From Thermoflexus hugenholtzii JAD2 (lineage in GTDB: Bacteria > Chloroflexota > UBA11872 > UBA12225): 62,175 nucleotides of DNA. The first letter of the stretch is position 1. Each line of letters starts with the position of its first letter. A program made the position numbers and the translations under genes. The stretch lies in the NCBI GenBank assembly GCA_945865725.1, contig CAMBEO010000006.1:1-62175 (forward strand). The letters run 5' to 3'. Below the pieces are notes generated by a model. It ran no database searches and had not been told where the DNA came from. It worked only from the letters and a program-made list of their open reading frames with translations. Shown piece by piece: positions 1-62,175 of the stretch.

Positions 1-1
1 C

Positions 2-700
2 GTTGCCGCCGCCGAGCGCCTGCAGGCGGAGAACTACATCGACCTCTTGCGCGCTCGCGTCATCGGCCGACCAGAGGTGACGCGTCGAGTCGAGAACGGG
101 GGTCCGGGCTGGCCCGACCTGAAGGCGGACCTTGGCGTCGGTGGGGCCGTGCTCGTGAGCGCGCATCTCGGCCGACTCGAACTACTCGCTCACGCGTTGT
201 CTCGTGAGGGCATTCGCGCCGTACTCATGGTGGAACGCTTGCGCCCGGCGGCGGTGCATGGCCTCGTCACCAGCCTGCGGCTGTCGCCAACGCTCGAGGT
301 GATTACGGCGGACGACGGCCTCATGCGCGCCTCTCGGGCCCTCAAGTCGGGGCGACTGCTCGTCGTGCTCATTGACTGGGTGCCTTCGGTAATCGGGGCG
401 AGCCCGGACTCCGGCATCCCGGCGATGATCGGATGTGCTCGCTCTCGCCTGCCGTCTGCGCCGTTCCGGCTCGCGGCCCGCCTCGGCGTACCGATTCATT
501 TCGGGTACGGGCTCGCCCTTCCCGGTGGCCGGGTCCGCGCGATCGTCGAGGCTCGCGTCGCGGGCGCTTTCGGGGCCGAGGTCACCTGGGAACGCGGAGG
601 CGCCGATCACGTTCGCGCGGCGTGCGCGGTTGGGCGGCGCCTCGGTGACGTGATCAGGCTCAATCCCGGCCAATGGACCCTTGCGCATCGCCTCAGCTGA
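2..700 (+). CDS. LpxL/PatA-like lysophospholipid acyltransferase, 5' partial
   Basis: Frame is open from base 2 (VAAAERLQAENYIDLLRARV...); HX4E acyltransferase motif in SAHLGRLELL; lies before a PimA-like GT4. Confidence 0.75.
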   Translation, partial: VAAAERLQAENYIDLLRARVIGRPEVTRRVENGGPGWPDLKADLGVGGAVLVSAHLGRLELLAHALSREGIRAVLMVERLRPAAVHGLVTSLRLSPTLEVITADDGLMRASRALKSGRLLVVLIDWVPSVIGASPDSGIPAMIGCARSRLPSAPFRLAARLGVPIHFGYGLALPGGRVRAIVEARVAGAFGAEVTWERGGADHVRAACAVGRRLGDVIRLNPGQWTLAHRLS

Positions 701-790
701 GGTTCGGGCAACGATGGGAAGGCGTCGCTAGGTAACGTTGCTCGGTCATCGTGGTCCCGTGCCTTCGGGGCCGTCTGGAGGGCTCGCGTC

Positions 791-1906
791 GTGCGGCTCG
801 CGCTCGTCTCGCCGTACGACCTGTCGTTCCCCGGCGGAGTGACGGAGCACGTGCGGCACCTGTCCGCCCACCTTGCTCGTCGCGGACACGAGGTCCAACT
901 CATCGCCCCGGCGTCGGGCGATGCCACAGTCCCCGGCGTGCGCGTCCGCGCGGTGACCCGACGGGTGCGGACGTGGATGACGAACGGGTCGATCGCACGC
1001 ATCGCGATCTCTCCCGTCGCGGCCTGGCGCGTCGCCCAGTTCCTGCGCGACAGTCGACCGGACGTCGTGCACGTGCATGAACCGGCGGTCCCGGTCGTTG
1101 GTCCGGTCGGTGCGTTCCTTGGCCGCGCACCGGTCGTTGCGACATTTCACGCCGCGCGCGATCCAGGGTGGCTGCGATCGCCCTTCTCGCTCGTGCTTGC
1201 ACCCCTCGCATCGCGACTGGCCGCACGGGTGGCCGTCTCAGCGCCGGCGCGGGCGACCGCCGTGACCTACGCCCCCGGCTCGTACCAGATCATCCCCAAT
1301 GGCGTGGACGCGGCAAGTTTCGCCGTCGATCATCCCGTGCCCCCGATGATCGCCGGACCCAGGCCATTCGTCCTCTACCTCGGCCGCCTCGACGCGAGGA
1401 AGGGACTGGGAGTGCTTGTCGATGCCTTCGCGACGGACCCCGCGCTTCGGAAGCGCGCCCGGCTCGTCATCGCCGGCGCGTACGGCCCGAGGGACGCGGC
1501 GCCATGGATCGAACGATGTCGCGAGGCAGGCCTCCCTGACGCGGCCTTCATCGGTGCGGTCAGTGACGAGTCGCGGGTCGCGATCCTCCGTCACGCGGCG
1601 GTTGCTTGCGCCCCGGCGACCGGGGGCGAAAGCCATGGATTGGTCCTCCTCGAGGCGATGGCGGCCGGCACGCCGGTCATTGCGGCGGCGAATGCGGGCT
1701 ATTGCTCGATCGTGGTCCACGAGGTCAATGGCCTGCTCGTCCCCCCTGGCGATGCCGGCGCACTTGCGGGCGCCATCGGCCGGGCGCTTGATGACGATGG
1801 CTTGCGCCGCCGCCTCATCGATGGTGGCCTGTCGACTGCCCGCGCCCACGACTGGGCGGGGGTCGTCGACCGCCTAGAGGCGATCTACGCGACCGCGTCG
1901 CGGTGA
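791..1906 (+). CDS. GT4 family glycosyltransferase, PimA-like
   Basis: N-term MRLALVSPYDLSFPGGVTEHVRHLSAHLARRGHEV; YLGRLDARKGLGVLVDAF; GGESHGLVLLEAMAAGTPVIA donor-site motif. Confidence 0.85.
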   Translation: MRLALVSPYDLSFPGGVTEHVRHLSAHLARRGHEVQLIAPASGDATVPGVRVRAVTRRVRTWMTNGSIARIAISPVAAWRVAQFLRDSRPDVVHVHEPAVPVVGPVGAFLGRAPVVATFHAARDPGWLRSPFSLVLAPLASRLAARVAVSAPARATAVTYAPGSYQIIPNGVDAASFAVDHPVPPMIAGPRPFVLYLGRLDARKGLGVLVDAFATDPALRKRARLVIAGAYGPRDAAPWIERCREAGLPDAAFIGAVSDESRVAILRHAAVACAPATGGESHGLVLLEAMAAGTPVIAAANAGYCSIVVHEVNGLLVPPGDAGALAGAIGRALDDDGLRRRLIDGGLSTARAHDWAGVVDRLEAIYATASR

Positions 1907-2045
1907 CGCGCTGCCGGCGCCGTCATGCGGCCGGTCGCTCCCGGTTCGACCTTGAGATGAAGGCTCGGACGCGGGCCACCGGATACTTCAGGCGCCGGGC
2001 GACGGCCCGATGGTCGGCCCACTGGTGAGGCGGGGAGAAGCAGTC

Positions 2046-3482
2046 ATGGCCGGCCCGTCGCGGTATGCGCAGATGTACGCGCCGCTACGCGTCCCGAACT
2101 ACCGGATGTTCATCGCCGGGCAGTCGATCTCGACGATCGGCACGCTCGTGCAGATGACCGCGCAGAGTTGGGTCGTGTTCGAACTGACCCACTCGTCGGC
2201 CGCGCTCGGGTGGGTTGGCCTGATCGGTTCGCTGCCGATGATCGTGCTCGGTCCGTTCGCGGGTGCCTTGGCCGATCGGGTCAATCGGCGCCTGCTCCTC
2301 ATCGGCACGCAAGCGACCCTCGCGGTGCTCGCTGCCGTGTTCGCTGTGCTGGTCCAGACCGGATCCCTCGTTGTCGAACACGTGTACGTGCTCGCGTTCG
2401 CGTCCGGGATCGTCGTCGCCCTCGACCTGCCCGCCCTTCAGGCGTTTGCGGCCGACCTTGCCGGCCCCTCGCTCATCAGGCAGGCGGTCACGCTCAACGC
2501 GATGGCGTTCCAGATGGCTCGCATGATCGGCCCGTCCGTCGCGGGCCTTGCCATCGGGTCTTATGGCAATGCGACGGCATTCTGGATGAACGCGATGAGT
2601 TTCGTCGCGGTCATTCTCGCCATCTGGCGGATCCGGTTCACCGAGGGCGCGGTCCAGGCGGGCCTCCGCGATGCTCGAGCCACGACCGACGGAACGCCCG
2701 CGCGTGCCCGCTTCGGCGGCCCGCTCGAGGCGGTGCGGCATGTCTTCGACCATCCGCCGATGCTTGACCTTTACCTGTTTTCGATGCTGTTCACGTTTCT
2801 CGTATTCTCGACGTTGACCGTGTACCCCGCGTTCGTCGCGGACACCCTCCACGGCGACGCGACGATGCTTGGGTTCCTCATGGGCGCGAGCGGCGCGGGG
2901 TCGTTGACGTGCACGTTGCTCTTCCTTCCAATCCTGCATTCGGTTCGACGCACGGGACTGCTGATCGCCGGGGCGCTCGGGTGGTTCGGCGTGATGCTGG
3001 TGACCATGACCGTGGCCGCGCCGCCACTCGCGGCCTTCGTCGTCGGGTGGGGAATCCCGGTTGACGTTGCCGACGCGCTCCCAGTGGTTGTCGCGTGCTT
3101 CGGGTTCCTTCAGGGGATGGCCGGACCCGTCGTCATGACGACGAGCATGGGCCTGCTCCAACAGATGGCGCCTCCAGCCATGCGCGCCCGCCTCATCGGA
3201 CTGGTCACCTCGATCTCGTTCGGGATGCAGCCGTTCGCGGGACTGTTGGTTGGCTACGCGGGTGAACTCCTTGGCGCGGGCATCGCCCTCCGGATCAACG
3301 GCATCCTCTTGATGATCTCCGCTGGCGCGATGGTCGCGTTTCGCGCGTCCGTTCGTGCCCCGTCACCCGTGCCCGCGACGGTTCCTTCAGGTCCGCGCGC
3401 CGCGGTCTCGACTACCCCGGGACCCGCGTCCACCGGTGGCGTTGGACGAGATGTCCGGACGGTCCCTTCGGCGACCGCGTGA
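2046..3482 (+). CDS. MFS transporter (EntS/MFS_3-like)
   Basis: Multi-TM; NYRMFIAGQSISTIGTLVQMTAQSWVVFELT; ADRVNRRLLL loop; ATG at 2046 follows ggcggggagaag SD-like sequence (ORF opens at 2010). Confidence 0.8.
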   Translation: MAGPSRYAQMYAPLRVPNYRMFIAGQSISTIGTLVQMTAQSWVVFELTHSSAALGWVGLIGSLPMIVLGPFAGALADRVNRRLLLIGTQATLAVLAAVFAVLVQTGSLVVEHVYVLAFASGIVVALDLPALQAFAADLAGPSLIRQAVTLNAMAFQMARMIGPSVAGLAIGSYGNATAFWMNAMSFVAVILAIWRIRFTEGAVQAGLRDARATTDGTPARARFGGPLEAVRHVFDHPPMLDLYLFSMLFTFLVFSTLTVYPAFVADTLHGDATMLGFLMGASGAGSLTCTLLFLPILHSVRRTGLLIAGALGWFGVMLVTMTVAAPPLAAFVVGWGIPVDVADALPVVVACFGFLQGMAGPVVMTTSMGLLQQMAPPAMRARLIGLVTSISFGMQPFAGLLVGYAGELLGAGIALRINGILLMISAGAMVAFRASVRAPSPVPATVPSGPRAAVSTTPGPASTGGVGRDVRTVPSATA

Positions 3483-3554
3483 CCCGTCATCCGTGGCATG
3501 CCGATCCCATCGCCTTGTCCGGCCCTCGGAGCGACCATGGCATACTCGGCCGAC

Positions 3555-4172
3555 GTGACCACGCTCCGAGCGGAAGTGCAGTCGCGGACGCGGCGATTTG
3601 CCGAGTTCGTCATCGCCCCGGTCGCGCGTACCGGCGTCACCCCGAACGCCCTGACGGTTGTCGGCCTCCTGCTCAACCTCGTCGCGGGGGCGGTCCTTGG
3701 CTCGGGCGAATGGCTCCTCGGAGGGGTCCTTGTCCTCGTCGCGGGCGCATTTGACATGTTCGATGGCGCGCTCGCGCGGGTCCTGAACCAGCGCACGGAT
3801 TTTGGCGCGTTCCTGGACTCGACGCTTGACCGCTACTCCGAGGTGGCCGTCCTGATCGGCGTGCAGGTCGGCTTTCTCCATTCGGACGCCGTCGCGTCGT
3901 ATCGCCTCGCCGGCATTGCCCTTGGCGGGGCCATCCTCGCCAACTCGCTCATGATCAGCTACGCCCGTGCCCGTGCCGAGGGCCTGCGGCTCGATTGCGA
4001 GGTGGGCTTGTTCCAGCGGCCCGAACGCGTGATCGCGGTCGGGATCGCGACGATGCTTCCACCGGCGATGATGATGGCGTGCCTTGCGCTTATCGCGGTC
4101 GGCACGCTGTGGACGGTTGGGCAACGGATCCGCCACGTCTGGCGATTGACCGAACCGGAGAGACGGCCATGA
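3555..4172 (+). CDS. CDP-alcohol phosphatidyltransferase (PgsA/PI-phosphate synthase-like)
   Basis: CDP-OH-P signature DGALARVLNQRTDFGAFLDSTLDRYSE; in-frame GTG at 3555 lies 8 nt after a CATACT -10-like element (ORF track start 3498). Confidence 0.85.
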   Translation: MTTLRAEVQSRTRRFAEFVIAPVARTGVTPNALTVVGLLLNLVAGAVLGSGEWLLGGVLVLVAGAFDMFDGALARVLNQRTDFGAFLDSTLDRYSEVAVLIGVQVGFLHSDAVASYRLAGIALGGAILANSLMISYARARAEGLRLDCEVGLFQRPERVIAVGIATMLPPAMMMACLALIAVGTLWTVGQRIRHVWRLTEPERRP

Positions 4173-4765
4173 CCGCGGTTCGCCGTGCCTCGGTGACGCG
4201 TGAGACACGCGAGACGCGCGTGACATGCTCGATTGACCTGGATGGCCACGGCACGTCTCGCCTCGCGACCGGCGTCCCGTTCCTCGATCACATGCTGGAC
4301 CAGGTGGCACGCCACGGGGGCATCGACCTCGAAGTGACATGCGAGGGCGACCTCGTCATCGACACCCACCACTCGGTCGAGGATTGCGCGCTAGTCATTG
4401 GTCGTGCCCTGGATGAGGCGCTCGGCGACCGGTCAGGGATCGCGAGGATGGGGCACGCCACGGTCCCGATGGACGAGGCGCTTGCGACGGCGGCCATCGA
4501 CCTGAGCGGACGGGCGCATGCGGTGGTGCAGGTTGGCGATGCCGGTGGTGCCGGGCTTCCGCCGTCGCTCCTCGCGCACTTCATGGATAGCCTTGCGAGT
4601 TCGGCGAGGCTCTGCCTGCACCTTCACGTAACCGCCGGACGCGACGCGCACCACATGGCCGAGGCTGCTTTCAAGGCATTCGCGCGTGCCCTATCCATGG
4701 CCGTCACGCACGACCCGCGTCGGCGCGGAGGCGTCGCATCGACCAAGGGGACGCTCGCCTCCTGA
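4169..4765 (+). CDS. hisB: Imidazoleglycerol-phosphate dehydratase
   Basis: FLDHMLDQVARHGGIDLEV, DTHHSVEDCALVIGRALDEALGDRSGIARMG, HHMAEAAFKAFARAL; ATGA overlap with the upstream gene. Confidence 0.92.
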   Translation: MTAVRRASVTRETRETRVTCSIDLDGHGTSRLATGVPFLDHMLDQVARHGGIDLEVTCEGDLVIDTHHSVEDCALVIGRALDEALGDRSGIARMGHATVPMDEALATAAIDLSGRAHAVVQVGDAGGAGLPPSLLAHFMDSLASSARLCLHLHVTAGRDAHHMAEAAFKAFARALSMAVTHDPRRRGGVASTKGTLAS

Positions 4766-4951
4766 GGGACGGCACGGTCGGCGTCGAGGCGCGGTGGGTT
4801 AGGTGGCGTGGCGCGGGCGATCATCCCGCTCCTCAGGGCGGGACCATCGACGTCGCCGCCCGGCACACGCGAGCGGCGTCGGTGCGCCCGTCGCCGGTGC
4901 GCCACGGGAGCGAGCGGTCAGGAGCTCAGGCGACCGGGTTCAGACCACGGG

Positions 4952-5734
4952 TCACGCGCGCAGGACTCGCACGAGGGCGGCGGCGGTTGCACTGGCGAGG
5001 GCAAGCCGGGCCGACCATGCCTCGGGCGTGTCGTAGACCTGCCGCTCCCACGCTTCGCGCCCGCCGCCGGCGGCGATTTCCGGCGCGTGAAAGGTCGCCG
5101 TTTCGAACTCGAGGCCTTCGCACCACGCCTGCAACACTCGCGCAGGATCCTTCCGCCACACGATGGCCGGCCACTCGCCGTCCGTCGCGTTCGACGCCTC
5201 CACGGACCCTTCCAACACCGCGCTGGCGCCATCGGGGGAAAGCCAGGCCGCACCGGCCGTGACGTCGCTCCGCCGTCGGAACGCGGACGAGGCCGCCCGG
5301 TTGGTCGCGTCCTCGCACAGCACCTGCACGCGCGGGTGGGTCGCGAGCGCGCGGGGGGTGCGGCCGAGGCATGCATACCAGGCGCCGCCACGCTTCCCGA
5401 GCATCCGGTCCGGCAGGCCCGCAAGCTCGTCGGGATACGCCGTCGCCCAGTGGAGCCACCGGTCCATGTCGCAGTAGAGGATCGAAGACGGCGAGTGCGC
5501 GGCGACCGCCGCCACGGCAGCGCGTCGGGACGCGCCGATGCCCGCGTCACCGCCGGACAGGGGTTCGATGCCGGCCTCGCGCAGGCACCTGATCGTCACC
5601 TCTGCCGTGCTTGACGTGACCGACGCGCAGGCGACCCCGTACTCCGCTCGGAGGATGGCCGCCCGCGCCTCCAACAGGGGTACGAGGCGTGCATCCGGGT
5701 CGTGGACGGTGGTCGCAAGGGCGGGCCTTCCCAT
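4952..5734 (-). CDS. Conserved hypothetical, possible GT-A/nucleotidyltransferase fold
   Basis: Start MGRPALATTVHDPDARLVPLLEARAA just downstream of the pncB stop; contains GIGASRRAAVAAVAAHSPSSILYCDMDRWLHW. Confidence 0.55.
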   Translation of the reverse strand: MGRPALATTVHDPDARLVPLLEARAAILRAEYGVACASVTSSTAEVTIRCLREAGIEPLSGGDAGIGASRRAAVAAVAAHSPSSILYCDMDRWLHWATAYPDELAGLPDRMLGKRGGAWYACLGRTPRALATHPRVQVLCEDATNRAASSAFRRRSDVTAGAAWLSPDGASAVLEGSVEASNATDGEWPAIVWRKDPARVLQAWCEGLEFETATFHAPEIAAGGGREAWERQVYDTPEAWSARLALASATAAALVRVLRA

Positions 5735-5736
5735 CG

Positions 5737-7146
5737 TCACTCGTCTCCTGACCGCGCGGAGAAACCCGCGCGTCGCTCGGAGACGACGCGGTCGTGAAGG
5801 TCCGTGAGAGCCTGGGAGAGCACGACGGGATAGGGACTTGCGGGGGCTAGGGCACGGAACGGCTCCGGCAGATCGCGAAGATTGTTCTGCGCAAACTCCC
5901 AGATCTCCGCCAGTGGGGGCGTACTTCCCGCGACGACGGCGCCGCACTTGATGACCGGACGCAAGAGGCGCAAACCACCCTCCGGGCGCGGTTCGTCGAC
6001 CAGCTGGATCACGTCTCGCTGGTAGTGGCCGAGACGAAAGACTTCCTTGCGTCCCGGAAGCGTGCCCTTGTCCGCCGAAAGCTTGACGAGAGGACGGCCA
6101 CCCCCGGTGGTCCCGTCGTCGTAGTGGACGGCCTTGTACACGCCTCCGAGTCCGCCGGCTTGTCCATCGATCCGGGATCCCGGGGTTGTCCCGAGGCTCG
6201 TCCCGACCCCGAAGGCATCGACTGGCGCACCGGACTGGACGAGGGCGTCGATGCTCTCCTCGTCAAGGTCACCCGAGACGAGGATGCGCGTGGCACCGAG
6301 GCCCTCTCGATCAAGGACGCCACGCACGAAGCGGCTTCCGGTCTCGAGGTCGCCGCTGTCGAGGCGGACAGCAGCCAGAAGATGCCCAAGACGTTCCTGC
6401 ACGTCGTGCGCGATCTCGACCACCGTCTCCATCGCCGCCCCGATGTCGTACGTATCGATGAGTACGGTGTACCGGCTGAACGTTTCGGCAACGGCGATGA
6501 ATGCCTCACGCTCGTCAGGAAACAACTGGACGAGCGCATGCGGGATCGTCCCGGTCGCCGAGAGGCGGTACCGCTCGGCCGCGGCGACAAAGCTCGTCGA
6601 GCTGCATCCCCCGATATACGCACTTCGGGCGACGATGAACGGTGCGGCGGCGCGGCGCAAGGCGAACTCGGCGACGCGGCGCCCACGGGCGGCAATCGTC
6701 ATGCGCGCGGCCTTCGTCGCGACCCAACTCGCGGCGTTGATGGCTTGAAGGACGCCGGCCTCGACGAGGAGCGCCTCCGGGAATGGGGCAGTCACCCGGA
6801 CGAGTGGCTCGTTCGGGAACGCGATGGAGCCTTCCGGCATCGCATGGACGTCGCCGCTGAACCGGAGGTTGCCTAGGAAGTCGAGGAACGCCGGGTCATA
6901 GTCGCGCACCTGCGAGAGGTAGCGAAGGTCCCGGTCGCGATACCGGAAGTTGCGCACGAACTCGATCGCCGTTTCGAGGCCGGCCACGAGGATGAACGAG
7001 CCCCCGCCCGGTGCCCGGCGCGTGTACATGTCGAACGTCGTCACGCCGAGGCGACCCAAGCGCCACGCGACGTAGGCGGCATCCGGGTGGTACAGGTCGG
7101 TGACGAGCCCAAACGAATCCGCGTCCTCGGACAAGGCTCCAGTCAC
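5737..7146 (-). CDS. pncB: Nicotinate phosphoribosyltransferase
   Basis: FGLVTDLYHPDAAYVAWRLG; VRLDSGDLETGSRFVRGVLD; DAFGVGTSLGTTPGS; VYKAV; probable GTG start (ORF open to 7308). Confidence 0.88.
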   Translation of the reverse strand: MTGALSEDADSFGLVTDLYHPDAAYVAWRLGRLGVTTFDMYTRRAPGGGSFILVAGLETAIEFVRNFRYRDRDLRYLSQVRDYDPAFLDFLGNLRFSGDVHAMPEGSIAFPNEPLVRVTAPFPEALLVEAGVLQAINAASWVATKAARMTIAARGRRVAEFALRRAAAPFIVARSAYIGGCSSTSFVAAAERYRLSATGTIPHALVQLFPDEREAFIAVAETFSRYTVLIDTYDIGAAMETVVEIAHDVQERLGHLLAAVRLDSGDLETGSRFVRGVLDREGLGATRILVSGDLDEESIDALVQSGAPVDAFGVGTSLGTTPGSRIDGQAGGLGGVYKAVHYDDGTTGGGRPLVKLSADKGTLPGRKEVFRLGHYQRDVIQLVDEPRPEGGLRLLRPVIKCGAVVAGSTPPLAEIWEFAQNNLRDLPEPFRALAPASPYPVVLSQALTDLHDRVVSERRAGFSARSGDE

Positions 7147-7337
7147 CAGCGAAGTGTACGCCCGGTGTGCGCTACCCGACCCTAGGTGCCGGCGTTCTTC
7201 TGACGTGCGGTCGGCCGAGCGGGCGCGCAGTCGTCTCGGACCAGTAGGTCCAGGGCGCCACGTGGCCGACACGCCGCGCCTCGTTTGCCTGCCGCGGGAA
7301 AGGTGCATATACTCGGTGTCGCGCGGTCGGGGTTCGG

Positions 7338-7366
7338 TTGACAGGTTGAGCAGGCCTTGCCATATC
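7338..7366 (+). promoter_or_regulatory. Candidate sigma70-type promoter TTGACA-N17-CATATC
   Basis: Exact TTGACA at 7338-7343, 17-nt spacer, CATATC at 7361-7366; a second candidate TTTGCC-18-TATACT lies at 7284-7313. Confidence 0.4.
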
Positions 7367-7449
7367 GATCAGGGCAAGTTGCCGGTCGCATGTCGCCCGA
7401 TTGCGGCGAACCTTGCGATCACAGACCGAGGGGATGGGTGAGGTAGACC

Positions 7450-7773
7450 ATGGCGCTACAGCGTAGCTCTGGCGCACCGGCCGGCACCCCTGCAGCATCC
7501 CCGGTCGCGCCGACGCAAGCAGGGAGCCCCGCCCTCTCGACCCGCGAGTCGATCGTGCAACCGCATGTGGAAATGGGCGTCATGTTCGGTCAGGCCCTTG
7601 GCGGCCGTGAACCGGTCATGACGGCGCTCCAGAACCTCCAGAACATCGGTCAAGAGCACGGCTGCGATGCGATCATCGCCGTCAAGCTCATGCAGTACCC
7701 GACGAGCGCCGGACCTGCGGTGGTTGCGTATGGCACCGGCGTCAAGTTCGCGCGCCCCACGACTGGCGGCTAG
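7450..7773 (+). CDS. YbjQ/UPF0145-like heavy-metal-binding-domain family protein
   Basis: C-terminal half (ALQNLQNIGQEHGCDAIIAVKLM...VVAYGTGVKF) resembles YbjQ (...LGANAIIGV...AYGTAV). Confidence 0.5.
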   Translation: MALQRSSGAPAGTPAASPVAPTQAGSPALSTRESIVQPHVEMGVMFGQALGGREPVMTALQNLQNIGQEHGCDAIIAVKLMQYPTSAGPAVVAYGTGVKFARPTTGG

Positions 7774-7945
7774 GCACCCGGCTACCGCGGTTGGTGAACC
7801 CTCCCGGCCGGCGCGCCGCCGCCGGGATTTCGGCATCCCCCGGGTGATTTCTCCGACCGCGACCGTACGTCAGCGTCCGCGGGCGTGCGGAGGGGAGGGC
7901 TCGTCACCGTTTTCCGCCCTGCGATCGCGAGGGCGATAGCGCTAA

Positions 7946-10756
7946 ATGGCAACGCGACCTCGATCGAGAAGTGGCGGGCCAACGCACGCCGATCGAACCG
8001 GGCCGCGGCCAACCGTTCGTCCGCTCGACTCGGGCGCCGCGCGATTACTGTTGGAAGGCGTCGCGCGCGCACTCTCGTCGGTCGCCTTGCTTGTGGCCCG
8101 GACTTTCCATCTCTTCCCCATCCGCCTCGCCATCGCGATCGTCACGGTTCCCTTGGTCCTGGTCCTTTCGTTCGCCCTCGTATTCCGGTCGGCGAACCAG
8201 GAGGTCACCTACCCGGGAGTGAGCGTCGCTGGGCACCCGCTCGGCGGGCTTGACGCCAATGCCGCACGGGCAACGGTTCGACAGGCCGTGGCCGAACGGC
8301 TCGGGGCCGAGGTGGTCCTTCGGGCAGGCGACCAGACTTGGCGCCGGAGCCTCGCGTCGCTTGGCGTGGGTGCCGATGACCACTCGATCGACCAGTGGCT
8401 CGACGATGCATGGGCAATCGGCCACCGCTCGACGTGGCGCGACTGGTGGGCCGACCAAGTTCGCCTCTTGCGCCACGGAATCGACGTTCCGGGCACCTTC
8501 ACCGTGGACCACGCACGCGCACGCGCGACGCTTGACGTGATCGCGAGGGCCGTGGAACGCGACCCGGTCGATGCCGAGGTCTCCCTCGCGCCCGTAGGCG
8601 ACCGATTCGAAGTGCACCTGACCCCGGCAAAGGCTGGGTTGCGTGTCGATGTTGATGGCACCATCGAGTTGATCTCGGCGTACGCCCGCCGTCCGAACCC
8701 CGGCAGCATCGAGGTCGCCCTCATCGTGAACCGGGCCGCGATCGACGCCGACGACCTGCGTGCGGCCACGACCGGGGCCAGTGCCCTCGTGGACGACCCG
8801 ATCGAACTGGTCGACCCAGCCGACCCGTCCCGGCGTTTGGTACTCGATCCCCGGGCCGCGCACGCGATGCTCGACCTTCGTCGCGACACTGCCGGAGGCA
8901 TTGAGGCACGCTTCGATCCCGTAGCCCTCCGGGCGTGGGTTGAGGCGGTTTCTCGCGAGGCCGCACGGCCCGCGACAAACCCTCATCTCACCAGAGTTGA
9001 CGGTCGGATTCAGTTTCAGGTCGGCAGCGTTGGCCGGGCGATTTCCGTCGAGGCGACGGCGCGGCGCATCGAAGCCGCCCTGCCAACCGCGCGCCATGAC
9101 GTACCGATGGCGTTCGTGCCGGATCCCCCATGGGTGCCAGCGGTTGCCATGGAACAGGCATTCCTGCAGCTGGAAGAGGCCACCTCCGCGCCCTTGGCGC
9201 TGGTATTGCCTGCCGATGGTGGCCGACCAGGTCGCGTCGTGGTCGCGTCCAGCGAAACGATCCGCGCCTGGATCGCCCTTCCGGACGCGCAGGCAATCCC
9301 GCGAGACACCGCGCGAATGCCGGTCGCCTCGCGCCCGCGGCTCGAGTGGGGGATTGATCGCGCGGCGCTTGAGCGGTTCGTGTCGCGCGAGATCTTGCCG
9401 GTCGTGGATGCCGCACCGGTCAATGCCCGCATCGCGGTCATCGCGCGGTCCGGGCCACCAACGCCGAGCGGCCCGGCGATGGTCCCGACACCAACCATGG
9501 CGAGCGATCCAGTTGGTTTCGCCCTCGCTCGCTTGTCGTGGACGGCGACGCCGCTCGGCACCAGGACCCCATCGATCGGCGCCGCCACGGCGATCGCCCA
9601 AGGGACGGCCCTCGCGGCCCTCACCGTGACCGCGACTCCTCGCGCATCGGCCTCGCCGGTCGCACTGGCGACGTCATCCGAGGCCCTCCCACGTATCGGA
9701 TCGTCAACCCCGGGGGCGACGCCCGCAAGCATCACGCCTGCCCAGCTCACGGCTGCACCAACTTCCATGCCCGGGTCGCCTCCCTCGTTGGACGGCCAGA
9801 CACTTCCCCAGTTCGCCGCCGTGGTCGTCCCGGGTCGACCAGGGCGAGGGATCGACGTCGAAGTCCTCGCGAGGGTGATCGACGTCCGACTGCATGAGGG
9901 ACTTCCGCCGCTTCAGCCGATCCTCGCAGTGCCGCCACCGTCAGTTCCGGGGCAATCAGGTTCCGCTGGCACACCCGCAGCACCCGGAGCGACCATCACG
10001 CGCACGCCGACAGCGACACCATCCGCCACCGCGACGCCGACCCCCTCCGCGACCGCGACGGCCTCTCCGACATCGACCGCAACGAGGGCGACGTCGCCTG
10101 AGCCGGGGGGAGTGCTCGGGACGCCGCCCGATCCCGCACGGATGGGCGCTACTCCCAGTGCGGGTGCTGCGATGACCACTTTCGATCCGCTCACCGCGGT
10201 CACGGGAATGCGGGCCGTGGTCATCCCGATCATCGACCGACAACCCGTCGTCGGCTTGGACGCGCTGGAAGGGGCCGCGCGCCAGGCAACGGTTCTCGTG
10301 CGTGCGCCAATTTTGGTCGAGTGGTCCGACCGCGAGTGGGTGATCGATGCGAATGATCTCGTTGACTTGCTTCGGTTCGGCCCTGGGGCGGTGACTGGAA
10401 CGGTCGCCTACCTGAGCCGCGACGGCCTGATCGCGACTGCAGACCGGATCGCGCGGGATGCGGTCCGCCTGGCGGACGCGCCTGTTGACGAGGCGGGCGA
10501 CGTGCTTTCGGTCGACGTGCCTCGGACGGCCGCGGCGATCTGGTCCGCGGCAAACGGTGACGGCGCGGCGCGGCGCGCGGAGGTGGCGTGGATCGAGGAC
10601 GAGCCAACGCCGGTGCGTGCTGCATCAACCCCGGCGTCGGGTTCCGGGAAGCCAGCCGAGACGCGCACTCCCGTCCGGAACCCGCGCACGCAGGTCGATG
10701 GCGCGGCGACCGCAATCCCCGGCACGCCTTCGCCCACGGTCGTAGGGCTTCCCTAG
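7946..10756 (+). CDS. Membrane-anchored putative peptidoglycan-binding (PG_binding_4-like) protein with Thr/Ser/Pro-rich stalk
   Basis: One N-terminal TM; VTYPGVSVAGHPLGGLDANAARATV opening typical of VanW/YkuD-associated PG_binding_4; low-complexity TATPSATATPTPSATATASPTSTATR stretch; no catalytic domain seen. Confidence 0.6.
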   Translation: MATRPRSRSGGPTHADRTGPRPTVRPLDSGAARLLLEGVARALSSVALLVARTFHLFPIRLAIAIVTVPLVLVLSFALVFRSANQEVTYPGVSVAGHPLGGLDANAARATVRQAVAERLGAEVVLRAGDQTWRRSLASLGVGADDHSIDQWLDDAWAIGHRSTWRDWWADQVRLLRHGIDVPGTFTVDHARARATLDVIARAVERDPVDAEVSLAPVGDRFEVHLTPAKAGLRVDVDGTIELISAYARRPNPGSIEVALIVNRAAIDADDLRAATTGASALVDDPIELVDPADPSRRLVLDPRAAHAMLDLRRDTAGGIEARFDPVALRAWVEAVSREAARPATNPHLTRVDGRIQFQVGSVGRAISVEATARRIEAALPTARHDVPMAFVPDPPWVPAVAMEQAFLQLEEATSAPLALVLPADGGRPGRVVVASSETIRAWIALPDAQAIPRDTARMPVASRPRLEWGIDRAALERFVSREILPVVDAAPVNARIAVIARSGPPTPSGPAMVPTPTMASDPVGFALARLSWTATPLGTRTPSIGAATAIAQGTALAALTVTATPRASASPVALATSSEALPRIGSSTPGATPASITPAQLTAAPTSMPGSPPSLDGQTLPQFAAVVVPGRPGRGIDVEVLARVIDVRLHEGLPPLQPILAVPPPSVPGQSGSAGTPAAPGATITRTPTATPSATATPTPSATATASPTSTATRATSPEPGGVLGTPPDPARMGATPSAGAAMTTFDPLTAVTGMRAVVIPIIDRQPVVGLDALEGAARQATVLVRAPILVEWSDREWVIDANDLVDLLRFGPGAVTGTVAYLSRDGLIATADRIARDAVRLADAPVDEAGDVLSVDVPRTAAAIWSAANGDGAARRAEVAWIEDEPTPVRAASTPASGSGKPAETRTPVRNPRTQVDGAATAIPGTPSPTVVGLP

Positions 10757-10893
10757 CGGCCAGGACGCGTGCCGGTCTATCGGATCGCGTTGTTCGACCC
10801 GTCAACGGTCACGATGGCCGATAGTCAATCCCGCCCGGCGCACGAGCCCTACCCGGGTTTGCGACTGAGGCGTGGTTCTAGCGGAGACCTTCC

Positions 10894-11694
10894 CTAGATG
10901 CCGAGGCGCCTGCCAAGTTCTCGGATCGCCTCGATCGACCCTTCGATCGCAGACGTCTCGAACCGAGACCACGCCTCGTCCGGCACGAGCAGACGCGCCC
11001 TCGCGACGCTCGCCTCCCACTCCGGGAGGTGGCGATCCCGCACGGCCACGAGCGTCGAGTCGGGCACGCCGAGTGCGCGCAGGTCGAGCGGCTCCGCCTG
11101 CATCAAGTCGCGGTCGTGGCGCACGTACGTTGCCTCAGCGAGCCATGGGTCCGCCTGAGTGAGCACGCGATTGACCACGGCGGAGAGAAGGCGCTCGACC
11201 GCCGCGTGGTCGATCCATGGCGGAGCCACGGCGTAGGGCACGCGGGCGAGTTCGATGGTTCGGTCGATGTCGTCGACGGGCAGGCGATCAGCGATCAGCC
11301 AGATGCCGTGGTGGGCGGCGCGCTCGGCAGGGAACGCGGGCAAGCGCGACTGGAGATGCGTCCAGTTGGCGACATCCGCGAGGACGTGGGCGAGGTAGCC
11401 GATGCACCACGCGAGGGCGGCGTCCGACCGGTCCGGGAGCGCGTCCCCGAACCCGCGCTTTAGGAACGCATCGACGATCGTCGTCACTCCCCACGTCGAC
11501 GGGTCCCGGTCGTCGTAGAAGTGCGAGCCAACCTTGTCCGCGCCCGCGAACAACCGGATCGCGTCCGGCGCGACGCCCCCCGCGAAATACGCCTCGGGCG
11601 CGGCGATCACCGACGCATGCGCCCAAGGGATACGGCCCTGCAGGGCCGAACGCGTACGAACTAGGAGGGCCCAATGGGCGCGAACTCGGGGCAT
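10894..11694 (-). CDS. Zinc-dependent phospholipase C-like protein
   Basis: IPWAHASVIAA, DKVGSHFYDDRDP, AWCIGYLAHVLADVANWTHLQ resemble PF00882-type proteins. Confidence 0.5.
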   Translation of the reverse strand: MPRVRAHWALLVRTRSALQGRIPWAHASVIAAPEAYFAGGVAPDAIRLFAGADKVGSHFYDDRDPSTWGVTTIVDAFLKRGFGDALPDRSDAALAWCIGYLAHVLADVANWTHLQSRLPAFPAERAAHHGIWLIADRLPVDDIDRTIELARVPYAVAPPWIDHAAVERLLSAVVNRVLTQADPWLAEATYVRHDRDLMQAEPLDLRALGVPDSTLVAVRDRHLPEWEASVARARLLVPDEAWSRFETSAIEGSIEAIRELGRRLGI

Positions 11695-11811
11695 CGGGTG
11701 ATGGGGATCGACTGTGAGATGCGGAGGGGAACGCTCCCTGTCCGTGGTTGGCGGGAATTCGGAGAGCCCAGTCCGAGCGAGCGCGGGGCGCGGAGGGGAT
11801 CGCTCCTCGTC

Positions 11812-14244
11812 CTACTCGATGACCTCTTCCTGCTCCTCGACCTCTTCCTCGATGACCACGTCAATGTCCAGGCTAAGGGCAGGAGGGGTCCAGGCGACGG
11901 ATGACTTGCCGCGGGCGGGGTCGGCAAGAGCGGTCAAGATCGGCTCGCCCGAGATCGGCAATGTCGTCACTCGTGCGCCACACGCATCGTAGACGGCGTT
12001 CGCAACGGCTCCGAGCGTCGGCACGATCGGCACCTCGCCGACGCCGCGCACGCCATACGGGCCATCGACGGCAGGCACCTCGACAAGCAGGCACTCGACG
12101 TTTGGCGCGTCAAGTGCCGTCGGCATGCGGTAGTCCAGGAGGCCCGGGTTCCGCAGGCGCCCCTCGTTGTCGTACACGAAGCCCTCGGTCAGCGCCCATC
12201 CCAATCCCTGGACGACGCCGCCCTGGATCTGGCCCTCGACTGCGGTCGGGTTGATGGCCTTGCCGACATCCTGCGCGGCGACGACGTTCGTGACGACGAC
12301 TGCGCCCGTCTCCGGGTCGACCTCGACCTCGACAAGTTGCGTCGCGAATGCGGGGGCGCGCAGCAAGTGCGTGACCTCGCCCGTGCCCACGACGGGGCCC
12401 TGTCCGGACCCTGACGATCCCCGCGCGACCTGCCCGATCGTCAGGCGGTGGGCCGGAGCCAGCGTGGACCAGAGCTCGCCACCACGGTACTCGACGTCGT
12501 CGGGCGGGCATCGGAGGACGGTCGCCGCCCGTTGGCGCAACTGGGTCCGGGCGTCGATCGCCGCGCGATACACGGCGGTGCCCAGGCTGTAGGTGATGCG
12601 ACTGCCGCCGGTCGGGTTGCTGAACGGCGCCACGTCCGTATCGGCTTGCACGACCTGTACCCGCTCGTAGGGGATCTGAAGTTCCTCGGCAGCGATCTGC
12701 GCCATCGTCGTGCGGGTGCCCGCAAGGTCGACGGCCCCCGTCACGACGACGGCGGACCCGTCCTCGTTGATGTTGATGTGTGCGGTGGACGTGCCGACGC
12801 CCCCGCCCCACAGGCCGCACCCCACCCCGCGGCCTCGCAGCCACCCCTCGCGCGAAGGCGGGGACTTGGGGCTCGTCCACGCCGGATGGGAGGCGATGGC
12901 GTTCAGGGTCTCTTTCAAGCCAATCCGCGGGTACGGCACGTCGGACGGGTTGCGGTCGCCCTCGGCGACGGCGTTCTTCAGCCTGAGAGCGACGGGAGAC
13001 ATGCCGAGCTCGTCGGCAAGCATGTCCAGCGCGCTCTCGACGCCATAGGCGCCCTGCGGACCGTTCGGTGCGCGGTACGCCCCCGTGCTCGGCCGGTTGG
13101 TGAGCACGTCATACCCGACGTAGTGGTAGTCCTGGATGGCGTACGACCCGAAGCTGCAGTTGATCCCGCCGACGGAGCCGCCTCCCGGGTACGCGCCGAC
13201 GTCCCAGACGAAATGCGCGCGCGCGGCGACGAGGGTGCCGTCACGACGCGCGCCGACCTCGACGTGCATCGAGGTGTCCGGAGCGGGCCGCGTCGCTCGC
13301 AGGACGTCGGAGCGCGACAACTGCATCTTGACCGGTCGGCCGGTGACGTAGGCCAGGACGGCGCAAATCGGCTCGAGGGTCATCGCGCCCTTCGCGCCAA
13401 ACCCCCCGCCAACCTCGGAAGCGGTGACCCGCACGCGCCGTGGCGGGACCTTGAGGAAGCCCGCGAGACCGCTCCGCACGCCGAACGACCCTTGGGTCGA
13501 CGTCCAAATCGAAAAGCGTCCGTCGGGGGCGTACTCGGCGAGGCACGCCTGCGGCTCGATGTATCCCTGGTGGACCATCGCGGTGCGGAAGGACGCCGCG
13601 ATGCGCACGTCCGCGGACGCAAGGGCCGCGTCGACGTCGCCCTTCGACATCTCGGTGACCTTGGCGACGTTGCTCGGCGTGCGGGCCTTGCCGGCAAAGG
13701 TCTCGGTGAAGACCCCGTCGTGGATCGGCGTCGCCTCGCGCCGCATCGAGACCTCCGGGTCAAGGACGACCGGGAGCGGCTCGTACTCGACCGTGATGAG
13801 GGCGAGTGCCTCCTCGGCGATGGTCGGCGAGATCGCGGCGGCGACCGCCACCGGCTCGTGGTGGAACACCGCCTTCCGCCACGCGAGGATGCGCTTCCCG
13901 CGCGAGGGGACGTCGAACTCCTCGGGCGCGGCAGCGGTCTCCGAGATTCGCGCGACGATGCCGGGCAGGTCCGCGCCGGTCACCACCGCATGCACGCCCG
14001 GGAGCGCGCGCGCCGCGGCCGTGTCGATCGAAACGATGCGCGCATGGGCATGGGCGCTGCCGAGGAAGCGCGCCCACAGCATGTTCGGCCGTGACGTGTC
14101 GGCGCCGTACTGCGCCTTGCCGGTGACCTTCTCGGTTCCCTCGATCTTGGGCACCCGTTGCCCGATCACGGTGCGGGTCGGAACGGTCACGTCGGCCTCC
14201 GGCGTGCGGGTGGGGATACCGGTCGGGATTTGAGTCGTGGTCAT
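11812..14244 (-). CDS. Xanthine dehydrogenase/aldehyde oxidase-family molybdopterin-binding (large) subunit
   Basis: GTEKVTGKAQYGADTSRPNMLWARFLGSAHAHARI; GGGFGAKGA; GAYRAPNGPQ; VRGVGEVPIVPTLGAVANAV; acidic C-terminal tail. Confidence 0.88.
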   Translation of the reverse strand: MTTTQIPTGIPTRTPEADVTVPTRTVIGQRVPKIEGTEKVTGKAQYGADTSRPNMLWARFLGSAHAHARIVSIDTAAARALPGVHAVVTGADLPGIVARISETAAAPEEFDVPSRGKRILAWRKAVFHHEPVAVAAAISPTIAEEALALITVEYEPLPVVLDPEVSMRREATPIHDGVFTETFAGKARTPSNVAKVTEMSKGDVDAALASADVRIAASFRTAMVHQGYIEPQACLAEYAPDGRFSIWTSTQGSFGVRSGLAGFLKVPPRRVRVTASEVGGGFGAKGAMTLEPICAVLAYVTGRPVKMQLSRSDVLRATRPAPDTSMHVEVGARRDGTLVAARAHFVWDVGAYPGGGSVGGINCSFGSYAIQDYHYVGYDVLTNRPSTGAYRAPNGPQGAYGVESALDMLADELGMSPVALRLKNAVAEGDRNPSDVPYPRIGLKETLNAIASHPAWTSPKSPPSREGWLRGRGVGCGLWGGGVGTSTAHININEDGSAVVVTGAVDLAGTRTTMAQIAAEELQIPYERVQVVQADTDVAPFSNPTGGSRITYSLGTAVYRAAIDARTQLRQRAATVLRCPPDDVEYRGGELWSTLAPAHRLTIGQVARGSSGSGQGPVVGTGEVTHLLRAPAFATQLVEVEVDPETGAVVVTNVVAAQDVGKAINPTAVEGQIQGGVVQGLGWALTEGFVYDNEGRLRNPGLLDYRMPTALDAPNVECLLVEVPAVDGPYGVRGVGEVPIVPTLGAVANAVYDACGARVTTLPISGEPILTALADPARGKSSVAWTPPALSLDIDVVIEEEVEEQEEVIE

Positions 14245-14289
14245 CGGTCATCGCTCCCGGCGCGGCGCGCCTGGCAGGGAAACTGGCGG

Positions 14290-14760
14290 CTAGCGGGACG
14301 CCTCGGCTGCGACCTCGATGGCCCGCACGATCTTGTCGTACCCGGTGCAACGGCAAAGGTTGCCCGCGATCGCGTAGCGGATCTCGGTCTCGGTCGGGGT
14401 CGGGTTCCGGTCCAGGAGGGCGACGGCGGACAGCACCATGCCAGGCGTGCAGATGCCGCACTGGAGGCCACCCTCGTTGACGAACGCCTCCTGAACTGGA
14501 TGGAGCGTGTTGTCCGTCGCGATGCCCTCGATCGTGATCACTTCCTTGCCCTCGACCTCGGGGGCGAGGACGAGGCAGGCGTTCACCGGACTGCCGTCGA
14601 GGAGGACCGTGCAGGCCCCGCAGTCGCCGGTTCCGCACCCTTCCTTCGTCCCGGTCAGGCCGATGGTGTCGCGCAGGGCCTCGAGCAACGTACGGTGAGG
14701 GTCGGTAAAGAGCTCGTGCTCCTCGCCGTTGATTCGGGCGTTTACGATCATCCTGGGCAC
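14290..14760 (-). CDS. (2Fe-2S)-binding small subunit of molybdenum hydroxylase
   Basis: EGCGTGDCGACTVLLDG and CGICTPGMVLSAVALL...GNLCRCTGY cluster motifs. Confidence 0.93.
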   Translation of the reverse strand: MPRMIVNARINGEEHELFTDPHRTLLEALRDTIGLTGTKEGCGTGDCGACTVLLDGSPVNACLVLAPEVEGKEVITIEGIATDNTLHPVQEAFVNEGGLQCGICTPGMVLSAVALLDRNPTPTETEIRYAIAGNLCRCTGYDKIVRAIEVAAEASR

Positions 14761-14829
14761 CGGGTTCTCCTGGACGGCGTCGTTCGATAGTTCATGCCGG
14801 GTCGTCCGCGCCCGGACGAGCGTCGCAAC

Positions 14830-15702
14830 TCAAGCGGCCAGGGCACGGCCGATCGCGATCTTGATCGCGCGGCGCGCAAGCACCTCGACAAGGTGCCGAC
14901 GCCATGCCGCCGACCCTCGCTGGTCTGAGATCGGGCGGGCCTCGCCAGCGGCGATACGCGCGACCTCCGCGATCGTCGCGTCATCTGGAGCCTGCCCGAC
15001 GGCACGTGCCCCCGCCTCGCGCGCGAGGAAGGGCGTCGGCCCGACGGCTCCGAGCGCGACGCGAAGTGATGCGACGTCGCCACGGGCGTCGAGCGCCACG
15101 CTGGCTGCGACGCCCACGACGGCGATGTCCATCTCCTGCCTTGGCGTGTGCCGGAGGTACGCGGACCCGGACTTCGATGGAGGTGACGGCACGCGGATCG
15201 AGACGAGCACCTCGTCGGCGCCTAGCACGGTGCGACCCGGCCCGACGAAGAAATCGACCAGCGGGATCTCGCGTCGCCCGGTCGCACCATGGACGTCGAT
15301 GACCGCGTCAAGGACGAGGAGCGGGGGCGCGCAGTCGGCGGACGGGGCCGCGTTGCAGAGGTTGCCCCCCACCGTCCCCCGGTTCTGGATCTGGTACGAG
15401 CCGACGAGCGAGGCGCCCGTGGAGATGGCGGAGAAGCGGCGGCGGATCTCGGGATGATCCGCGACCTCGCCGAGCGAAACGCGCGCGCCGATTTCCAAGC
15501 CACCGGCTTCGTCGAACGAGACGCGCGAAAGTTCGTGCACGTCACGCAAGCTGACGACGTACCTCGGGACGCTTCCGCGCTCCTTCGCCTGGACGAGAAG
15601 GTCAGTACCCCCGGCGAGGATCCGTCCGCCGGGACCTTCCCGCTCGAGGACCGCAACCGCTTCGGCGAGTGAGGAGGGCGCGTGATAGGCGAACGCACGC
15701 AT
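14830..15702 (-). CDS. FAD-binding (medium) subunit of molybdenum hydroxylase
   Basis: MRAFAYHAPSSLAEAVAVL; AGGTDLLVQAKER; QIQNRGTVGGNLCNAAPSADCAPPLLVLDA (start trimmed from ORF 15978). Confidence 0.92.
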   Translation of the reverse strand: MRAFAYHAPSSLAEAVAVLEREGPGGRILAGGTDLLVQAKERGSVPRYVVSLRDVHELSRVSFDEAGGLEIGARVSLGEVADHPEIRRRFSAISTGASLVGSYQIQNRGTVGGNLCNAAPSADCAPPLLVLDAVIDVHGATGRREIPLVDFFVGPGRTVLGADEVLVSIRVPSPPSKSGSAYLRHTPRQEMDIAVVGVAASVALDARGDVASLRVALGAVGPTPFLAREAGARAVGQAPDDATIAEVARIAAGEARPISDQRGSAAWRRHLVEVLARRAIKIAIGRALAA

Positions 15703-15829
15703 CGTGAGGGGGCTCCGGGGCGAAGGTCTGACGCCGTCCCGTCTGGGACCATGGCGCGAGGACCCGGTCGTCCGCCCGTGGCCCTCAACCGCTGTCGCGT
15801 TGATTGTAGCCCCGGTACGTTGGGAAGGC

Positions 15830-16636
15830 GTGAGTATCATCTCGCAGGATGGACCCCATCCGCCACGCAGCACGGCCGACCTGCACTTGCACACCAGGCG
15901 GAGCGACGGGGCGATGACCGCGGCGGTGCTGCTCGCCCACGTGGTGTCCCGGACGTCGCTTGGGGTCATCGCCGTCACCGATCACGACGACCTTGCCGGG
16001 GCGATCGACGCGTGGGACCGCGCACGAGACCTGCCCGGCGCAACCCCTCGAGTGATCGTCGGCACTGAGGTCACGGCTGCCTGGGGGAAGCACGTCGTCG
16101 CCCTGTTTCCATCGGCGCCATTTCCCGCGAAGCCGCTTCCGCGCTTCCGGAGCGTGCGAGACACGGTCGCCCTCATCCACGACCTCGGGGGCATCGCAGT
16201 TGCCCCGCACCCCGCGACGCCGCTGGTGCCGAGCTTGGGTGAGGGCGACATTCGACGCTTGATGGACGGAACAGCGAGGCTGGACGCGATCGAGGTTTGC
16301 ACCGGCGCGCTCCGGGGCCGGAGGCGGGAGGCCCGCATGCGCCGGCTTGCCCGGGAGCTAGGCATCGCCGAGGTCGGCTCCAGCGACGCCCACCATCTCG
16401 CGCACGTCGGGGCCGCGGTCACGCATTTCGATGGCGCCGGGATCGCCGACCTCGTCGCGGCGATCACTGGTCGGACCACCGTCGCGGGATGGGGTCAGTC
16501 AACGCGTGTCGGCCCTCGCGCGCTGCTCGCGCAAGCCGGGAGGGCGTGGGCAGTCCGACCCGCGCGCGAACTTCGGGAGGTCATGCGCCACCCACGGTTC
16601 CGGGAGCGGCTCAGACGCTTGGCTTCCGGGAACTAG
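15830..16636 (+). CDS. PHP-domain metal-dependent phosphoesterase
   Basis: TADLHLHTRRSDGAMT; VIAVTDHDDLAGAIDAW; EVGSSDAHHLAHVG; GTG start inferred. Confidence 0.82.
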   Translation: MSIISQDGPHPPRSTADLHLHTRRSDGAMTAAVLLAHVVSRTSLGVIAVTDHDDLAGAIDAWDRARDLPGATPRVIVGTEVTAAWGKHVVALFPSAPFPAKPLPRFRSVRDTVALIHDLGGIAVAPHPATPLVPSLGEGDIRRLMDGTARLDAIEVCTGALRGRRREARMRRLARELGIAEVGSSDAHHLAHVGAAVTHFDGAGIADLVAAITGRTTVAGWGQSTRVGPRALLAQAGRAWAVRPARELREVMRHPRFRERLRRLASGN

Positions 16637-17376
16637 CGGCCCGGCACGGTCGTCGTTGCGAGCTTCGGAAGGGCAACACCGATGTCCTGGGAAGTCGCGA
16701 CGAAGGAGATGAACTCCTCGTCGACCAGCTCGGTGATCGTCGGCGTCGTCGCCCGCTGTTCGCCGAGGTACTCGTCGTACTTGACGATCGCCGACTTCAC
16801 CACATCTGGCTTCCGTTCGAGCAGAGCCTTGAAGACGGTGTAGGTGTGGATGTCGCGCTCACCCTCCCAGTACCACTGTCCCCAGCGGTCCAGGACGCGT
16901 ATCGCGCGGTCGAGGTCGGGCATCAACTTCTGGATCGTGTCGCCGCGCCCGAGGTACCAGGCGACCCGGATCCGGGTCAAAGCGAGGGTGGCGCCGTAGA
17001 GCGGTTCCGGGGTGATGTCGAGGCTCTGAACAAGCGTCTTGACCGACTCGTCAATGGTCAAACCCACTTGCTCCAGGAGCTCGCGGTCATTCGACATCCA
17101 CGCGGCGCCGAGGACGTGCATCGCGAGCGGAGCGTAGATCCCCTGTCGACGGCCGTCGGCCTGGGCGTCCAGGAGGAGCGCCGGGGCCGCCCGGCGGTAC
17201 AGGTCCGACGCCCAGTCCATCTCCCCGAGCAGCCATGCCCCGCGAGCGGCGCGAAGCCACACGCCACCCGGGATGACGGCCCTGACGCTCTTGCGTTGCG
17301 TCTCGTCGATCAACTTGAGCGTCACGTCTAGCTCGTCGCTGATGCGCTTGGTCGCCTCGTCCGTCGTTGTCGCCAT
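16633..17376 (-). CDS. Hypothetical alpha-helical protein
   Basis: Coherent ORF starting MATTTDEATKRISDEL; TATACT -10-like box 7 nt upstream of the ATG. Confidence 0.6.
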   Translation of the reverse strand: MATTTDEATKRISDELDVTLKLIDETQRKSVRAVIPGGVWLRAARGAWLLGEMDWASDLYRRAAPALLLDAQADGRRQGIYAPLAMHVLGAAWMSNDRELLEQVGLTIDESVKTLVQSLDITPEPLYGATLALTRIRVAWYLGRGDTIQKLMPDLDRAIRVLDRWGQWYWEGERDIHTYTVFKALLERKPDVVKSAIVKYDEYLGEQRATTPTITELVDEEFISFVATSQDIGVALPKLATTTVPGR

Positions 17377-17533
17377 GGGCGGCAGTATACCCGCGAGACC
17401 TTCACCCGGAACGCGACGCGCCAGTCGGCCAGCGCCTGTCGCGAGTGGCCCCAGTACTGGGAGCGCCAGCGTTCCGCCGTCGCGCGGGCTGGCACCACCG
17501 GCGTCCCGCAGCCTCAGGCGACCGGGGCCGGCC

Positions 17534-18001
17534 CTAACGGACCCGCTGCACGTACCACTGCCCACCACGGCGCTCGACATTCAAGATCGAGCTCGTTTCA
17601 GACCAAGCGGACCAATCGGCTGGAACCCCGTCCCGGTGGAACCGTTCGCGCGAACCATAGGTCAGGTAGACCTGACCGCGCCACGAGATCCCCTGGTCCA
17701 GGGCCTTCGCAACGGAGCCGACCGGACGCGTGCCGGTGACGGTGATCGCGCGTACTTCCGCCTCAAGCTGGTCCCCGCGGGCGCCGATCGAAATCCGTCG
17801 CGGCGCGATTGCCCACGTGCCGTTCGCGCCCAACGTGTAGCCGATCCGCGTCAACTCGTTCTCGAACGACTCGACACCCTTCCGCCCCGCGTCCGCGTCG
17901 GTGACGTCGCCGCATCCGGCTACACCTACGAAAGGAACGACGGCCGCCACGGCGAGGACTTCGCGCCGGCCAAACGTCTGGGCTGGCGGTCGGAAGGTCA
18001 C
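17534..18001 (-). CDS. Hypothetical Tat-type lipoprotein
   Basis: N-term GRREVLAVAAVVPFVGVAGC (RR plus lipobox-like AGC); overlaps the mnmA 3' end by 4 nt. Confidence 0.6.
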   Translation of the reverse strand: MTFRPPAQTFGRREVLAVAAVVPFVGVAGCGDVTDADAGRKGVESFENELTRIGYTLGANGTWAIAPRRISIGARGDQLEAEVRAITVTGTRPVGSVAKALDQGISWRGQVYLTYGSRERFHRDGVPADWSAWSETSSILNVERRGGQWYVQRVR

Positions 18002-19140
18002 TCGGTCACGCTGCCGACGGCATGACCCCTCTCCGTGTCGATGCCGTCCCGATCAGGCCCCAGAATGGTCGCCCCTGCCAGCAGGACGTCGCCATCGTAG
18101 AGAACCAGCGCCTGCCCGCCGGTGACGGCACGTTGCGGCATGTCGAAGCGGACGCGCACCGCGTCCGGTCCGATGTCGGGCGCGGGAGCGGCGGTTGCCG
18201 GCACGGGCGCCATCCGGTGGCGGATTCGGGCCTGGCACCGGATCGGGCCATCAAGGCGAGGCAAGGCAACCAGGTTCAAGCCGTCGGCGACGAGGCCGTC
18301 GACGAGCAGGTCCCGCTCCCCTCCGACGACGACCGCGTTCCGGTCAGGGTCGATCGCGACCACGTAGAGAGGTTCCGGGGACGATATTCCCAGACCCCGC
18401 CGCTGGCCGACCGTGAAGCGCTCGATCCCGGCGTGCATCCCGCGCACGCGCCCTGAGGTGTCGATCACCGGCCCGGAGCCCCGGGTGCTCCCGCCGGCAC
18501 GGTCGATCACCTCGCCGTAGCGGGTCCCAGGCACGAAGCAGATGTCCATGCTTTCGGGCTTCTCGGCGACCGACAACCCGTAGCGCGCCGCGAGGCGTCG
18601 CGTCTCCGCCTTCGGGATGTCCCCGAGGGGGAACATGGTGCGCGACAACTCCTCCTGGGACATCGGGAAGAGCACGTACGACTGGTCCTTCCCCGCGTCG
18701 GTCGCGACCCGAAGGCGATAGCGCCCGGTCACGGGGTCGACGTCGCGGCGCACGTAGTGGCCGGTCGCGACGTGGTCGGCGCCAAGCGCGGCGGCGCGGT
18801 CGAGGACCGGGCCAAACTTGACGTGCTGGTTGCACCGGACGCACGGGTTCGGTGTGCGTCCCCGCCGGTACTCCGCCACGAAGTCGTCGATGACGCGCCG
18901 CCGGAACAGGTCACGGAAGTTGAGGACGTAGTAGGGGATCCCGAGACGAGCCGCGACGCGGCGCGCATCCTCGACGGCCGAGTTGCCGCAACACGCCTTT
19001 GAGCCCTTGGCGTCACCTTGCGGCTCTTCGGGCCACACGTTGAGCGTGACCCCGATGACCTCGTGGCCCGCCTCATGAAGGAGGGCGGCGACCACCGACG
19101 AGTCGACCCCGCCACTCATTGCCACGACGACCCGCGCCAT
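17998..19140 (-). CDS. mnmA: tRNA-specific 2-thiouridylase
   Basis: MARVVVAMSGGVDSSVVAALL; PNPCVRCNQHVKFGPV; GHYVRR; KDQSYVLF; ESMDICFVPG. Confidence 0.93.
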   Translation of the reverse strand: MARVVVAMSGGVDSSVVAALLHEAGHEVIGVTLNVWPEEPQGDAKGSKACCGNSAVEDARRVAARLGIPYYVLNFRDLFRRRVIDDFVAEYRRGRTPNPCVRCNQHVKFGPVLDRAAALGADHVATGHYVRRDVDPVTGRYRLRVATDAGKDQSYVLFPMSQEELSRTMFPLGDIPKAETRRLAARYGLSVAEKPESMDICFVPGTRYGEVIDRAGGSTRGSGPVIDTSGRVRGMHAGIERFTVGQRRGLGISSPEPLYVVAIDPDRNAVVVGGERDLLVDGLVADGLNLVALPRLDGPIRCQARIRHRMAPVPATAAPAPDIGPDAVRVRFDMPQRAVTGGQALVLYDGDVLLAGATILGPDRDGIDTERGHAVGSVTE

Positions 19141-19321
19141 GCCTTCCGTGCCCCCGTACCGCGGTACCCGAACCCCGCCTCGATGAGAGGTCGCCCGTCC
19201 CGTAGATGGTAAACGTGCCACGCGCGACGCCGCCCAGCCGCGCGGCTGATGAAACCGCTGATCCGTCGCTTCGCGAGCGATTCCCTCCGCGTCACGACCG
19301 CCCTTGTCATGGAGAACCCGA

Positions 19322-20269
19322 ATGCCTGAGGCCGATCGCACCATCCGTGGGTCGCTCCCGCCGCTCGTTGGCGTCGCCCCCATCGCGCCGACGCCTTTCA
19401 CGGACCAGGGTGACTTGGACCTTGACGGGCTCGGACGCGTGATGGACTGCATGGTTGATCAGGCCGTCGATGCGATCTGCATCCTCGCGAACTACTCGGA
19501 GCAGTTCGCATTGACGGACGAGGAGCGCCGCGACATCCTCGACGCCTGCCTCGGACGCGTCGCGGGGCGTGTTCCAGTCATCGTGACGGTCTCGCACTTC
19601 TCGACGCGGATCGCCGCCGAACGGGCGCGCGACGCCGCTCGCGCCGGGGCGTCCATGCTCATGCTGATGCCCCCGTACCACGGGGCAACCCTTCGGGCCG
19701 ACGAGGCCCAGGTACTCGAACATTTCGCGGCGGTCGCGGATGCTTCGGGGCTGCCGTTGATGGTCCAGGATGCACCGATGGCTGGGACGCCGCTGCCGGT
19801 GTCATTCCTTCTCCGGCTCGGGTCCGTCGTGCCGCTGGTCCGTGCGTACAAGGTCGAGGTCGCAGGCGCGGCCGGGAAGCTTAGGGCGCTGGTCGAGGCT
19901 GGCGGGGAGTCGATCGTCGAGCCGTTCGACGGCGAGGAAGGCATCACGCTGCTGGCCGACCTTGACGCCGGCGCGACCGGCACGATGCCGTCAGCGATGC
20001 TTCCCGACCTGATCAGACTGGTCGTCATGGCGCACCTCGCTGGCGACCGGCGAGCGGCTGCCGACGGCTATTCCCGGATCCTGCCGCTCATCAACTACGA
20101 GAACCGACAGTGCGGCCTGCGCGCGACGAAGGCGGTCCTCATGGAGGGGGGCGTGATCGGCTCAGATCACGTGCGACACCCGCTGGTCCCGCTGCACCCG
20201 GCAACTCGCTCGGGCCTGCTCGAACTTGCACGCGAGGCGGACCCCCTCGCCCTGCGGTGGGGTCGCTAG
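19322..20269 (+). CDS. Dihydrodipicolinate synthase (DapA/NanA) family aldolase
   Basis: Class I aldolase features PPLVGVAPIAPTPFTDQGDLDLDGL; RAYKVE Schiff-base lysine; unusual ILANYSEQF in place of the usual GTTGE. Confidence 0.8.
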   Translation: MPEADRTIRGSLPPLVGVAPIAPTPFTDQGDLDLDGLGRVMDCMVDQAVDAICILANYSEQFALTDEERRDILDACLGRVAGRVPVIVTVSHFSTRIAAERARDAARAGASMLMLMPPYHGATLRADEAQVLEHFAAVADASGLPLMVQDAPMAGTPLPVSFLLRLGSVVPLVRAYKVEVAGAAGKLRALVEAGGESIVEPFDGEEGITLLADLDAGATGTMPSAMLPDLIRLVVMAHLAGDRRAAADGYSRILPLINYENRQCGLRATKAVLMEGGVIGSDHVRHPLVPLHPATRSGLLELAREADPLALRWGR

Positions 20270-20285
20270 AGCTGATCAGTTCGGG

Positions 20286-20918
20286 TCAGCAGGGCGGTCC
20301 GCCGACGTCACGAGCAATCGGGTCGCTCGAAACTGTTCGGGCAGGCGCGCCGTGATCGTGTGAAGCGCTAGTCCGAACTGGGGAGGCGGAAGCGGCCGGG
20401 CGCGCGTGGTCATGCCCTTGGCGATGACCACCGCCACCATGGGTATCGACACCGCGGATGATGTCGATGGCATGCGGCAGCACCTCGACGATGGTGTCGA
20501 AGTTCTCGGCGAGCGCCTTGGGGTTGCCGGGCAGGTTCACGACAAGGGTGCGACGCCGGATCCCCGCCGTCGCACGCGTGAGCATCGCGTACGGAGTGAT
20601 GCGAAGGCTGGCGAGGACCATCGCCTGAGCGATTGCCGGCACCTCGCGATCGCACGCGGCGCGCGTGGCGTCGGGAGTCACGTCACGCGGCGACAGGCCC
20701 GTACCCCCGGTTGTCAGGACCAGGTCGAGGCGGTGGTCGTCCGCCCACTCGCGGATTGCGGCCTCGATCGCGCTGCGGTCGTCAGGCACGACCCGATACT
20801 GGCGCACCACCCCGCCAAGTCGATCAAGGACAAGGTTGTGCAGGGTGGGCCCGCTGACATCCGCGCGTTCGCCCCGGGCACCGCGATCACTGCAGGTCAG
20901 GATGCCGACGGTGATCAT
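20286..20918 (-). CDS. MoaB/Mog-family molybdenum cofactor biosynthesis protein
   Basis: MITVGILTCSDRGARGERADVSGP; TTGGTGLSPRDVTPDAT; RTLVVNLPGNPKALAENF; His-rich tail. Confidence 0.85.
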   Translation of the reverse strand: MITVGILTCSDRGARGERADVSGPTLHNLVLDRLGGVVRQYRVVPDDRSAIEAAIREWADDHRLDLVLTTGGTGLSPRDVTPDATRAACDREVPAIAQAMVLASLRITPYAMLTRATAGIRRRTLVVNLPGNPKALAENFDTIVEVLPHAIDIIRGVDTHGGGGHRQGHDHARPAASASPVRTSASHDHGAPARTVSSDPIARDVGGPPC

Positions 20919-21142
20919 CGTCTCCGCGGTGGACCCCGGCGCGTGCCCTTGACGGGACGATCCGCCTGTCTCGTCGCCCATGTCGAGCAGTTCCCCCTCG
21001 CGACGCGATGGCGCCGCCCTACGCAAACGGTACACGTCGGCCGTACTGGGAGCGCCGACGTCCCGCCGGGCATCTCACCCGCAATCATCGCTTGTCGCTC
21101 ACGGTCCGGTCGGTTCGGCCCGCCTCGCCGTATCCTTCGGGC

Positions 21143-22123
21143 GTGCCCCCTCGCGTCGCCCCGGGCCACGCACCCGTGCGCATCCACCCGGGCGCGGAAC
21201 GGGAGCGACGGTGCTATGACCATCCGCATCGCGTCATCCAGACGGCGTGCGCGCGATGCCGCACGCCCTTCTGCGCGGACTGCCTGACCCCCGTGCCACC
21301 GGCACAGGCGAGCGGGACCGTCGTGTCGGGCGACCCCGCGTGCCGCCGGTGCCGGGAGGAACTCGCGCATCTCGCCGTGCGCCGGGCTTGGGACCGGCGA
21401 CCGTGGTGGCAGCGCCTGCGCCCGACTTGGCAAGACATGCGCCGGGCGGCCGTCACCTCCGCGATCATCGGCGCCATCGCGTTGCCCATCGGTGTCATCG
21501 TGCGCGAGATCGTGGCCTCGCCGATCACGCCGGAGGAGTTCGCACGCATCGCCTTCGCCTTGCGTGGTGGCTTCGGGGGGCCCGAGGGCACGAACTACCT
21601 GAACACCGTGCTCGGGGGGACTTATCTCGGCGCCTCGGCACCGTCGGCGACCGGGTACGAGCCAACGCGATTGATCGATACATGGGCGACCGCACGCGTG
21701 CCCGCGTGGCGGACCGCGTCGGCGCTGCCGATCGAACTGACGTTTGCGTTGCCGAACCAGACGGTCGCGAACCGCGCCATCCTGCGCCCCCATCCTGGCG
21801 AGGCCCGAGACACGTGGCCGCGTGCGTTCGAGGTCGCGTTCTCGACTGTCGGGCCGTCCGGTCCGTGGACGGTCGTCCTGGACACCGACCTCGATCCCGG
21901 GACCGTCGCCACCCCGACTGCTCCGGGTGGCGCCACTCCCGCCGATGACCGGTTCGTCGTGCCGTCGTTCGAGGTGCGTGAAACCCCGGTGCGCTGGGTT
22001 CGCCTGGTCATCCGGTCGAACGGCGGCAGTCGGGACTACACTTCGCTCGGGGAGTTCGAGGTGTTGTACGCGCCGAGGACCCCGTTGGGCGCTCCCCCAA
22101 GCGTCGTTCCGGGTCGTCCCTGA
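21143..22123 (+). CDS. B-box-like zinc finger - TM - discoidin (F5/8 C)-like protein
   Basis: CYDHPHRVIQTACARCRTPFCADCLTP...CRRC; TM SAIIGAIALPIGVIV; C-terminal VRWVRLVIRSNGGSRDYTSLGEFEVLYAP; GTG start 6 nt after TATCCT. Confidence 0.6.
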   Translation: MPPRVAPGHAPVRIHPGAERERRCYDHPHRVIQTACARCRTPFCADCLTPVPPAQASGTVVSGDPACRRCREELAHLAVRRAWDRRPWWQRLRPTWQDMRRAAVTSAIIGAIALPIGVIVREIVASPITPEEFARIAFALRGGFGGPEGTNYLNTVLGGTYLGASAPSATGYEPTRLIDTWATARVPAWRTASALPIELTFALPNQTVANRAILRPHPGEARDTWPRAFEVAFSTVGPSGPWTVVLDTDLDPGTVATPTAPGGATPADDRFVVPSFEVRETPVRWVRLVIRSNGGSRDYTSLGEFEVLYAPRTPLGAPPSVVPGRP

Positions 22124-22181
22124 GGGGCGCGCAAGGCGTGACCACAGGGCGTCCCGCGCTGGTCGGAGGGTCGCGCCACGC

Positions 22182-23177
22182 ATGTTCAAGTTCTTCCGCC
22201 GGCCGGCCTCGGATCCCGGTGCCGAAACGAGTGCAGGCGTCTCCCAGGCCGCCACGAGCGACGCGGTGCCGACCGCTTCGATCACCGGTTCGCTGGGGAA
22301 GACCCGGGGCGGGCTCTTCGGGGCGGTCCGAAACCTCTTCCGGACGGCCGGCACGCTCGACGCGGCCTTCTGGGATGAGCTTGAGGAGCGCCTGATCGCC
22401 GCGGATGTCGGCGCGCACGTCACGGCGGACCTCATCACCGAGCTGCGCGCGCGCGACGCTCGCCGGGCATTCGCGTCGGGAGAAGATGCCGAGACCGCCC
22501 TCCGCGAGCTGCTCGAGGCGATCCTGGCACGGGCGGGCGACACGGGCCTCTACCTGCCAGAGGAAGGCGTCGGGGTCGTCCTGGTGATCGGGGTCAACGG
22601 GACGGGCAAGACGACCACGGTCGCGAAGTTGACCCGCTACCTCCAGTTGGGGGGCCGGGCGCCATTCCTGATCGCCGGTGACACCTTCCGTGCGGCCGCG
22701 ATCGACCAGCTAAAAGTGTGGGGCGACCGCACGGGGGCGACCGTCTTCGCGCAGTCCCCTGGCAGCGACACGGCGGCGGTCGTGTTCGACGGCATCGGCG
22801 CGGCGATTTCACGCGGGGCGGACACCATCATCATCGACACCGCCGGACGCCTCCACACCAAGACGAACTTGATGGCGGAACTCGAGAAGGTCCGACGGGT
22901 GATCGGGCGCCGGCAGGCCGGCGCACCGCACGAGACGCTGCTCGTCCTCGACGCCGTGACTGGCCAGAATGGCTTGATCCAGGCCAAGACGTTCATGGGA
23001 TCCGTGGGGGTCACCGGTCTCGTGCTGACCAAGCTCGACAGTTCCGCCAAGGGTGGGGTCGTCTTCGCCATCGCCGAGGAACTGCGATTGCCGATCAAGC
23101 TTGTCGGGACCGGGGAACGGATCGACGACCTCCAGCCGTTTGACCCGTCGGAGTTCGTGCGCGCGTTGTTCTCGTAA
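22182..23177 (+). CDS. ftsY: Signal recognition particle receptor
   Basis: VIGVNGTGKTTTVAKLTRYL; GDTFRAAAIDQL; IDTAGRLHTKTNLM; TKLDSSAKGG; GTGERIDDLQPF. Confidence 0.95.
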   Translation: MFKFFRRPASDPGAETSAGVSQAATSDAVPTASITGSLGKTRGGLFGAVRNLFRTAGTLDAAFWDELEERLIAADVGAHVTADLITELRARDARRAFASGEDAETALRELLEAILARAGDTGLYLPEEGVGVVLVIGVNGTGKTTTVAKLTRYLQLGGRAPFLIAGDTFRAAAIDQLKVWGDRTGATVFAQSPGSDTAAVVFDGIGAAISRGADTIIIDTAGRLHTKTNLMAELEKVRRVIGRRQAGAPHETLLVLDAVTGQNGLIQAKTFMGSVGVTGLVLTKLDSSAKGGVVFAIAEELRLPIKLVGTGERIDDLQPFDPSEFVRALFS

Positions 23178-23201
23178 CGGCGGGACCGGGGGGCCTAGCA
23201 G

Positions 23202-24542
23202 ATGTTCGAATCGTTGACCGACCGCCTGCAGGGCATCTTTGGCGAACTGCGCAACCATGGGCGCCTCTCGGAAGCAGATGTCGATGTCGCGCTGAAGGAA
23301 GTGCGCCTCGCGCTTCTCGAAGCGGACGTGCACTTTCGGGTCGCGCGCGATTTTGTGAAGCGCGTCCGGGATCGTGCGGTCGGCGTGGAGGTCAGCCAGA
23401 GCCTGACGCCGGCGCAGCAGGTCCTCCGCATCGTCAACGAGGAGCTTGTTGAGACCCTCGGCGGCACGGCAGGGCGACTCGACTGGACCGGCCCGGTGCC
23501 GGCGCCCATCCTCATGGTCGGCCTGAACGGCCAAGGCAAGACGACGTCGTCCGCAAAGCTGGCGGTCCGCCTCCGGAAGATGGGGCAGCGCCCGTTCATG
23601 ATCGCGTGCGACACGTTTCGGCCGGCGGCGATCCAGCAACTGGTCACCCTCGGGAAGCAGGTCGGGTGCGACGTCTACGAGGAGGGCACCGAGGCGAGCC
23701 CAGTCGAGATCGCGCGGCGCGGCCTGGAATGGGGCCGCGACCGCGGCCACACCATCGCGATCGTCGATACCGCCGGGCGCCAGCAAGTTGACGAGCGCCT
23801 CATGGACGAGCTCGTCGAGTTGCGCCAGGCGATCAACCCCACCGAGATCCTGCTCGTTGCGAGTGCGATGACCGGCCAGGAGGCGGTCAATGTCGCGCAA
23901 GCGTTTCACGCGCGGCTCGGGTTGACTGGCCTCGTCTTGACCCAGATCGACGGGGACGCGCGCGGTGGCGCGGCGCTCTCGATCCGCGCAGTGACTGGGA
24001 TCCCCGTCAAGTTCCTCGGTGTCGGGGAAAAGATCGAGGCCCTCGCCGAGTTCCACCCTGACCGCGTCGCGTCGCGGATTCTCGGCATGGGTGACATGCT
24101 GACGCTGATCGAGCAGACGCAGGAGGCGTTCGACCACGACGAGGCCACGCGCCTCCAAAAGAAGCTGCTGAAGGGGCAGTTCACGTTCGACGACTTCTTG
24201 GGGCAGATGCAGTCGGTCCGCAAGATGGGTTCGCTGCAGTCGATCCTGGAGATGATCCCGGGCCTCAACCAGTTGACGAAGCGACCGGAGATCCAGGCGG
24301 CCCTCAACGAGAAGCAGTTCCGCCGCGTCGAGGCGATCATCCAGTCGATGACGACGCAGGAGCGCGCACTGCCCCAAGTCATCGACGGGTCGCGACGCCG
24401 ACGGATCGCGGCGGGGAGCGGCACGAAGGTTCAGGACGTGAACCAGTTGCTGAACCAGTTCCGCGAGATGCAAGGCATGATGAAGCAGATGTCCAAGGGG
24501 ACGATGCCGAAGCACCTCGCGCGCCTCATGCGCCAGTCGTGA
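23202..24542 (+). CDS. ffh: Signal recognition particle protein
   Basis: MVGLNGQGKTTSSAKLA; CDTFRPAAIQQL; TQIDGDARGGAALS; C-terminal M domain with GSGTKVQDVNQLLNQF. Confidence 0.95.
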   Translation: MFESLTDRLQGIFGELRNHGRLSEADVDVALKEVRLALLEADVHFRVARDFVKRVRDRAVGVEVSQSLTPAQQVLRIVNEELVETLGGTAGRLDWTGPVPAPILMVGLNGQGKTTSSAKLAVRLRKMGQRPFMIACDTFRPAAIQQLVTLGKQVGCDVYEEGTEASPVEIARRGLEWGRDRGHTIAIVDTAGRQQVDERLMDELVELRQAINPTEILLVASAMTGQEAVNVAQAFHARLGLTGLVLTQIDGDARGGAALSIRAVTGIPVKFLGVGEKIEALAEFHPDRVASRILGMGDMLTLIEQTQEAFDHDEATRLQKKLLKGQFTFDDFLGQMQSVRKMGSLQSILEMIPGLNQLTKRPEIQAALNEKQFRRVEAIIQSMTTQERALPQVIDGSRRRRIAAGSGTKVQDVNQLLNQFREMQGMMKQMSKGTMPKHLARLMRQS

Positions 24543-24544
24543 CG

Positions 24545-25798
24545 TCAGTGGGGCACGTACCAGGTGCCCCACCACCGAATGACATACGCGTCGATCCCGA
24601 CCAGATCAAGATTTGTAGCGCCCGCGGCGATGGTGAAGCCGCCAAGGGCGACGGCGAAGCCTGCAAGCCGAGCCGAACGGACGGACCACCCTCGCCTCCG
24701 GCAAGCCTTGGCGAGGGCTTGCGCGGCCTGGTCAAGCGCGACGCCAACGCTGGCGTACACCGCCGGGAACGCGGTCATCGTGACCCACGGCACGTTGTAA
24801 ACCAGTCCTTGGGCGAAGGCCAAGATGGCCGAGCAAGCGCCAAGCGCCCGCAGGATTCGCGGGCCCCGGACCATGCCGAGTACACCGAGGACCGCGACGA
24901 TGGGGTGGTACGCCCACAAGGTGTCGATCGCCACCGACCACGCGGTCCGGCAGATCCCGACGACATGCCCGAAGGGATCGGCGACGACGGCATGCAGGTC
25001 GTCGAGGCGTCCGGAGACCACGCGGAGCGGGTCATTCATGTGCGCGGCCACGCCAAGCCCGACCGCGTCCAGCGCGGCGCGGGTTGCATATGTCGCGATC
25101 CCAAACGTCGCCAAGGCAACGGGGAGCGGGAGGCGCCATCGGCGCATCGAGGGGCGCAACGACATCGCGCCGAGGACCGGGAAGAGCACCCACTGGTAGG
25201 TGTAGGTAATGCTTGACAGAAAGGCGATCACCCCGATGCCCACACCGCGGGTGATGGTCCCCAGGTCGTGCCGGTCGAGGATCTTCCAGGCAAGCAAGAG
25301 GTAGATCGGAAGCGACAGCGAACTTGCCGCATGAAGGTTTCCTGACCCGATGTACCCAACGCCGAGGGGTCCGACAGCAGCGAGGCCCCCGGCGAGAAAG
25401 GCAGCGATGGGGGACGCGCCCGCAAGCGCCGCGAGGGTCGCGGTCGCCCACGCGCCGGCCCACCACCAAGCAACGTCCGAGAAGACCGATCCCCAATACC
25501 AACTGCCGAGGAGGTTCGTGCCCACCGCCGCCGTCCCGATCGGCAGGATCGCGCGGTAGTCGTCGGTCATGAACGACGACGTCTCGTAAATCTGACCAAT
25601 CGTCTGATTGGAAACCATCGCCCGCGTCGTACGGAACATGGTCTCGCTCTCGTACTGAACCTCCCGCGCTTCGAGAACGCGCATCTGGTTCGGCATGACG
25701 ATGCCCCGCCATGGTTCGCCCTCGATACGCGCAAACGCCATCGCTGTCACGAGGGCGAGCAGGGCAACCGGTCGTACGAGCCAACCCATCCCGGTCAT
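24545..25798 (-). CDS. Polytopic membrane protein, possible GT-C-type glycosyltransferase
   Basis: Many TM segments; start MTGMGWLVRPVALLALVTAM; ATGA overlap with the upstream gene. Confidence 0.55.
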   Translation of the reverse strand: MTGMGWLVRPVALLALVTAMAFARIEGEPWRGIVMPNQMRVLEAREVQYESETMFRTTRAMVSNQTIGQIYETSSFMTDDYRAILPIGTAAVGTNLLGSWYWGSVFSDVAWWWAGAWATATLAALAGASPIAAFLAGGLAAVGPLGVGYIGSGNLHAASSLSLPIYLLLAWKILDRHDLGTITRGVGIGVIAFLSSITYTYQWVLFPVLGAMSLRPSMRRWRLPLPVALATFGIATYATRAALDAVGLGVAAHMNDPLRVVSGRLDDLHAVVADPFGHVVGICRTAWSVAIDTLWAYHPIVAVLGVLGMVRGPRILRALGACSAILAFAQGLVYNVPWVTMTAFPAVYASVGVALDQAAQALAKACRRRGWSVRSARLAGFAVALGGFTIAAGATNLDLVGIDAYVIRWWGTWYVPH

Positions 25799-26574
25799 CC
25801 TGCCTCGAGCCAGACGATTGGCGCGCCCGGCCGCACGCGGCCGTCGGACGGATGCGAGACCCCCCGCGTCAGGCCCAGGGCGGTGCCAGTCCACGCCGCA
25901 CCGTCCTTGGCGGAGGCGCCGCGCGAAGTCCCGAAGACGGCGACGCGCAAGTCCGGGTCTGGCACCGGTTGGTGCAGGTCGACCGTGGCGGTGCGCGTTC
26001 CTCCAAGGATCACGCCGTCGAAGAACGCCTCACGGCACCCGTCAACCGTTGATCGGCCTTCCGACTCGCCCTCCTTCAGGAGGGGGCCAATCCCGGTGCC
26101 GTTCACCGTCGCGACGATGTAGGCGGCGCCCCGGTACTCCGCCGCGAGGTTGACGCGCAGACGCAACCGTCCTGACTGGCCGGCATCCGGAACCGGCACC
26201 ACACGCCGGATCACCACGTCAGGCGTTGGCAACGAGATGCCCCAGAGGCGGGTCGACGCCTGGTCGCCTCGCTCGAGGCGCGGCGGGTCTTCCCACGTTC
26301 GCATGCCGGGAAGGGATGCCGCGAGAATCGCCGCCGCCGCGATGCACCCTCGCGCGACACGTCCAAGCCCGGGCCAGGCCAGGTTTGCGGCGCCCCAGAG
26401 GCCGAGGACGCCTGCGGCGTGAATCGCCAGGAGCACGAGGCGGTGGGGCGTGACGTGATCCGCCGCGACCAGCGCCCAATCTGCTGCCAAGACCGCCGGG
26501 TCCACCGTGTTGCTTCGATCAAGCAGGGGCGTGGTCAGGCGCCGACACCGGCAATGCGACGACGTCTTGCTCAT
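25795..26574 (-). CDS. Hypothetical membrane-associated protein
   Basis: One or two TM segments then a beta-rich region; start uncertain (GTG near 26505 avoids overlap with the upstream GT2). Confidence 0.5.
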   Translation of the reverse strand: MSKTSSHCRCRRLTTPLLDRSNTVDPAVLAADWALVAADHVTPHRLVLLAIHAAGVLGLWGAANLAWPGLGRVARGCIAAAAILAASLPGMRTWEDPPRLERGDQASTRLWGISLPTPDVVIRRVVPVPDAGQSGRLRLRVNLAAEYRGAAYIVATVNGTGIGPLLKEGESEGRSTVDGCREAFFDGVILGGTRTATVDLHQPVPDPDLRVAVFGTSRGASAKDGAAWTGTALGLTRGVSHPSDGRVRPGAPIVWLEAG

Positions 26575-27514
26575 GGATCGTGGTGATGCGGTACGGGTCC
26601 TTGCCCTGTGACTCGTGCCAGACCCGCACGATCAACTCCGCGACCAACCCGATCACCACGAACTGGACGCCGACCAGGAAGCTCATCACCGAGAGCAGGA
26701 GCAGAGGGCTCTCGATCAGCGACTTCGCGAAAACGACCTTGTCAAACACGATGTACGCAAGCGTGATTCCGCTGATCGCGACGCTCGCGAGGCCTGCTCC
26801 GCCAAGAATGTAGATCGGCTTCGATCCGAAGTCGCCAAGGAACTGCACGGTCAAGAGGTCAAGCATCACCTTGACAGTGCGGTTGATCCCGTACTTCGAG
26901 GTGCCGTGCTTGCGGGCGTGATGGCTTACCACGATCTCGGTGATCGTCCCGCCGGCTTGCTTCACCAGCGCTGGCAGGAACCGGTGCATCTCGCCGTAAA
27001 TCTGCACGTCCTTGATGAACTCCGACCGGTAAATCTTGAGCGTGCACCCGACGTCGTGCAGGGGCACTCGCGTGACGCGGGCGATGATTCGGTTTGCGAT
27101 CTCGGACGGGAGCCGCCGCGAGAGGTATGCGTCGTGCCGGTCCTTGCGCCAGCCGCTGACCAGATCGAAGCCCTCGCGGATCGTCGCGAGCAGGCGCGGG
27201 ATGTCCGCCGGGTCGTTCTGGAGGTCGGCGTCCATGAGGACGACGTAATCGCCCCGAGCGAGGTCGATCCCGGCGGCGAGGGCGGCGGACTGCCCGTAGT
27301 TCCGACGCAAGCGGACCATGCGATAGCGCGGGTCGAGGTTCCCGATCGACACCATCCGCTGCCATGATCCATCGCGCGAACCGTCATCGACGAGGATGGC
27401 CTCTGCCGGCTCACCGATCCGGTCAAGGACCGCCCGAAGCGCCGTGTCGAGGTCCTCGAGCGATCCGGCCTCGTTGTAGACCGGGATCACGACCGATAGC
27501 GCGACATTACCCAT
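26519..27514 (-). CDS. GT2 family glycosyltransferase (GtrB/DPM1-like), two C-terminal TMs
   Basis: LSVVIPVYNEAGSLEDL; ILVDDGSRDGS; DYVVLMDADLQNDPADIP; SGWRKDRHD. Confidence 0.9.
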   Translation of the reverse strand: MGNVALSVVIPVYNEAGSLEDLDTALRAVLDRIGEPAEAILVDDGSRDGSWQRMVSIGNLDPRYRMVRLRRNYGQSAALAAGIDLARGDYVVLMDADLQNDPADIPRLLATIREGFDLVSGWRKDRHDAYLSRRLPSEIANRIIARVTRVPLHDVGCTLKIYRSEFIKDVQIYGEMHRFLPALVKQAGGTITEIVVSHHARKHGTSKYGINRTVKVMLDLLTVQFLGDFGSKPIYILGGAGLASVAISGITLAYIVFDKVVFAKSLIESPLLLLSVMSFLVGVQFVVIGLVAELIVRVWHESQGKDPYRITTIHEQDVVALPVSAPDHAPA

Positions 27515-27585
27515 CTGCTCATCTCCCCGGGTGCATGCCCGGAGACCCGACCTCTCGGTGGCCAGCCGGCTCGAACGTACTGGTC

Positions 27586-28443
27586 CTACGCCTTCTTCGG
27601 GCGCTCGCGGCGCCAGAAGCGCACCGCCGAAAGCGGTACGGACTCCATCTGGAACGCGTGGCCAAACCCGCCGTACTCCATTGTGCGCAAGAGCCACCCC
27701 GATTGCGCGAGCGACGGGCCGTAGTAGAACGAGGCGTCCCCGTACGCAACGCCATCGATCCCCTCGGCGCTCGCCGGGACGTGGTCCGATCGCCCATGCC
27801 GGAGCCAGAAGCGTCCGCCAACCCGCACCTGGAATGCGGTCCAGGTGCCGAGGCGATCGGTTTCGACATCAAACGCGACCTCGTCGCGGGCATCGCGCAG
27901 GAATGCCGTCCGGTATCGCGCGAGTTCCTCGCGAAGGGCGCCCGGACCCCGGACGCCCAGGTAGGCCCGCGCCGTTGCCGCCATGTCGCCCTCGATCACC
28001 AATACGTCGGCGCCCTGGTCCGGTGCGAGGAACAGGACGGCGAACGTGAACGCGCCGCGTTCGTCATTCGTCTGCGCGAGGGCGACCGCGTCGATCCGGA
28101 AGTTCAAGGTAAACGAGGAGGCGTTCCAGAACGCCGGGTCGCTCGTATCGACTTCAACCACGTCGCCGGCCCAGACGTCACCCCCAAGGCGGTCCAGCAT
28201 TGCCGCCGCCTCGTCAGTGTCGTCCGGGTCGGTCCCTCGCCGGACAGAACGGGGCCCACGATCCAAGGGGGGGGCTGTCGGGGCGACAAAGGCCTGGTTC
28301 CAGAGGCGTCGAACGCGTTCGGGGATGCTCTCGCCGGCCACGTGGTCCCGCCCTTCGGCGCAGTCTGGGGGCGCTGGCGCCCTGCCGGCCCTGGATGCGG
28401 CTCTCGATTGCGGGAGCAGTCTAACGTGATCCCCCCGATACAC
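27586..28443 (-). CDS. Hypothetical protein
   Basis: Coherent ORF downstream of a divergent promoter region; 5' end uncertain. Confidence 0.45.
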   Translation of the reverse strand: MYRGDHVRLLPQSRAASRAGRAPAPPDCAEGRDHVAGESIPERVRRLWNQAFVAPTAPPLDRGPRSVRRGTDPDDTDEAAAMLDRLGGDVWAGDVVEVDTSDPAFWNASSFTLNFRIDAVALAQTNDERGAFTFAVLFLAPDQGADVLVIEGDMAATARAYLGVRGPGALREELARYRTAFLRDARDEVAFDVETDRLGTWTAFQVRVGGRFWLRHGRSDHVPASAEGIDGVAYGDASFYYGPSLAQSGWLLRTMEYGGFGHAFQMESVPLSAVRFWRRERPKKA

Positions 28444-28453
28444 TCGGGCGGGG

Positions 28454-29326
28454 ATGCCCGGCCTGCCGATCGTGTCGGCCTGGCTGGCTCACCCGCCCAG
28501 GACGCGCGCGATGCTTCCGCTGATCGAAATTGATATCGACCCGGTGATCGCCCAGTTCGGGCCCTTCGCGCTGCGCTGGTACAGCCTCATGATCATGGCC
28601 GGCATTTATGGCGGCACCCTTGCAGCGGCGCGATTTGCCGGCGATCGGGGCATCGACCAGGACCATGTCTACTCGGTGGCCGTCTGGGTGGTGGTTGCTG
28701 GGATCATCGGTGCCCGCCTCACGCACGTGATCGACCGATGGGATCTCTATCGAGACCACCCCGAACGCGTCTTCCTGATCTACCAGGGAGGCATCGCGAT
28801 CTGGGGGGGGCTGGTCGCGGGCGGGATCGCGGTCTGGGCGTACGCTCGTCGGAACGGCGTGCCGTTCTGGCGTTTCGCCGACGCGATCTCCCACGGAGCG
28901 ATCCTTGGGCAAGCCATCGGACGGATCGGATGCATCGTCAACGGTGACGTGGCGGGAAGGCCCACGGGGGCGGACTGGGGGTTCGTTTACCTTCACCCCG
29001 GCGCGCTCCTTCCGAAGCTGTCGTACTTCGGGGTGCCAACCCATCCATACCCGCTCTACGAGCTTGTCTGGGACGTCGCCCTGTTCGGACTGCTGTTCGT
29101 GGTCGCTCGCCGGGTTCGCATCGACGGGGCCGTCTTCCTCACGTACGCCGCCGTGTACTCGATGGCACGCTTCGTCCTCACGATGGTCCGCGAGGAGGGA
29201 GTCTGGGCGTTCGGCCTCCAGCAGGCCCAGATCGTGTCACTGGCGACGTTCGCGCTCGCGGCTTGGACGCTCGCACGACGGGCCCGTCTCGCGGCTGCTC
29301 CCGCCACGGTGGCCGACGCCCCGTGA
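28454..29326 (+). CDS. lgt: Prolipoprotein diacylglyceryl transferase
   Basis: FGPFALRWYSLMIMAG; GGLVAGGIAVW; GQAIGRIGCIVNGDVAGRPT; HPYPLYE (an alternative start exists at 28511). Confidence 0.93.
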   Translation: MPGLPIVSAWLAHPPRTRAMLPLIEIDIDPVIAQFGPFALRWYSLMIMAGIYGGTLAAARFAGDRGIDQDHVYSVAVWVVVAGIIGARLTHVIDRWDLYRDHPERVFLIYQGGIAIWGGLVAGGIAVWAYARRNGVPFWRFADAISHGAILGQAIGRIGCIVNGDVAGRPTGADWGFVYLHPGALLPKLSYFGVPTHPYPLYELVWDVALFGLLFVVARRVRIDGAVFLTYAAVYSMARFVLTMVREEGVWAFGLQQAQIVSLATFALAAWTLARRARLAAAPATVADAP

Positions 29327-29425
29327 TCGCCGCCCGGGCCACACGAGCCAGGACGACACGAACGATCATCCTTCCCTCCTGGCGATGGGCACGGAGGCCC
29401 GCGGACCCTTTCCCGCCGGTGCAAG

Positions 29426-31420
29426 GTGATGGATGATCGCCTAGCCCTCGCGCTGACGCTGGCACTGCCGCTCCTGACCGCAGCAAGCGCGTTCGCGGCA
29501 ATCGCCCGGCCTGCACGGGCATTGGTAGGTGTCTTGCTCGTGGCCGCGGTCATCGACGCGGTCGCTGGCGTCGCGATCCTTCCGGGGATCCGACGGGGCC
29601 TCGCCGCACCCGAGGCCGGCGTCGCGACATGGTCGCCGCTCGGCCTCTATGGGGTGGAACTGACGGTGCGCACCCAAGCGCTTGGCAGCTTCCTCGCCGT
29701 GCCGGGCGTCGTCGCCGCGGTCGTCGGGTGGTTTCGAGCGTACGGCCCACCTTGGCGCGACCCGTCCGGCAAGGCCGTGCCGGCGGGGCGTCCGGTGGTC
29801 GATGCCGCCCTGCTCGTCGCGGTCTCAGGGGGCACGTGGGCACTGGTGGCGGGAGACCTGGTGTCGATCGTGCTCGGCACCGGCGCGTTCGTCGTCGCGA
29901 CCGCTGGTGCCCTTGCTGCCGTAGGGGCCGTGCGCGCCGCCAGATGGCGACTCGTGGTCACCGGCGCGATGAGTTTTGGCCTGCTGGTGTGCATGCTCCT
30001 CCTCGGCAAGGTGAACGGGTCCTTTGCCGCGGGGCAACTTGCTTCTGTCAGTTTCAGCGACGCCAGTCTGGCCGGGCTCGTCATGGTCGCGTCTGGACTT
30101 GGCAACGCCGTGCCTTTCCACGCGTGGGCGCTTCGTCTTTGCCGGCAGCCCCTGATGCCCGCGGTCGCCGCTACCGGGAGCGCCGTTTCGCTTGCACTCG
30201 TTGACATCGCTTTCGTAACCACCGGCGGCGAGCTTGCAGGCCCATGGCGGACGTTTCTCACGGCCCTCGGATTGTTCGCGATCATCGGATCGATTGGCTG
30301 GTCGTGGTCCACCAGTCATCCCCGAATGCGGCTTGCCACGCTCCTGGGTGGTCGCACCGGGTTGACGCTCATGGCGCTCGCCAGCGGCGCGCCCGCAACA
30401 ATGAGCGCGCTCACCCTCTTGCATGGCGTCGCCGCGACAGGAGCGGCGATCCTGTGGGTCGCCGCCCCCGGAGCCGCCGCATCGTCGCCACCCACTCCCG
30501 TATCGCGCGCCACCTCGGGAGGAACTGGGGGTGGAGGCCTCCGAGCGACGCGGTCCTTCCCTCTTACCCCTCCCGCGCCTGCAGGGTCGCTCACGGGGAA
30601 CGGGAAGGTCAGGGGGATGGTGACGACCGACGCGTGGCGAAGTGCCGTGCCTTGGATCGTCGTGCTCGTGGTGGCCACGGCGGTGGGCCTTCCGGGAACC
30701 ATCGGCGGACTTGCAGCGGACACGTATCTCAGCGCCCTGACGGCGTCAAGCGAAGCCGGAGGGTGGCTGCGCCTTGCGGCCCTCCTCCTCGATACCGCGA
30801 CGATCGGCGCAAGCGGCGCGGTCCTCGGCGCATGGCTGCGACCGAAGCGTTCGACGCGCGACGGGACGTCCCGATCCCCCATCCATCAACCTGATGGATG
30901 GGCCATGCCCGACGACGGATGGCGGGCACGACCCTCGGTGTTTGGATCGCTCGCCGCGATGCTCCCGTGGCTGGGAGTCGCCATTGGGCTCGCGGTCATC
31001 GTCGCGCCCGCCGTACTTCCGCTGACGTTCGTCGGCCCGTGGTTCGGTCCCATCAGCGTCGTCGCTGCCGGGACAAGCACTCCACCCCGACTTGTCGATG
31101 CGCTTCGGATTGCGAGCCCGGACCGGATCCTCCTCGCTGGCGCCGCCGCGGTCGCCCTCTACCGGATCCAGAAAGGGGAAGAGATGCTGCCGGCGGTCGC
31201 GCGGGCGATGCTCGGCATCGGGGTCGTGATTGCGACGCCCCTTCTTCGCATCGGCCGAGGCGTCGTGTTGGTCGTTCGTGGTGCGCTCGACCTCTTGCTG
31301 GTTCGCCTGGTCTCGTTGAGCGACCAGGCGTCATCGACGGCGCGCCTGGTCGAGGAGCGTTACTACGCCGCCGTCGCTGTCGTCGTCATTGTCGTGCTGC
31401 TCTACAGTGTCGGGCGATGA
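29426..31420 (+). CDS. Divergent NuoL/M/N (Mrp/Hyf antiporter-like) membrane subunit
   Basis: Polytopic; GLGNAVPFHAWALRL aligns by eye to the K-x-x-x-[FV]P[FL]HxW motif of proton-conducting subunits but lacks the Lys. Confidence 0.6.
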   Translation: MMDDRLALALTLALPLLTAASAFAAIARPARALVGVLLVAAVIDAVAGVAILPGIRRGLAAPEAGVATWSPLGLYGVELTVRTQALGSFLAVPGVVAAVVGWFRAYGPPWRDPSGKAVPAGRPVVDAALLVAVSGGTWALVAGDLVSIVLGTGAFVVATAGALAAVGAVRAARWRLVVTGAMSFGLLVCMLLLGKVNGSFAAGQLASVSFSDASLAGLVMVASGLGNAVPFHAWALRLCRQPLMPAVAATGSAVSLALVDIAFVTTGGELAGPWRTFLTALGLFAIIGSIGWSWSTSHPRMRLATLLGGRTGLTLMALASGAPATMSALTLLHGVAATGAAILWVAAPGAAASSPPTPVSRATSGGTGGGGLRATRSFPLTPPAPAGSLTGNGKVRGMVTTDAWRSAVPWIVVLVVATAVGLPGTIGGLAADTYLSALTASSEAGGWLRLAALLLDTATIGASGAVLGAWLRPKRSTRDGTSRSPIHQPDGWAMPDDGWRARPSVFGSLAAMLPWLGVAIGLAVIVAPAVLPLTFVGPWFGPISVVAAGTSTPPRLVDALRIASPDRILLAGAAAVALYRIQKGEEMLPAVARAMLGIGVVIATPLLRIGRGVVLVVRGALDLLLVRLVSLSDQASSTARLVEERYYAAVAVVVIVVLLYSVGR

Positions 31421-31499
31421 TCGTGACCTTCTGGAGCACGGCAAGGATGCCCGCGGACCTTGCCAGCGCAATCTCAAAAATGTCGTCGCCGACGTCTGA

Positions 31500-32234
31500 A
31501 TGGGACACGTGCGAGTGCTGAACGAGTTCGTCCTGCTCGTCCTGCTTGTCGTGGTTGCCTCGCTGCTGAGCGTCTCAGTCGAATGGCACGTCGCCTTGGC
31601 CTGCCTCTGGCTCGTCTATGGGATCGCCAGCACGTGGCTCGCCGTCGTCGCGACCCCCGAACTGGCCGGTGCCAAGCTCGTCACCGGCTCGACGGTCTGC
31701 GTGCTCCTCGCGCCAAGCCTTCGAGCACTGTCGGCAGAGCGCGCCCGGAGTACCGGACGGGTGCGCCGCCTCGTCGATACGGCTGGAAGTACGGCGGTAG
31801 ACGAGCCGTTCATGCTGGTCGGGGCGATCCTTGTGGCGGCGGCGTCCATCGCGCTCTCGCAGGCCTTCCCGATCGTGGGATCCGCGACGAACTTCGCGTG
31901 GTACTGGCTTGGCTTGCTCGGCCTGCTCTTGATCATGCTTTCGCGCGACCTCGTTCGGGTTGGCATCGGCCTCCTCCTCCTCCTCAATGCGGTCGACCTT
32001 CTGGACACGCTCGCGGCTAGCCACCAGGGGGTCGGTGCGATCGGTGCCCGTAGCGTCGTCACGATCGTGCTCGCGCTCGCCCTCGGCGTCGTGTGGACGG
32101 CCGTCCACGCGCGGGCAGTGACAGGTGCGCCGCCACCTCCGGTGCCGACGCTCTCGCTCATCGGCCGGCCGGTCGGAGACCTTGACCAGTCCGACCAGCA
32201 GGCGGTGGACGAGGCGGCGTCGCAGGCGGGATAG
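31500..32234 (+). CDS. MbhD(DUF4040)-like plus NuoK/MrpC-like fusion membrane subunit
   Basis: N-half ALACLWLVYGIASTWLAVVATPELAGAKLVTGSTVCVLLA (DUF4040-like); C-half SRDLVRVGIGLLLLLNAVDLL (compare NuoK RNLI..LIGLE..LNAVNL). Confidence 0.6.
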   Translation: MGHVRVLNEFVLLVLLVVVASLLSVSVEWHVALACLWLVYGIASTWLAVVATPELAGAKLVTGSTVCVLLAPSLRALSAERARSTGRVRRLVDTAGSTAVDEPFMLVGAILVAAASIALSQAFPIVGSATNFAWYWLGLLGLLLIMLSRDLVRVGIGLLLLLNAVDLLDTLAASHQGVGAIGARSVVTIVLALALGVVWTAVHARAVTGAPPPPVPTLSLIGRPVGDLDQSDQQAVDEAASQAG

Positions 32235-32239
32235 GGCGA

Positions 32240-33706
32240 GTGGCGACGACCGTGTCACTCGGAGTGATCGCGCTTCCTGTGGTCAGCCCTCTTGTCGCCG
32301 CGGCGATCCTGGCCTTGGCGATGGCCCTCGTTCACGGGCGCGGCGGATCGGATGGCGCCGTACGGCGCGCGCCGTGGGCGCTCGTCCTGCCGGTCATCAA
32401 CTGGCTTCCGGCTCTGGCGATGGTGGGCGCGGCCGTCGCGGTCGCGCGACTGCCCGACGCGGCCGCCATCCCGATCGGCTCGTGGTCACTCGGGGTGGGT
32501 GCCGTCGCGCGCGTCCAGTCGGTGTTCGCGTTCGGGGCCGGCGCCTTCATCGCTGCCCTCGGGGCGGCCTCCGATCGGGGACCAGCCACGGCGATCGCCG
32601 CCGTGATCGCGTCGTCGTCGATCGTCATCGGCGCCGTGGCGGGCGACGATGCGCGGGTCGGCGCCGCCGGCATCCACGTCGCCGTGCTCGTCACGGCGAT
32701 GGTCATGGCCACGGCTGGCACCGACGGCACGGCTGGCCGGTCGGGATGGCGTGCCGCGACAACCTACTTGACGCTGGCAAGCCTCGGCCTCGTGATCTTG
32801 CTTGCCGGCTTCTCGCTTGCTGACATCCTGCGGATCAGTCCGGGAGGCCTCGTCACCGAGGCGTTCGCGATCGCGGTCCTCGCCGTTGGCTTCGCCCTGG
32901 CGATCGGCCTGGTCCCGCTCCACTTCTGGGTGCCGGTGGTCTCCTTGCGGTCAGGCGAAGGCGGGGCGATGCTGGCTTTGGGGCTCGTGGCTCCCGCCAC
33001 CGTGGGCTTTCTGGTGCAAGTGCTTTCTGGCCTTCCGCAACTCGGCAGCGAGGTGCTGACTGCGCGCCTACTAGTCATTGGCGGACTGCTCGGGTGTGCG
33101 GGAGGCGCGATCGGCGCCGTGGCACCCGGGCGTCTTGGGCGACGGGTTGGCTATGCGGTGATCGCTGGCCTCGGCCCGGTCTTGCTTGGCATCGGATCCG
33201 GCACGCGTATCGGCGTCGCGGGGGCCTTGGTGGCGCTCGCCCATCACGCCACGTGCATGATTGTCCTGGTCGGATCGGCCGCCGCGCTCGAGGGGCGACC
33301 GGATCGCCAACGCCCGGCAGGCGCATCGCGACGCGCGGTTCAGATGGCGTTCGTCCTGGCCGCCATCGCCTCGAGCGGGATCCCGCCGCTTGGCGGATTC
33401 GCCGCACGATGGGCCGTGATGCAGGCCTTGTCGCTCGCGGACTGGCGCCTGGCGATGGCGGTGGGCGTGTCGTCGCTCGTGGTGTTGGCGGGGCTCCTCG
33501 TGGGCGCCAGTCGCTGGCCCGGTGACCGGCCTGAAACTCCCGTCGAAGGCGACCTAGGGTCCCGACCCCAATGGAAGTTGTCGGGTTCGGCGTGGGTCCT
33601 GCTTGCGTCCACCGTCGCCGCGTGCGCCTTAAGCGTCTTGCCATCACCAGTGCTCGACCAGGCGCACCGTGCGACCGCCCAGTTGACGTACCTGAGACCG
33701 TTCTAG
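32240..33706 (+). CDS. Divergent NuoN/M-like proton-conducting membrane subunit
   Basis: FALAIGLVPLHFWVPVVSLRSGEGGAMLALG aligns by eye to GFxFKLGLVPFHxWxPDVY of NuoN. Confidence 0.65.
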   Translation: MATTVSLGVIALPVVSPLVAAAILALAMALVHGRGGSDGAVRRAPWALVLPVINWLPALAMVGAAVAVARLPDAAAIPIGSWSLGVGAVARVQSVFAFGAGAFIAALGAASDRGPATAIAAVIASSSIVIGAVAGDDARVGAAGIHVAVLVTAMVMATAGTDGTAGRSGWRAATTYLTLASLGLVILLAGFSLADILRISPGGLVTEAFAIAVLAVGFALAIGLVPLHFWVPVVSLRSGEGGAMLALGLVAPATVGFLVQVLSGLPQLGSEVLTARLLVIGGLLGCAGGAIGAVAPGRLGRRVGYAVIAGLGPVLLGIGSGTRIGVAGALVALAHHATCMIVLVGSAAALEGRPDRQRPAGASRRAVQMAFVLAAIASSGIPPLGGFAARWAVMQALSLADWRLAMAVGVSSLVVLAGLLVGASRWPGDRPETPVEGDLGSRPQWKLSGSAWVLLASTVAACALSVLPSPVLDQAHRATAQLTYLRPF

Positions 33707-34830
33707 CGTCGTCCGCCGTCGGCATGGGTTGCGACCCAACCTGCCCCTGACGACGACCGCTCGACCGCGTCGACGACTCGCTGGGCGGCGACACCATCCG
33801 CGAACCCTGGCCACGCATCGTCACCCTGCACGGGAGGCAGGCCCCGCAACCGGCGCACGATCCGGATCGCATGAGCACGAGGGAACTCGTCGAAGGGCAG
33901 GTCGATGTCGAAAGGCGTGGGGACGACCGCGAAGCGCCCAGTCGAGGCCGGCGCGAGACGCACGGTCGCCGGCTCGCCCCGCTCCTCCTCGAGGACGGCC
34001 GTCCCCTCGTCACCACTCAGCTCGATGCGACGGTAGGAGGCGCGCCCGTAGGCGACCTGGCTCACCTGCACCGTGCCCGTGGCGCCGCCTTCCAGGCACG
34101 CCACGAATGACGCGGTGTCGTCCGCGGTAACCCGCGCGATCGCCGTGCCGCCCGCCGCATCAGGACGCATCGTGACGACCGTCCTGGCAGCGCCAGACAC
34201 CGCGACCACCTCGCCCGCAAGCCAGCGGAGGGCGTCGACCATGTGGATGCCAACGTCAAGAAGGGCGCCCCCGCCGCGTTCCCGAAGCATGCGGAAGGCA
34301 ATTGGCGCGGTCGGGTCGGCGCGAATGCCCTGTTGAAAGCTGATCGCGAAATGGCGCAGGCGCCCGACCCGGCCTGCCTGGACAAGCGTCCAGAGGTGCT
34401 TAAACGGGACGGTCGAGCGGTACGTGAAGTTCACCGCGGTCCGGACGCCGGCGACCTCCGCGGCGCGAGCCATCTCCTCGGCCTCGGCGAATGTCACGCC
34501 CAGCGGCTTCTCGCACAACACGTGCATGCCGCGTTCGACCGCCTCAAGCACCATCGCGTGGTGCACGTCGTTCGGGGTTGCGACGACGACCGAGTCCGGG
34601 CGGGTCTCGTCAAGCATCCGTCGAAAATCGTCGAAAGACGCGCCGACGCCATTGCGGGCGGCGATGTCTGACACCTTCGCAAGCGTCGGACCGAAAAGCC
34701 CGACAACCTCCACGCCGGGCGTCGCGACCAGTCCCGGGATCAGCACCCGTTGCGAGAAGGAGCCGACGCCAGCGACGGCAACCCGGAAGCGGGGCGTGTC
34801 GTCGGTCCTGATGGCAAGTCGATCGGTCAT
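33703..34830 (-). CDS. Gfo/Idh/MocA family oxidoreductase
   Basis: FRVAVAGVGSFSQRVLIPGL; VVVATPNDVHHAMVLEAVERGMHVLCEKPLG; GGGALLDVGIHMVDALRWL. Confidence 0.9.
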   Translation of the reverse strand: MTDRLAIRTDDTPRFRVAVAGVGSFSQRVLIPGLVATPGVEVVGLFGPTLAKVSDIAARNGVGASFDDFRRMLDETRPDSVVVATPNDVHHAMVLEAVERGMHVLCEKPLGVTFAEAEEMARAAEVAGVRTAVNFTYRSTVPFKHLWTLVQAGRVGRLRHFAISFQQGIRADPTAPIAFRMLRERGGGALLDVGIHMVDALRWLAGEVVAVSGAARTVVTMRPDAAGGTAIARVTADDTASFVACLEGGATGTVQVSQVAYGRASYRRIELSGDEGTAVLEEERGEPATVRLAPASTGRFAVVPTPFDIDLPFDEFPRAHAIRIVRRLRGLPPVQGDDAWPGFADGVAAQRVVDAVERSSSGAGWVATHADGGRR

Positions 34831-34945
34831 CGAGGACGGCTCCCTGGCGATGGTACCCTCGACCGTTCACCCCGCGTGGTACCGGCCTCCGTGCAGGAGA
34901 GGCTCGTGTCCGCGCCGGAGCGCCGGCTGGAGGGCCGCCCACTCG

Positions 34946-36301
34946 ATGTCGCAGACCCCTTCCCCCGTCACCATGGAAAAGCTCGTGTCGCTGTGCAAGC
35001 GGCGCGGCTTCGTCTTCCAGAGCAGCGAGATTTATGGCGGGTTCAACGGAGTCTGGGACTTCGGACCGCTTGGTGCCGAGTTGCGGAACAACATCAAGCG
35101 CGCCTGGTGGGAGGACTACGTCTACAAGCGCACCGACATCGTCGGGCTCGACTCTGCCATCCTCGCCAACCCTGCCGTGTGGAAGGCGTCGGGTCACCTC
35201 GAGAACTTCACCGACCCGCTCGTCGAGTGCCGGAACTGCCACAACCGCTTCCGGGCAGACCACGTCGACCTCGAACGGAATTGCCCGACGTGCGGCAAGC
35301 GGGACTGGACCGACGTCCGGCTCTTCAACACCATGTTCAAGACGTTCGTAGGCCCGGTCGAGGAAGACGCGAGCGTCGCGTACCTCCGACCGGAGACCTG
35401 CCAGGCAATCTTCGTGAACTTCCGCCTCGTGCAGGGCGCGATGCGCAAGAAGCTCCCGTTCGGCATCGCGCAGATTGGCAAGGCGTTCCGGAACGAGATC
35501 ACCACGGGCAACTTCATCTTCCGCCTGCGCGAGCTCGAGCAGATGGAACTCGAGTACTTCGTGCGTCCTGACCAAGCGGTCGCGGCGTTCGGCGAGTTGC
35601 TTGACACGAGTATCGACTGGCTCGTCACGCATGGCGTGCGCCGCTCGATGCTTGACTTGTACGACCACCCAGACGGCGCCCGCGCGCACTACTCGCAACG
35701 CACCGTGGACATCATGTACGACTTCCCGTTCGGCAAGAGCGAGTTGCAGGGCGTCGCGAACCGAGGCAATTACGACTTGACGCAACATGCGAAAGCGTCG
35801 GGTCGCGACCTCGACTACTTCGACGACGAGACCGGTGAAAAGCTCGTGCCCCACGTGATCGAGCCCTCGATCGGGGTTGACCGTTCAAGCCTCGTCTTTC
35901 TCCTTGAGGCATACGACGAGGAGGCGGACAAGGACGGCATCCGTACCGTCTTGCGCTTCCACCCCCGACTTGCACCGGTAAAGGTTGCTGTCCTACCGCT
36001 CGTCAAGAAGGATTCCGGCCTGGTCAGCATGGCCCAGGAGGTCTATGCAGGCCTGCGTGGCGAGATGCTGGTCCTCTATGACGAGTCGGGTGCAGTCGGG
36101 CGCCGGTACCGCCGCCAGGACGAGATCGGCACGCCGTACTGCGTCACCGTCGATGGTCAGTCCCTCAATGACCGGACGGTGACCCTTCGGGAACGCGACT
36201 CGATGGCGCAGGTGCGCGTGCCGATCGATGGCCTGCGAGAGGAAATCCAGCGGCGTCTCCGGCTTCCATGGTCACGCCCCGAGGTGATCGCCCCGGCGTA
36301 G
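34946..36301 (+). CDS. glyS: Glycyl-tRNA synthetase (class IIA, alpha2 type)
   Basis: MEKLVSLCKRRGFVFQSSEIYGGFNGVWDFGPLGAELRNNIK; CRNCHNRFRADH; TGNFIFRLRELEQMELEYFV; start trimmed from ORF 34424. Confidence 0.95.
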   Translation: MSQTPSPVTMEKLVSLCKRRGFVFQSSEIYGGFNGVWDFGPLGAELRNNIKRAWWEDYVYKRTDIVGLDSAILANPAVWKASGHLENFTDPLVECRNCHNRFRADHVDLERNCPTCGKRDWTDVRLFNTMFKTFVGPVEEDASVAYLRPETCQAIFVNFRLVQGAMRKKLPFGIAQIGKAFRNEITTGNFIFRLRELEQMELEYFVRPDQAVAAFGELLDTSIDWLVTHGVRRSMLDLYDHPDGARAHYSQRTVDIMYDFPFGKSELQGVANRGNYDLTQHAKASGRDLDYFDDETGEKLVPHVIEPSIGVDRSSLVFLLEAYDEEADKDGIRTVLRFHPRLAPVKVAVLPLVKKDSGLVSMAQEVYAGLRGEMLVLYDESGAVGRRYRRQDEIGTPYCVTVDGQSLNDRTVTLRERDSMAQVRVPIDGLREEIQRRLRLPWSRPEVIAPA

Positions 36302-36394
36302 CACCAGCCATTTTGGAAGGGCCCGGGACCGCCGTCGTCTCGTTGACATCGTTGCCCCCGCCCCTTGGGATCCGGAAGCGTCCTCGGTCCCTCG

Positions 36395-36400
36395 TATACT
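36395..36400 (+). promoter_or_regulatory. -10-like element TATACT upstream of ppdK
   Basis: ctcgTATACTctgg, 154 nt upstream of the ppdK ATG; a TTGACA at 36343 is too far away to pair with it. Confidence 0.35.
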
Positions 36401-36554
36401 CTGGCGCGCCGACGATCTTGGGCCGCGATGCACGCCACGGTGGCCGGAATGGTCCGCGCGCATCCTGCCCGGCCCCGGGGAAGGCCTCCCACCGCGTGCC
36501 GACGCCTAGCCGCGCCGGGACCGCGAATCACACCTCAAAGAAGTAGGGTTCACC

Positions 36555-39206
36555 ATGTCTCGGAAGTGGGTCTGGCTGTTTCGCGATGGCAACGGCACGT
36601 TGCGTGACCTCCTTGGGGGGAAGGGCGCGGGCCTCGCGGAGATGACGAACGCCGGCCTGCCCGTCCCTCCCGGCTTCACCATCACGACCGAGACCTGCAA
36701 TGAGTTCTACCGGAACGGCAAGCAGTTCCCCGACGAGTGCATGGAGCAAATCCAGGCAGCCCTGCGTGACGTCGAGGGCGCGACCGGCAAGGGGTTCGGA
36801 GACCCGGCTAACCCCCTCCTCGTCTCGGTGCGGTCCGGGTCGAAGTTCTCGATGCCGGGGATGATGGACACCATCCTCAACCTCGGCCTGAACGACGTCA
36901 CAGTCGAGGGACTTGCTGCAGCGACGAACAACCCCCGCTTCGCCTACGACTCGTATCGCCGCTTCATCCAGATGTACGGCGCCGTCGTCCTCGAGGTTCC
37001 GAAGGACCGGTTCGAGCACGCCCTCGCGGCCCAGCGGCGGAAGGCGGGGGTCGACAGCGACCCGCAACTCGCGGCGGAGGACCTGCAAGCAGTGATCGCT
37101 GCCTACAAGGCGATCATCCGGACGGAGTCGGGGCGCGACTTCCCGGCCGACCCGCAGGCGCAGCTCGTCGGCGCGATCGAGGCGGTCTTCCGTTCGTGGA
37201 ACAACGACCGCGCGATCGTTTACCGGCGCCGCGAGAAGATTTCCGATGACCTCGGGACCGGCGTGAACGTCCAGGTCATGGTCTTCGGGAACATGGGCGA
37301 CGATTCCGGAACCGGGGTCGCATTCACCCGAAACCCGTCGACCGGCGTGAAGGAGTTGTTCGGGGACTACCTGCGAAACGCGCAGGGCGAGGACGTCGTC
37401 GCCGGCATCCGTACCCCGAAGCACATCACCGAGATGCGGGACGACGCGATGCTCCCCGGCGTGTACGACGAGTTCGTCGCGATCGCGGAGCGCCTCGAGA
37501 AGCATTATCGGGACATGCAAGACCTTGAGTTCACGATCGAGCGTGGCAAGCTCTACATGCTCCAGACCCGGAACGGGAAGCGCACTGGCGGAGCGGCGGT
37601 CAGGATCGCGGTCGACCTCGCCAACGAGGGTGTCATCGATCGGAAGACCGCGGTCCAGCGGGTGCCTCCGGGCGACCTGGTCCAGTTGCTGTACCCGGTC
37701 ATCGACCCGAAGTCTGGCGAGAAGCCGATCGCGACCGGCATCAAGGCCGGTCCCGGCGCCGCGATCGGCAAGGTCTGCTTCACCGCCTTGACCGCGGAGG
37801 AGCAGGGGAAGGCCGGCGAACGCGTCATCCTCGTGCGACGCGAGACGTCTCCCGAGGACCTGCGCGGAATGATCCAGGCGCAGGGCATCCTGACCTCCAC
37901 CGGGGGACCGACCAGCCATGCCGCGGTAGTCGCGCGCGGCATGGGCAAGTCGTGCATCGTCGGCGCGCAGGACGTCGTCATCGCGGATGACGAGTCGCAC
38001 TTCATGTGCCGGGGCGTTCGCGTAAACGTCGGCGAATACATCACGCTCGACGGGACGACCGGAAACGTCTACGTCGGCCAGGTTGCCACGGTCGAGCCGA
38101 CCCTTGGCGACGACTTCGACACGCTGATGACATGGTCGGACGAGTTTCGGACGATGGGCGTTCGAGCCAATGCCGACGTGCCGCGTGACGCACGAAAGGC
38201 GCGTGAGTTCGGAGCCGAGGGGATCGGCCTCTGCCGGACCGAGCACATGTTCTTCGATGACCCGGAGCATCCGGACGAGCGCCGGACGCGCGCGATGCGC
38301 GAGATGATCCTGGCTGACGGCGTCGATGCGCGACGTCGTGCGCTCGACAAGCTCCTTCCGTTCCAGCGGCGCGACTTCGAGGGGATCTTCCGGGCGATGG
38401 ACGGTTTCCCCGTAACCATCCGGACGCTTGACCCGCCGCTCCACGAGTTCCTCCCGAAGGAGGCCGCGCAGATCGAGGAGCTCGCGCAGGTCACTGGCCG
38501 GACGGTGCACGAGGTCGAGCAACGTATCGAGTCTCTGCACGAGCTGAACCCGATGCTCGGCTTCCGGGGCTGCCGCCTTGGCATCCAGTACCCAGAGATC
38601 ACGGAAATGCAGGCCCGTGCGATCTTCCAGGCGGCAGTGACCGTCGCGAAGGAAGGCGTCGCGGTCCATCCGGAGATCATGATCCCTCTCGTCGGCGACG
38701 TGAACGAGCTCAAGGCTCAGGAGCAGATCGTAAGGAGCGTCGCGAGCGAGGTCATCAACGGGTCCGGGGTTGACCTGAAGTTCCTCGTTGGGACGATGAT
38801 CGAACTTCCCCGCGCGGCGTTGCTCGCCGACCAGATCGCCGAGGTCGCTGAGTTCTTCTCGTACGGCACGAATGACCTCACGCAGACGACCTTTGGCCTG
38901 TCTCGTGATGACAGCAGCCGCTTCCTGCCGATGTACGTGGAAAAGCGCATCCTCAAGGAGGATCCGTTCCAGGTCCTGGACCGTGAAGGCGTCGGCCAGT
39001 TGATGGAGATCGGCACCGAGCGCGGGCGCAAGACCCGCCCCGACCTGAAGGTCGGGATCTGCGGGGAGCACGGTGGCGAACCCTCGTCAGTCGAGTTCTG
39101 CTACCAGACCGGCCTGAACTACGTCTCGTGCTCGCCGTTCCGGGTGGTCATCGCCCGGCTCGCCGCGGCCCAGGCCGCCCTTGCCACGGGGGAGCGCGAC
39201 CGCTAG
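36555..39206 (+). CDS. ppdK: Pyruvate, phosphate dikinase
   Basis: LLGGKGAGLAEMTNAGLPVPPGFTITTE; GGPTSHAAVVARGMGKSCIVG; GLCRTEHMFF; GTNDLTQTTFGLSRDD; CGEHGGEPSSVEF. Confidence 0.96.
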   Translation: MSRKWVWLFRDGNGTLRDLLGGKGAGLAEMTNAGLPVPPGFTITTETCNEFYRNGKQFPDECMEQIQAALRDVEGATGKGFGDPANPLLVSVRSGSKFSMPGMMDTILNLGLNDVTVEGLAAATNNPRFAYDSYRRFIQMYGAVVLEVPKDRFEHALAAQRRKAGVDSDPQLAAEDLQAVIAAYKAIIRTESGRDFPADPQAQLVGAIEAVFRSWNNDRAIVYRRREKISDDLGTGVNVQVMVFGNMGDDSGTGVAFTRNPSTGVKELFGDYLRNAQGEDVVAGIRTPKHITEMRDDAMLPGVYDEFVAIAERLEKHYRDMQDLEFTIERGKLYMLQTRNGKRTGGAAVRIAVDLANEGVIDRKTAVQRVPPGDLVQLLYPVIDPKSGEKPIATGIKAGPGAAIGKVCFTALTAEEQGKAGERVILVRRETSPEDLRGMIQAQGILTSTGGPTSHAAVVARGMGKSCIVGAQDVVIADDESHFMCRGVRVNVGEYITLDGTTGNVYVGQVATVEPTLGDDFDTLMTWSDEFRTMGVRANADVPRDARKAREFGAEGIGLCRTEHMFFDDPEHPDERRTRAMREMILADGVDARRRALDKLLPFQRRDFEGIFRAMDGFPVTIRTLDPPLHEFLPKEAAQIEELAQVTGRTVHEVEQRIESLHELNPMLGFRGCRLGIQYPEITEMQARAIFQAAVTVAKEGVAVHPEIMIPLVGDVNELKAQEQIVRSVASEVINGSGVDLKFLVGTMIELPRAALLADQIAEVAEFFSYGTNDLTQTTFGLSRDDSSRFLPMYVEKRILKEDPFQVLDREGVGQLMEIGTERGRKTRPDLKVGICGEHGGEPSSVEFCYQTGLNYVSCSPFRVVIARLAAAQAALATGERDR

Positions 39207-39276
39207 TCGCCACTCCCCACTCCCAAGCCAACGTGCGGTGATTGGGTCCGCCAGGGTCGCGACGACCTCGATCAAT

Positions 39277-39304
39277 CCCCTCTCCCGGACTTGCGGGGGA
39301 GGGG
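39277..39304. terminator. Palindromic terminator/REP-like hairpin after ppdK
   Basis: cccctctccc-ggacttgc-gggggagggg, 10-bp stem with one G:T pair. Confidence 0.5.
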
Positions 39305-39420
39305 CCAACGGGAGGGGTGACGGCGGTAGGCCTGCTTGAACGGATCCCGCACGCCGCCTCCGCTCTGGTCCCTCCACCCGCCGCGCGACACGCGCGTCGT
39401 AAGAGCGTCTACCATTGGGA

Positions 39421-41400
39421 ATGGTCGATCCCGTCATTGACGCCGTCAAGGCCCGGGTCGATATCGCCGACCTCGTCGGCGCACGCGTCAACTTGCGTCG
39501 CGCGGGCAAGCTCCTCAAGGGACTTTGTCCCTTCCACCAGGAGAAGTCGCCCTCGTTCGTCGTCTACCCGGACGAGGGTCGCTACCACTGCTTCGGGTGC
39601 GCCAAGTCAGGCGACGCGTTCACCTGGCTGCGAGACACGCAGGGACTGGACTTCGCCGAGGCGCTGAAGGAACTGGCGCGCCGGACGGGCGTGGCATTGC
39701 CCGAGCGTGCGCCACGCGACGCGTCGCAGCCCCCGCCCGAGGCGGAAGCGGCGGCGCAGGCGCTCGCCGAGGCCGCACGCTTCTACGAGCGCCAGCTTGT
39801 TGATGCTCCCGATTCCGGTGAGGCACGCGCATACCTCCGGCGTCGTGGCGTCACGCGCGCAAGTCTCGAGCAGTTCGCGATCGGATGGGCGCCGGGCGGG
39901 CGCGAAGCCCTGAGCGCGCACCTCGTGCGCAAGGGGTTCACCTTTGCCCACCTCGAGCTCGCGGGCCTGGCGATGACGACCGACCAGGGTCGACGGGACC
40001 GATTTCGCGCCCGCGTGACTTTCCCCATCCGCGACCGCGCAGGCGCCGTGATTGGATTCGGGGCCCGCACGCTTGGCGACGGCCAGCCCAAGTACCTGAA
40101 CAGCCCGCAGACGCCGTTCTTCGACAAGGGCTCGACCCTCTATGGCATCGACCTCGCGCGCGGGCCGATCCGCCAGGAACGGCAGGCCGTCATCGTCGAG
40201 GGCTACATGGATGTCGTCGTGCCCCATCAGGAAGGGTTCAAGAACGTCGTCGCGTCCTTAGGCACGGCGCTCACTGAACGGCAGATCGAGCTGCTCAGGC
40301 GGTACACGCGCACGGTCGTGTTGGCGCTCGATGCCGACGCGGCCGGGCAGGCGGCCACGCTGCGGGGCCTCGAAGTCGCCCGTGTCGCCCTCGCGACCTC
40401 GGCGCGGCCGGCGCCCGGCAGCATCGCCCGGGGCGGGTTCTTGGCGACCCAGGCAGGCCAGGTGCGCATCGCCGTCCTTGTCGGGGGCAAGGACCCGGAC
40501 GAGGTCGTCCGCGAGGACCCGGAGCGGTGGCGAGCCCTCATCGCCGGGGCGGTGCCGATGATGGACCACAAGATTGCCCTCGAGACCGCTGGGGTCGCGA
40601 TGGACGACCCGGGAGCGAAGTTGCAGGCGGTCCGGGAACTCGCCCGGTTCCTCGCACTGGTTCCCGACCCGGTCGAGTGGAGCCACTACGTCGACCGCAT
40701 CGCCCAGCGGTTGCGCCTGGACGTGCGGGCGGTGCACGCCGAGGTCGTTCGGGCAGAGGAGGCGGCGCGCCGCGCGCAACGGGCAGCGGCTCGCGAGAGC
40801 CGGGCGACCGGGAACGCAGGCGCGGGGGCCATGGCAGCCATGGGCGACGAGGCCGGTAGCGCGCCAGGAGCGTCCCCGACAGCCGGAGTGGAGCAGATCG
40901 CGGACGCGGGTCGTCCCGACCCTCGCCCATCGCGCACCGACGACCCCCTGGAGCAATTCGTCCTGTCCGAGCTGGTCGCAAGCCCTGATCTCATTGACCT
41001 GGTTCGCCACGTGTTCGCGCCCGAGGACCTTCGCGACCCCCGCACGCGCGCGCTGCTCCATCGGCTCCTCGAAAGCGAGGACCCGTCCGAGGCGCGACTG
41101 GACGAGACGCTTTCCACCTATCGAGATCACCTCCTGGACGTCGCGCGTGCCCGCCCCTCCTTGCCGGTCGATTCCCTTGACGATCCGGAGGCGCGTCGTG
41201 CCGGGGCGTTGGTCGCCGGAGCGCGCCGCCTGCGCGAGCGTCGCCTCCGGGAGAACCTGCGCGACGTGCAGTACCTGCTCCTCGAGGAACCTTCCCCTGA
41301 CGAGCGTGTCGCGCTACAGCGGCAGGTCGAACGCCTCGCGGCGCAACTCGGGCGCGTTCAGCTTGAACAGAGCCGGACGGTCTCTGCAGCATTCCAGTGA
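39421..41400 (+). CDS. dnaG: DNA primase
   Basis: GLCPFHQEKSPSFVVYPDEGRYHCFGCAKSGDAFTWL zinc motif; VIGFGARTLGDGQPKYLNS; EGYMDVVVPHQEGFKNVVASLGTALT; LALDADAAGQ Toprim. Confidence 0.95.
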   Translation: MVDPVIDAVKARVDIADLVGARVNLRRAGKLLKGLCPFHQEKSPSFVVYPDEGRYHCFGCAKSGDAFTWLRDTQGLDFAEALKELARRTGVALPERAPRDASQPPPEAEAAAQALAEAARFYERQLVDAPDSGEARAYLRRRGVTRASLEQFAIGWAPGGREALSAHLVRKGFTFAHLELAGLAMTTDQGRRDRFRARVTFPIRDRAGAVIGFGARTLGDGQPKYLNSPQTPFFDKGSTLYGIDLARGPIRQERQAVIVEGYMDVVVPHQEGFKNVVASLGTALTERQIELLRRYTRTVVLALDADAAGQAATLRGLEVARVALATSARPAPGSIARGGFLATQAGQVRIAVLVGGKDPDEVVREDPERWRALIAGAVPMMDHKIALETAGVAMDDPGAKLQAVRELARFLALVPDPVEWSHYVDRIAQRLRLDVRAVHAEVVRAEEAARRAQRAAARESRATGNAGAGAMAAMGDEAGSAPGASPTAGVEQIADAGRPDPRPSRTDDPLEQFVLSELVASPDLIDLVRHVFAPEDLRDPRTRALLHRLLESEDPSEARLDETLSTYRDHLLDVARARPSLPVDSLDDPEARRAGALVAGARRLRERRLRENLRDVQYLLLEEPSPDERVALQRQVERLAAQLGRVQLEQSRTVSAAFQ

Positions 41401-41484
41401 TCTTGGCATGCCGTGGGTCCGACGGTCCGTAGCGGCTCCCGCGCCGTTTGGACAGGAACGGAGCTACCGTGGAAGGAGGGCAGG

Positions 41485-42675
41485 ATGACCGAATCCACCC
41501 CGTCCGCGCGCGCAACTGGACCGGGCCGGCCTTTCGGGGCCGCGATGACCGGTCTTGGGCGCTCGATCCCCCGGTTTCCCGGCACCAGCGCCGTTCGGAG
41601 GTCGGCCCCCCTGGCGACCGACGCCGATCGAGATGCTCGATCGCGCACGGCTTCACCGGGAGGCATTGGCGACCCATCTGCCGACCAGGAGCCGTCGGAT
41701 GCGGAGCTCTCGCTCGTTCACGGGGAGGAGCCCTCTCGTGATCGGGCACCCGTCGGCGACGAGTTGCTCGACGACCCGGTCCGCCTCTACCTGCGTGAAA
41801 TCGGAAAGTTTCGCCTGCTCACCTGGCAGGGCGAGCAGTCCATCGGCCGGCGCATGGAGGACGGCTTGCTCGCCGAGGCACGCCTCCCGCTCTGTCCGGC
41901 TGACGACCTCGTCCAGCGGCGGTCCCTCGACCACCTCGTCGCGGATCGTCACGCCGCTCGCCGGGAGTTGACCGAGGCCAACCTGCGCCTTGTCGTCAGC
42001 ATCGCCAAGCGCCAGGTCAACCGGGGCATGGGCCTTCTCGACCTCGTTCAGGAAGGCAACATCGGCCTCATCCGCGCCGTCGAAAAGTTCGACTACCGGC
42101 GAGGCTTCAAGTTTTCGACCTACGCCACATGGTGGATCCGGCAGGCGATCCGCCGCGCCATCGCCGATCAATCTCGCACGATCCGCATCCCGGTCCACAT
42201 GGTCGAGGCTCTGAACCGGGTCACGCGGGGCCAACGGCAACTGTTGCAGGAGCTCGGGCGCGAGGCGACCGCGGATGAGGTCGCGGCCTTCTCTGGCGTA
42301 TCGCTAGAACGCATCCGGGAGCTGCTCCTGATGAGCCAGCAACCGGTCTCGCTCGACTACCGGGTCGGCACGGACGACGACTCGGTCCTCGGCGATTTCA
42401 TCGCCGATACGGCGGCGTCGGCGTCGGTCGACCTCGCCTCCGCACAACTGATGCACGAGCACATCATCCAGGTGCTTGGCAGCTTGAGCGATCGCGAGGC
42501 GGAGGTCGTGCGCCTCCGGTTCGGGATCGACGGCGGGCCGCCGATGACCTTGGAAGACATCGGCGGGCGCTTCAGCATTACCCGGGAGCGGGTGCGCCAA
42601 ATCGAGGCCAAGGCGATGCGCAAGCTCCGACACCCATCACGGCGCATCCAGTTGCAGGACTACCTCGAGGGGTGA
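41485..42675 (+). CDS. rpoD: RNA polymerase primary-type sigma factor
   Basis: [106 protein letters not shown] ggaaggaggg. Confidence 0.94.
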
Positions 42676-42683
42676 GCCTCTGT

Positions 42684-42689
42684 TACACT
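42684..42689 (+). promoter_or_regulatory. -10-like element TACACT upstream of tRNA-Asn
   Basis: tgtTACACTgccc, 31 nt between its end and the tRNA start. Confidence 0.35.
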
Positions 42690-42720
42690 GCCCGTACGCT
42701 TGCCGGTTCCCCCGGCGCAG

Positions 42721-42792
42721 TCCCTGATAGCTCAACGGTAGAGCGCCCGGCTGTTAACCGGTAGGTTCGAGGTTCAAATCCTCGTCAGGGAG
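42721..42792 (+). tRNA. tRNA-Asn (anticodon GTT)
   Basis: TCCCTGA/TCAGGGA acceptor; D-arm; anticodon loop CTGTTAA; T-arm CGAGG-TTCAAAT-CCTCG. Confidence 0.93.
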
Positions 42793-42807
42793 CCCCCGCG
42801 CGCTCCA

Positions 42808-42827
42808 GGCCCGCCAGATGGCGGGCC
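42808..42827 (+). terminator. Hairpin downstream of tRNA-Asn
   Basis: ggcccgcc-agat-ggcgggcc, perfect 8-bp stem, no clear U tract. Confidence 0.5.
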
Positions 42828-43149
42828 CTTCGATTCCACGGAATCCTCGCACTCGGCGCCCGTATGTTCGACATCACGCGTGGTCGACGAGGCGTTCGCC
42901 GTGGCCACGAACGGTTGCCCCGCGAGCGGGACTCGCACGCGATCGTCAACGATACCCGTGCATATAAACAGACCACTTGACGGCACGTACGCAATGCCGT
43001 CACGCGATCAGGATTCGGGCGCGTTGAAAACAATCACATCCCATGCCTTCCGTTCTCGCTGGTGACGGTCACGTCATACCGTGGCATTCGACCGGTCGAG
43101 CGCCCTGCGATCGTGGGGCCGCGGTGTGGATGAAAGTGGGATTGACCGG

Positions 43150-43725
43150 CTATCCGGGTCGGCACGCGTCCGTGGATCGCAACCCCTTCCGCCACGCGGC
43201 GCGGAGCTTCGCCTGTGCGCCTGTGTCCGGTTCGGTGTCGATCAATGATCGGGCGGTACCGTCGATACGTGCGGCTTGGCCGAAGCGTGCCAGCTTGCCG
43301 AGGCACTCCAGGATGTCCGTGCGCACGAGCGAGCCGCTCTTCTCCGGCGCGGAATCAGCGAACCGGCGCTCGAGCGCGTCGATGACCGTGTCGGCGTGGC
43401 TTGTCCCGGGGACGCCGGCCCGCCACAGGCCCTGGAGCACGTGGCGGGCCGTGACGAACCTTTCGTCGCGGATCGTCCGCTCAAGTAATGGCATGAGCTT
43501 GAGGATCCGGTGTTCCGGGTCGCTGATGGCAAGGCGGCAAAGCATTGCCCCGGCAACGGACCGTCGATGATTATCCGCTGACCCGAGGTCCTGCACAAGT
43601 CCGGGCCAGGCGTCGTACGCCCAGTCGACCGGTCCCTCCGTGAGGGAAAACAGCGCCTCAAGCGCTTCGAACGCGCCGTCGCCTGACGCGCGCGCCGCGA
43701 ACAGGGCGGCGATCGAGTCGTCCAT
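43150..43725 (-). CDS. Hypothetical HEAT-repeat-like protein
   Basis: Helical repeat-like LVQDLGSADNHRRSVAGAMLCRLAISDPEHRILKLMPLLERTIRDERFVTARHVLQGLW; SD-like ggag upstream. Confidence 0.5.
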   Translation of the reverse strand: MDDSIAALFAARASGDGAFEALEALFSLTEGPVDWAYDAWPGLVQDLGSADNHRRSVAGAMLCRLAISDPEHRILKLMPLLERTIRDERFVTARHVLQGLWRAGVPGTSHADTVIDALERRFADSAPEKSGSLVRTDILECLGKLARFGQAARIDGTARSLIDTEPDTGAQAKLRAAWRKGLRSTDACRPG

Positions 43726-43861
43726 GGTCCGTGACTCCAGTCGACAGTGCGGGCGATCCCAGTCGCCTCAAGCGTGATCCCACTTGATCGCGAGTGGATG
43801 GCGGCCCTGCCCAGGCAATGTCGGCGTCCAGGCCGAAACCTGCGGGATCGGTACCCCGACG

Positions 43862-44653
43862 CTAGTACATGACCACGCCATTGTCCACGTTGATCGCCTG
43901 TCCCGTGATCGCCCGGCTCCCGTCGGAGACGAGGAAGCTCACGAGCGGTGGGATGTCGTCGGGCACCTGGGTTCGCCCGAGCGGTGAACGGGACGCGACC
44001 TCGCGGAACAGCTCGCCGGGCGCCTTGCCCAGAAGGGCGCCGCGATCCCGATCGATCATCGACCACATCGGGGTATCGACATTGCCGGGGCAAAAGGCGT
44101 TCACCGTGATCCCGTGAGCCCCGAACTCCCACGCGGCGCTGCGTACGAGCCCAAGCAACGCAGCCTTGCTCGACTGGTAGTGCGCCTGGAATGGCGACCC
44201 CATCTTGGCGGCGATGCTTGCCGTGGCGATGAGCCGCCCGCCCTCGCCTTGCGCGACCAGGTGGCGCGCGGCGGCCTGGAAGCACAGGAAGACGCCGCGC
44301 GTGTTCACGGAGAAGATGCGGTCCCACTCGGCCACTGGCATCTCGAGGATCGGCGAGATGCTCAGGATGCCGGCATTCGCGATCATCGCGTCGAGCCGCC
44401 CGAAGTGCGCGACGGTCTCTTCGACGAGGCCGGCCGGGCCGTCGTCGTGGGTGACGTCAACCGTGGTGGCCCACGCGACGTGCCCAGCCTCGCGAATGCC
44501 GTTCGCGACGTCTCCGACCGGTCCGGCGTGCAAGTCCGCGAGGGCGACACGCGCACCGTCAGCGGCGAGGCGTGACGAGATTGCGCGGCCAATGGCCCCG
44601 GCCGCGCCGGTCACGATCACCACCTTGCCCGCAAGCGGTGCCTGTCGCTCCAT
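43862..44653 (-). CDS. SDR family oxidoreductase
   Basis: GKVVIVTGAAGAIGRAIS; DAMIANAGILS; YQSSKAALLGL. Confidence 0.9.
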   Translation of the reverse strand: MERQAPLAGKVVIVTGAAGAIGRAISSRLAADGARVALADLHAGPVGDVANGIREAGHVAWATTVDVTHDDGPAGLVEETVAHFGRLDAMIANAGILSISPILEMPVAEWDRIFSVNTRGVFLCFQAAARHLVAQGEGGRLIATASIAAKMGSPFQAHYQSSKAALLGLVRSAAWEFGAHGITVNAFCPGNVDTPMWSMIDRDRGALLGKAPGELFREVASRSPLGRTQVPDDIPPLVSFLVSDGSRAITGQAINVDNGVVMY

Positions 44654-44799
44654 GCCTGTCACTTTCCACTCCCCGTCACCGGGTGGTTGCGCCTCAGGGT
44701 ACTTGCGCGGTCTCAGGCCCCCTGGGACGGAGCGGTACACTCGCCGTCATCTGGAGCCCCCGGGCGGGGCACCGCGAGATCGATGGGAGAAGGCGTCCG

Positions 44800-45555
44800 A
44801 TGGCGACGGGAAGGCTTGCAGGAAAGGTGGCACTCGTCACGGGATCGGCCACCGGCATCGGTGCCGCGACCGCCATCGCGTTCGCCCAGGAGGGTGCCGA
44901 CGTCGTCGTCAACTACTCCAGGTCCCGCGCGGAGGCGGACGAGACGGTCGCCGGCTGCGCCGCGCTCGGCGTGCGGACCCTTCTTGTGCAGGCCGATTGC
45001 GGCGTCGAGGTCGAAGTGCGATCGATGGTCAGCCAGGCCGTTGCCGCCCTTGGCGGCCTGGACATCCTCGTGAACAATGCCGGGCGCACCCGTTTCGTGC
45101 CGTTGGCGGACATCGACGAGGTGACCGACGCGGACTGGGACGGAATCCTGCAGTTGAACGTGAAGGGCGCGTTCTACGCGACGCGCGCCTGCGTGCCGAC
45201 GATGCGTGCACGCGGGGGCGGGCTTGTCGTCAACGTCGCCTCGATCGCCGGTTTCACGGGGGGTGGAAGCTCGATCCCCTACGCGGTCTCCAAGGGCGCC
45301 ATGATCACGATGACCAAGTCGCTGGCCAAGGGCCTGGCACCCGACATTCGCGTGAACGCCGTCGCGCCGGGCATCGTCAAGACGCGATGGGTGGCCGGGC
45401 GCGAGGACCATGTCGAGCGGTACGGGAAGGATGCGCCGATGGGTCGCGCCGCCTCCCCGCAGGACGTGGCCGGCGTGATCGTCGGCTACGCAACCCACGG
45501 GACCTTCCTGACTGGGGACGTCACGATCGTGGATGGCGGGCGAGAGATGCGGTAG
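44800..45555 (+). CDS. SDR family oxidoreductase (FabG-like)
   Basis: GKVALVTGSATGIGAATAIAFA; DILVNNAGRTRF; YAVSKGAMITMTKSLAKGL. Confidence 0.92.
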   Translation: MATGRLAGKVALVTGSATGIGAATAIAFAQEGADVVVNYSRSRAEADETVAGCAALGVRTLLVQADCGVEVEVRSMVSQAVAALGGLDILVNNAGRTRFVPLADIDEVTDADWDGILQLNVKGAFYATRACVPTMRARGGGLVVNVASIAGFTGGGSSIPYAVSKGAMITMTKSLAKGLAPDIRVNAVAPGIVKTRWVAGREDHVERYGKDAPMGRAASPQDVAGVIVGYATHGTFLTGDVTIVDGGREMR

Positions 45556-45591
45556 GCCGGGTACGCAGGCGCAGGAAGGACGACCAGGGGA

Positions 45592-47079
45592 ATGACAACG
45601 GTGACCGGAATGGTGGCGCACGTCGGGCTTGCCCGCAACTATGTCGGTGGCAAGTGGATCGACCCGAGTGGCGGGCGTCTGCCGGTCTTTGACCCCGCCA
45701 CGGGCAACCAGATCGCCGAGGTGGGCATCTCGACCGCCGCCGACGTCGTCGCCGCCGTTGACGTGGCGCAAGCGGCGTACCTGCCTTGGCGGAATACGCC
45801 GCCGGTCGATCGCGCTCGCCCGCTGTTCCGGCTCAAGCACCTGATGGAGGAGCACTTCGAGGAGCTGGCGAGCCTCGTGACCCTCGACCACGGGAAGACC
45901 ATCGCGGACGCGCGCGGCGAGGTCCGCCGGGCGATCGAGAACGTCGAGGTTGCGTGCGGCATCCCGACGTTGATGATGGGCTACGGGCTTGAGGACGGCG
46001 CGGCCCGCGGCATCGACGAGCACGTGATCCGGCAACCGCTGGGCGTCTTCGCCGCGGTCGTGCCATTCAACTTCCCGTTGATGGTGCCGTTCTGGTTCTG
46101 GCCATACGCGGTCGCCTGCGGCAACTCGTACGTCATCAAGCCGTCGGAACAGGACCCGCTACCTCTCGTGCGCGTCTACGAGCTGATCGACCGGTGCGGC
46201 TTTCCGCCAGGGGTGATCAACCTCGTCCAGGGCACGCGCGAGGCGGTCGACACCCTCCTTGACGAGCCGCGAATCCAAGGCATCAGCTTTGTCGGGTCAT
46301 CGCCGGTCGCCCGGTACATCTACTCGCGCGCATCGGCGAACGGCAAGCGGGTCCAGGCTCAAGGCGGGGCGAAGAACACCCTTGTCGTCCTTCCTGATGC
46401 CGTGCCTCTCGTTGATGGCGCGGTCTCGAACATCCTCGGGTCGTGCTTCGGCGCGGCCGGGCAACGCTGCCTCGCCGGGAGCATCCTGTTGACCGTGGGC
46501 GACGTGCACGACCAGGTCGTCGACGTCCTTGCCGCGGCCGGGAATGCGATGTCGGTCGGTGACGGCGCCGACCCGTCGATCGACGTTGGGCCGGTCATCT
46601 CCGGGGCCTCGCGGGACCGGATTGTCGCGGCGATCGATGCAGGGGCCGGGTCCGGCGCGCGCCTGGTCGTGGATGGGCGCAATCCAAGCGTCCGAGAAGC
46701 GAATGCCGTCGGCTACTTCGTCGGCCCGACCGTGTTTGATCGGGTCGCGCCAGACAATGCCCTAGCCCAGACGGAGATCTTCGGTCCGGTGCTATCGATC
46801 GACAACGAGCCAACCTTGGACGCCGCGATCGACCGGATCAATGCCATGACGTTCGGCAACGCGGCGAGCCTGTACACCGGGAGAGGCAAGGCTGCGCGGG
46901 AGTTCAGGCACCGGGTCGTGGCCGGCAATATCGGCATCAACGTCGGCGTCGCGGCGGCGATGGCGTACTTCCCGTTCGCCGGCATGAAGGCGAGCTTCTT
47001 CGGCACCCTGCACGGGCAGGGACGCGATGCCGTCGAGTTCTTCACCGACAAGAAGGTTTACATCGAGCGCTGGTTCTAG
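45592..47079 (+). CDS. mmsA: CoA-acylating methylmalonate-semialdehyde dehydrogenase
   Basis: GVFAAVVPFNFPLMVPFWFWPYAVACGNSYVIKPSEQDP; GSCFGAAGQRCLAGSI active-site Cys; full length. Confidence 0.93.
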   Translation: MTTVTGMVAHVGLARNYVGGKWIDPSGGRLPVFDPATGNQIAEVGISTAADVVAAVDVAQAAYLPWRNTPPVDRARPLFRLKHLMEEHFEELASLVTLDHGKTIADARGEVRRAIENVEVACGIPTLMMGYGLEDGAARGIDEHVIRQPLGVFAAVVPFNFPLMVPFWFWPYAVACGNSYVIKPSEQDPLPLVRVYELIDRCGFPPGVINLVQGTREAVDTLLDEPRIQGISFVGSSPVARYIYSRASANGKRVQAQGGAKNTLVVLPDAVPLVDGAVSNILGSCFGAAGQRCLAGSILLTVGDVHDQVVDVLAAAGNAMSVGDGADPSIDVGPVISGASRDRIVAAIDAGAGSGARLVVDGRNPSVREANAVGYFVGPTVFDRVAPDNALAQTEIFGPVLSIDNEPTLDAAIDRINAMTFGNAASLYTGRGKAAREFRHRVVAGNIGINVGVAAAMAYFPFAGMKASFFGTLHGQGRDAVEFFTDKKVYIERWF

Positions 47080-47083
47080 CGCG

Positions 47084-47878
47084 GTGGTCGCCGTCGGGCG
47101 TCGGCGCGAGCGCCACGCGGCGCTTCTCGCCCGACTGCGATGGCGCCTTGGCACGCGTCGACCGGTGCGGGAACTGGCCGTGCCCATCGTCGGTGCGGGG
47201 GCAGAGTTCGTGGCCCTCGCGCCGGCTGACCCGGAGGCGGTCCTCGATGAGACGGCGCGCGCCCACGCCGCCCGGGTCGCCGGCGCGATCTGGCACGTGC
47301 CGTACTGGGCAACCCCCTGGGCAAGTGGCATCGCCGTCGCCGAGGCGGTGGTCGCCGAACCTCACGCTTTTTTGGGTCGGCGCGTCCTCGAACTCGGATG
47401 CGGTCTAGGGATAACCGCGATGGCCCTCGCCGGGGCCGGGGCCGAACTGTTCGTCGCCGACTGCTGGCCCGAGACGCTGGCGTACTGCCGGTTCAATGCC
47501 CTCCGGTACGCCGGAGACCGCGCCACGGTAAGCCCCCGCCTCGCCGATTGGCGCACGCAAGCTGGTCGGGAAAGGCTCATGCGTTCCGGACCATTCGATG
47601 TCGTGGTCGCCGCGGACGTCCTCTACGAGGCGGAGGACGTCGACCCGTTGCGGGAGTTGCTGCCACGCCTCCTTCGCCCGGAAGGCTCCGCGTGGGTCGC
47701 CGAACCGGGGCGCACCACGAGCCGGCGCTTCGTCGATGCCACTGATGACGCCGGTTGGGAACGGCGCACCATCGCCGTCACTCGCGATCCATGGCCGGTG
47801 GATGCGGGTCGCGCGACCGTGCGACTTCACCGCTACTACGGCATTGGACGGCCCGGGACTAGCACTCCTACGTGCTGA
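47084..47878 (+). CDS. Class I SAM methyltransferase (METTL/nicotinamide N-MT-like)
   Basis: GRRVLELGCGLGITAMALAGAGAELFVADCWPETL; FDVVVAADVLYEAEDV. Confidence 0.8.
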   Translation: MVAVGRRRERHAALLARLRWRLGTRRPVRELAVPIVGAGAEFVALAPADPEAVLDETARAHAARVAGAIWHVPYWATPWASGIAVAEAVVAEPHAFLGRRVLELGCGLGITAMALAGAGAELFVADCWPETLAYCRFNALRYAGDRATVSPRLADWRTQAGRERLMRSGPFDVVVAADVLYEAEDVDPLRELLPRLLRPEGSAWVAEPGRTTSRRFVDATDDAGWERRTIAVTRDPWPVDAGRATVRLHRYYGIGRPGTSTPTC

Positions 47879-48464
47879 TCGCTGTCGTTGCGAGAGGGCG
47901 GGCGAGGACATGGATTCGCCCCCAGGGCGCATGCAAGTCCTTGGACCAACGGTAGCCCCGGCGCTCGTAGATTGATCGCGCGTAGTGGTTGCCCTCGTCA
48001 ACGCCGATCGTCATCGACCGGAAGGACCGCAGGCCCGCGGCGTGCTCGGCCGAAGCGAGGAGACCGCGGGCGATGCCGCGATGCCGGAAATACGGGTGCA
48101 CGACTAGGTTTGACACGTGCGCGGTCGCGACGCCGTCGGCGAGCGCAGGATCGTCGGCGACCCACTCCACCGTAAGCGTTCCGACGAGGTAGCCGTCGCA
48201 CTCGGAAATCCAAATCTCGCGTCGGCCCTCGGCCATTGAGCGGAACTGTTGCCCGACGGTGTCGGCCGTCCACCCGCTTGCGCGGCGCACCGCGACGACG
48301 GCGAACTCCTCTTCCGGGAGCGCGGGGCGGAAGCGGACGCCAATCGGAAGCCCTTCGGGATCGTCCGCGTGGCCTCCGGGGAGGGTGCGAGGTGAGCGAA
48401 CCAGTGTCACTGGATGGGCTGACTTTCCGAGGGAATCGTACCGCGTGGCTGGCACTGAATCCAC
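47868..48464 (-). CDS. GNAT family N-acetyltransferase
   Basis: VSNLVVHPYFRHRGIARGLLASAEHAA; ARSIYERRGYRW; start uncertain. Confidence 0.8.
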   Translation of the reverse strand: MDSVPATRYDSLGKSAHPVTLVRSPRTLPGGHADDPEGLPIGVRFRPALPEEEFAVVAVRRASGWTADTVGQQFRSMAEGRREIWISECDGYLVGTLTVEWVADDPALADGVATAHVSNLVVHPYFRHRGIARGLLASAEHAAGLRSFRSMTIGVDEGNHYARSIYERRGYRWSKDLHAPWGRIHVLARPLATTAIST

Positions 48465-48527
48465 CCGCGGCCGATCAATCCGGTCCGCATCGTTGCAATC
48501 GCGTTATCGCCGGGGCGATGCGACTTG

Positions 48528-48557
48528 TTGCGGTTATGGTTCGGTTTCGACTATCAT
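48528..48557 (+). promoter_or_regulatory. Candidate promoter TTGCGG-N18-TATCAT
   Basis: Hexamers with consensus-like spacing upstream of the 48637 gene. Confidence 0.35.
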
Positions 48558-48636
48558 TCGACGAAGCACGTGAGCGTCACGGCGTAGAGGGCAACCGTCT
48601 CGCGGACGCAAGTTGACGTCGTCGGAGGAGTTAAGC

Positions 48637-48966
48637 ATGCCGGATTTCAAGAACGCGGAAGTATCCACGGTCGTTGAGGACCTGAGCCAATACAAGGCAT
48701 TCCTTGCCCAGTATGTCGTCGGACAGGTCGTGACCCTTCCCATCAGCACGGGTGAGACGCCCCGCCGCGTGATGCGGTCACTGAACAAGGCGGCTGGCGC
48801 AAACAACGTCCGTCTGATCCGCTTGCGGTCGGACGAGGGTCGCGTGCGCTTCCGTATGGCGCCGCAGGAGCGTCGGGTCGTGAACCTCTCCGAGGAAGCT
48901 CGTCGCGCGCGCGTCGAGAAGGCCCGGGAAACGCGCGCGCGCAATCGCGCCGCCGCCCAGAAGTGA
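48637..48966 (+). CDS. Small basic hypothetical protein
   Basis: MPDFKNAEVSTVVEDLSQYKAF... with SD ggaggag 8 nt upstream; Arg/Ala-rich C-terminus. Confidence 0.65.
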   Translation: MPDFKNAEVSTVVEDLSQYKAFLAQYVVGQVVTLPISTGETPRRVMRSLNKAAGANNVRLIRLRSDEGRVRFRMAPQERRVVNLSEEARRARVEKARETRARNRAAAQK

Positions 48967-49586
48967 CCGGAACCTCGCGCCTTCGAGTGCGCGAGGTTCG
49001 GCTCTACTTCCATGGCCCGCCCAGTGCCGTCCTCGATCGCTTCGAGGAGGTCCTGGCGCGGGCCGGTCCGTTTGTGTTCGCTCGCACCCCGTGGTCCCTG
49101 GCCGCCGCGCCTCGTGTACACGCTGAAACGCTGGCGAAACCGAACGAAGACCGACCTGCCCGAGGCATCCCGCGCGACGGATTAGCGATCGCAGGATCGC
49201 AATCGCCTGGTCCAGGAACCCTCGGCGTAGGCGGGGCGCAGCTCGCGCTCGTCCCGGTTCAGGGATCGCCCGCGCACGTCCGCGCGTGGCTTTCATGGGT
49301 GCCCGACACGGGTACCGGTGAATCGCTCATTGATGCCGCGATCGGTGAGTTCCTCGACAAGGAACGCGATGGGTCCCGAGCGGTCCAAGTTGAGGTCGAT
49401 GCAGCCGAACGCGGCGGCGGGGAAGCAACCTGGGCGGCCCAGATGGCGAACCTTCACCGTGCCCTCGTGGTGTCGGGGGTTGCTACCGGGGACATCGAGG
49501 CCCGCCTGTCAGCGATGAGGGCGCGATGGCTGGCGGCCCGGCGCGGCGCCGACGCCGCTGACGAGGTCGAGCCTCCCGTCGCGTGA
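48963..49586 (+). CDS. Hypothetical protein
   Basis: GTGA overlap with the upstream gene; RLRVREVRLYFHGPPSAVLDRFEEVLARAG. Confidence 0.5.
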   Translation: MTGTSRLRVREVRLYFHGPPSAVLDRFEEVLARAGPFVFARTPWSLAAAPRVHAETLAKPNEDRPARGIPRDGLAIAGSQSPGPGTLGVGGAQLALVPVQGSPAHVRAWLSWVPDTGTGESLIDAAIGEFLDKERDGSRAVQVEVDAAERGGGEATWAAQMANLHRALVVSGVATGDIEARLSAMRARWLAARRGADAADEVEPPVA

Positions 49587-49648
49587 ACTAGGCGGGCCAC
49601 GTTTCGTGGTGCCTTCGCCAAAGGCAGGCGGCCCCGACTGCGCTACGA

Positions 49649-49679
49649 CCTCCCGCCAGTCGCTTGGGATGGCGGGAGG
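49649..49679. terminator. Convergent (bidirectional) terminator hairpin
   Basis: cctcccgcca-gtcgcttggga-tggcgggagg, perfect 10-bp stem between convergent genes. Confidence 0.6.
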
Positions 49680-49692
49680 AGGTGCGCGGCTG

Positions 49693-51372
49693 TCAGGCTG
49701 GATCACCTCGGTAGGTGATCACGGGTGCCTCAGAGGCCTCCGCGACGGGTGCCTCAGAGGTTTCCGCAACGGGTGCCTCAGAGGTTTCCGCAACGGGTGC
49801 CTCAGCGGTTTCCGCGACGGGTGCCTCGACAGCCTCCGCGACGGGCGCCTCGGTGGCTTCCGCGACGGGCGCCTCGATGACTTCCGCGACGGGCGCCTCG
49901 ATGACTTCCGCGACGGTCGCCTCGGTGACTTCCGCGACAGGTGCCTCAGAGGTCTCCGCGACGGTCGCCTCGGTGGCTTCCGCGACGGGAGCCTCGGTGG
50001 CTTCCGCGACGGGAGCCTCGGTGGCCTCCGCGACAGGTGCCTCGATGGCCTCCGCGACAGGTGCCTCGACAGCTTCCGCGACGGGAGCCTCGGTGGCCTC
50101 CGCGACGGTCGCCTCGGTGGCTTCCGCGACGGGCGCCTCGGTGGCTTCCGCGACGGGCGCCTCGGTGGCTTCCGCGACGGGTACCTCGGAAACTTCCGCG
50201 ACGGTCGCCTCGATGGCCTCCGCGACGGGCGCCTCGATGGCCTCCGCGACGGGTGCCTCGACAGCCTCCGCGACGGGTGCCTCGATGGCTTCCGCGACGG
50301 GCGCCTCGGTGGCCTCGGTGGCTTCCGCAGCAGGTGACTCGATGGTCTCCGCAACGGGTGCCTGGGAAACTTCCGCGACGGTCGCCTCGACAGCTTCCGC
50401 GACGGTCGCCTCGATGGCCTCAACGTTGGCGATCAACTCTTGGGCAAGCGGCACTGGCGGATGGCCCTCGGGGGTTCCGGGCGACGCGGGAGCGATGGGG
50501 CGAGGGCCAGCGGCGTTTGAGGCGTCAGGCCTCGGACCACGGAACGGCGGCACACCGACTGGTGCTCCCGCGGGCCGTGGACCGAACGGACGAGGTCCGA
50601 ACCGCGGTCCATCCGGAGCGCCGTCGGGGCGAGGTCCGCCCGGTCTCGGGCCGAATCGCGGCCCATCCGGTGCACCCTCCGGGCGAGGTCCACCCGGTCT
50701 TGGGCCGAACCGCGGTCCCTCCGGCGCGCCGTCCGGGCGAGGTCCGCCCGGTCTCGGGCCGAAACGCGGTCCGTCTGGTGCGCCCTCCGGGCGAGGTCCA
50801 CCCGGTCTCGGCCCGAAACGCGGTCCCTCCGGCGCGCCTTCCGGGCGAGGTCCGTCGGGCCTCGGGCCGAATCGCGGTCCATCCGCGGGACCCCCGGGAC
50901 GAGGACCCCCCGGTCGAGCGAAGAAGCGAGGCCCATCCGGCCCACCGCCGGGGCGAGGCCCTGTCGGTTCACCTACTTGGCCGGACCCTGGACCGCGCGG
51001 CGCTTCAACTGGCGCGGGTGGCGGTGGCGGTGGTGGCGGTTCGGGCATGCCGAGTTTCGAATGGAGCCCGGCAAAACCCTGGCCCTTCAACGCGTTCGCG
51101 CCGACTAGCGTCGATTTCGCCTCGCGTCGCAACTCGCGCTCGACCCAGTTCGCGACCGCCATCAGCGTCAGGGACCGTGCCTCGATTTCGATCGAGACGC
51201 CCCCTTCCGATTGAGGCGAGACCGTCGCGGTCCCTGAACCGTCTTCGCCGATGCCGAACGCAAGCGTCCCTCCGTCGCGCGACATGATGCGTGCGCCACG
51301 GCGTGCAAACAGCGACGCCAGCATGCTGCTGGCCTTCTCGGGGGTCACGTTCAAGCGGAGCTGCTGCGCCAT
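49693..51372 (-). CDS. Repeat-containing hypothetical protein (N-terminal domain, PG/PR repeats, EAPVAEAT repeats)
   Basis: Start MAQQLRLNVTPEKASSMLASLFARRGARI; about 28 octapeptide units (24 nt) and 5-7 18-aa units (54 nt); SD-like gaggagg upstream. Confidence 0.7.
   Translation of the reverse strand: MAQQLRLNVTPEKASSMLASLFARRGARIMSRDGGTLAFGIGEDGSGTATVSPQSEGGVSIEIEARSLTLMAVANWVERELRREAKSTLVGANALKGQGFAGLHSKLGMPEPPPPPPPPAPVEAPRGPGSGQVGEPTGPRPGGGPDGPRFFARPGGPRPGGPADGPRFGPRPDGPRPEGAPEGPRFGPRPGGPRPEGAPDGPRFGPRPGGPRPDGAPEGPRFGPRPGGPRPEGAPDGPRFGPRPGGPRPDGAPDGPRFGPRPFGPRPAGAPVGVPPFRGPRPDASNAAGPRPIAPASPGTPEGHPPVPLAQELIANVEAIEATVAEAVEATVAEVSQAPVAETIESPAAEATEATEAPVAEAIEAPVAEAVEAPVAEAIEAPVAEAIEATVAEVSEVPVAEATEAPVAEATEAPVAEATEATVAEATEAPVAEAVEAPVAEAIEAPVAEATEAPVAEATEAPVAEATEATVAETSEAPVAEVTEATVAEVIEAPVAEVIEAPVAEATEAPVAEAVEAPVAETAEAPVAETSEAPVAETSEAPVAEASEAPVITYRGDPA
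49725..50425. repeat. 24-bp tandem repeat array (octapeptide [AVT][TIVS]EA[PT]VAE)
   Basis: Repeated ttccgcgacgggtgcctcggtggc-like unit, about 28 degenerate copies, no spacers. Confidence 0.9.
50570..50925. repeat. 54-bp tandem repeat array (FGPRPGGPRPEGAPDGPR)
   Basis: Five full and two partial 18-aa units in the minus-strand frame. Confidence 0.85.
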
Positions 51373-51921
51373 CCGGGTCCTAGGGCCTCCTCGTGCGCCC
51401 GGATCATACCCGACCTCCTGAAGTTCGCCGTCTCGACCCGGCCTCGCCAATCGTCTTCACATGCGCAGAAGCACCGGTCGGGGGCAGTCGTGGCTGGTGG
51501 CGCCGGGCCCGAGGGATGGGTCCCGCCCGTCAGGATTGAGGAGGCGTCCCTCGACGACTGCTCCCCTGCCCATCAGGCACCGATGGCGAGACGATCACGG
51601 CCTCGGGGGACACGCGGCACGTCGCCATCGCGAGACGAGACGCTGAGAGTGGGTCGGCCATGCGGCGAACCTCAAGCCAGTTGCATCGCGGGAACTCGCC
51701 CTACTTCATGTCGGTACTGCCGGCAAGACCGATCGAGGAACTGTCGAGGCTGACGGAAACCCAGCGCTCCCAGTCACGTCCGGCAGGACGCTGCTGCTTC
51801 CGGTGAGGGCGGCACGGGGGATGGCGCTCCCGGTCGAGGTGCTTGGAAGGTTGGTTGCCGTGGCGTGCTTGAGGCATGGGCTGGCGCCCCGAGGATCGCG
51901 AAGGTGCGATACTCGGCGCCG

Positions 51922-52950
51922 ATGGATGCCTTCGAGATGCGCCGCCTCGGTCGGACCGATCTCTACCTCCCGGCGTTGGGGTTCGGCTCGGCGACGATCG
52001 GCGACATGCGTGGCGCGATCCCCGAGTCGCAGGCGCAGGCGACCATCGAAGCGGCGTGGGCCGCCGGGATCTCCTTCTTTGATACGGCGCCGTGGTACGG
52101 GCGGGGCAAGAGCGAGTTGCGGGTGGGCGCCGGCTTGCGGTCCAAGCCGCGTGACCAGTACGTCCTGACGACGAAAGTCGGCCGGACGTTGCATCGCCCG
52201 GCCGATCCGCGCGGGTTTGCCGCGGCGCAGGCAGACGGGTCCTTGCCGATCGAGATTCGCTTTGACTACACGCGTGAGGGCGTCCTGCGCTCGTACGAGG
52301 ACAGCGTGCAGCGGCTGGGCATCCCCGAAATCGATGCGCTGCTGATCCACGACCTCGACCCGATGCACCATGGCGACGCGGGGGTGGAACCGTACCTGCG
52401 CCAGTTGGAGGACGGGGGCGGCTTCGCGGCGTTGTCCGACTTGAAGGCCTCGGGGCAGGTCAAGGCCATCGGCGCGGGCATCAACATGCTCGGGATGATC
52501 CCCCATTTCGTCCCGCGCTTCCCGATCGACTTTTTCATTGTCGCGATGCCGTACACGTTGCTGGACCAGGGAGCGCTTGACGAGGAGTTCCCCTTGTGCG
52601 AGCGACATGGCATCGGCGTCGTCATCGGCGCCCCATTCGCATCCGGGATCCTCGCGAGCCGCTCAGGGCCCGCGGCGACGTACGCGTATCGGCCCGTTGA
52701 AGACGCCACCGCGCGGAAGGTCGCCCGCATCGAGCGCGTGTGCAGCGATCACGGGGTGCCGATCGGCGCGGTGGCGCTGCAGTTCCCGCTTGCCCATCCC
52801 CTGGTCGCCGCGATCATTCCTGGGCCGAACCATCCGGACCAGGTACGCACGAACCTCGCGTGGCTGCGCACTTCGGTGCCCGCGGCGCTGTGGCGTGACC
52901 TCAAGTCCGAGGGCTTGGTGTCGAACGACGCACCGGTTCCCGGGGCTTGA
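51922..52950 (+). CDS. Aldo/keto reductase (aldose dehydrogenase-like)
   Basis: MRRLGRTDLYLPALGFGSATIGDM; FFDTAPWYGRGKSELRVGAGLR; TKVGRTL; LGIPEIDALLIHDLD. Confidence 0.88.
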   Translation: MDAFEMRRLGRTDLYLPALGFGSATIGDMRGAIPESQAQATIEAAWAAGISFFDTAPWYGRGKSELRVGAGLRSKPRDQYVLTTKVGRTLHRPADPRGFAAAQADGSLPIEIRFDYTREGVLRSYEDSVQRLGIPEIDALLIHDLDPMHHGDAGVEPYLRQLEDGGGFAALSDLKASGQVKAIGAGINMLGMIPHFVPRFPIDFFIVAMPYTLLDQGALDEEFPLCERHGIGVVIGAPFASGILASRSGPAATYAYRPVEDATARKVARIERVCSDHGVPIGAVALQFPLAHPLVAAIIPGPNHPDQVRTNLAWLRTSVPAALWRDLKSEGLVSNDAPVPGA

Positions 52951-54875
52951 CCGAGCGGGCCCTCGCGCGCCAAGGCTCCGAAACGCTCCTTGCCGGTATG
53001 GATGCCTCCCCCGACCCGAACCGCGCGTTGATCCTGCCCGGACGTCATGGCCGGCGCGAGTGGCTCGCGCTTGCCGCCGGCGGGGTCGCCGCCGCGTGCG
53101 CCCCGACCGCGTCGCGGGGCGTCGAAGTGCCCGAGGTTTCCCGCCATCGGACGCTGCAGATCATGAACGGGACGATGCTCGGGCGCTTCGGCGACACCGG
53201 CATCGGCAACCCGTACCACTTCAGCGCGACCCACTACACCGGCCACGCGGCCTTGTGGGAACCCCTCTTTTACTTCTCGGCGGTCGGCTCCGGGATGATC
53301 CCCTGGCTTGCGCACGATTTCGCGTACGGCCGTGACGCCACCGAACTGGTGGTGCGCCTGCGCGACGGGGTCACCTGGGCGGACGGCAAGCCATTTACCG
53401 CCCGGGACGTGGCGTTTACGCTGCTGGCGGTCGCCTCGGCGCCGCCGACCGTCGCGTTCTCGCAGGATCTCCGGGCGCAGGTACGGGACGCCTTTGCCGC
53501 CGACCCGCTCACGCTCGTCGTCCGCTTTCGGGCGCCGAGTCCGCGGTTCGTGTTCGACTACTTGACCTTCAAGTACGACACCGGCCTGAAGATCGTGCCG
53601 GAGCATGTCTTCCGCGGACGCGACCTCGCAGACTTCACGTTCTACGATCCCGGCGCTGGTTGGCCCTTCGGTACCGGCCCGTACCGCATCGCTGGCTGGA
53701 CCGACACGTGGAAGTTCCTCGACCGGCGGAACGACTGGTGGGGTGCGCGCACGCAATTCGCCGACCTTCCCGGGCCAGAGCGGATCGTCGTCGTCCCCTA
53801 TGCCGACGAGAACCGGCTCGCGATGGGGATGACGCGAGGGGAGATCGACCACTCCTGGACGATGTTGCACAGCACCGCGCGCGCCATCGTGGGCGAGGGC
53901 ATCGAGGGGGCCCGGACCGGTGGTGCCCTCGATGGCGCCTATGCGCCCGCGGGGAAGCCCCGTGCGGGGACGGCGCTCAGCGAACGGCTGTCGCTGATGA
54001 CCTACTCGTTCGGGCGGCCACCGTACGGAAACGTCGACTGGTGGCCATTGTCGCTCTGGTTCGACACGAGGGTCGCGCCGTTCGACGACCCGCGGACCCG
54101 ATGGGCGATCTCATTCGCGATCGACCGGCGACGGCTCGTCGAGATCGGGCAGGAGGGCTTCGGTGAACCGACGGCCCTCCCGTACCCGAGCTTTCGCGCC
54201 CTCGAGCCGTACCTCGAATCCGTGCGGTACCGCCTCTGGGAGTTCCCGACCAACCGCTACGCGCCACGGGAGGTGGCCAAGCGGATGGAGGCGGTCGGCT
54301 ACCGGCGGGACGGAGCCGGTTTCTGGGCGAAGGATGGCGACCGCCTGCGCATCCCCATCGTCGGGCACCCGCAGTGGTCCGACCTTGGGCCGGTCCTCGC
54401 GGAGTTGCTTCGGCTCGAAGGGTTTGACGCGACGTACGACCAGCCGCCTGACTGGCTGGACCGGATTCGCACCGGCCGTGCGACCGCATGGATCTACGGC
54501 CATGGCGCGAGCGTCGTCGACCCGCACTTCACGCTCTCGCTCTTTCACGGGCGGAACGTCGCTGGGGCGTCCGCCTCCGCTGGCGGCGCCGGGGGATCGT
54601 GGTCCCGATGGAGCGACGCGGAGTTCGACCGAATCGTCGACGAGATGAACCAGGTTCCGGTCGGTGACCGCCGGATGCTCGACCTGTTCCCATCGGCGAT
54701 GGACGTCTGGCTGCGCGACCTCCCGAACGTGCCCCTCGTCCAAAGCTTCCACCACAACGTGATGAGCCAGGTGTACTGGGTCGGGTGGCCGAGCATCCTC
54801 AACCCGTACGTGAACGACGCGTTCTGGCATCTCACGTGGCCGCTGGTTCTCCGGCGGCTCAAGCCCGTCCGCTAG
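52947..54875 (+). CDS. ABC transporter substrate-binding lipoprotein (SBP_bac_5 family)
   Basis: Signal GRREWLALAAGGVAAAC; ELVVRLRDGVTWADGKPFTARDVAFTL; preferred start ATG 52998. Confidence 0.85.
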   Translation: MTERALARQGSETLLAGMDASPDPNRALILPGRHGRREWLALAAGGVAAACAPTASRGVEVPEVSRHRTLQIMNGTMLGRFGDTGIGNPYHFSATHYTGHAALWEPLFYFSAVGSGMIPWLAHDFAYGRDATELVVRLRDGVTWADGKPFTARDVAFTLLAVASAPPTVAFSQDLRAQVRDAFAADPLTLVVRFRAPSPRFVFDYLTFKYDTGLKIVPEHVFRGRDLADFTFYDPGAGWPFGTGPYRIAGWTDTWKFLDRRNDWWGARTQFADLPGPERIVVVPYADENRLAMGMTRGEIDHSWTMLHSTARAIVGEGIEGARTGGALDGAYAPAGKPRAGTALSERLSLMTYSFGRPPYGNVDWWPLSLWFDTRVAPFDDPRTRWAISFAIDRRRLVEIGQEGFGEPTALPYPSFRALEPYLESVRYRLWEFPTNRYAPREVAKRMEAVGYRRDGAGFWAKDGDRLRIPIVGHPQWSDLGPVLAELLRLEGFDATYDQPPDWLDRIRTGRATAWIYGHGASVVDPHFTLSLFHGRNVAGASASAGGAGGSWSRWSDAEFDRIVDEMNQVPVGDRRMLDLFPSAMDVWLRDLPNVPLVQSFHHNVMSQVYWVGWPSILNPYVNDAFWHLTWPLVLRRLKPVR

Positions 54876-54896
54876 GGCGTGGACAGGAATGCGGGG

Positions 54897-54902
54897 TATA
54901 CT
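54897..54902 (+). promoter_or_regulatory. -10-like element TATACT upstream of tRNA-Ser
   Basis: gcggggTATACTgcccg, 33 nt between its end and the tRNA start. Confidence 0.4.
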
Positions 54903-54935
54903 GCCCGCGCGGGTGCTCCCGTACCTCGCGAACCC

Positions 54936-55023
54936 GGAGGGATCGCATAGCCGGTCTAGTGCGGCGGTTTGCTAAACCGCTATACCCGCAAGGGTATCGA
55001 GGGTTCGAATCCCTCTCCCTCCG
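54936..55023 (+). tRNA. tRNA-Ser (anticodon GCT)
   Basis: GGAGGGA/TCCCTCC acceptor; anticodon loop TTGCTAA; long variable arm TACCCGCAAGGGTA; T-loop TTCGAAT. Confidence 0.95.
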
Positions 55024-55074
55024 CCCCTCTCGCCGCGGGCAAGCCCGCGCTGGGATGCGTGGCGCCCCGGCGCC

Positions 55075-55866
55075 GTGACCGTCCCGAATCGCGGGTGGTC
55101 TGCACGACGCGTCGTGGTTGCGATTCTCGCGACCATCGTCGGCGTGTCCCTCGCGGCGCTTGCAGCCGCCGGTTACGCGGGCGCCGCGCTCCCCGATGCT
55201 GCCGTCGCGCTCCGGTCCGATGCGCAGGTACGTGTCGAGGTAGGCCAGTGGTTGGCCTTCCTCCCCGAACCGAAGTCACCAGGGTCTCCGGTCCTCGGCC
55301 CTCCCGGCAGCCCGACCGGACTTGTGATCTATCCGGGTGGGCTTGTCGACCCGACGGCCTACGCGCCGGTCGCACGTGCGATCGCCGTGGCGGGTCACCC
55401 GGTCGTGATCGTCCCGATGCCCTTTCGCCTCGCAATCCTCGGCGCCGGTGCCGCCGACGCGGTCCCAGGGGCCTTCCCGGACGTCCAGCGCTGGGCCATC
55501 GGGGGCCACTCCCTCGGCGGCGTCGCCGCCGTGCGCCATGTGTGGGGTCATGGAGGGCGAATCGCTGGCCTCGTCCTCTGGGCAACGATCACCGACCAGG
55601 CCCACTCGCTTGCCCTGACATCGCTACCGGTGCTCTCGGTCTCCGCGACCCGCGACGGGAACGTCCGACCCGCGCACCTCGCGGCGGGCCGATTGAGCTT
55701 GCCGACGACGACCCGCCATGTCGTGATCGAGGGCGGCAATCACCGGCAGTTCGGGTCGTATCGGTTCCAGTTCGGGGACGAGGCGGCGACCATCTCCGCG
55801 GATGACCAGCGAGCGCGGGTGGCGGCGGCAACCGTCGCCTTCCTCGACGCGCTCGGCTCCCCGTAG
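55075..55866 (+). CDS. Alpha/beta hydrolase with N-terminal signal/TM
   Basis: VVIYPGGLVDPTAYAPVARAIAVAGHPVVIVPMPF; IGGHSLGGVAA nucleophile elbow; GGNHRQFGSY. Confidence 0.85.
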   Translation: MTVPNRGWSARRVVVAILATIVGVSLAALAAAGYAGAALPDAAVALRSDAQVRVEVGQWLAFLPEPKSPGSPVLGPPGSPTGLVIYPGGLVDPTAYAPVARAIAVAGHPVVIVPMPFRLAILGAGAADAVPGAFPDVQRWAIGGHSLGGVAAVRHVWGHGGRIAGLVLWATITDQAHSLALTSLPVLSVSATRDGNVRPAHLAAGRLSLPTTTRHVVIEGGNHRQFGSYRFQFGDEAATISADDQRARVAAATVAFLDALGSP

Positions 55867-55868
55867 GC

Positions 55869-56786
55869 CTATCCCAAGGCGTCGGCAAGTGCTTCCGGGA
55901 GCGACGGGTATCGCCACGCGTAGCCATGGGCGGCTGCGATGCGCGCATCCACCCGCTGCCCGTACAGGATGAGCGACGAGAACTCGCCGAGGGCGAGGCG
56001 CAAGGCACTGGCCGGGGTCGGGAACCACGATGGGCGCCCGAGGGCGTGGCCCATCTCGAGCGCGAAGTCACGTTGCCGGCGCACGTCGGGCGCCGCCGCG
56101 TTCACTGGCCCACGCACGTCGCGGTTCTCGATCGCCCACTTGTAGAGGCCCGCGATGTCGTCGCGATGCACCCATGGGAACCAGAACTGGCCGTCACCCA
56201 AGGGGCCGCCGGCGAACAGGCGGAATGGCAGGGCGATTAGGAACACCTGCAGGGCACCCTTGCCGAGGACGACTGCCGTCCGCATGAGGACCGTCCGCAC
56301 GCCGAGGGCCTCGGCCTCGAGCGCGGTGGCCTCCCAGGCGACGCACGTCTCGGCGAGGAACCCCGTGCCCGGATGCGCGTCCTCGCCCAGGACGTCATCC
56401 CCGCGGTCACCGTAGAACCCGACCCCGGAGGCGCTGACCAGCGATTCGGGGCGACTGCCTGCAGGCAATGCGGCCATCGCGCGGACAAGTGCGCCGGTCG
56501 ACCGGACGCGGCTGTTGCGAATGGCCTCGCGGCGCGCCCGCGTCCACGGGGCGCTCCCGATGTTTACCCCCGCGAGGTTGACGATGGAACCGGCGCCAGC
56601 GATCTCGGCGGACCAGTGGGGGGAGACGGTCTCGCCGTCCCACGCGACCTCGCGGGCGCCGCACGCGGCGATGCCGGACACGCCGGGCCGGCGGGAGAGG
56701 ACGACCACCTCGTGGCCGGCACGCACGAGCTCCGGAACGAGTGCCCGACCGACGAACCCGGTGGCCCCAGCGGCGACGACCTTCAT
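55869..56786 (-). CDS. TIGR01777-type NAD(P)-dependent epimerase (SDR39U1-like)
   Basis: MKVVAAGATGFVGRALVPEL; IVNLAGVNIGSAPWT; FPWVHRDDIAGLYKWAIE. Confidence 0.9.
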   Translation of the reverse strand: MKVVAAGATGFVGRALVPELVRAGHEVVVLSRRPGVSGIAACGAREVAWDGETVSPHWSAEIAGAGSIVNLAGVNIGSAPWTRARREAIRNSRVRSTGALVRAMAALPAGSRPESLVSASGVGFYGDRGDDVLGEDAHPGTGFLAETCVAWEATALEAEALGVRTVLMRTAVVLGKGALQVFLIALPFRLFAGGPLGDGQFWFPWVHRDDIAGLYKWAIENRDVRGPVNAAAPDVRRQRDFALEMGHALGRPSWFPTPASALRLALGEFSSLILYGQRVDARIAAAHGYAWRYPSLPEALADALG

Positions 56787-56899
56787 CGTTCCCTCCACGG
56801 CGCCGCGCCAACGCGTCGGCACGTCTAATCCTAGCAGCCGGTGGAATCACTCAGATCGCGGTAGCAGTGGCGGGGCGAGTGGTCGTCGAGTGGAGCGCG

Positions 56900-57199
56900 T
56901 CAGCGCCCCTCGTGGGCGTGCGCCTCTTGCCACCGGGCGAGGAGGTCGGCGGCGAAGGCCGGGGAGAGGCCCCCGCGATCATGCACCTCGTTGTGGCCCG
57001 CAACCCGGCGCAGGATTGACGGGAACTCGTCGTGCGGGATGTCGCGGCCGTCACCCAACCAGTCGAGGAACTCGCCCCGGCAGGCGAAGGGCCACCCTGC
57101 GACCATCGCGCCGTACGCGTCCGGCGCCCCGGCCCGTGCAACCTCAACCTCGGTCCCGAGGCGCTGACGTTCCTCGGACAGGAACTCCGTGACCTTCAT
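56900..57199 (-). CDS. Small hypothetical protein
   Basis: MKVTEFLSEERQRLGTEVEV with SD aggagag upstream. Confidence 0.5.
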   Translation of the reverse strand: MKVTEFLSEERQRLGTEVEVARAGAPDAYGAMVAGWPFACRGEFLDWLGDGRDIPHDEFPSILRRVAGHNEVHDRGGLSPAFAADLLARWQEAHAHEGR

Positions 57200-57239
57200 T
57201 GCGCTCTCCTAGTCCGGGCGTCACTCGCAGGAGACCCGT

Positions 57240-58862
57240 TCACCAGCCGACCGCGCACCCGTCGCAACGAGGCTCGGATCCAGCGACGTACGCGCCGTTT
57301 GGCAGGCGCCGGATCACTTGCCCCTTGCCGAACTGGCCGGCTTCGGGAACGATCTGCACGTCGTGGCCGCGCCGGCGCAGGCCGTTGACGATGAACTCCG
57401 GCACGCCCTGTTCCACGGCGAGCGTCCGACCGCGCAGCCACTGCCAGCGGGGCGCGTCCAAGGCAGCCTGCGGGTTCAGGCCGTAGTCGACCTGGTTGAC
57501 GACAACCTGCGCGTGACCCTGTGGCTGCATGTGCCCGCCCATGACGCCGAACGGCCCGATCGCCACGTCCCGTCCCTCGGTCAAAAAGGCCGGGATGATC
57601 GTGTGGAACGGGCGCTTGCCCGGTGCGACTCGGTTCGGATGACCTTCCTCAAGCGTGAACCCGTTGCCCCGGTTCTGGAGGGCGATCCCGGTCCCCGGCA
57701 CGACGACGCCGCTGCCGAAGCCGGCGTAATTCGACTGGATCAAGCTCACCATCATCCCGTCGCTGTCCGCCGTGGCGAGGTAGACGGTCCCTCCGCGCAC
57801 CGGGTCCCCATGCGGGTAGTTCCCGCTCGCGTCGTCGATGAGGTCACGCCGACGCGCGGCGTAACCCTTGTCAAGGAGGCCCGCGACCGGCACGTCCGCG
57901 CGCGTGGGGTCGGCGACGAATTGGTGGACGTCGGCGAACGCCAACTTCATCGCCTCCACCTGAAGGTGAACGGACTCGACGGAATCACGCGGATGTTGCG
58001 CCAGGTCAAGGCCTTCGAGGATGTTCAGCGCGATGAGGCACGCGATGCCCTGACCGTTCGGTGGGATCTCCCAGACGCCGTAGCCGCGATAGTCGGTCAT
58101 GATCGGGTCGACCCACGTGCTCTCGTGGGCGGCGAGGTCCGCCTCGATGATCGTCCCACCGGTGACCGAGGCGAAGCCGGCGATCTCCCGTGCGAGGCGT
58201 CCGCGGTAGAACGACTCGGCGCCAGTCGACGCGATCTCGCGCAGGGTCGCCGCGTGATCCGGCAGGGTCCACATGTCGCCGGCCCGCGCCATGCGCCCAC
58301 CCGGAGCGAAGGTGGCATGCCAGCCGCGAAACGCCTGCCCGGTCCACGCGCTCGTGGCGCGCAACTGTGCGCGATGCCACGCGCCTGCCGTGACCGGTGC
58401 GAGCGGGAACCCGTCCGTGGCGTACGCGATCGCCGGTGCGAACAATGCCTCGAACGGCAGGCGACCGAAGCGTGCGTGGAGGTCCCGCCACGCGGCGGGC
58501 GCCCCTGGCACCGTGACTGGCAGCCACCCGTGGGCCGGCACCTCGTCGAGGCCGCGTGAGGTGAACAGCGATGGGTCATGCGACGCGGGCGCGCGACCCG
58601 AGGCGTTCAGGCCGTGCAAGCGGGACCCGTCCCAGACGAGGGCGAAGGCATCGCCGCCGATCCCGTTCGACACTGGCTCGAGGACGGTCAGCGCGATCGC
58701 GGTCGCGACCGCCGCATCGACGGCGTTTCCGCCCTGCTGCAGCATTCGCAACCCGGCTTGGGCGGCAAGCGGCTCGCTCGTCGCAACGACACCGTTGCGC
58801 GCGACGACTGGTTGCCTCCGGGACGGGTACGGGAACGAGTCGAGGTCTAGTTGAAGTGACAT
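57240..58862 (-). CDS. Gamma-glutamyltransferase family protein (YwrD-like)
   Basis: GGNAVDAAVATAIALTVLEPVSNGIGGDAFALVWDG; GGTVYLATADSDGMMVSLIQSNYAGFGSGVVVPGTGIALQNRG; TACAAT 9 nt upstream of the ATG. Confidence 0.92.
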   Translation of the reverse strand: MSLQLDLDSFPYPSRRQPVVARNGVVATSEPLAAQAGLRMLQQGGNAVDAAVATAIALTVLEPVSNGIGGDAFALVWDGSRLHGLNASGRAPASHDPSLFTSRGLDEVPAHGWLPVTVPGAPAAWRDLHARFGRLPFEALFAPAIAYATDGFPLAPVTAGAWHRAQLRATSAWTGQAFRGWHATFAPGGRMARAGDMWTLPDHAATLREIASTGAESFYRGRLAREIAGFASVTGGTIIEADLAAHESTWVDPIMTDYRGYGVWEIPPNGQGIACLIALNILEGLDLAQHPRDSVESVHLQVEAMKLAFADVHQFVADPTRADVPVAGLLDKGYAARRRDLIDDASGNYPHGDPVRGGTVYLATADSDGMMVSLIQSNYAGFGSGVVVPGTGIALQNRGNGFTLEEGHPNRVAPGKRPFHTIIPAFLTEGRDVAIGPFGVMGGHMQPQGHAQVVVNQVDYGLNPQAALDAPRWQWLRGRTLAVEQGVPEFIVNGLRRRGHDVQIVPEAGQFGKGQVIRRLPNGAYVAGSEPRCDGCAVGW

Positions 58863-59244
58863 GGCGGTGCCATTGTAGGCACGCGGACTAGGAGCCGGTC
58901 CGAAAATCGCTGGGACGTGGCAGGACGTCCGTCCGGGTCCCGGGGCGCGTGCGCCTCGGGGTTCCTGGTCCGCGCCGGGAAACGGGTCTGGTCGCGGACC
59001 ATTCCCACCGACCGCCGAGATGTCGGACAGGCTCGTGGATCTCGGTTGCAAGCGGACGAGACAGACCGCCAGCGGTCACGTTAGCTCGAGCCAACGCAGG
59101 CATGCGCTCGGCACCGTTGACGCACACGGCGTGAGCGCCGATCCCGCAGTCGCGGGGAGGGAACCCAACTCGGGCGCCCGGGTGGGAGCCCAGACGTGAT
59201 CGGGTGTGGAGGCGTGACCGCCATCGGTATGCTCCCGCCCTCAA

Positions 59245-60129
59245 ATGCTCCTCCTCGTCGCGCACTTCGTCGGGAACGCCGCCTTCACGCTCCTCGTGCG
59301 CCACGCCCGGAGCTCTCGGTTCGATTACGCGATGGTCGGTACTACGAACTACGTCACTGGCGCGGTGATGGGGATCGCCGTCTTCGCGATGGTCGGTAGC
59401 GGGCTCCCAGGCTGGGTCGCCGTGGTCGCCGGCGCGGTGAACGGTGCGCAGTACCAGCTGACGTTCCTCCTGATGCACGCGCTCATCGGGATCGGCGGCA
59501 TCTCGGTCGCGACAAGCGTCCTTCGCTTGGCGGCCGCCGTCCCGGTCTTTGCATCGATGGTCGTGTGGCACGAACCGGTCTCGCTGACCCAAGGTGTCGG
59601 CCTGGCGCTCGCCGCCATCGCGTTGCCACTCCTTGCGGGGGTCAACCCGGCATTGCGCGCGAGAGAAGATGCTGGCGCGCGTCCCGGGCCAGTGCGAATC
59701 GCGGTGACGGTCGTCACGACGCTCCTGGTCACGGGCGCCGGGTTGCTCGGCGCGAAGGTGTTCGCGGAGGTCGGCGTGCCGGAAGACCGGTCCGCTTACG
59801 TCGCCACGGCGTATCTCACCGCGTCCGCGTTCTCGGTGGTCACGTGGCGCTGGCAACCGAGGGGCGGCGCCGGATCGACCGGTATCCGCGCGCGGTCACT
59901 CGGCCTCGGCATCGTGACCGGTCTGGTCAACTTTGGACAGCTCAGCGCTTTCCTTCCGGCCCTCTCGACGGTACCGGGAGTGATCGCATTCCCGGTCGCC
60001 GCGGCCGGGGGTCTCCTGTGCACGGTGGTCGGCAGCTGGGCGTTCTTCCGGGAACGCCCGACCATCCGGCACGCCTCCGGAATCGCCCTCGCCCTCGCGG
60101 CGGCGGCGCTGATCAACGTGCGCAAGTAG
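59245..60129 (+). CDS. EamA/DMT-superfamily-like transporter
   Basis: About 10 TM segments in two halves; GISVATSVLRLAAAVPVFASMVVWHEPVSLTQGVGLALAAIALPLL. Confidence 0.65.
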   Translation: MLLLVAHFVGNAAFTLLVRHARSSRFDYAMVGTTNYVTGAVMGIAVFAMVGSGLPGWVAVVAGAVNGAQYQLTFLLMHALIGIGGISVATSVLRLAAAVPVFASMVVWHEPVSLTQGVGLALAAIALPLLAGVNPALRAREDAGARPGPVRIAVTVVTTLLVTGAGLLGAKVFAEVGVPEDRSAYVATAYLTASAFSVVTWRWQPRGGAGSTGIRARSLGLGIVTGLVNFGQLSAFLPALSTVPGVIAFPVAAAGGLLCTVVGSWAFFRERPTIRHASGIALALAAAALINVRK

Positions 60130-60142
60130 CCACCGAAGTCAG

Positions 60143-60502
60143 CTAGCGCAAGACCGACCGTCCGGCTGGCTCCTCCCGCCAGAGCGACGCCAGGGCGTCA
60201 CGCGCCTCCGCCCAGTCGCGGGCACCCGCCGCATCGACCGGTCTCGGGTATTCCCACAGGTGGTCAAGCAAGGCGCCAACGACGGTCCGCCGGAGCCAAC
60301 CCGGCACGGGGTGGCCAGCGTTCAGGCAGTCGACGATAGCCGCGCCCAGGGCGTCGACCCGACCCGCGATGAACTGGTCGCGCGCGCGCCACCGCCGCGC
60401 GGTCGCGAGGAGGTCGAGGACGACCCAGGCCGTCAGTCGGTCGGGCGGCGGATCAGGCACGGGGCCAACCCGGTCGAGCGGGCGGTCAGACGGTTCGCTC
60501 AT
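60143..60502 (-). CDS. Hypothetical protein
   Basis: MSEPSDRPLDRVGPVPDPPPDRLTAW; TACCCT 7 nt upstream of the inferred ATG. Confidence 0.5.
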   Translation of the reverse strand: MSEPSDRPLDRVGPVPDPPPDRLTAWVVLDLLATARRWRARDQFIAGRVDALGAAIVDCLNAGHPVPGWLRRTVVGALLDHLWEYPRPVDAAGARDWAEARDALASLWREEPAGRSVLR

Positions 60503-60582
60503 CACTGGCAGGGTATCGGGCGATTTCCGGCGGGACGCGCGTACCATCTCGGGTCGGCGCGACGGGCGACTGGGAGTATCGG

Positions 60583-61866
60583 ATGCAGACGGGGACCATC
60601 GAGGCGGAACGGGACCTCCACACGCCTGTGGTTCCCGAGACGCGCCACGCGCCGAAGGCGCACGTCCCCCTCCTCGTCCTCCTCACCGTCGCGCACGCGG
60701 TCGTCGATACGTACGCCACCGCCGTCTATCCGCTCTTGCCGTTCTGGCAGGACAAGTACGCGTTGACGTATGGCCTTGCCGGGTTGATCGCGGCGGTGGC
60801 AAGCCTGACGGGGTCGATCGCGCAACCCATCGTCGGCGTCGTGACCGATCGGGGGCGCGACCCGCGATGGATCGCCCTTTCGGTCGCGGTCGCGTCGATC
60901 GGCATCTCCCTGATCGGGGTGATGCCGCGATACTGGGCATTCCTCGCGCTCGTCGTCGTTGGAGGCATCGGCGTTTCCGGGTTCCACCCTCAGGGCTACA
61001 AGCTCGTGGGTTCCCATTCGGGCGGCAACTCCGCGCTCGCGACCTCCTGGTTCCTCGTCGGTGGGAACGTCGGTGTGGCACTTGGCCCCATCGTCGGTAC
61101 GTCGCTCGTGCTCGCATTCGGCACGGCGGGCACGCTGGCCCTCGCTCCGGTCGGCCTCGCCATCGCCGCGTTCATGTGGTGGGCCGTCCCTCGATGGACG
61201 GAGGCGCTTCCGGGCGATCATCAGCCAAAGGCGACACCAGCGCCGCCCCCAGCCGACATCGCCATGCTCGGGCGTGGGCGGCGCATCGTCGCCCTCGGGG
61301 TCCTCGTCGCGCTCGTCGCGGTGCGGTCGACGATCTCGAGCAGCTTCAACAGCTACCTGCCCCTCTATTTCGTGCGCGAGGCGGGCCAGTCGGAAGCATT
61401 CGCGAGCCAGGTGCTGTCCGTGATGCTCCTGGTAGGTGCGGGAGCGACGTTGGCCGGTGGCCATCTTGCCGACCGCTACGGCCGGTTGCGCGTCCTCGGC
61501 GTGACCCTCGCCGGCGTCCCGCCCATGGTGGCGGCGTTTCTCGCCCTGCCTCCGGCAAGCCCGCTCGCGATCGCAATGCTGTGGGGGGCCGGCGCGCTTG
61601 TCCTCGCCGGCTTCTCGATCACGGTCGTCCTCGCGCAGGACTTGTGGTTCGAGCGGCGTGCCCTAGCCTCCGGCGTGATCGTCGGGTTCGCCTTCGGGGT
61701 CGGGGGACTGCTGGTCCCAGCGGTTGGCTGGGTCGCGGATGGCTGGGGACTGCGCGGTGCCCTCGCCCTCGTCGGCGCCCTTGCGCTGGTGCCGCTGGGC
61801 CTTGTCGCCGTCGTCGGGTGGCTGCTCGCGCCCGGTGCGCGCTCCGTCCAGCCCGCGCTGGCCTGA
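60583..61866 (+). CDS. MFS transporter (fosmidomycin-resistance Fsr-like)
   Basis: LTVAHAVVDTYATAVYPLLPFWQDKYALTYGLAGLIAAV; QPIVGVVTDRG; GFHPQGYKL. Confidence 0.85.
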   Translation: MQTGTIEAERDLHTPVVPETRHAPKAHVPLLVLLTVAHAVVDTYATAVYPLLPFWQDKYALTYGLAGLIAAVASLTGSIAQPIVGVVTDRGRDPRWIALSVAVASIGISLIGVMPRYWAFLALVVVGGIGVSGFHPQGYKLVGSHSGGNSALATSWFLVGGNVGVALGPIVGTSLVLAFGTAGTLALAPVGLAIAAFMWWAVPRWTEALPGDHQPKATPAPPPADIAMLGRGRRIVALGVLVALVAVRSTISSSFNSYLPLYFVREAGQSEAFASQVLSVMLLVGAGATLAGGHLADRYGRLRVLGVTLAGVPPMVAAFLALPPASPLAIAMLWGAGALVLAGFSITVVLAQDLWFERRALASGVIVGFAFGVGGLLVPAVGWVADGWGLRGALALVGALALVPLGLVAVVGWLLAPGARSVQPALA

Positions 61867-61878
61867 CGCGCGCGCCGG

Positions 61879-62157
61879 TCAGGAGGCCTGGGTCCACCAG
61901 GGCGACACGACCGGTCGACGACGATCGCGGATGTGCGGGATCGTCCGGGGTGCGACCCCTGCGAGGCGCACGGCCCACCGGACCGCGGCATCGCGCGTGC
62001 GAAGCCCCCACGCGACCCGACGGCCGCCCGAGACCACATCGAAGACGATCGCTGCCGGCACGTGTCGATCATCGAGGCGTTCCTCGATCACGAACCCGTC
62101 CGGAAGGTCGCCCGTGCCCTGGCTGCCCGTTTCAAGGCCTAGCGACTGCGCTGCCAT
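61879..62157 (-). CDS. Hypothetical small protein
   Basis: Coherent ORF FVIEERLDDRHVPAAIVFDVVSGGRRVAWGLRTRDAAVRWAV. Confidence 0.45.
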   Translation of the reverse strand: MAAQSLGLETGSQGTGDLPDGFVIEERLDDRHVPAAIVFDVVSGGRRVAWGLRTRDAAVRWAVRLAGVAPRTIPHIRDRRRPVVSPWWTQAS

Positions 62158-62175
62158 TGTCGTGCCTCCCCTGCC

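Follow-up and report, generated by a model that had tools for sequence, protein, structure and literature searches.

We propose that three adjacent genes of the Chloroflexota bacterium Thermoflexus hugenholtzii JAD2 encode the three subunits of a membrane complex that belongs to the same superfamily as complex I, Mrp and group-4 hydrogenases and is redox-free in the source lineage, and we tentatively suggest that it works as a gradient-driven carrier or leak. With no energy-supplying enzyme and with its proton charges lost, this well-known type of pump seems to have acquired a different role. No description of this three-gene module was found in open-licence papers. The window, by which we mean the whole 62-kb stretch of DNA that was analysed, comes from a genome with a completeness of 85%. 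The three co-directional reading frames are open at the coordinates in Table 1; gene 1 probably starts at the ATG lying 3 bases 3' of a GTG at 29426. Genes 1 and 2 lie 79 bp apart, and gene 3 follows gene 2 after 5 bp.

Table 1. Coordinates of the module and of its diagnostic positions in the window
Feature	Position	Strand	Description
Gene 1	29429..31420	+	663 aa, NuoL/MrpA-N-like antiporter-like subunit; long C-terminal helix
Gene 2	31500..32234	+	244 aa; N-half MbhD/MbsD (DUF4040)-like, C-half MrpC/NuoK-like, HyfE-like layout
Gene 3	32240..33706	+	488 aa, MrpD/NuoM-like antiporter-like subunit
Gene 1 motif LGNAVPFHAWA	30098..30130	+	TM7 Lys position is L224; motif begins at residue 224
Gene 3 motif AIGLVPLHFWVP	32900..32935	+	TM7 Lys position is A221; motif begins at residue 221
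Gene 2 K59 codon	31674..31676	+	Aligned with the MbhD/MbsD Glu
Gene 2 D166 codon	31995..31997	+	Acidic in 93% of 41 clusters

As a single sequence, gene 1 gave no meaningful match in Pfam and NCBIfam, and the f1 family profile of gene 1 did not significantly match NuoL alone (hhalign). The family profile matched MrpA best (7qru_A, E = 4.3e-41), a transitive profile link ran from gene 1 to its operon-linked relatives (E = 8.9e-14) and from these to NuoM (E = 1.2e-13), and the AlphaFold model matched NuoL/MrpD folds (Foldseek E = 6.7e-9, prob 1.00). Family profile and predicted fold together place gene 1 in the Proton_antipo_M superfamily. Gene 3 is a member of the same superfamily, given its matches to Pfam Proton_antipo_M (E = 1.8e-13) and, best of all, to Bacillus pseudofirmus MrpD (7qru_D, E = 1.1e-15). 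Gene 2 was more difficult to classify. Its PDB matches were confined to five MbhD/MbsD and MrpC/NuoK chains (E from 0.009 to 0.26), the two best being marginal matches of the N-half to MbsD (6u8y_D, E = 0.0093) and MbhD (6cfw_D, E = 0.057), and the C-half marginally matched the MrpC/NuoK chains 6u8y_G (E = 0.089) and 7wff_E (E = 0.12). The C-half aligned with NuoK by hhalign (E = 0.0028) and with PF00420 below the cut-off (E = 0.012); DUF4040 was not matched in Pfam, and the AlphaFold model was poor (pLDDT 63), with no significant Foldseek match. By its sequence, gene 2 resembles a fusion of MbhD (DUF4040) and MrpC/NuoK. An earlier note, made from the sequence by eye, had described two NuoL/M/N-like neighbours and one NuoK/MbhD-like neighbour; the Pfam, PDB, profile and Foldseek matches agree with it, those of gene 2 being marginal.

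The canonical charges of antiporter-like subunits, whose role in conduction is documented (PMC9568556, PMC11496545), are a TM5 Glu, a TM7 Lys, a TM8 Lys and a TM12 Lys/Glu. In alignments to complex I, Mrp and Hyf, these were replaced in gene 1 by G152, L224, A252 and A430, and in gene 3 by H146, A221 and P252 at TM5, TM7 and TM8; the sole charge remaining is the gene 3 TM12 position, R390, where a positive charge is retained as Arg. Gene 3 also retains the TM11 His pair (H335, H336), though H335 and R390 are absent from some branches, L040 and L041 having Asn at the R390 position. The earlier note had read the motifs of genes 1 and 3 correctly, as well as the absence from both of the TM5 Glu and of the Lys preceding the motif. 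Its claim that the downstream Lys is missing extends to TM8 of both genes and TM12 of gene 1, and has to be softened for the gene 3 Arg. Conserved Glu/Lys at the expected positions, which it had named as evidence against its reading, were not seen in the alignments. Canonical proton pumping through genes 1 and 3 would probably be abolished or very weak.

Gene 2 differs from this pattern: K59 and D166 are conserved, as opposed to the variable charges of genes 1 and 3, and both positions lie inside predicted helices. A Lys or Arg is kept family-wide at K59, which the alignment pairs with the Glu in motif APDVA(I/M)(A/T)EAA(V/I)G of MbhD/MbsD, and an acid is kept at D166. These conserved buried charges could equally have a folding or scaffold role.

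The three genes, in conserved order, are present in 107 of 399 Chloroflexota genomes. The synteny survey suggested in the earlier note found two forms, an orphan form in about 13 families, including the source family, and an operon-linked form in Chloroflexia-type genomes, where the module shares an operon with a hydrogenase-like large subunit and in some cases also a small subunit. The proteins of these operon-linked clusters comprise a NuoD-like large subunit, a NuoB-like small subunit and a weakly NuoH-like protein. Several operon-linked lineages have large subunits without the NiFe-ligand cysteines or have no adjacent small subunit, and catalysis therefore looks dispensable even there. When E. 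coli Hyf served as outgroup, the tree required two changes of the orphan/operon-linked label; without the outgroup the label formed one split with a support of 92. The enzyme-free state may equally be ancestral; large plus small subunit, small subunit missing and neither present form a series within Chloroflexota.

The earlier note implied that the charges were lost along with the enzyme, and the residue table rules out that orphan status caused this loss. The gene 1 charges are also absent in enzyme-linked relatives, and they are kept in some orphans (L048, L043-L047), with Glu, Lys and Lys at TM5, TM7 and TM12 in gene 1 of L048; charge loss and orphan status thus do not coincide. Loss of the TM7 Lys alone is not diagnostic, because NuoM of the second complex I of relatives (L056, L057) also lacks it.

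The module was found in 8 of 9 f1 genomes and 5 of 6 f4 genomes examined, and no gene 2 match was listed for the f2, f3 and f5 genomes of the class. A scan of genome contigs returned family relatives and L076 only. This patchy presence is what a decaying, now functionless remnant that is being lost might leave, but the reading frames are intact in every f1 member examined (contig-edge truncation aside) and gene order is conserved across the orphan families. In a close set, dN/dS of the three genes was 0.09-0.18, similar to the 0.08-0.14 of the neighbouring lgt, which shows that all three are under purifying selection. These selection data largely refute a remnant, which we consider very improbable.

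Persistence under purifying selection is also expected of a scaffold, a complex that has lost ion movement and gives a soluble or membrane partner a platform in the membrane or helps it to assemble. The loss of canonical charges from both antiporter-like subunits and the dispensable catalysis of the operon-linked relatives fit such a role. However, no partner gene was found conserved beside the module across families: the neighbours are lgt and Gfo/Idh-type genes in f1, a UbiD-like gene in f4, and a coiled-coil-like protein and a SelB-like gene in f10/f41. A scaffold also leaves the conserved Lys and acid in the predicted gene 2 helices unexplained, and we regard it as possible though on the unlikely side.

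The earlier note had seen no catalytic subunit within at least 4 kb on either side, and this now holds for the whole window, in which no other gene matched NuoA-N profiles. All complex I catalytic matches in the source genome, including its single NuoD and single NuoB, belong to one complete nuo operon (L054), and the module therefore does not represent a displaced arm of that complex. A membrane arm, displaced or divergent, of a redox enzyme (complex I, hydrogenase or Ehr) encoded elsewhere might still be suspected from the operons of the Chloroflexia-type relatives and from the incompleteness of the source genome. Against this, five f4 genomes that are 95-98% complete have one NuoD, one NuoH and one NuoB each, and in each of 13 same-family and same-class genomes a single complex I set, or two, explains the NuoD, NuoH and NuoB matches; the operons fetched among them include L, M and N genes of their own. 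The closed orphan genomes showed no indication of an unpaired catalytic set, their contexts being partly inferred by analogy with G057. A displaced complex I arm is ruled out by these NuoB, NuoD and NuoH searches, and the wider idea of an arm of some enzyme encoded elsewhere is improbable. Thus, of the two interpretations in the earlier note, a divergent partner of a distant catalytic unit finds no support, and a repurposed, non-redox complex is well supported, with nothing catalytic nearby, all NuoB, NuoD and NuoH matches of the genome assigned to a complete and separate complex I, and an orphan layout that is conserved in many families and under purifying selection.

Comparison with known systems points to several partial likenesses. 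Gene order corresponds to A-C-D of Mrp (CPA3), with gene 1 similar to MrpA, the gene 2 C-half to MrpC and gene 3 to MrpD, and together with the Glu/Lys/Lys of the L048 orphan this could indicate a divergent but otherwise conventional Na+(K+)/H+ antiporter of the Mrp type. Full Mrp, however, has six or seven subunits (MrpA-G), whereas no MrpB, E, F or G lies beside the module; the MrpA C-terminal part is here detached and joined to MrpC in another protein, neither antiporter-like subunit has the Glu/Lys pairs in the source lineage, and the MbhD Glu column is Lys. A conventional antiporter has, on these sequence features, a small chance of being correct. As in Mbh (6cfw) and Mbs (6u8y; MbhD-G-H), the gene 2 halves resemble MbhD/MbsD and the MrpC-like subunit and an MrpD-like subunit adjoins them, but in the module the first two are fused, the MbhD/MbsD Glu is replaced by Lys and catalytic subunits are missing. 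E. coli hydrogenase 4 has the HyfB-HyfE-HyfF order with similar sizes (about 670, 220 and 530 aa) and, in HyfE, a NuoK-like C-half as in gene 2; HyfB and HyfF nevertheless retain the TM5 Glu, TM7 Lys and TM12 Glu, and the Hyf operon includes HyfC, HyfD, HyfG, HyfH and HyfI. Ehr complexes combine hydrogenase-type membrane arms with a large subunit without Ni-Fe ligands (PMC6349859). Some operon-linked relatives approach this state, while the module itself, unlike Ehr and group 4 [NiFe] hydrogenases, has neither a large nor a small subunit. With complex I NuoL/M/N/K the gene 1 model shares the antiporter-like fold, but the module has neither NuoA-I nor the charges of the proton path.

For the redox-free complex that we propose, genes 1 (MrpA-N/NuoL type), 2 (MbhD plus MrpC type) and 3 (MrpD type) would assemble as in Mrp/Mbh and operate without redox drive, most likely as a gradient-driven ion carrier or leak. 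The remaining polar path would run through the gene 2 interface (K59, D166) and gene 3 TM11/TM12 (H335, R390). A more specific history, possible but rather doubtful, is that an ancient Chloroflexota complex with an Mrp/complex I core gave up, in genes 1 and 3 alike, the proton route through the canonical Glu and Lys residues and, redox-free, moves ions via a rewired path at the MbhD plus MrpC fusion, where the MbhD Glu has become a nearly universal Lys/Arg.

A current question about complex I is by what means its antiporter-like subunits link redox chemistry with the movement of ions. The module, with no redox enzyme and the presumed proton-path residues gone, is a natural and selected evolutionary experiment on which residues matter, and the Chloroflexota series, along with the charges that some branches have partly kept, makes comparative tests possible.

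The three open reading frames proposed in the earlier note are real, run in the same direction and are tightly spaced. Our own gene caller, which is based on codon usage, found genes 1–3 together with the expected neighbors lgt, Gfo/Idh, GlyRS, PPDK, and DnaG, names given by sequence recognition rather than in each case through the family library. NuoA–N profiles gave zero matches to all other proteins of the window. In all clusters of the window's family (f1) whose contig covers that side, an lgt-like gene directly precedes gene 1, and the two may share a common transcript. Elsewhere in the window, ARAGORN predicted a 99-nt tRNA-Pro that overlaps two called open reading frames, and it is likely that one of the predictions is mistaken. 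Three adjoining genes, read by appearance without the family library, resemble the large, iron-sulfur, and FAD subunits of the xanthine/CO dehydrogenase family.

Positions of the module, its neighbors, and related loci
Feature	Sequence	Position	Remark
lgt-like gene	window	28454-29326	directly upstream of gene 1
Gene 1	window	29429-31420 (+)	663 aa
Gene 2	window	31500-32234 (+)	244 aa
Gene 3	window	32240-33706 (+)	488 aa
tRNA-Pro	window	17474-17572 (−)	overlaps 16633-17580 and 17534-18001
Xanthine/CO dehydrogenase-like genes	window	11812-15702 (−)	
Compact hydrogenase-like operon	L113	3532-11710	
Compact hydrogenase-like operon	L115	5331-13478	
Compact hydrogenase-like operon	L114	5270-13199	
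NuoM of second complex I	L056 (G003)	14696-16168	Leu at TM7 Lys position
NuoM of second complex I	L057 (G002)	15282-16796	Leu at TM7 Lys position
Coiled-coil-like protein and SelB-like GTPase	L116, L117, L119, L124, L125, L136, L137		downstream of gene 3

Judged by its sequence, gene 3 is an MrpD/NuoM-type subunit. Gene 1 alone gave no meaningful family match; its family profile matched MrpA best (E = 4.3e-41), with NuoL-type chains second, and its AlphaFold2 model (pLDDT 63, pTM 0.69) reached a probability of 1.00 against structures of NuoL, MrpD, and NuoN. With hhalign, the window's gene 1 family aligned to gene 1 of hydrogenase-linked clusters (8.9e-14) and the latter to NuoM (1.2e-13), while the f1 profile compared directly with NuoL was not significant. 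The N-terminal half of gene 2 best matched MbhD/MbsD and the C-terminal half MrpC/NuoK (E 0.009-0.26), in agreement with its earlier description as NuoK/MbhD-like; hhalign gave E = 0.0028 to HyfE and NuoK alike, and this assignment is the weakest of the three.

In the window's genome (G000, 85% complete), NuoD, NuoH, and NuoB each gave a single match, and all three lie in one complete nuo operon that also encodes L, M, and N. Genomes of the same family contain either one or two sets of complex I; wherever the contig lets the second set be read, it too has L, M, and N of its own. NuoD, NuoH, and NuoB are each single copy in five f4 genomes (95-98% complete). Among closed orphan genomes, G045, G341, and G224 each contain a pair of large subunits and a pair of NuoH, and G140 contains more; by analogy with G057 (L062, L063), and with contexts partly fetched, these extra copies probably represent further complex I or hydrogenase sets.

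Surveying Chloroflexota genomes only, we found gene 2 profile matches in 107 of 399 genomes and 47 of 224 genera, and examined 41 clusters with all three genes, adding E. coli Hyf as outgroup. A NuoD-like large subunit lies immediately upstream in 12 of the 41, the remainder being orphans, and a NuoB-like small subunit also lies downstream in four of these 12 (L110, L113, L114, L115); both small subunits scanned matched PF01058 (E = 5.5e-11 and 3.4e-15). In most linked clusters a ~270-aa, weakly NuoH-like membrane protein (hhalign E = 0.014) comes next, followed by genes resembling an ABC transporter. The compact operons in L113-L115 combine the large subunit, three antiporter-type genes, a very short NuoB-like subunit, the weakly NuoH-like protein, and ABC-transporter-like genes, with no adjoining NuoC or NuoI. 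By eye, the large-subunit CxxC motifs near both ends are kept in L113-L115, L121, L049, and L107-L109; in L110, L111, L112, and L123 the cysteine motifs near one or both termini are degraded, and no NuoB-like gene call adjoins the cluster in L111, L112, or L123. Downstream of gene 3, most f10 and f41 orphan clusters encode a coiled-coil-like protein of ~395 aa together with a SelB-like GTPase.

The importance of the TM5, TM7, TM8, and TM12 charged residues has been described (PMC9568556, PMC11496545). When genes 1 and 3 are aligned to NuoL, NuoM, and NuoN of the window's genome and to E. coli HyfB, HyfD, and HyfF, the positions of the TM5 Glu, the TM7 and TM8 Lys, and the TM12 Lys/Glu are occupied by G152, L224, A252, and A430 in gene 1 and by H146, A221, P252, and R390 in gene 3. 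A phmmer alignment with B. pseudofirmus MrpD concurs for gene 3: Lys219 of MrpD aligns with A221 and Lys250 with P252, and Lys337 falls into a gap of three residues. The TM11 His pair is present in gene 3 of the window; L040 and L041 have Arg in place of the second His. In L056 and L057, where the operon of the second complex I is otherwise complete, NuoM carries Leu in place of the TM7 Lys, so loss of this Lys in one subunit is not in itself proof of a dead pump.

Orphan status is no guide to charge loss: gene 1 TM5 and TM7 charges are absent in most linked clusters, gene 1 of orphan L048 still has Glu at TM5 and Lys at both TM7 and TM12, and f4 orphans combine a retained Glu with Arg at the TM7 and TM12 positions. 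In a concatenated tree, clusters mostly sort by host family; two orphan/linked label changes are required with the Hyf outgroup, versus one split (support 92) without it, and the tree therefore does not decide between enzyme loss and gain. The three proteins are maintained by selection, with dN/dS among close relatives of 0.12-0.18 (gene 1), about 0.10-0.11 (gene 2), and about 0.09 (gene 3); the corresponding values are 0.08-0.14 in lgt and 0.01-0.02 in ffh and GlyRS. The closest pair, G003-G007, yields 0.17-0.27 from a small number of changes, and G000-G001 gives 0.22-0.32 for genes 1–3 versus 0.18 for lgt; gene 3 evolves faster within the window's own genus.

Of the 41 clusters, 90% have Lys or Arg at the gene 2 K59 position, 93% have an acidic residue at D166, and 83% have a basic residue at R153. 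HMMER aligns K59 with the Glu in APDVA(I/M)(A/T)EAA(V/I)G, a motif of MbhD/MbsD; in our own register reading through the shared motif, the MrpA residue there would be Gln683, and Glu687 would follow after one more turn. Because these charges are conserved and K59 falls on the Glu column, we infer that the ion path may have been rewired along gene 2.

The module's identity and orphan status are stated with high confidence. Since it lacks the defining features tested for Mrp and for group 4 hydrogenases, we class it as a variant of the Mrp/complex I kind outside both. A scaffold role ranks second; our tentative first choice, held at somewhat less than even odds, is that the module may act as a redox-free ion carrier whose path would run along gene 2.
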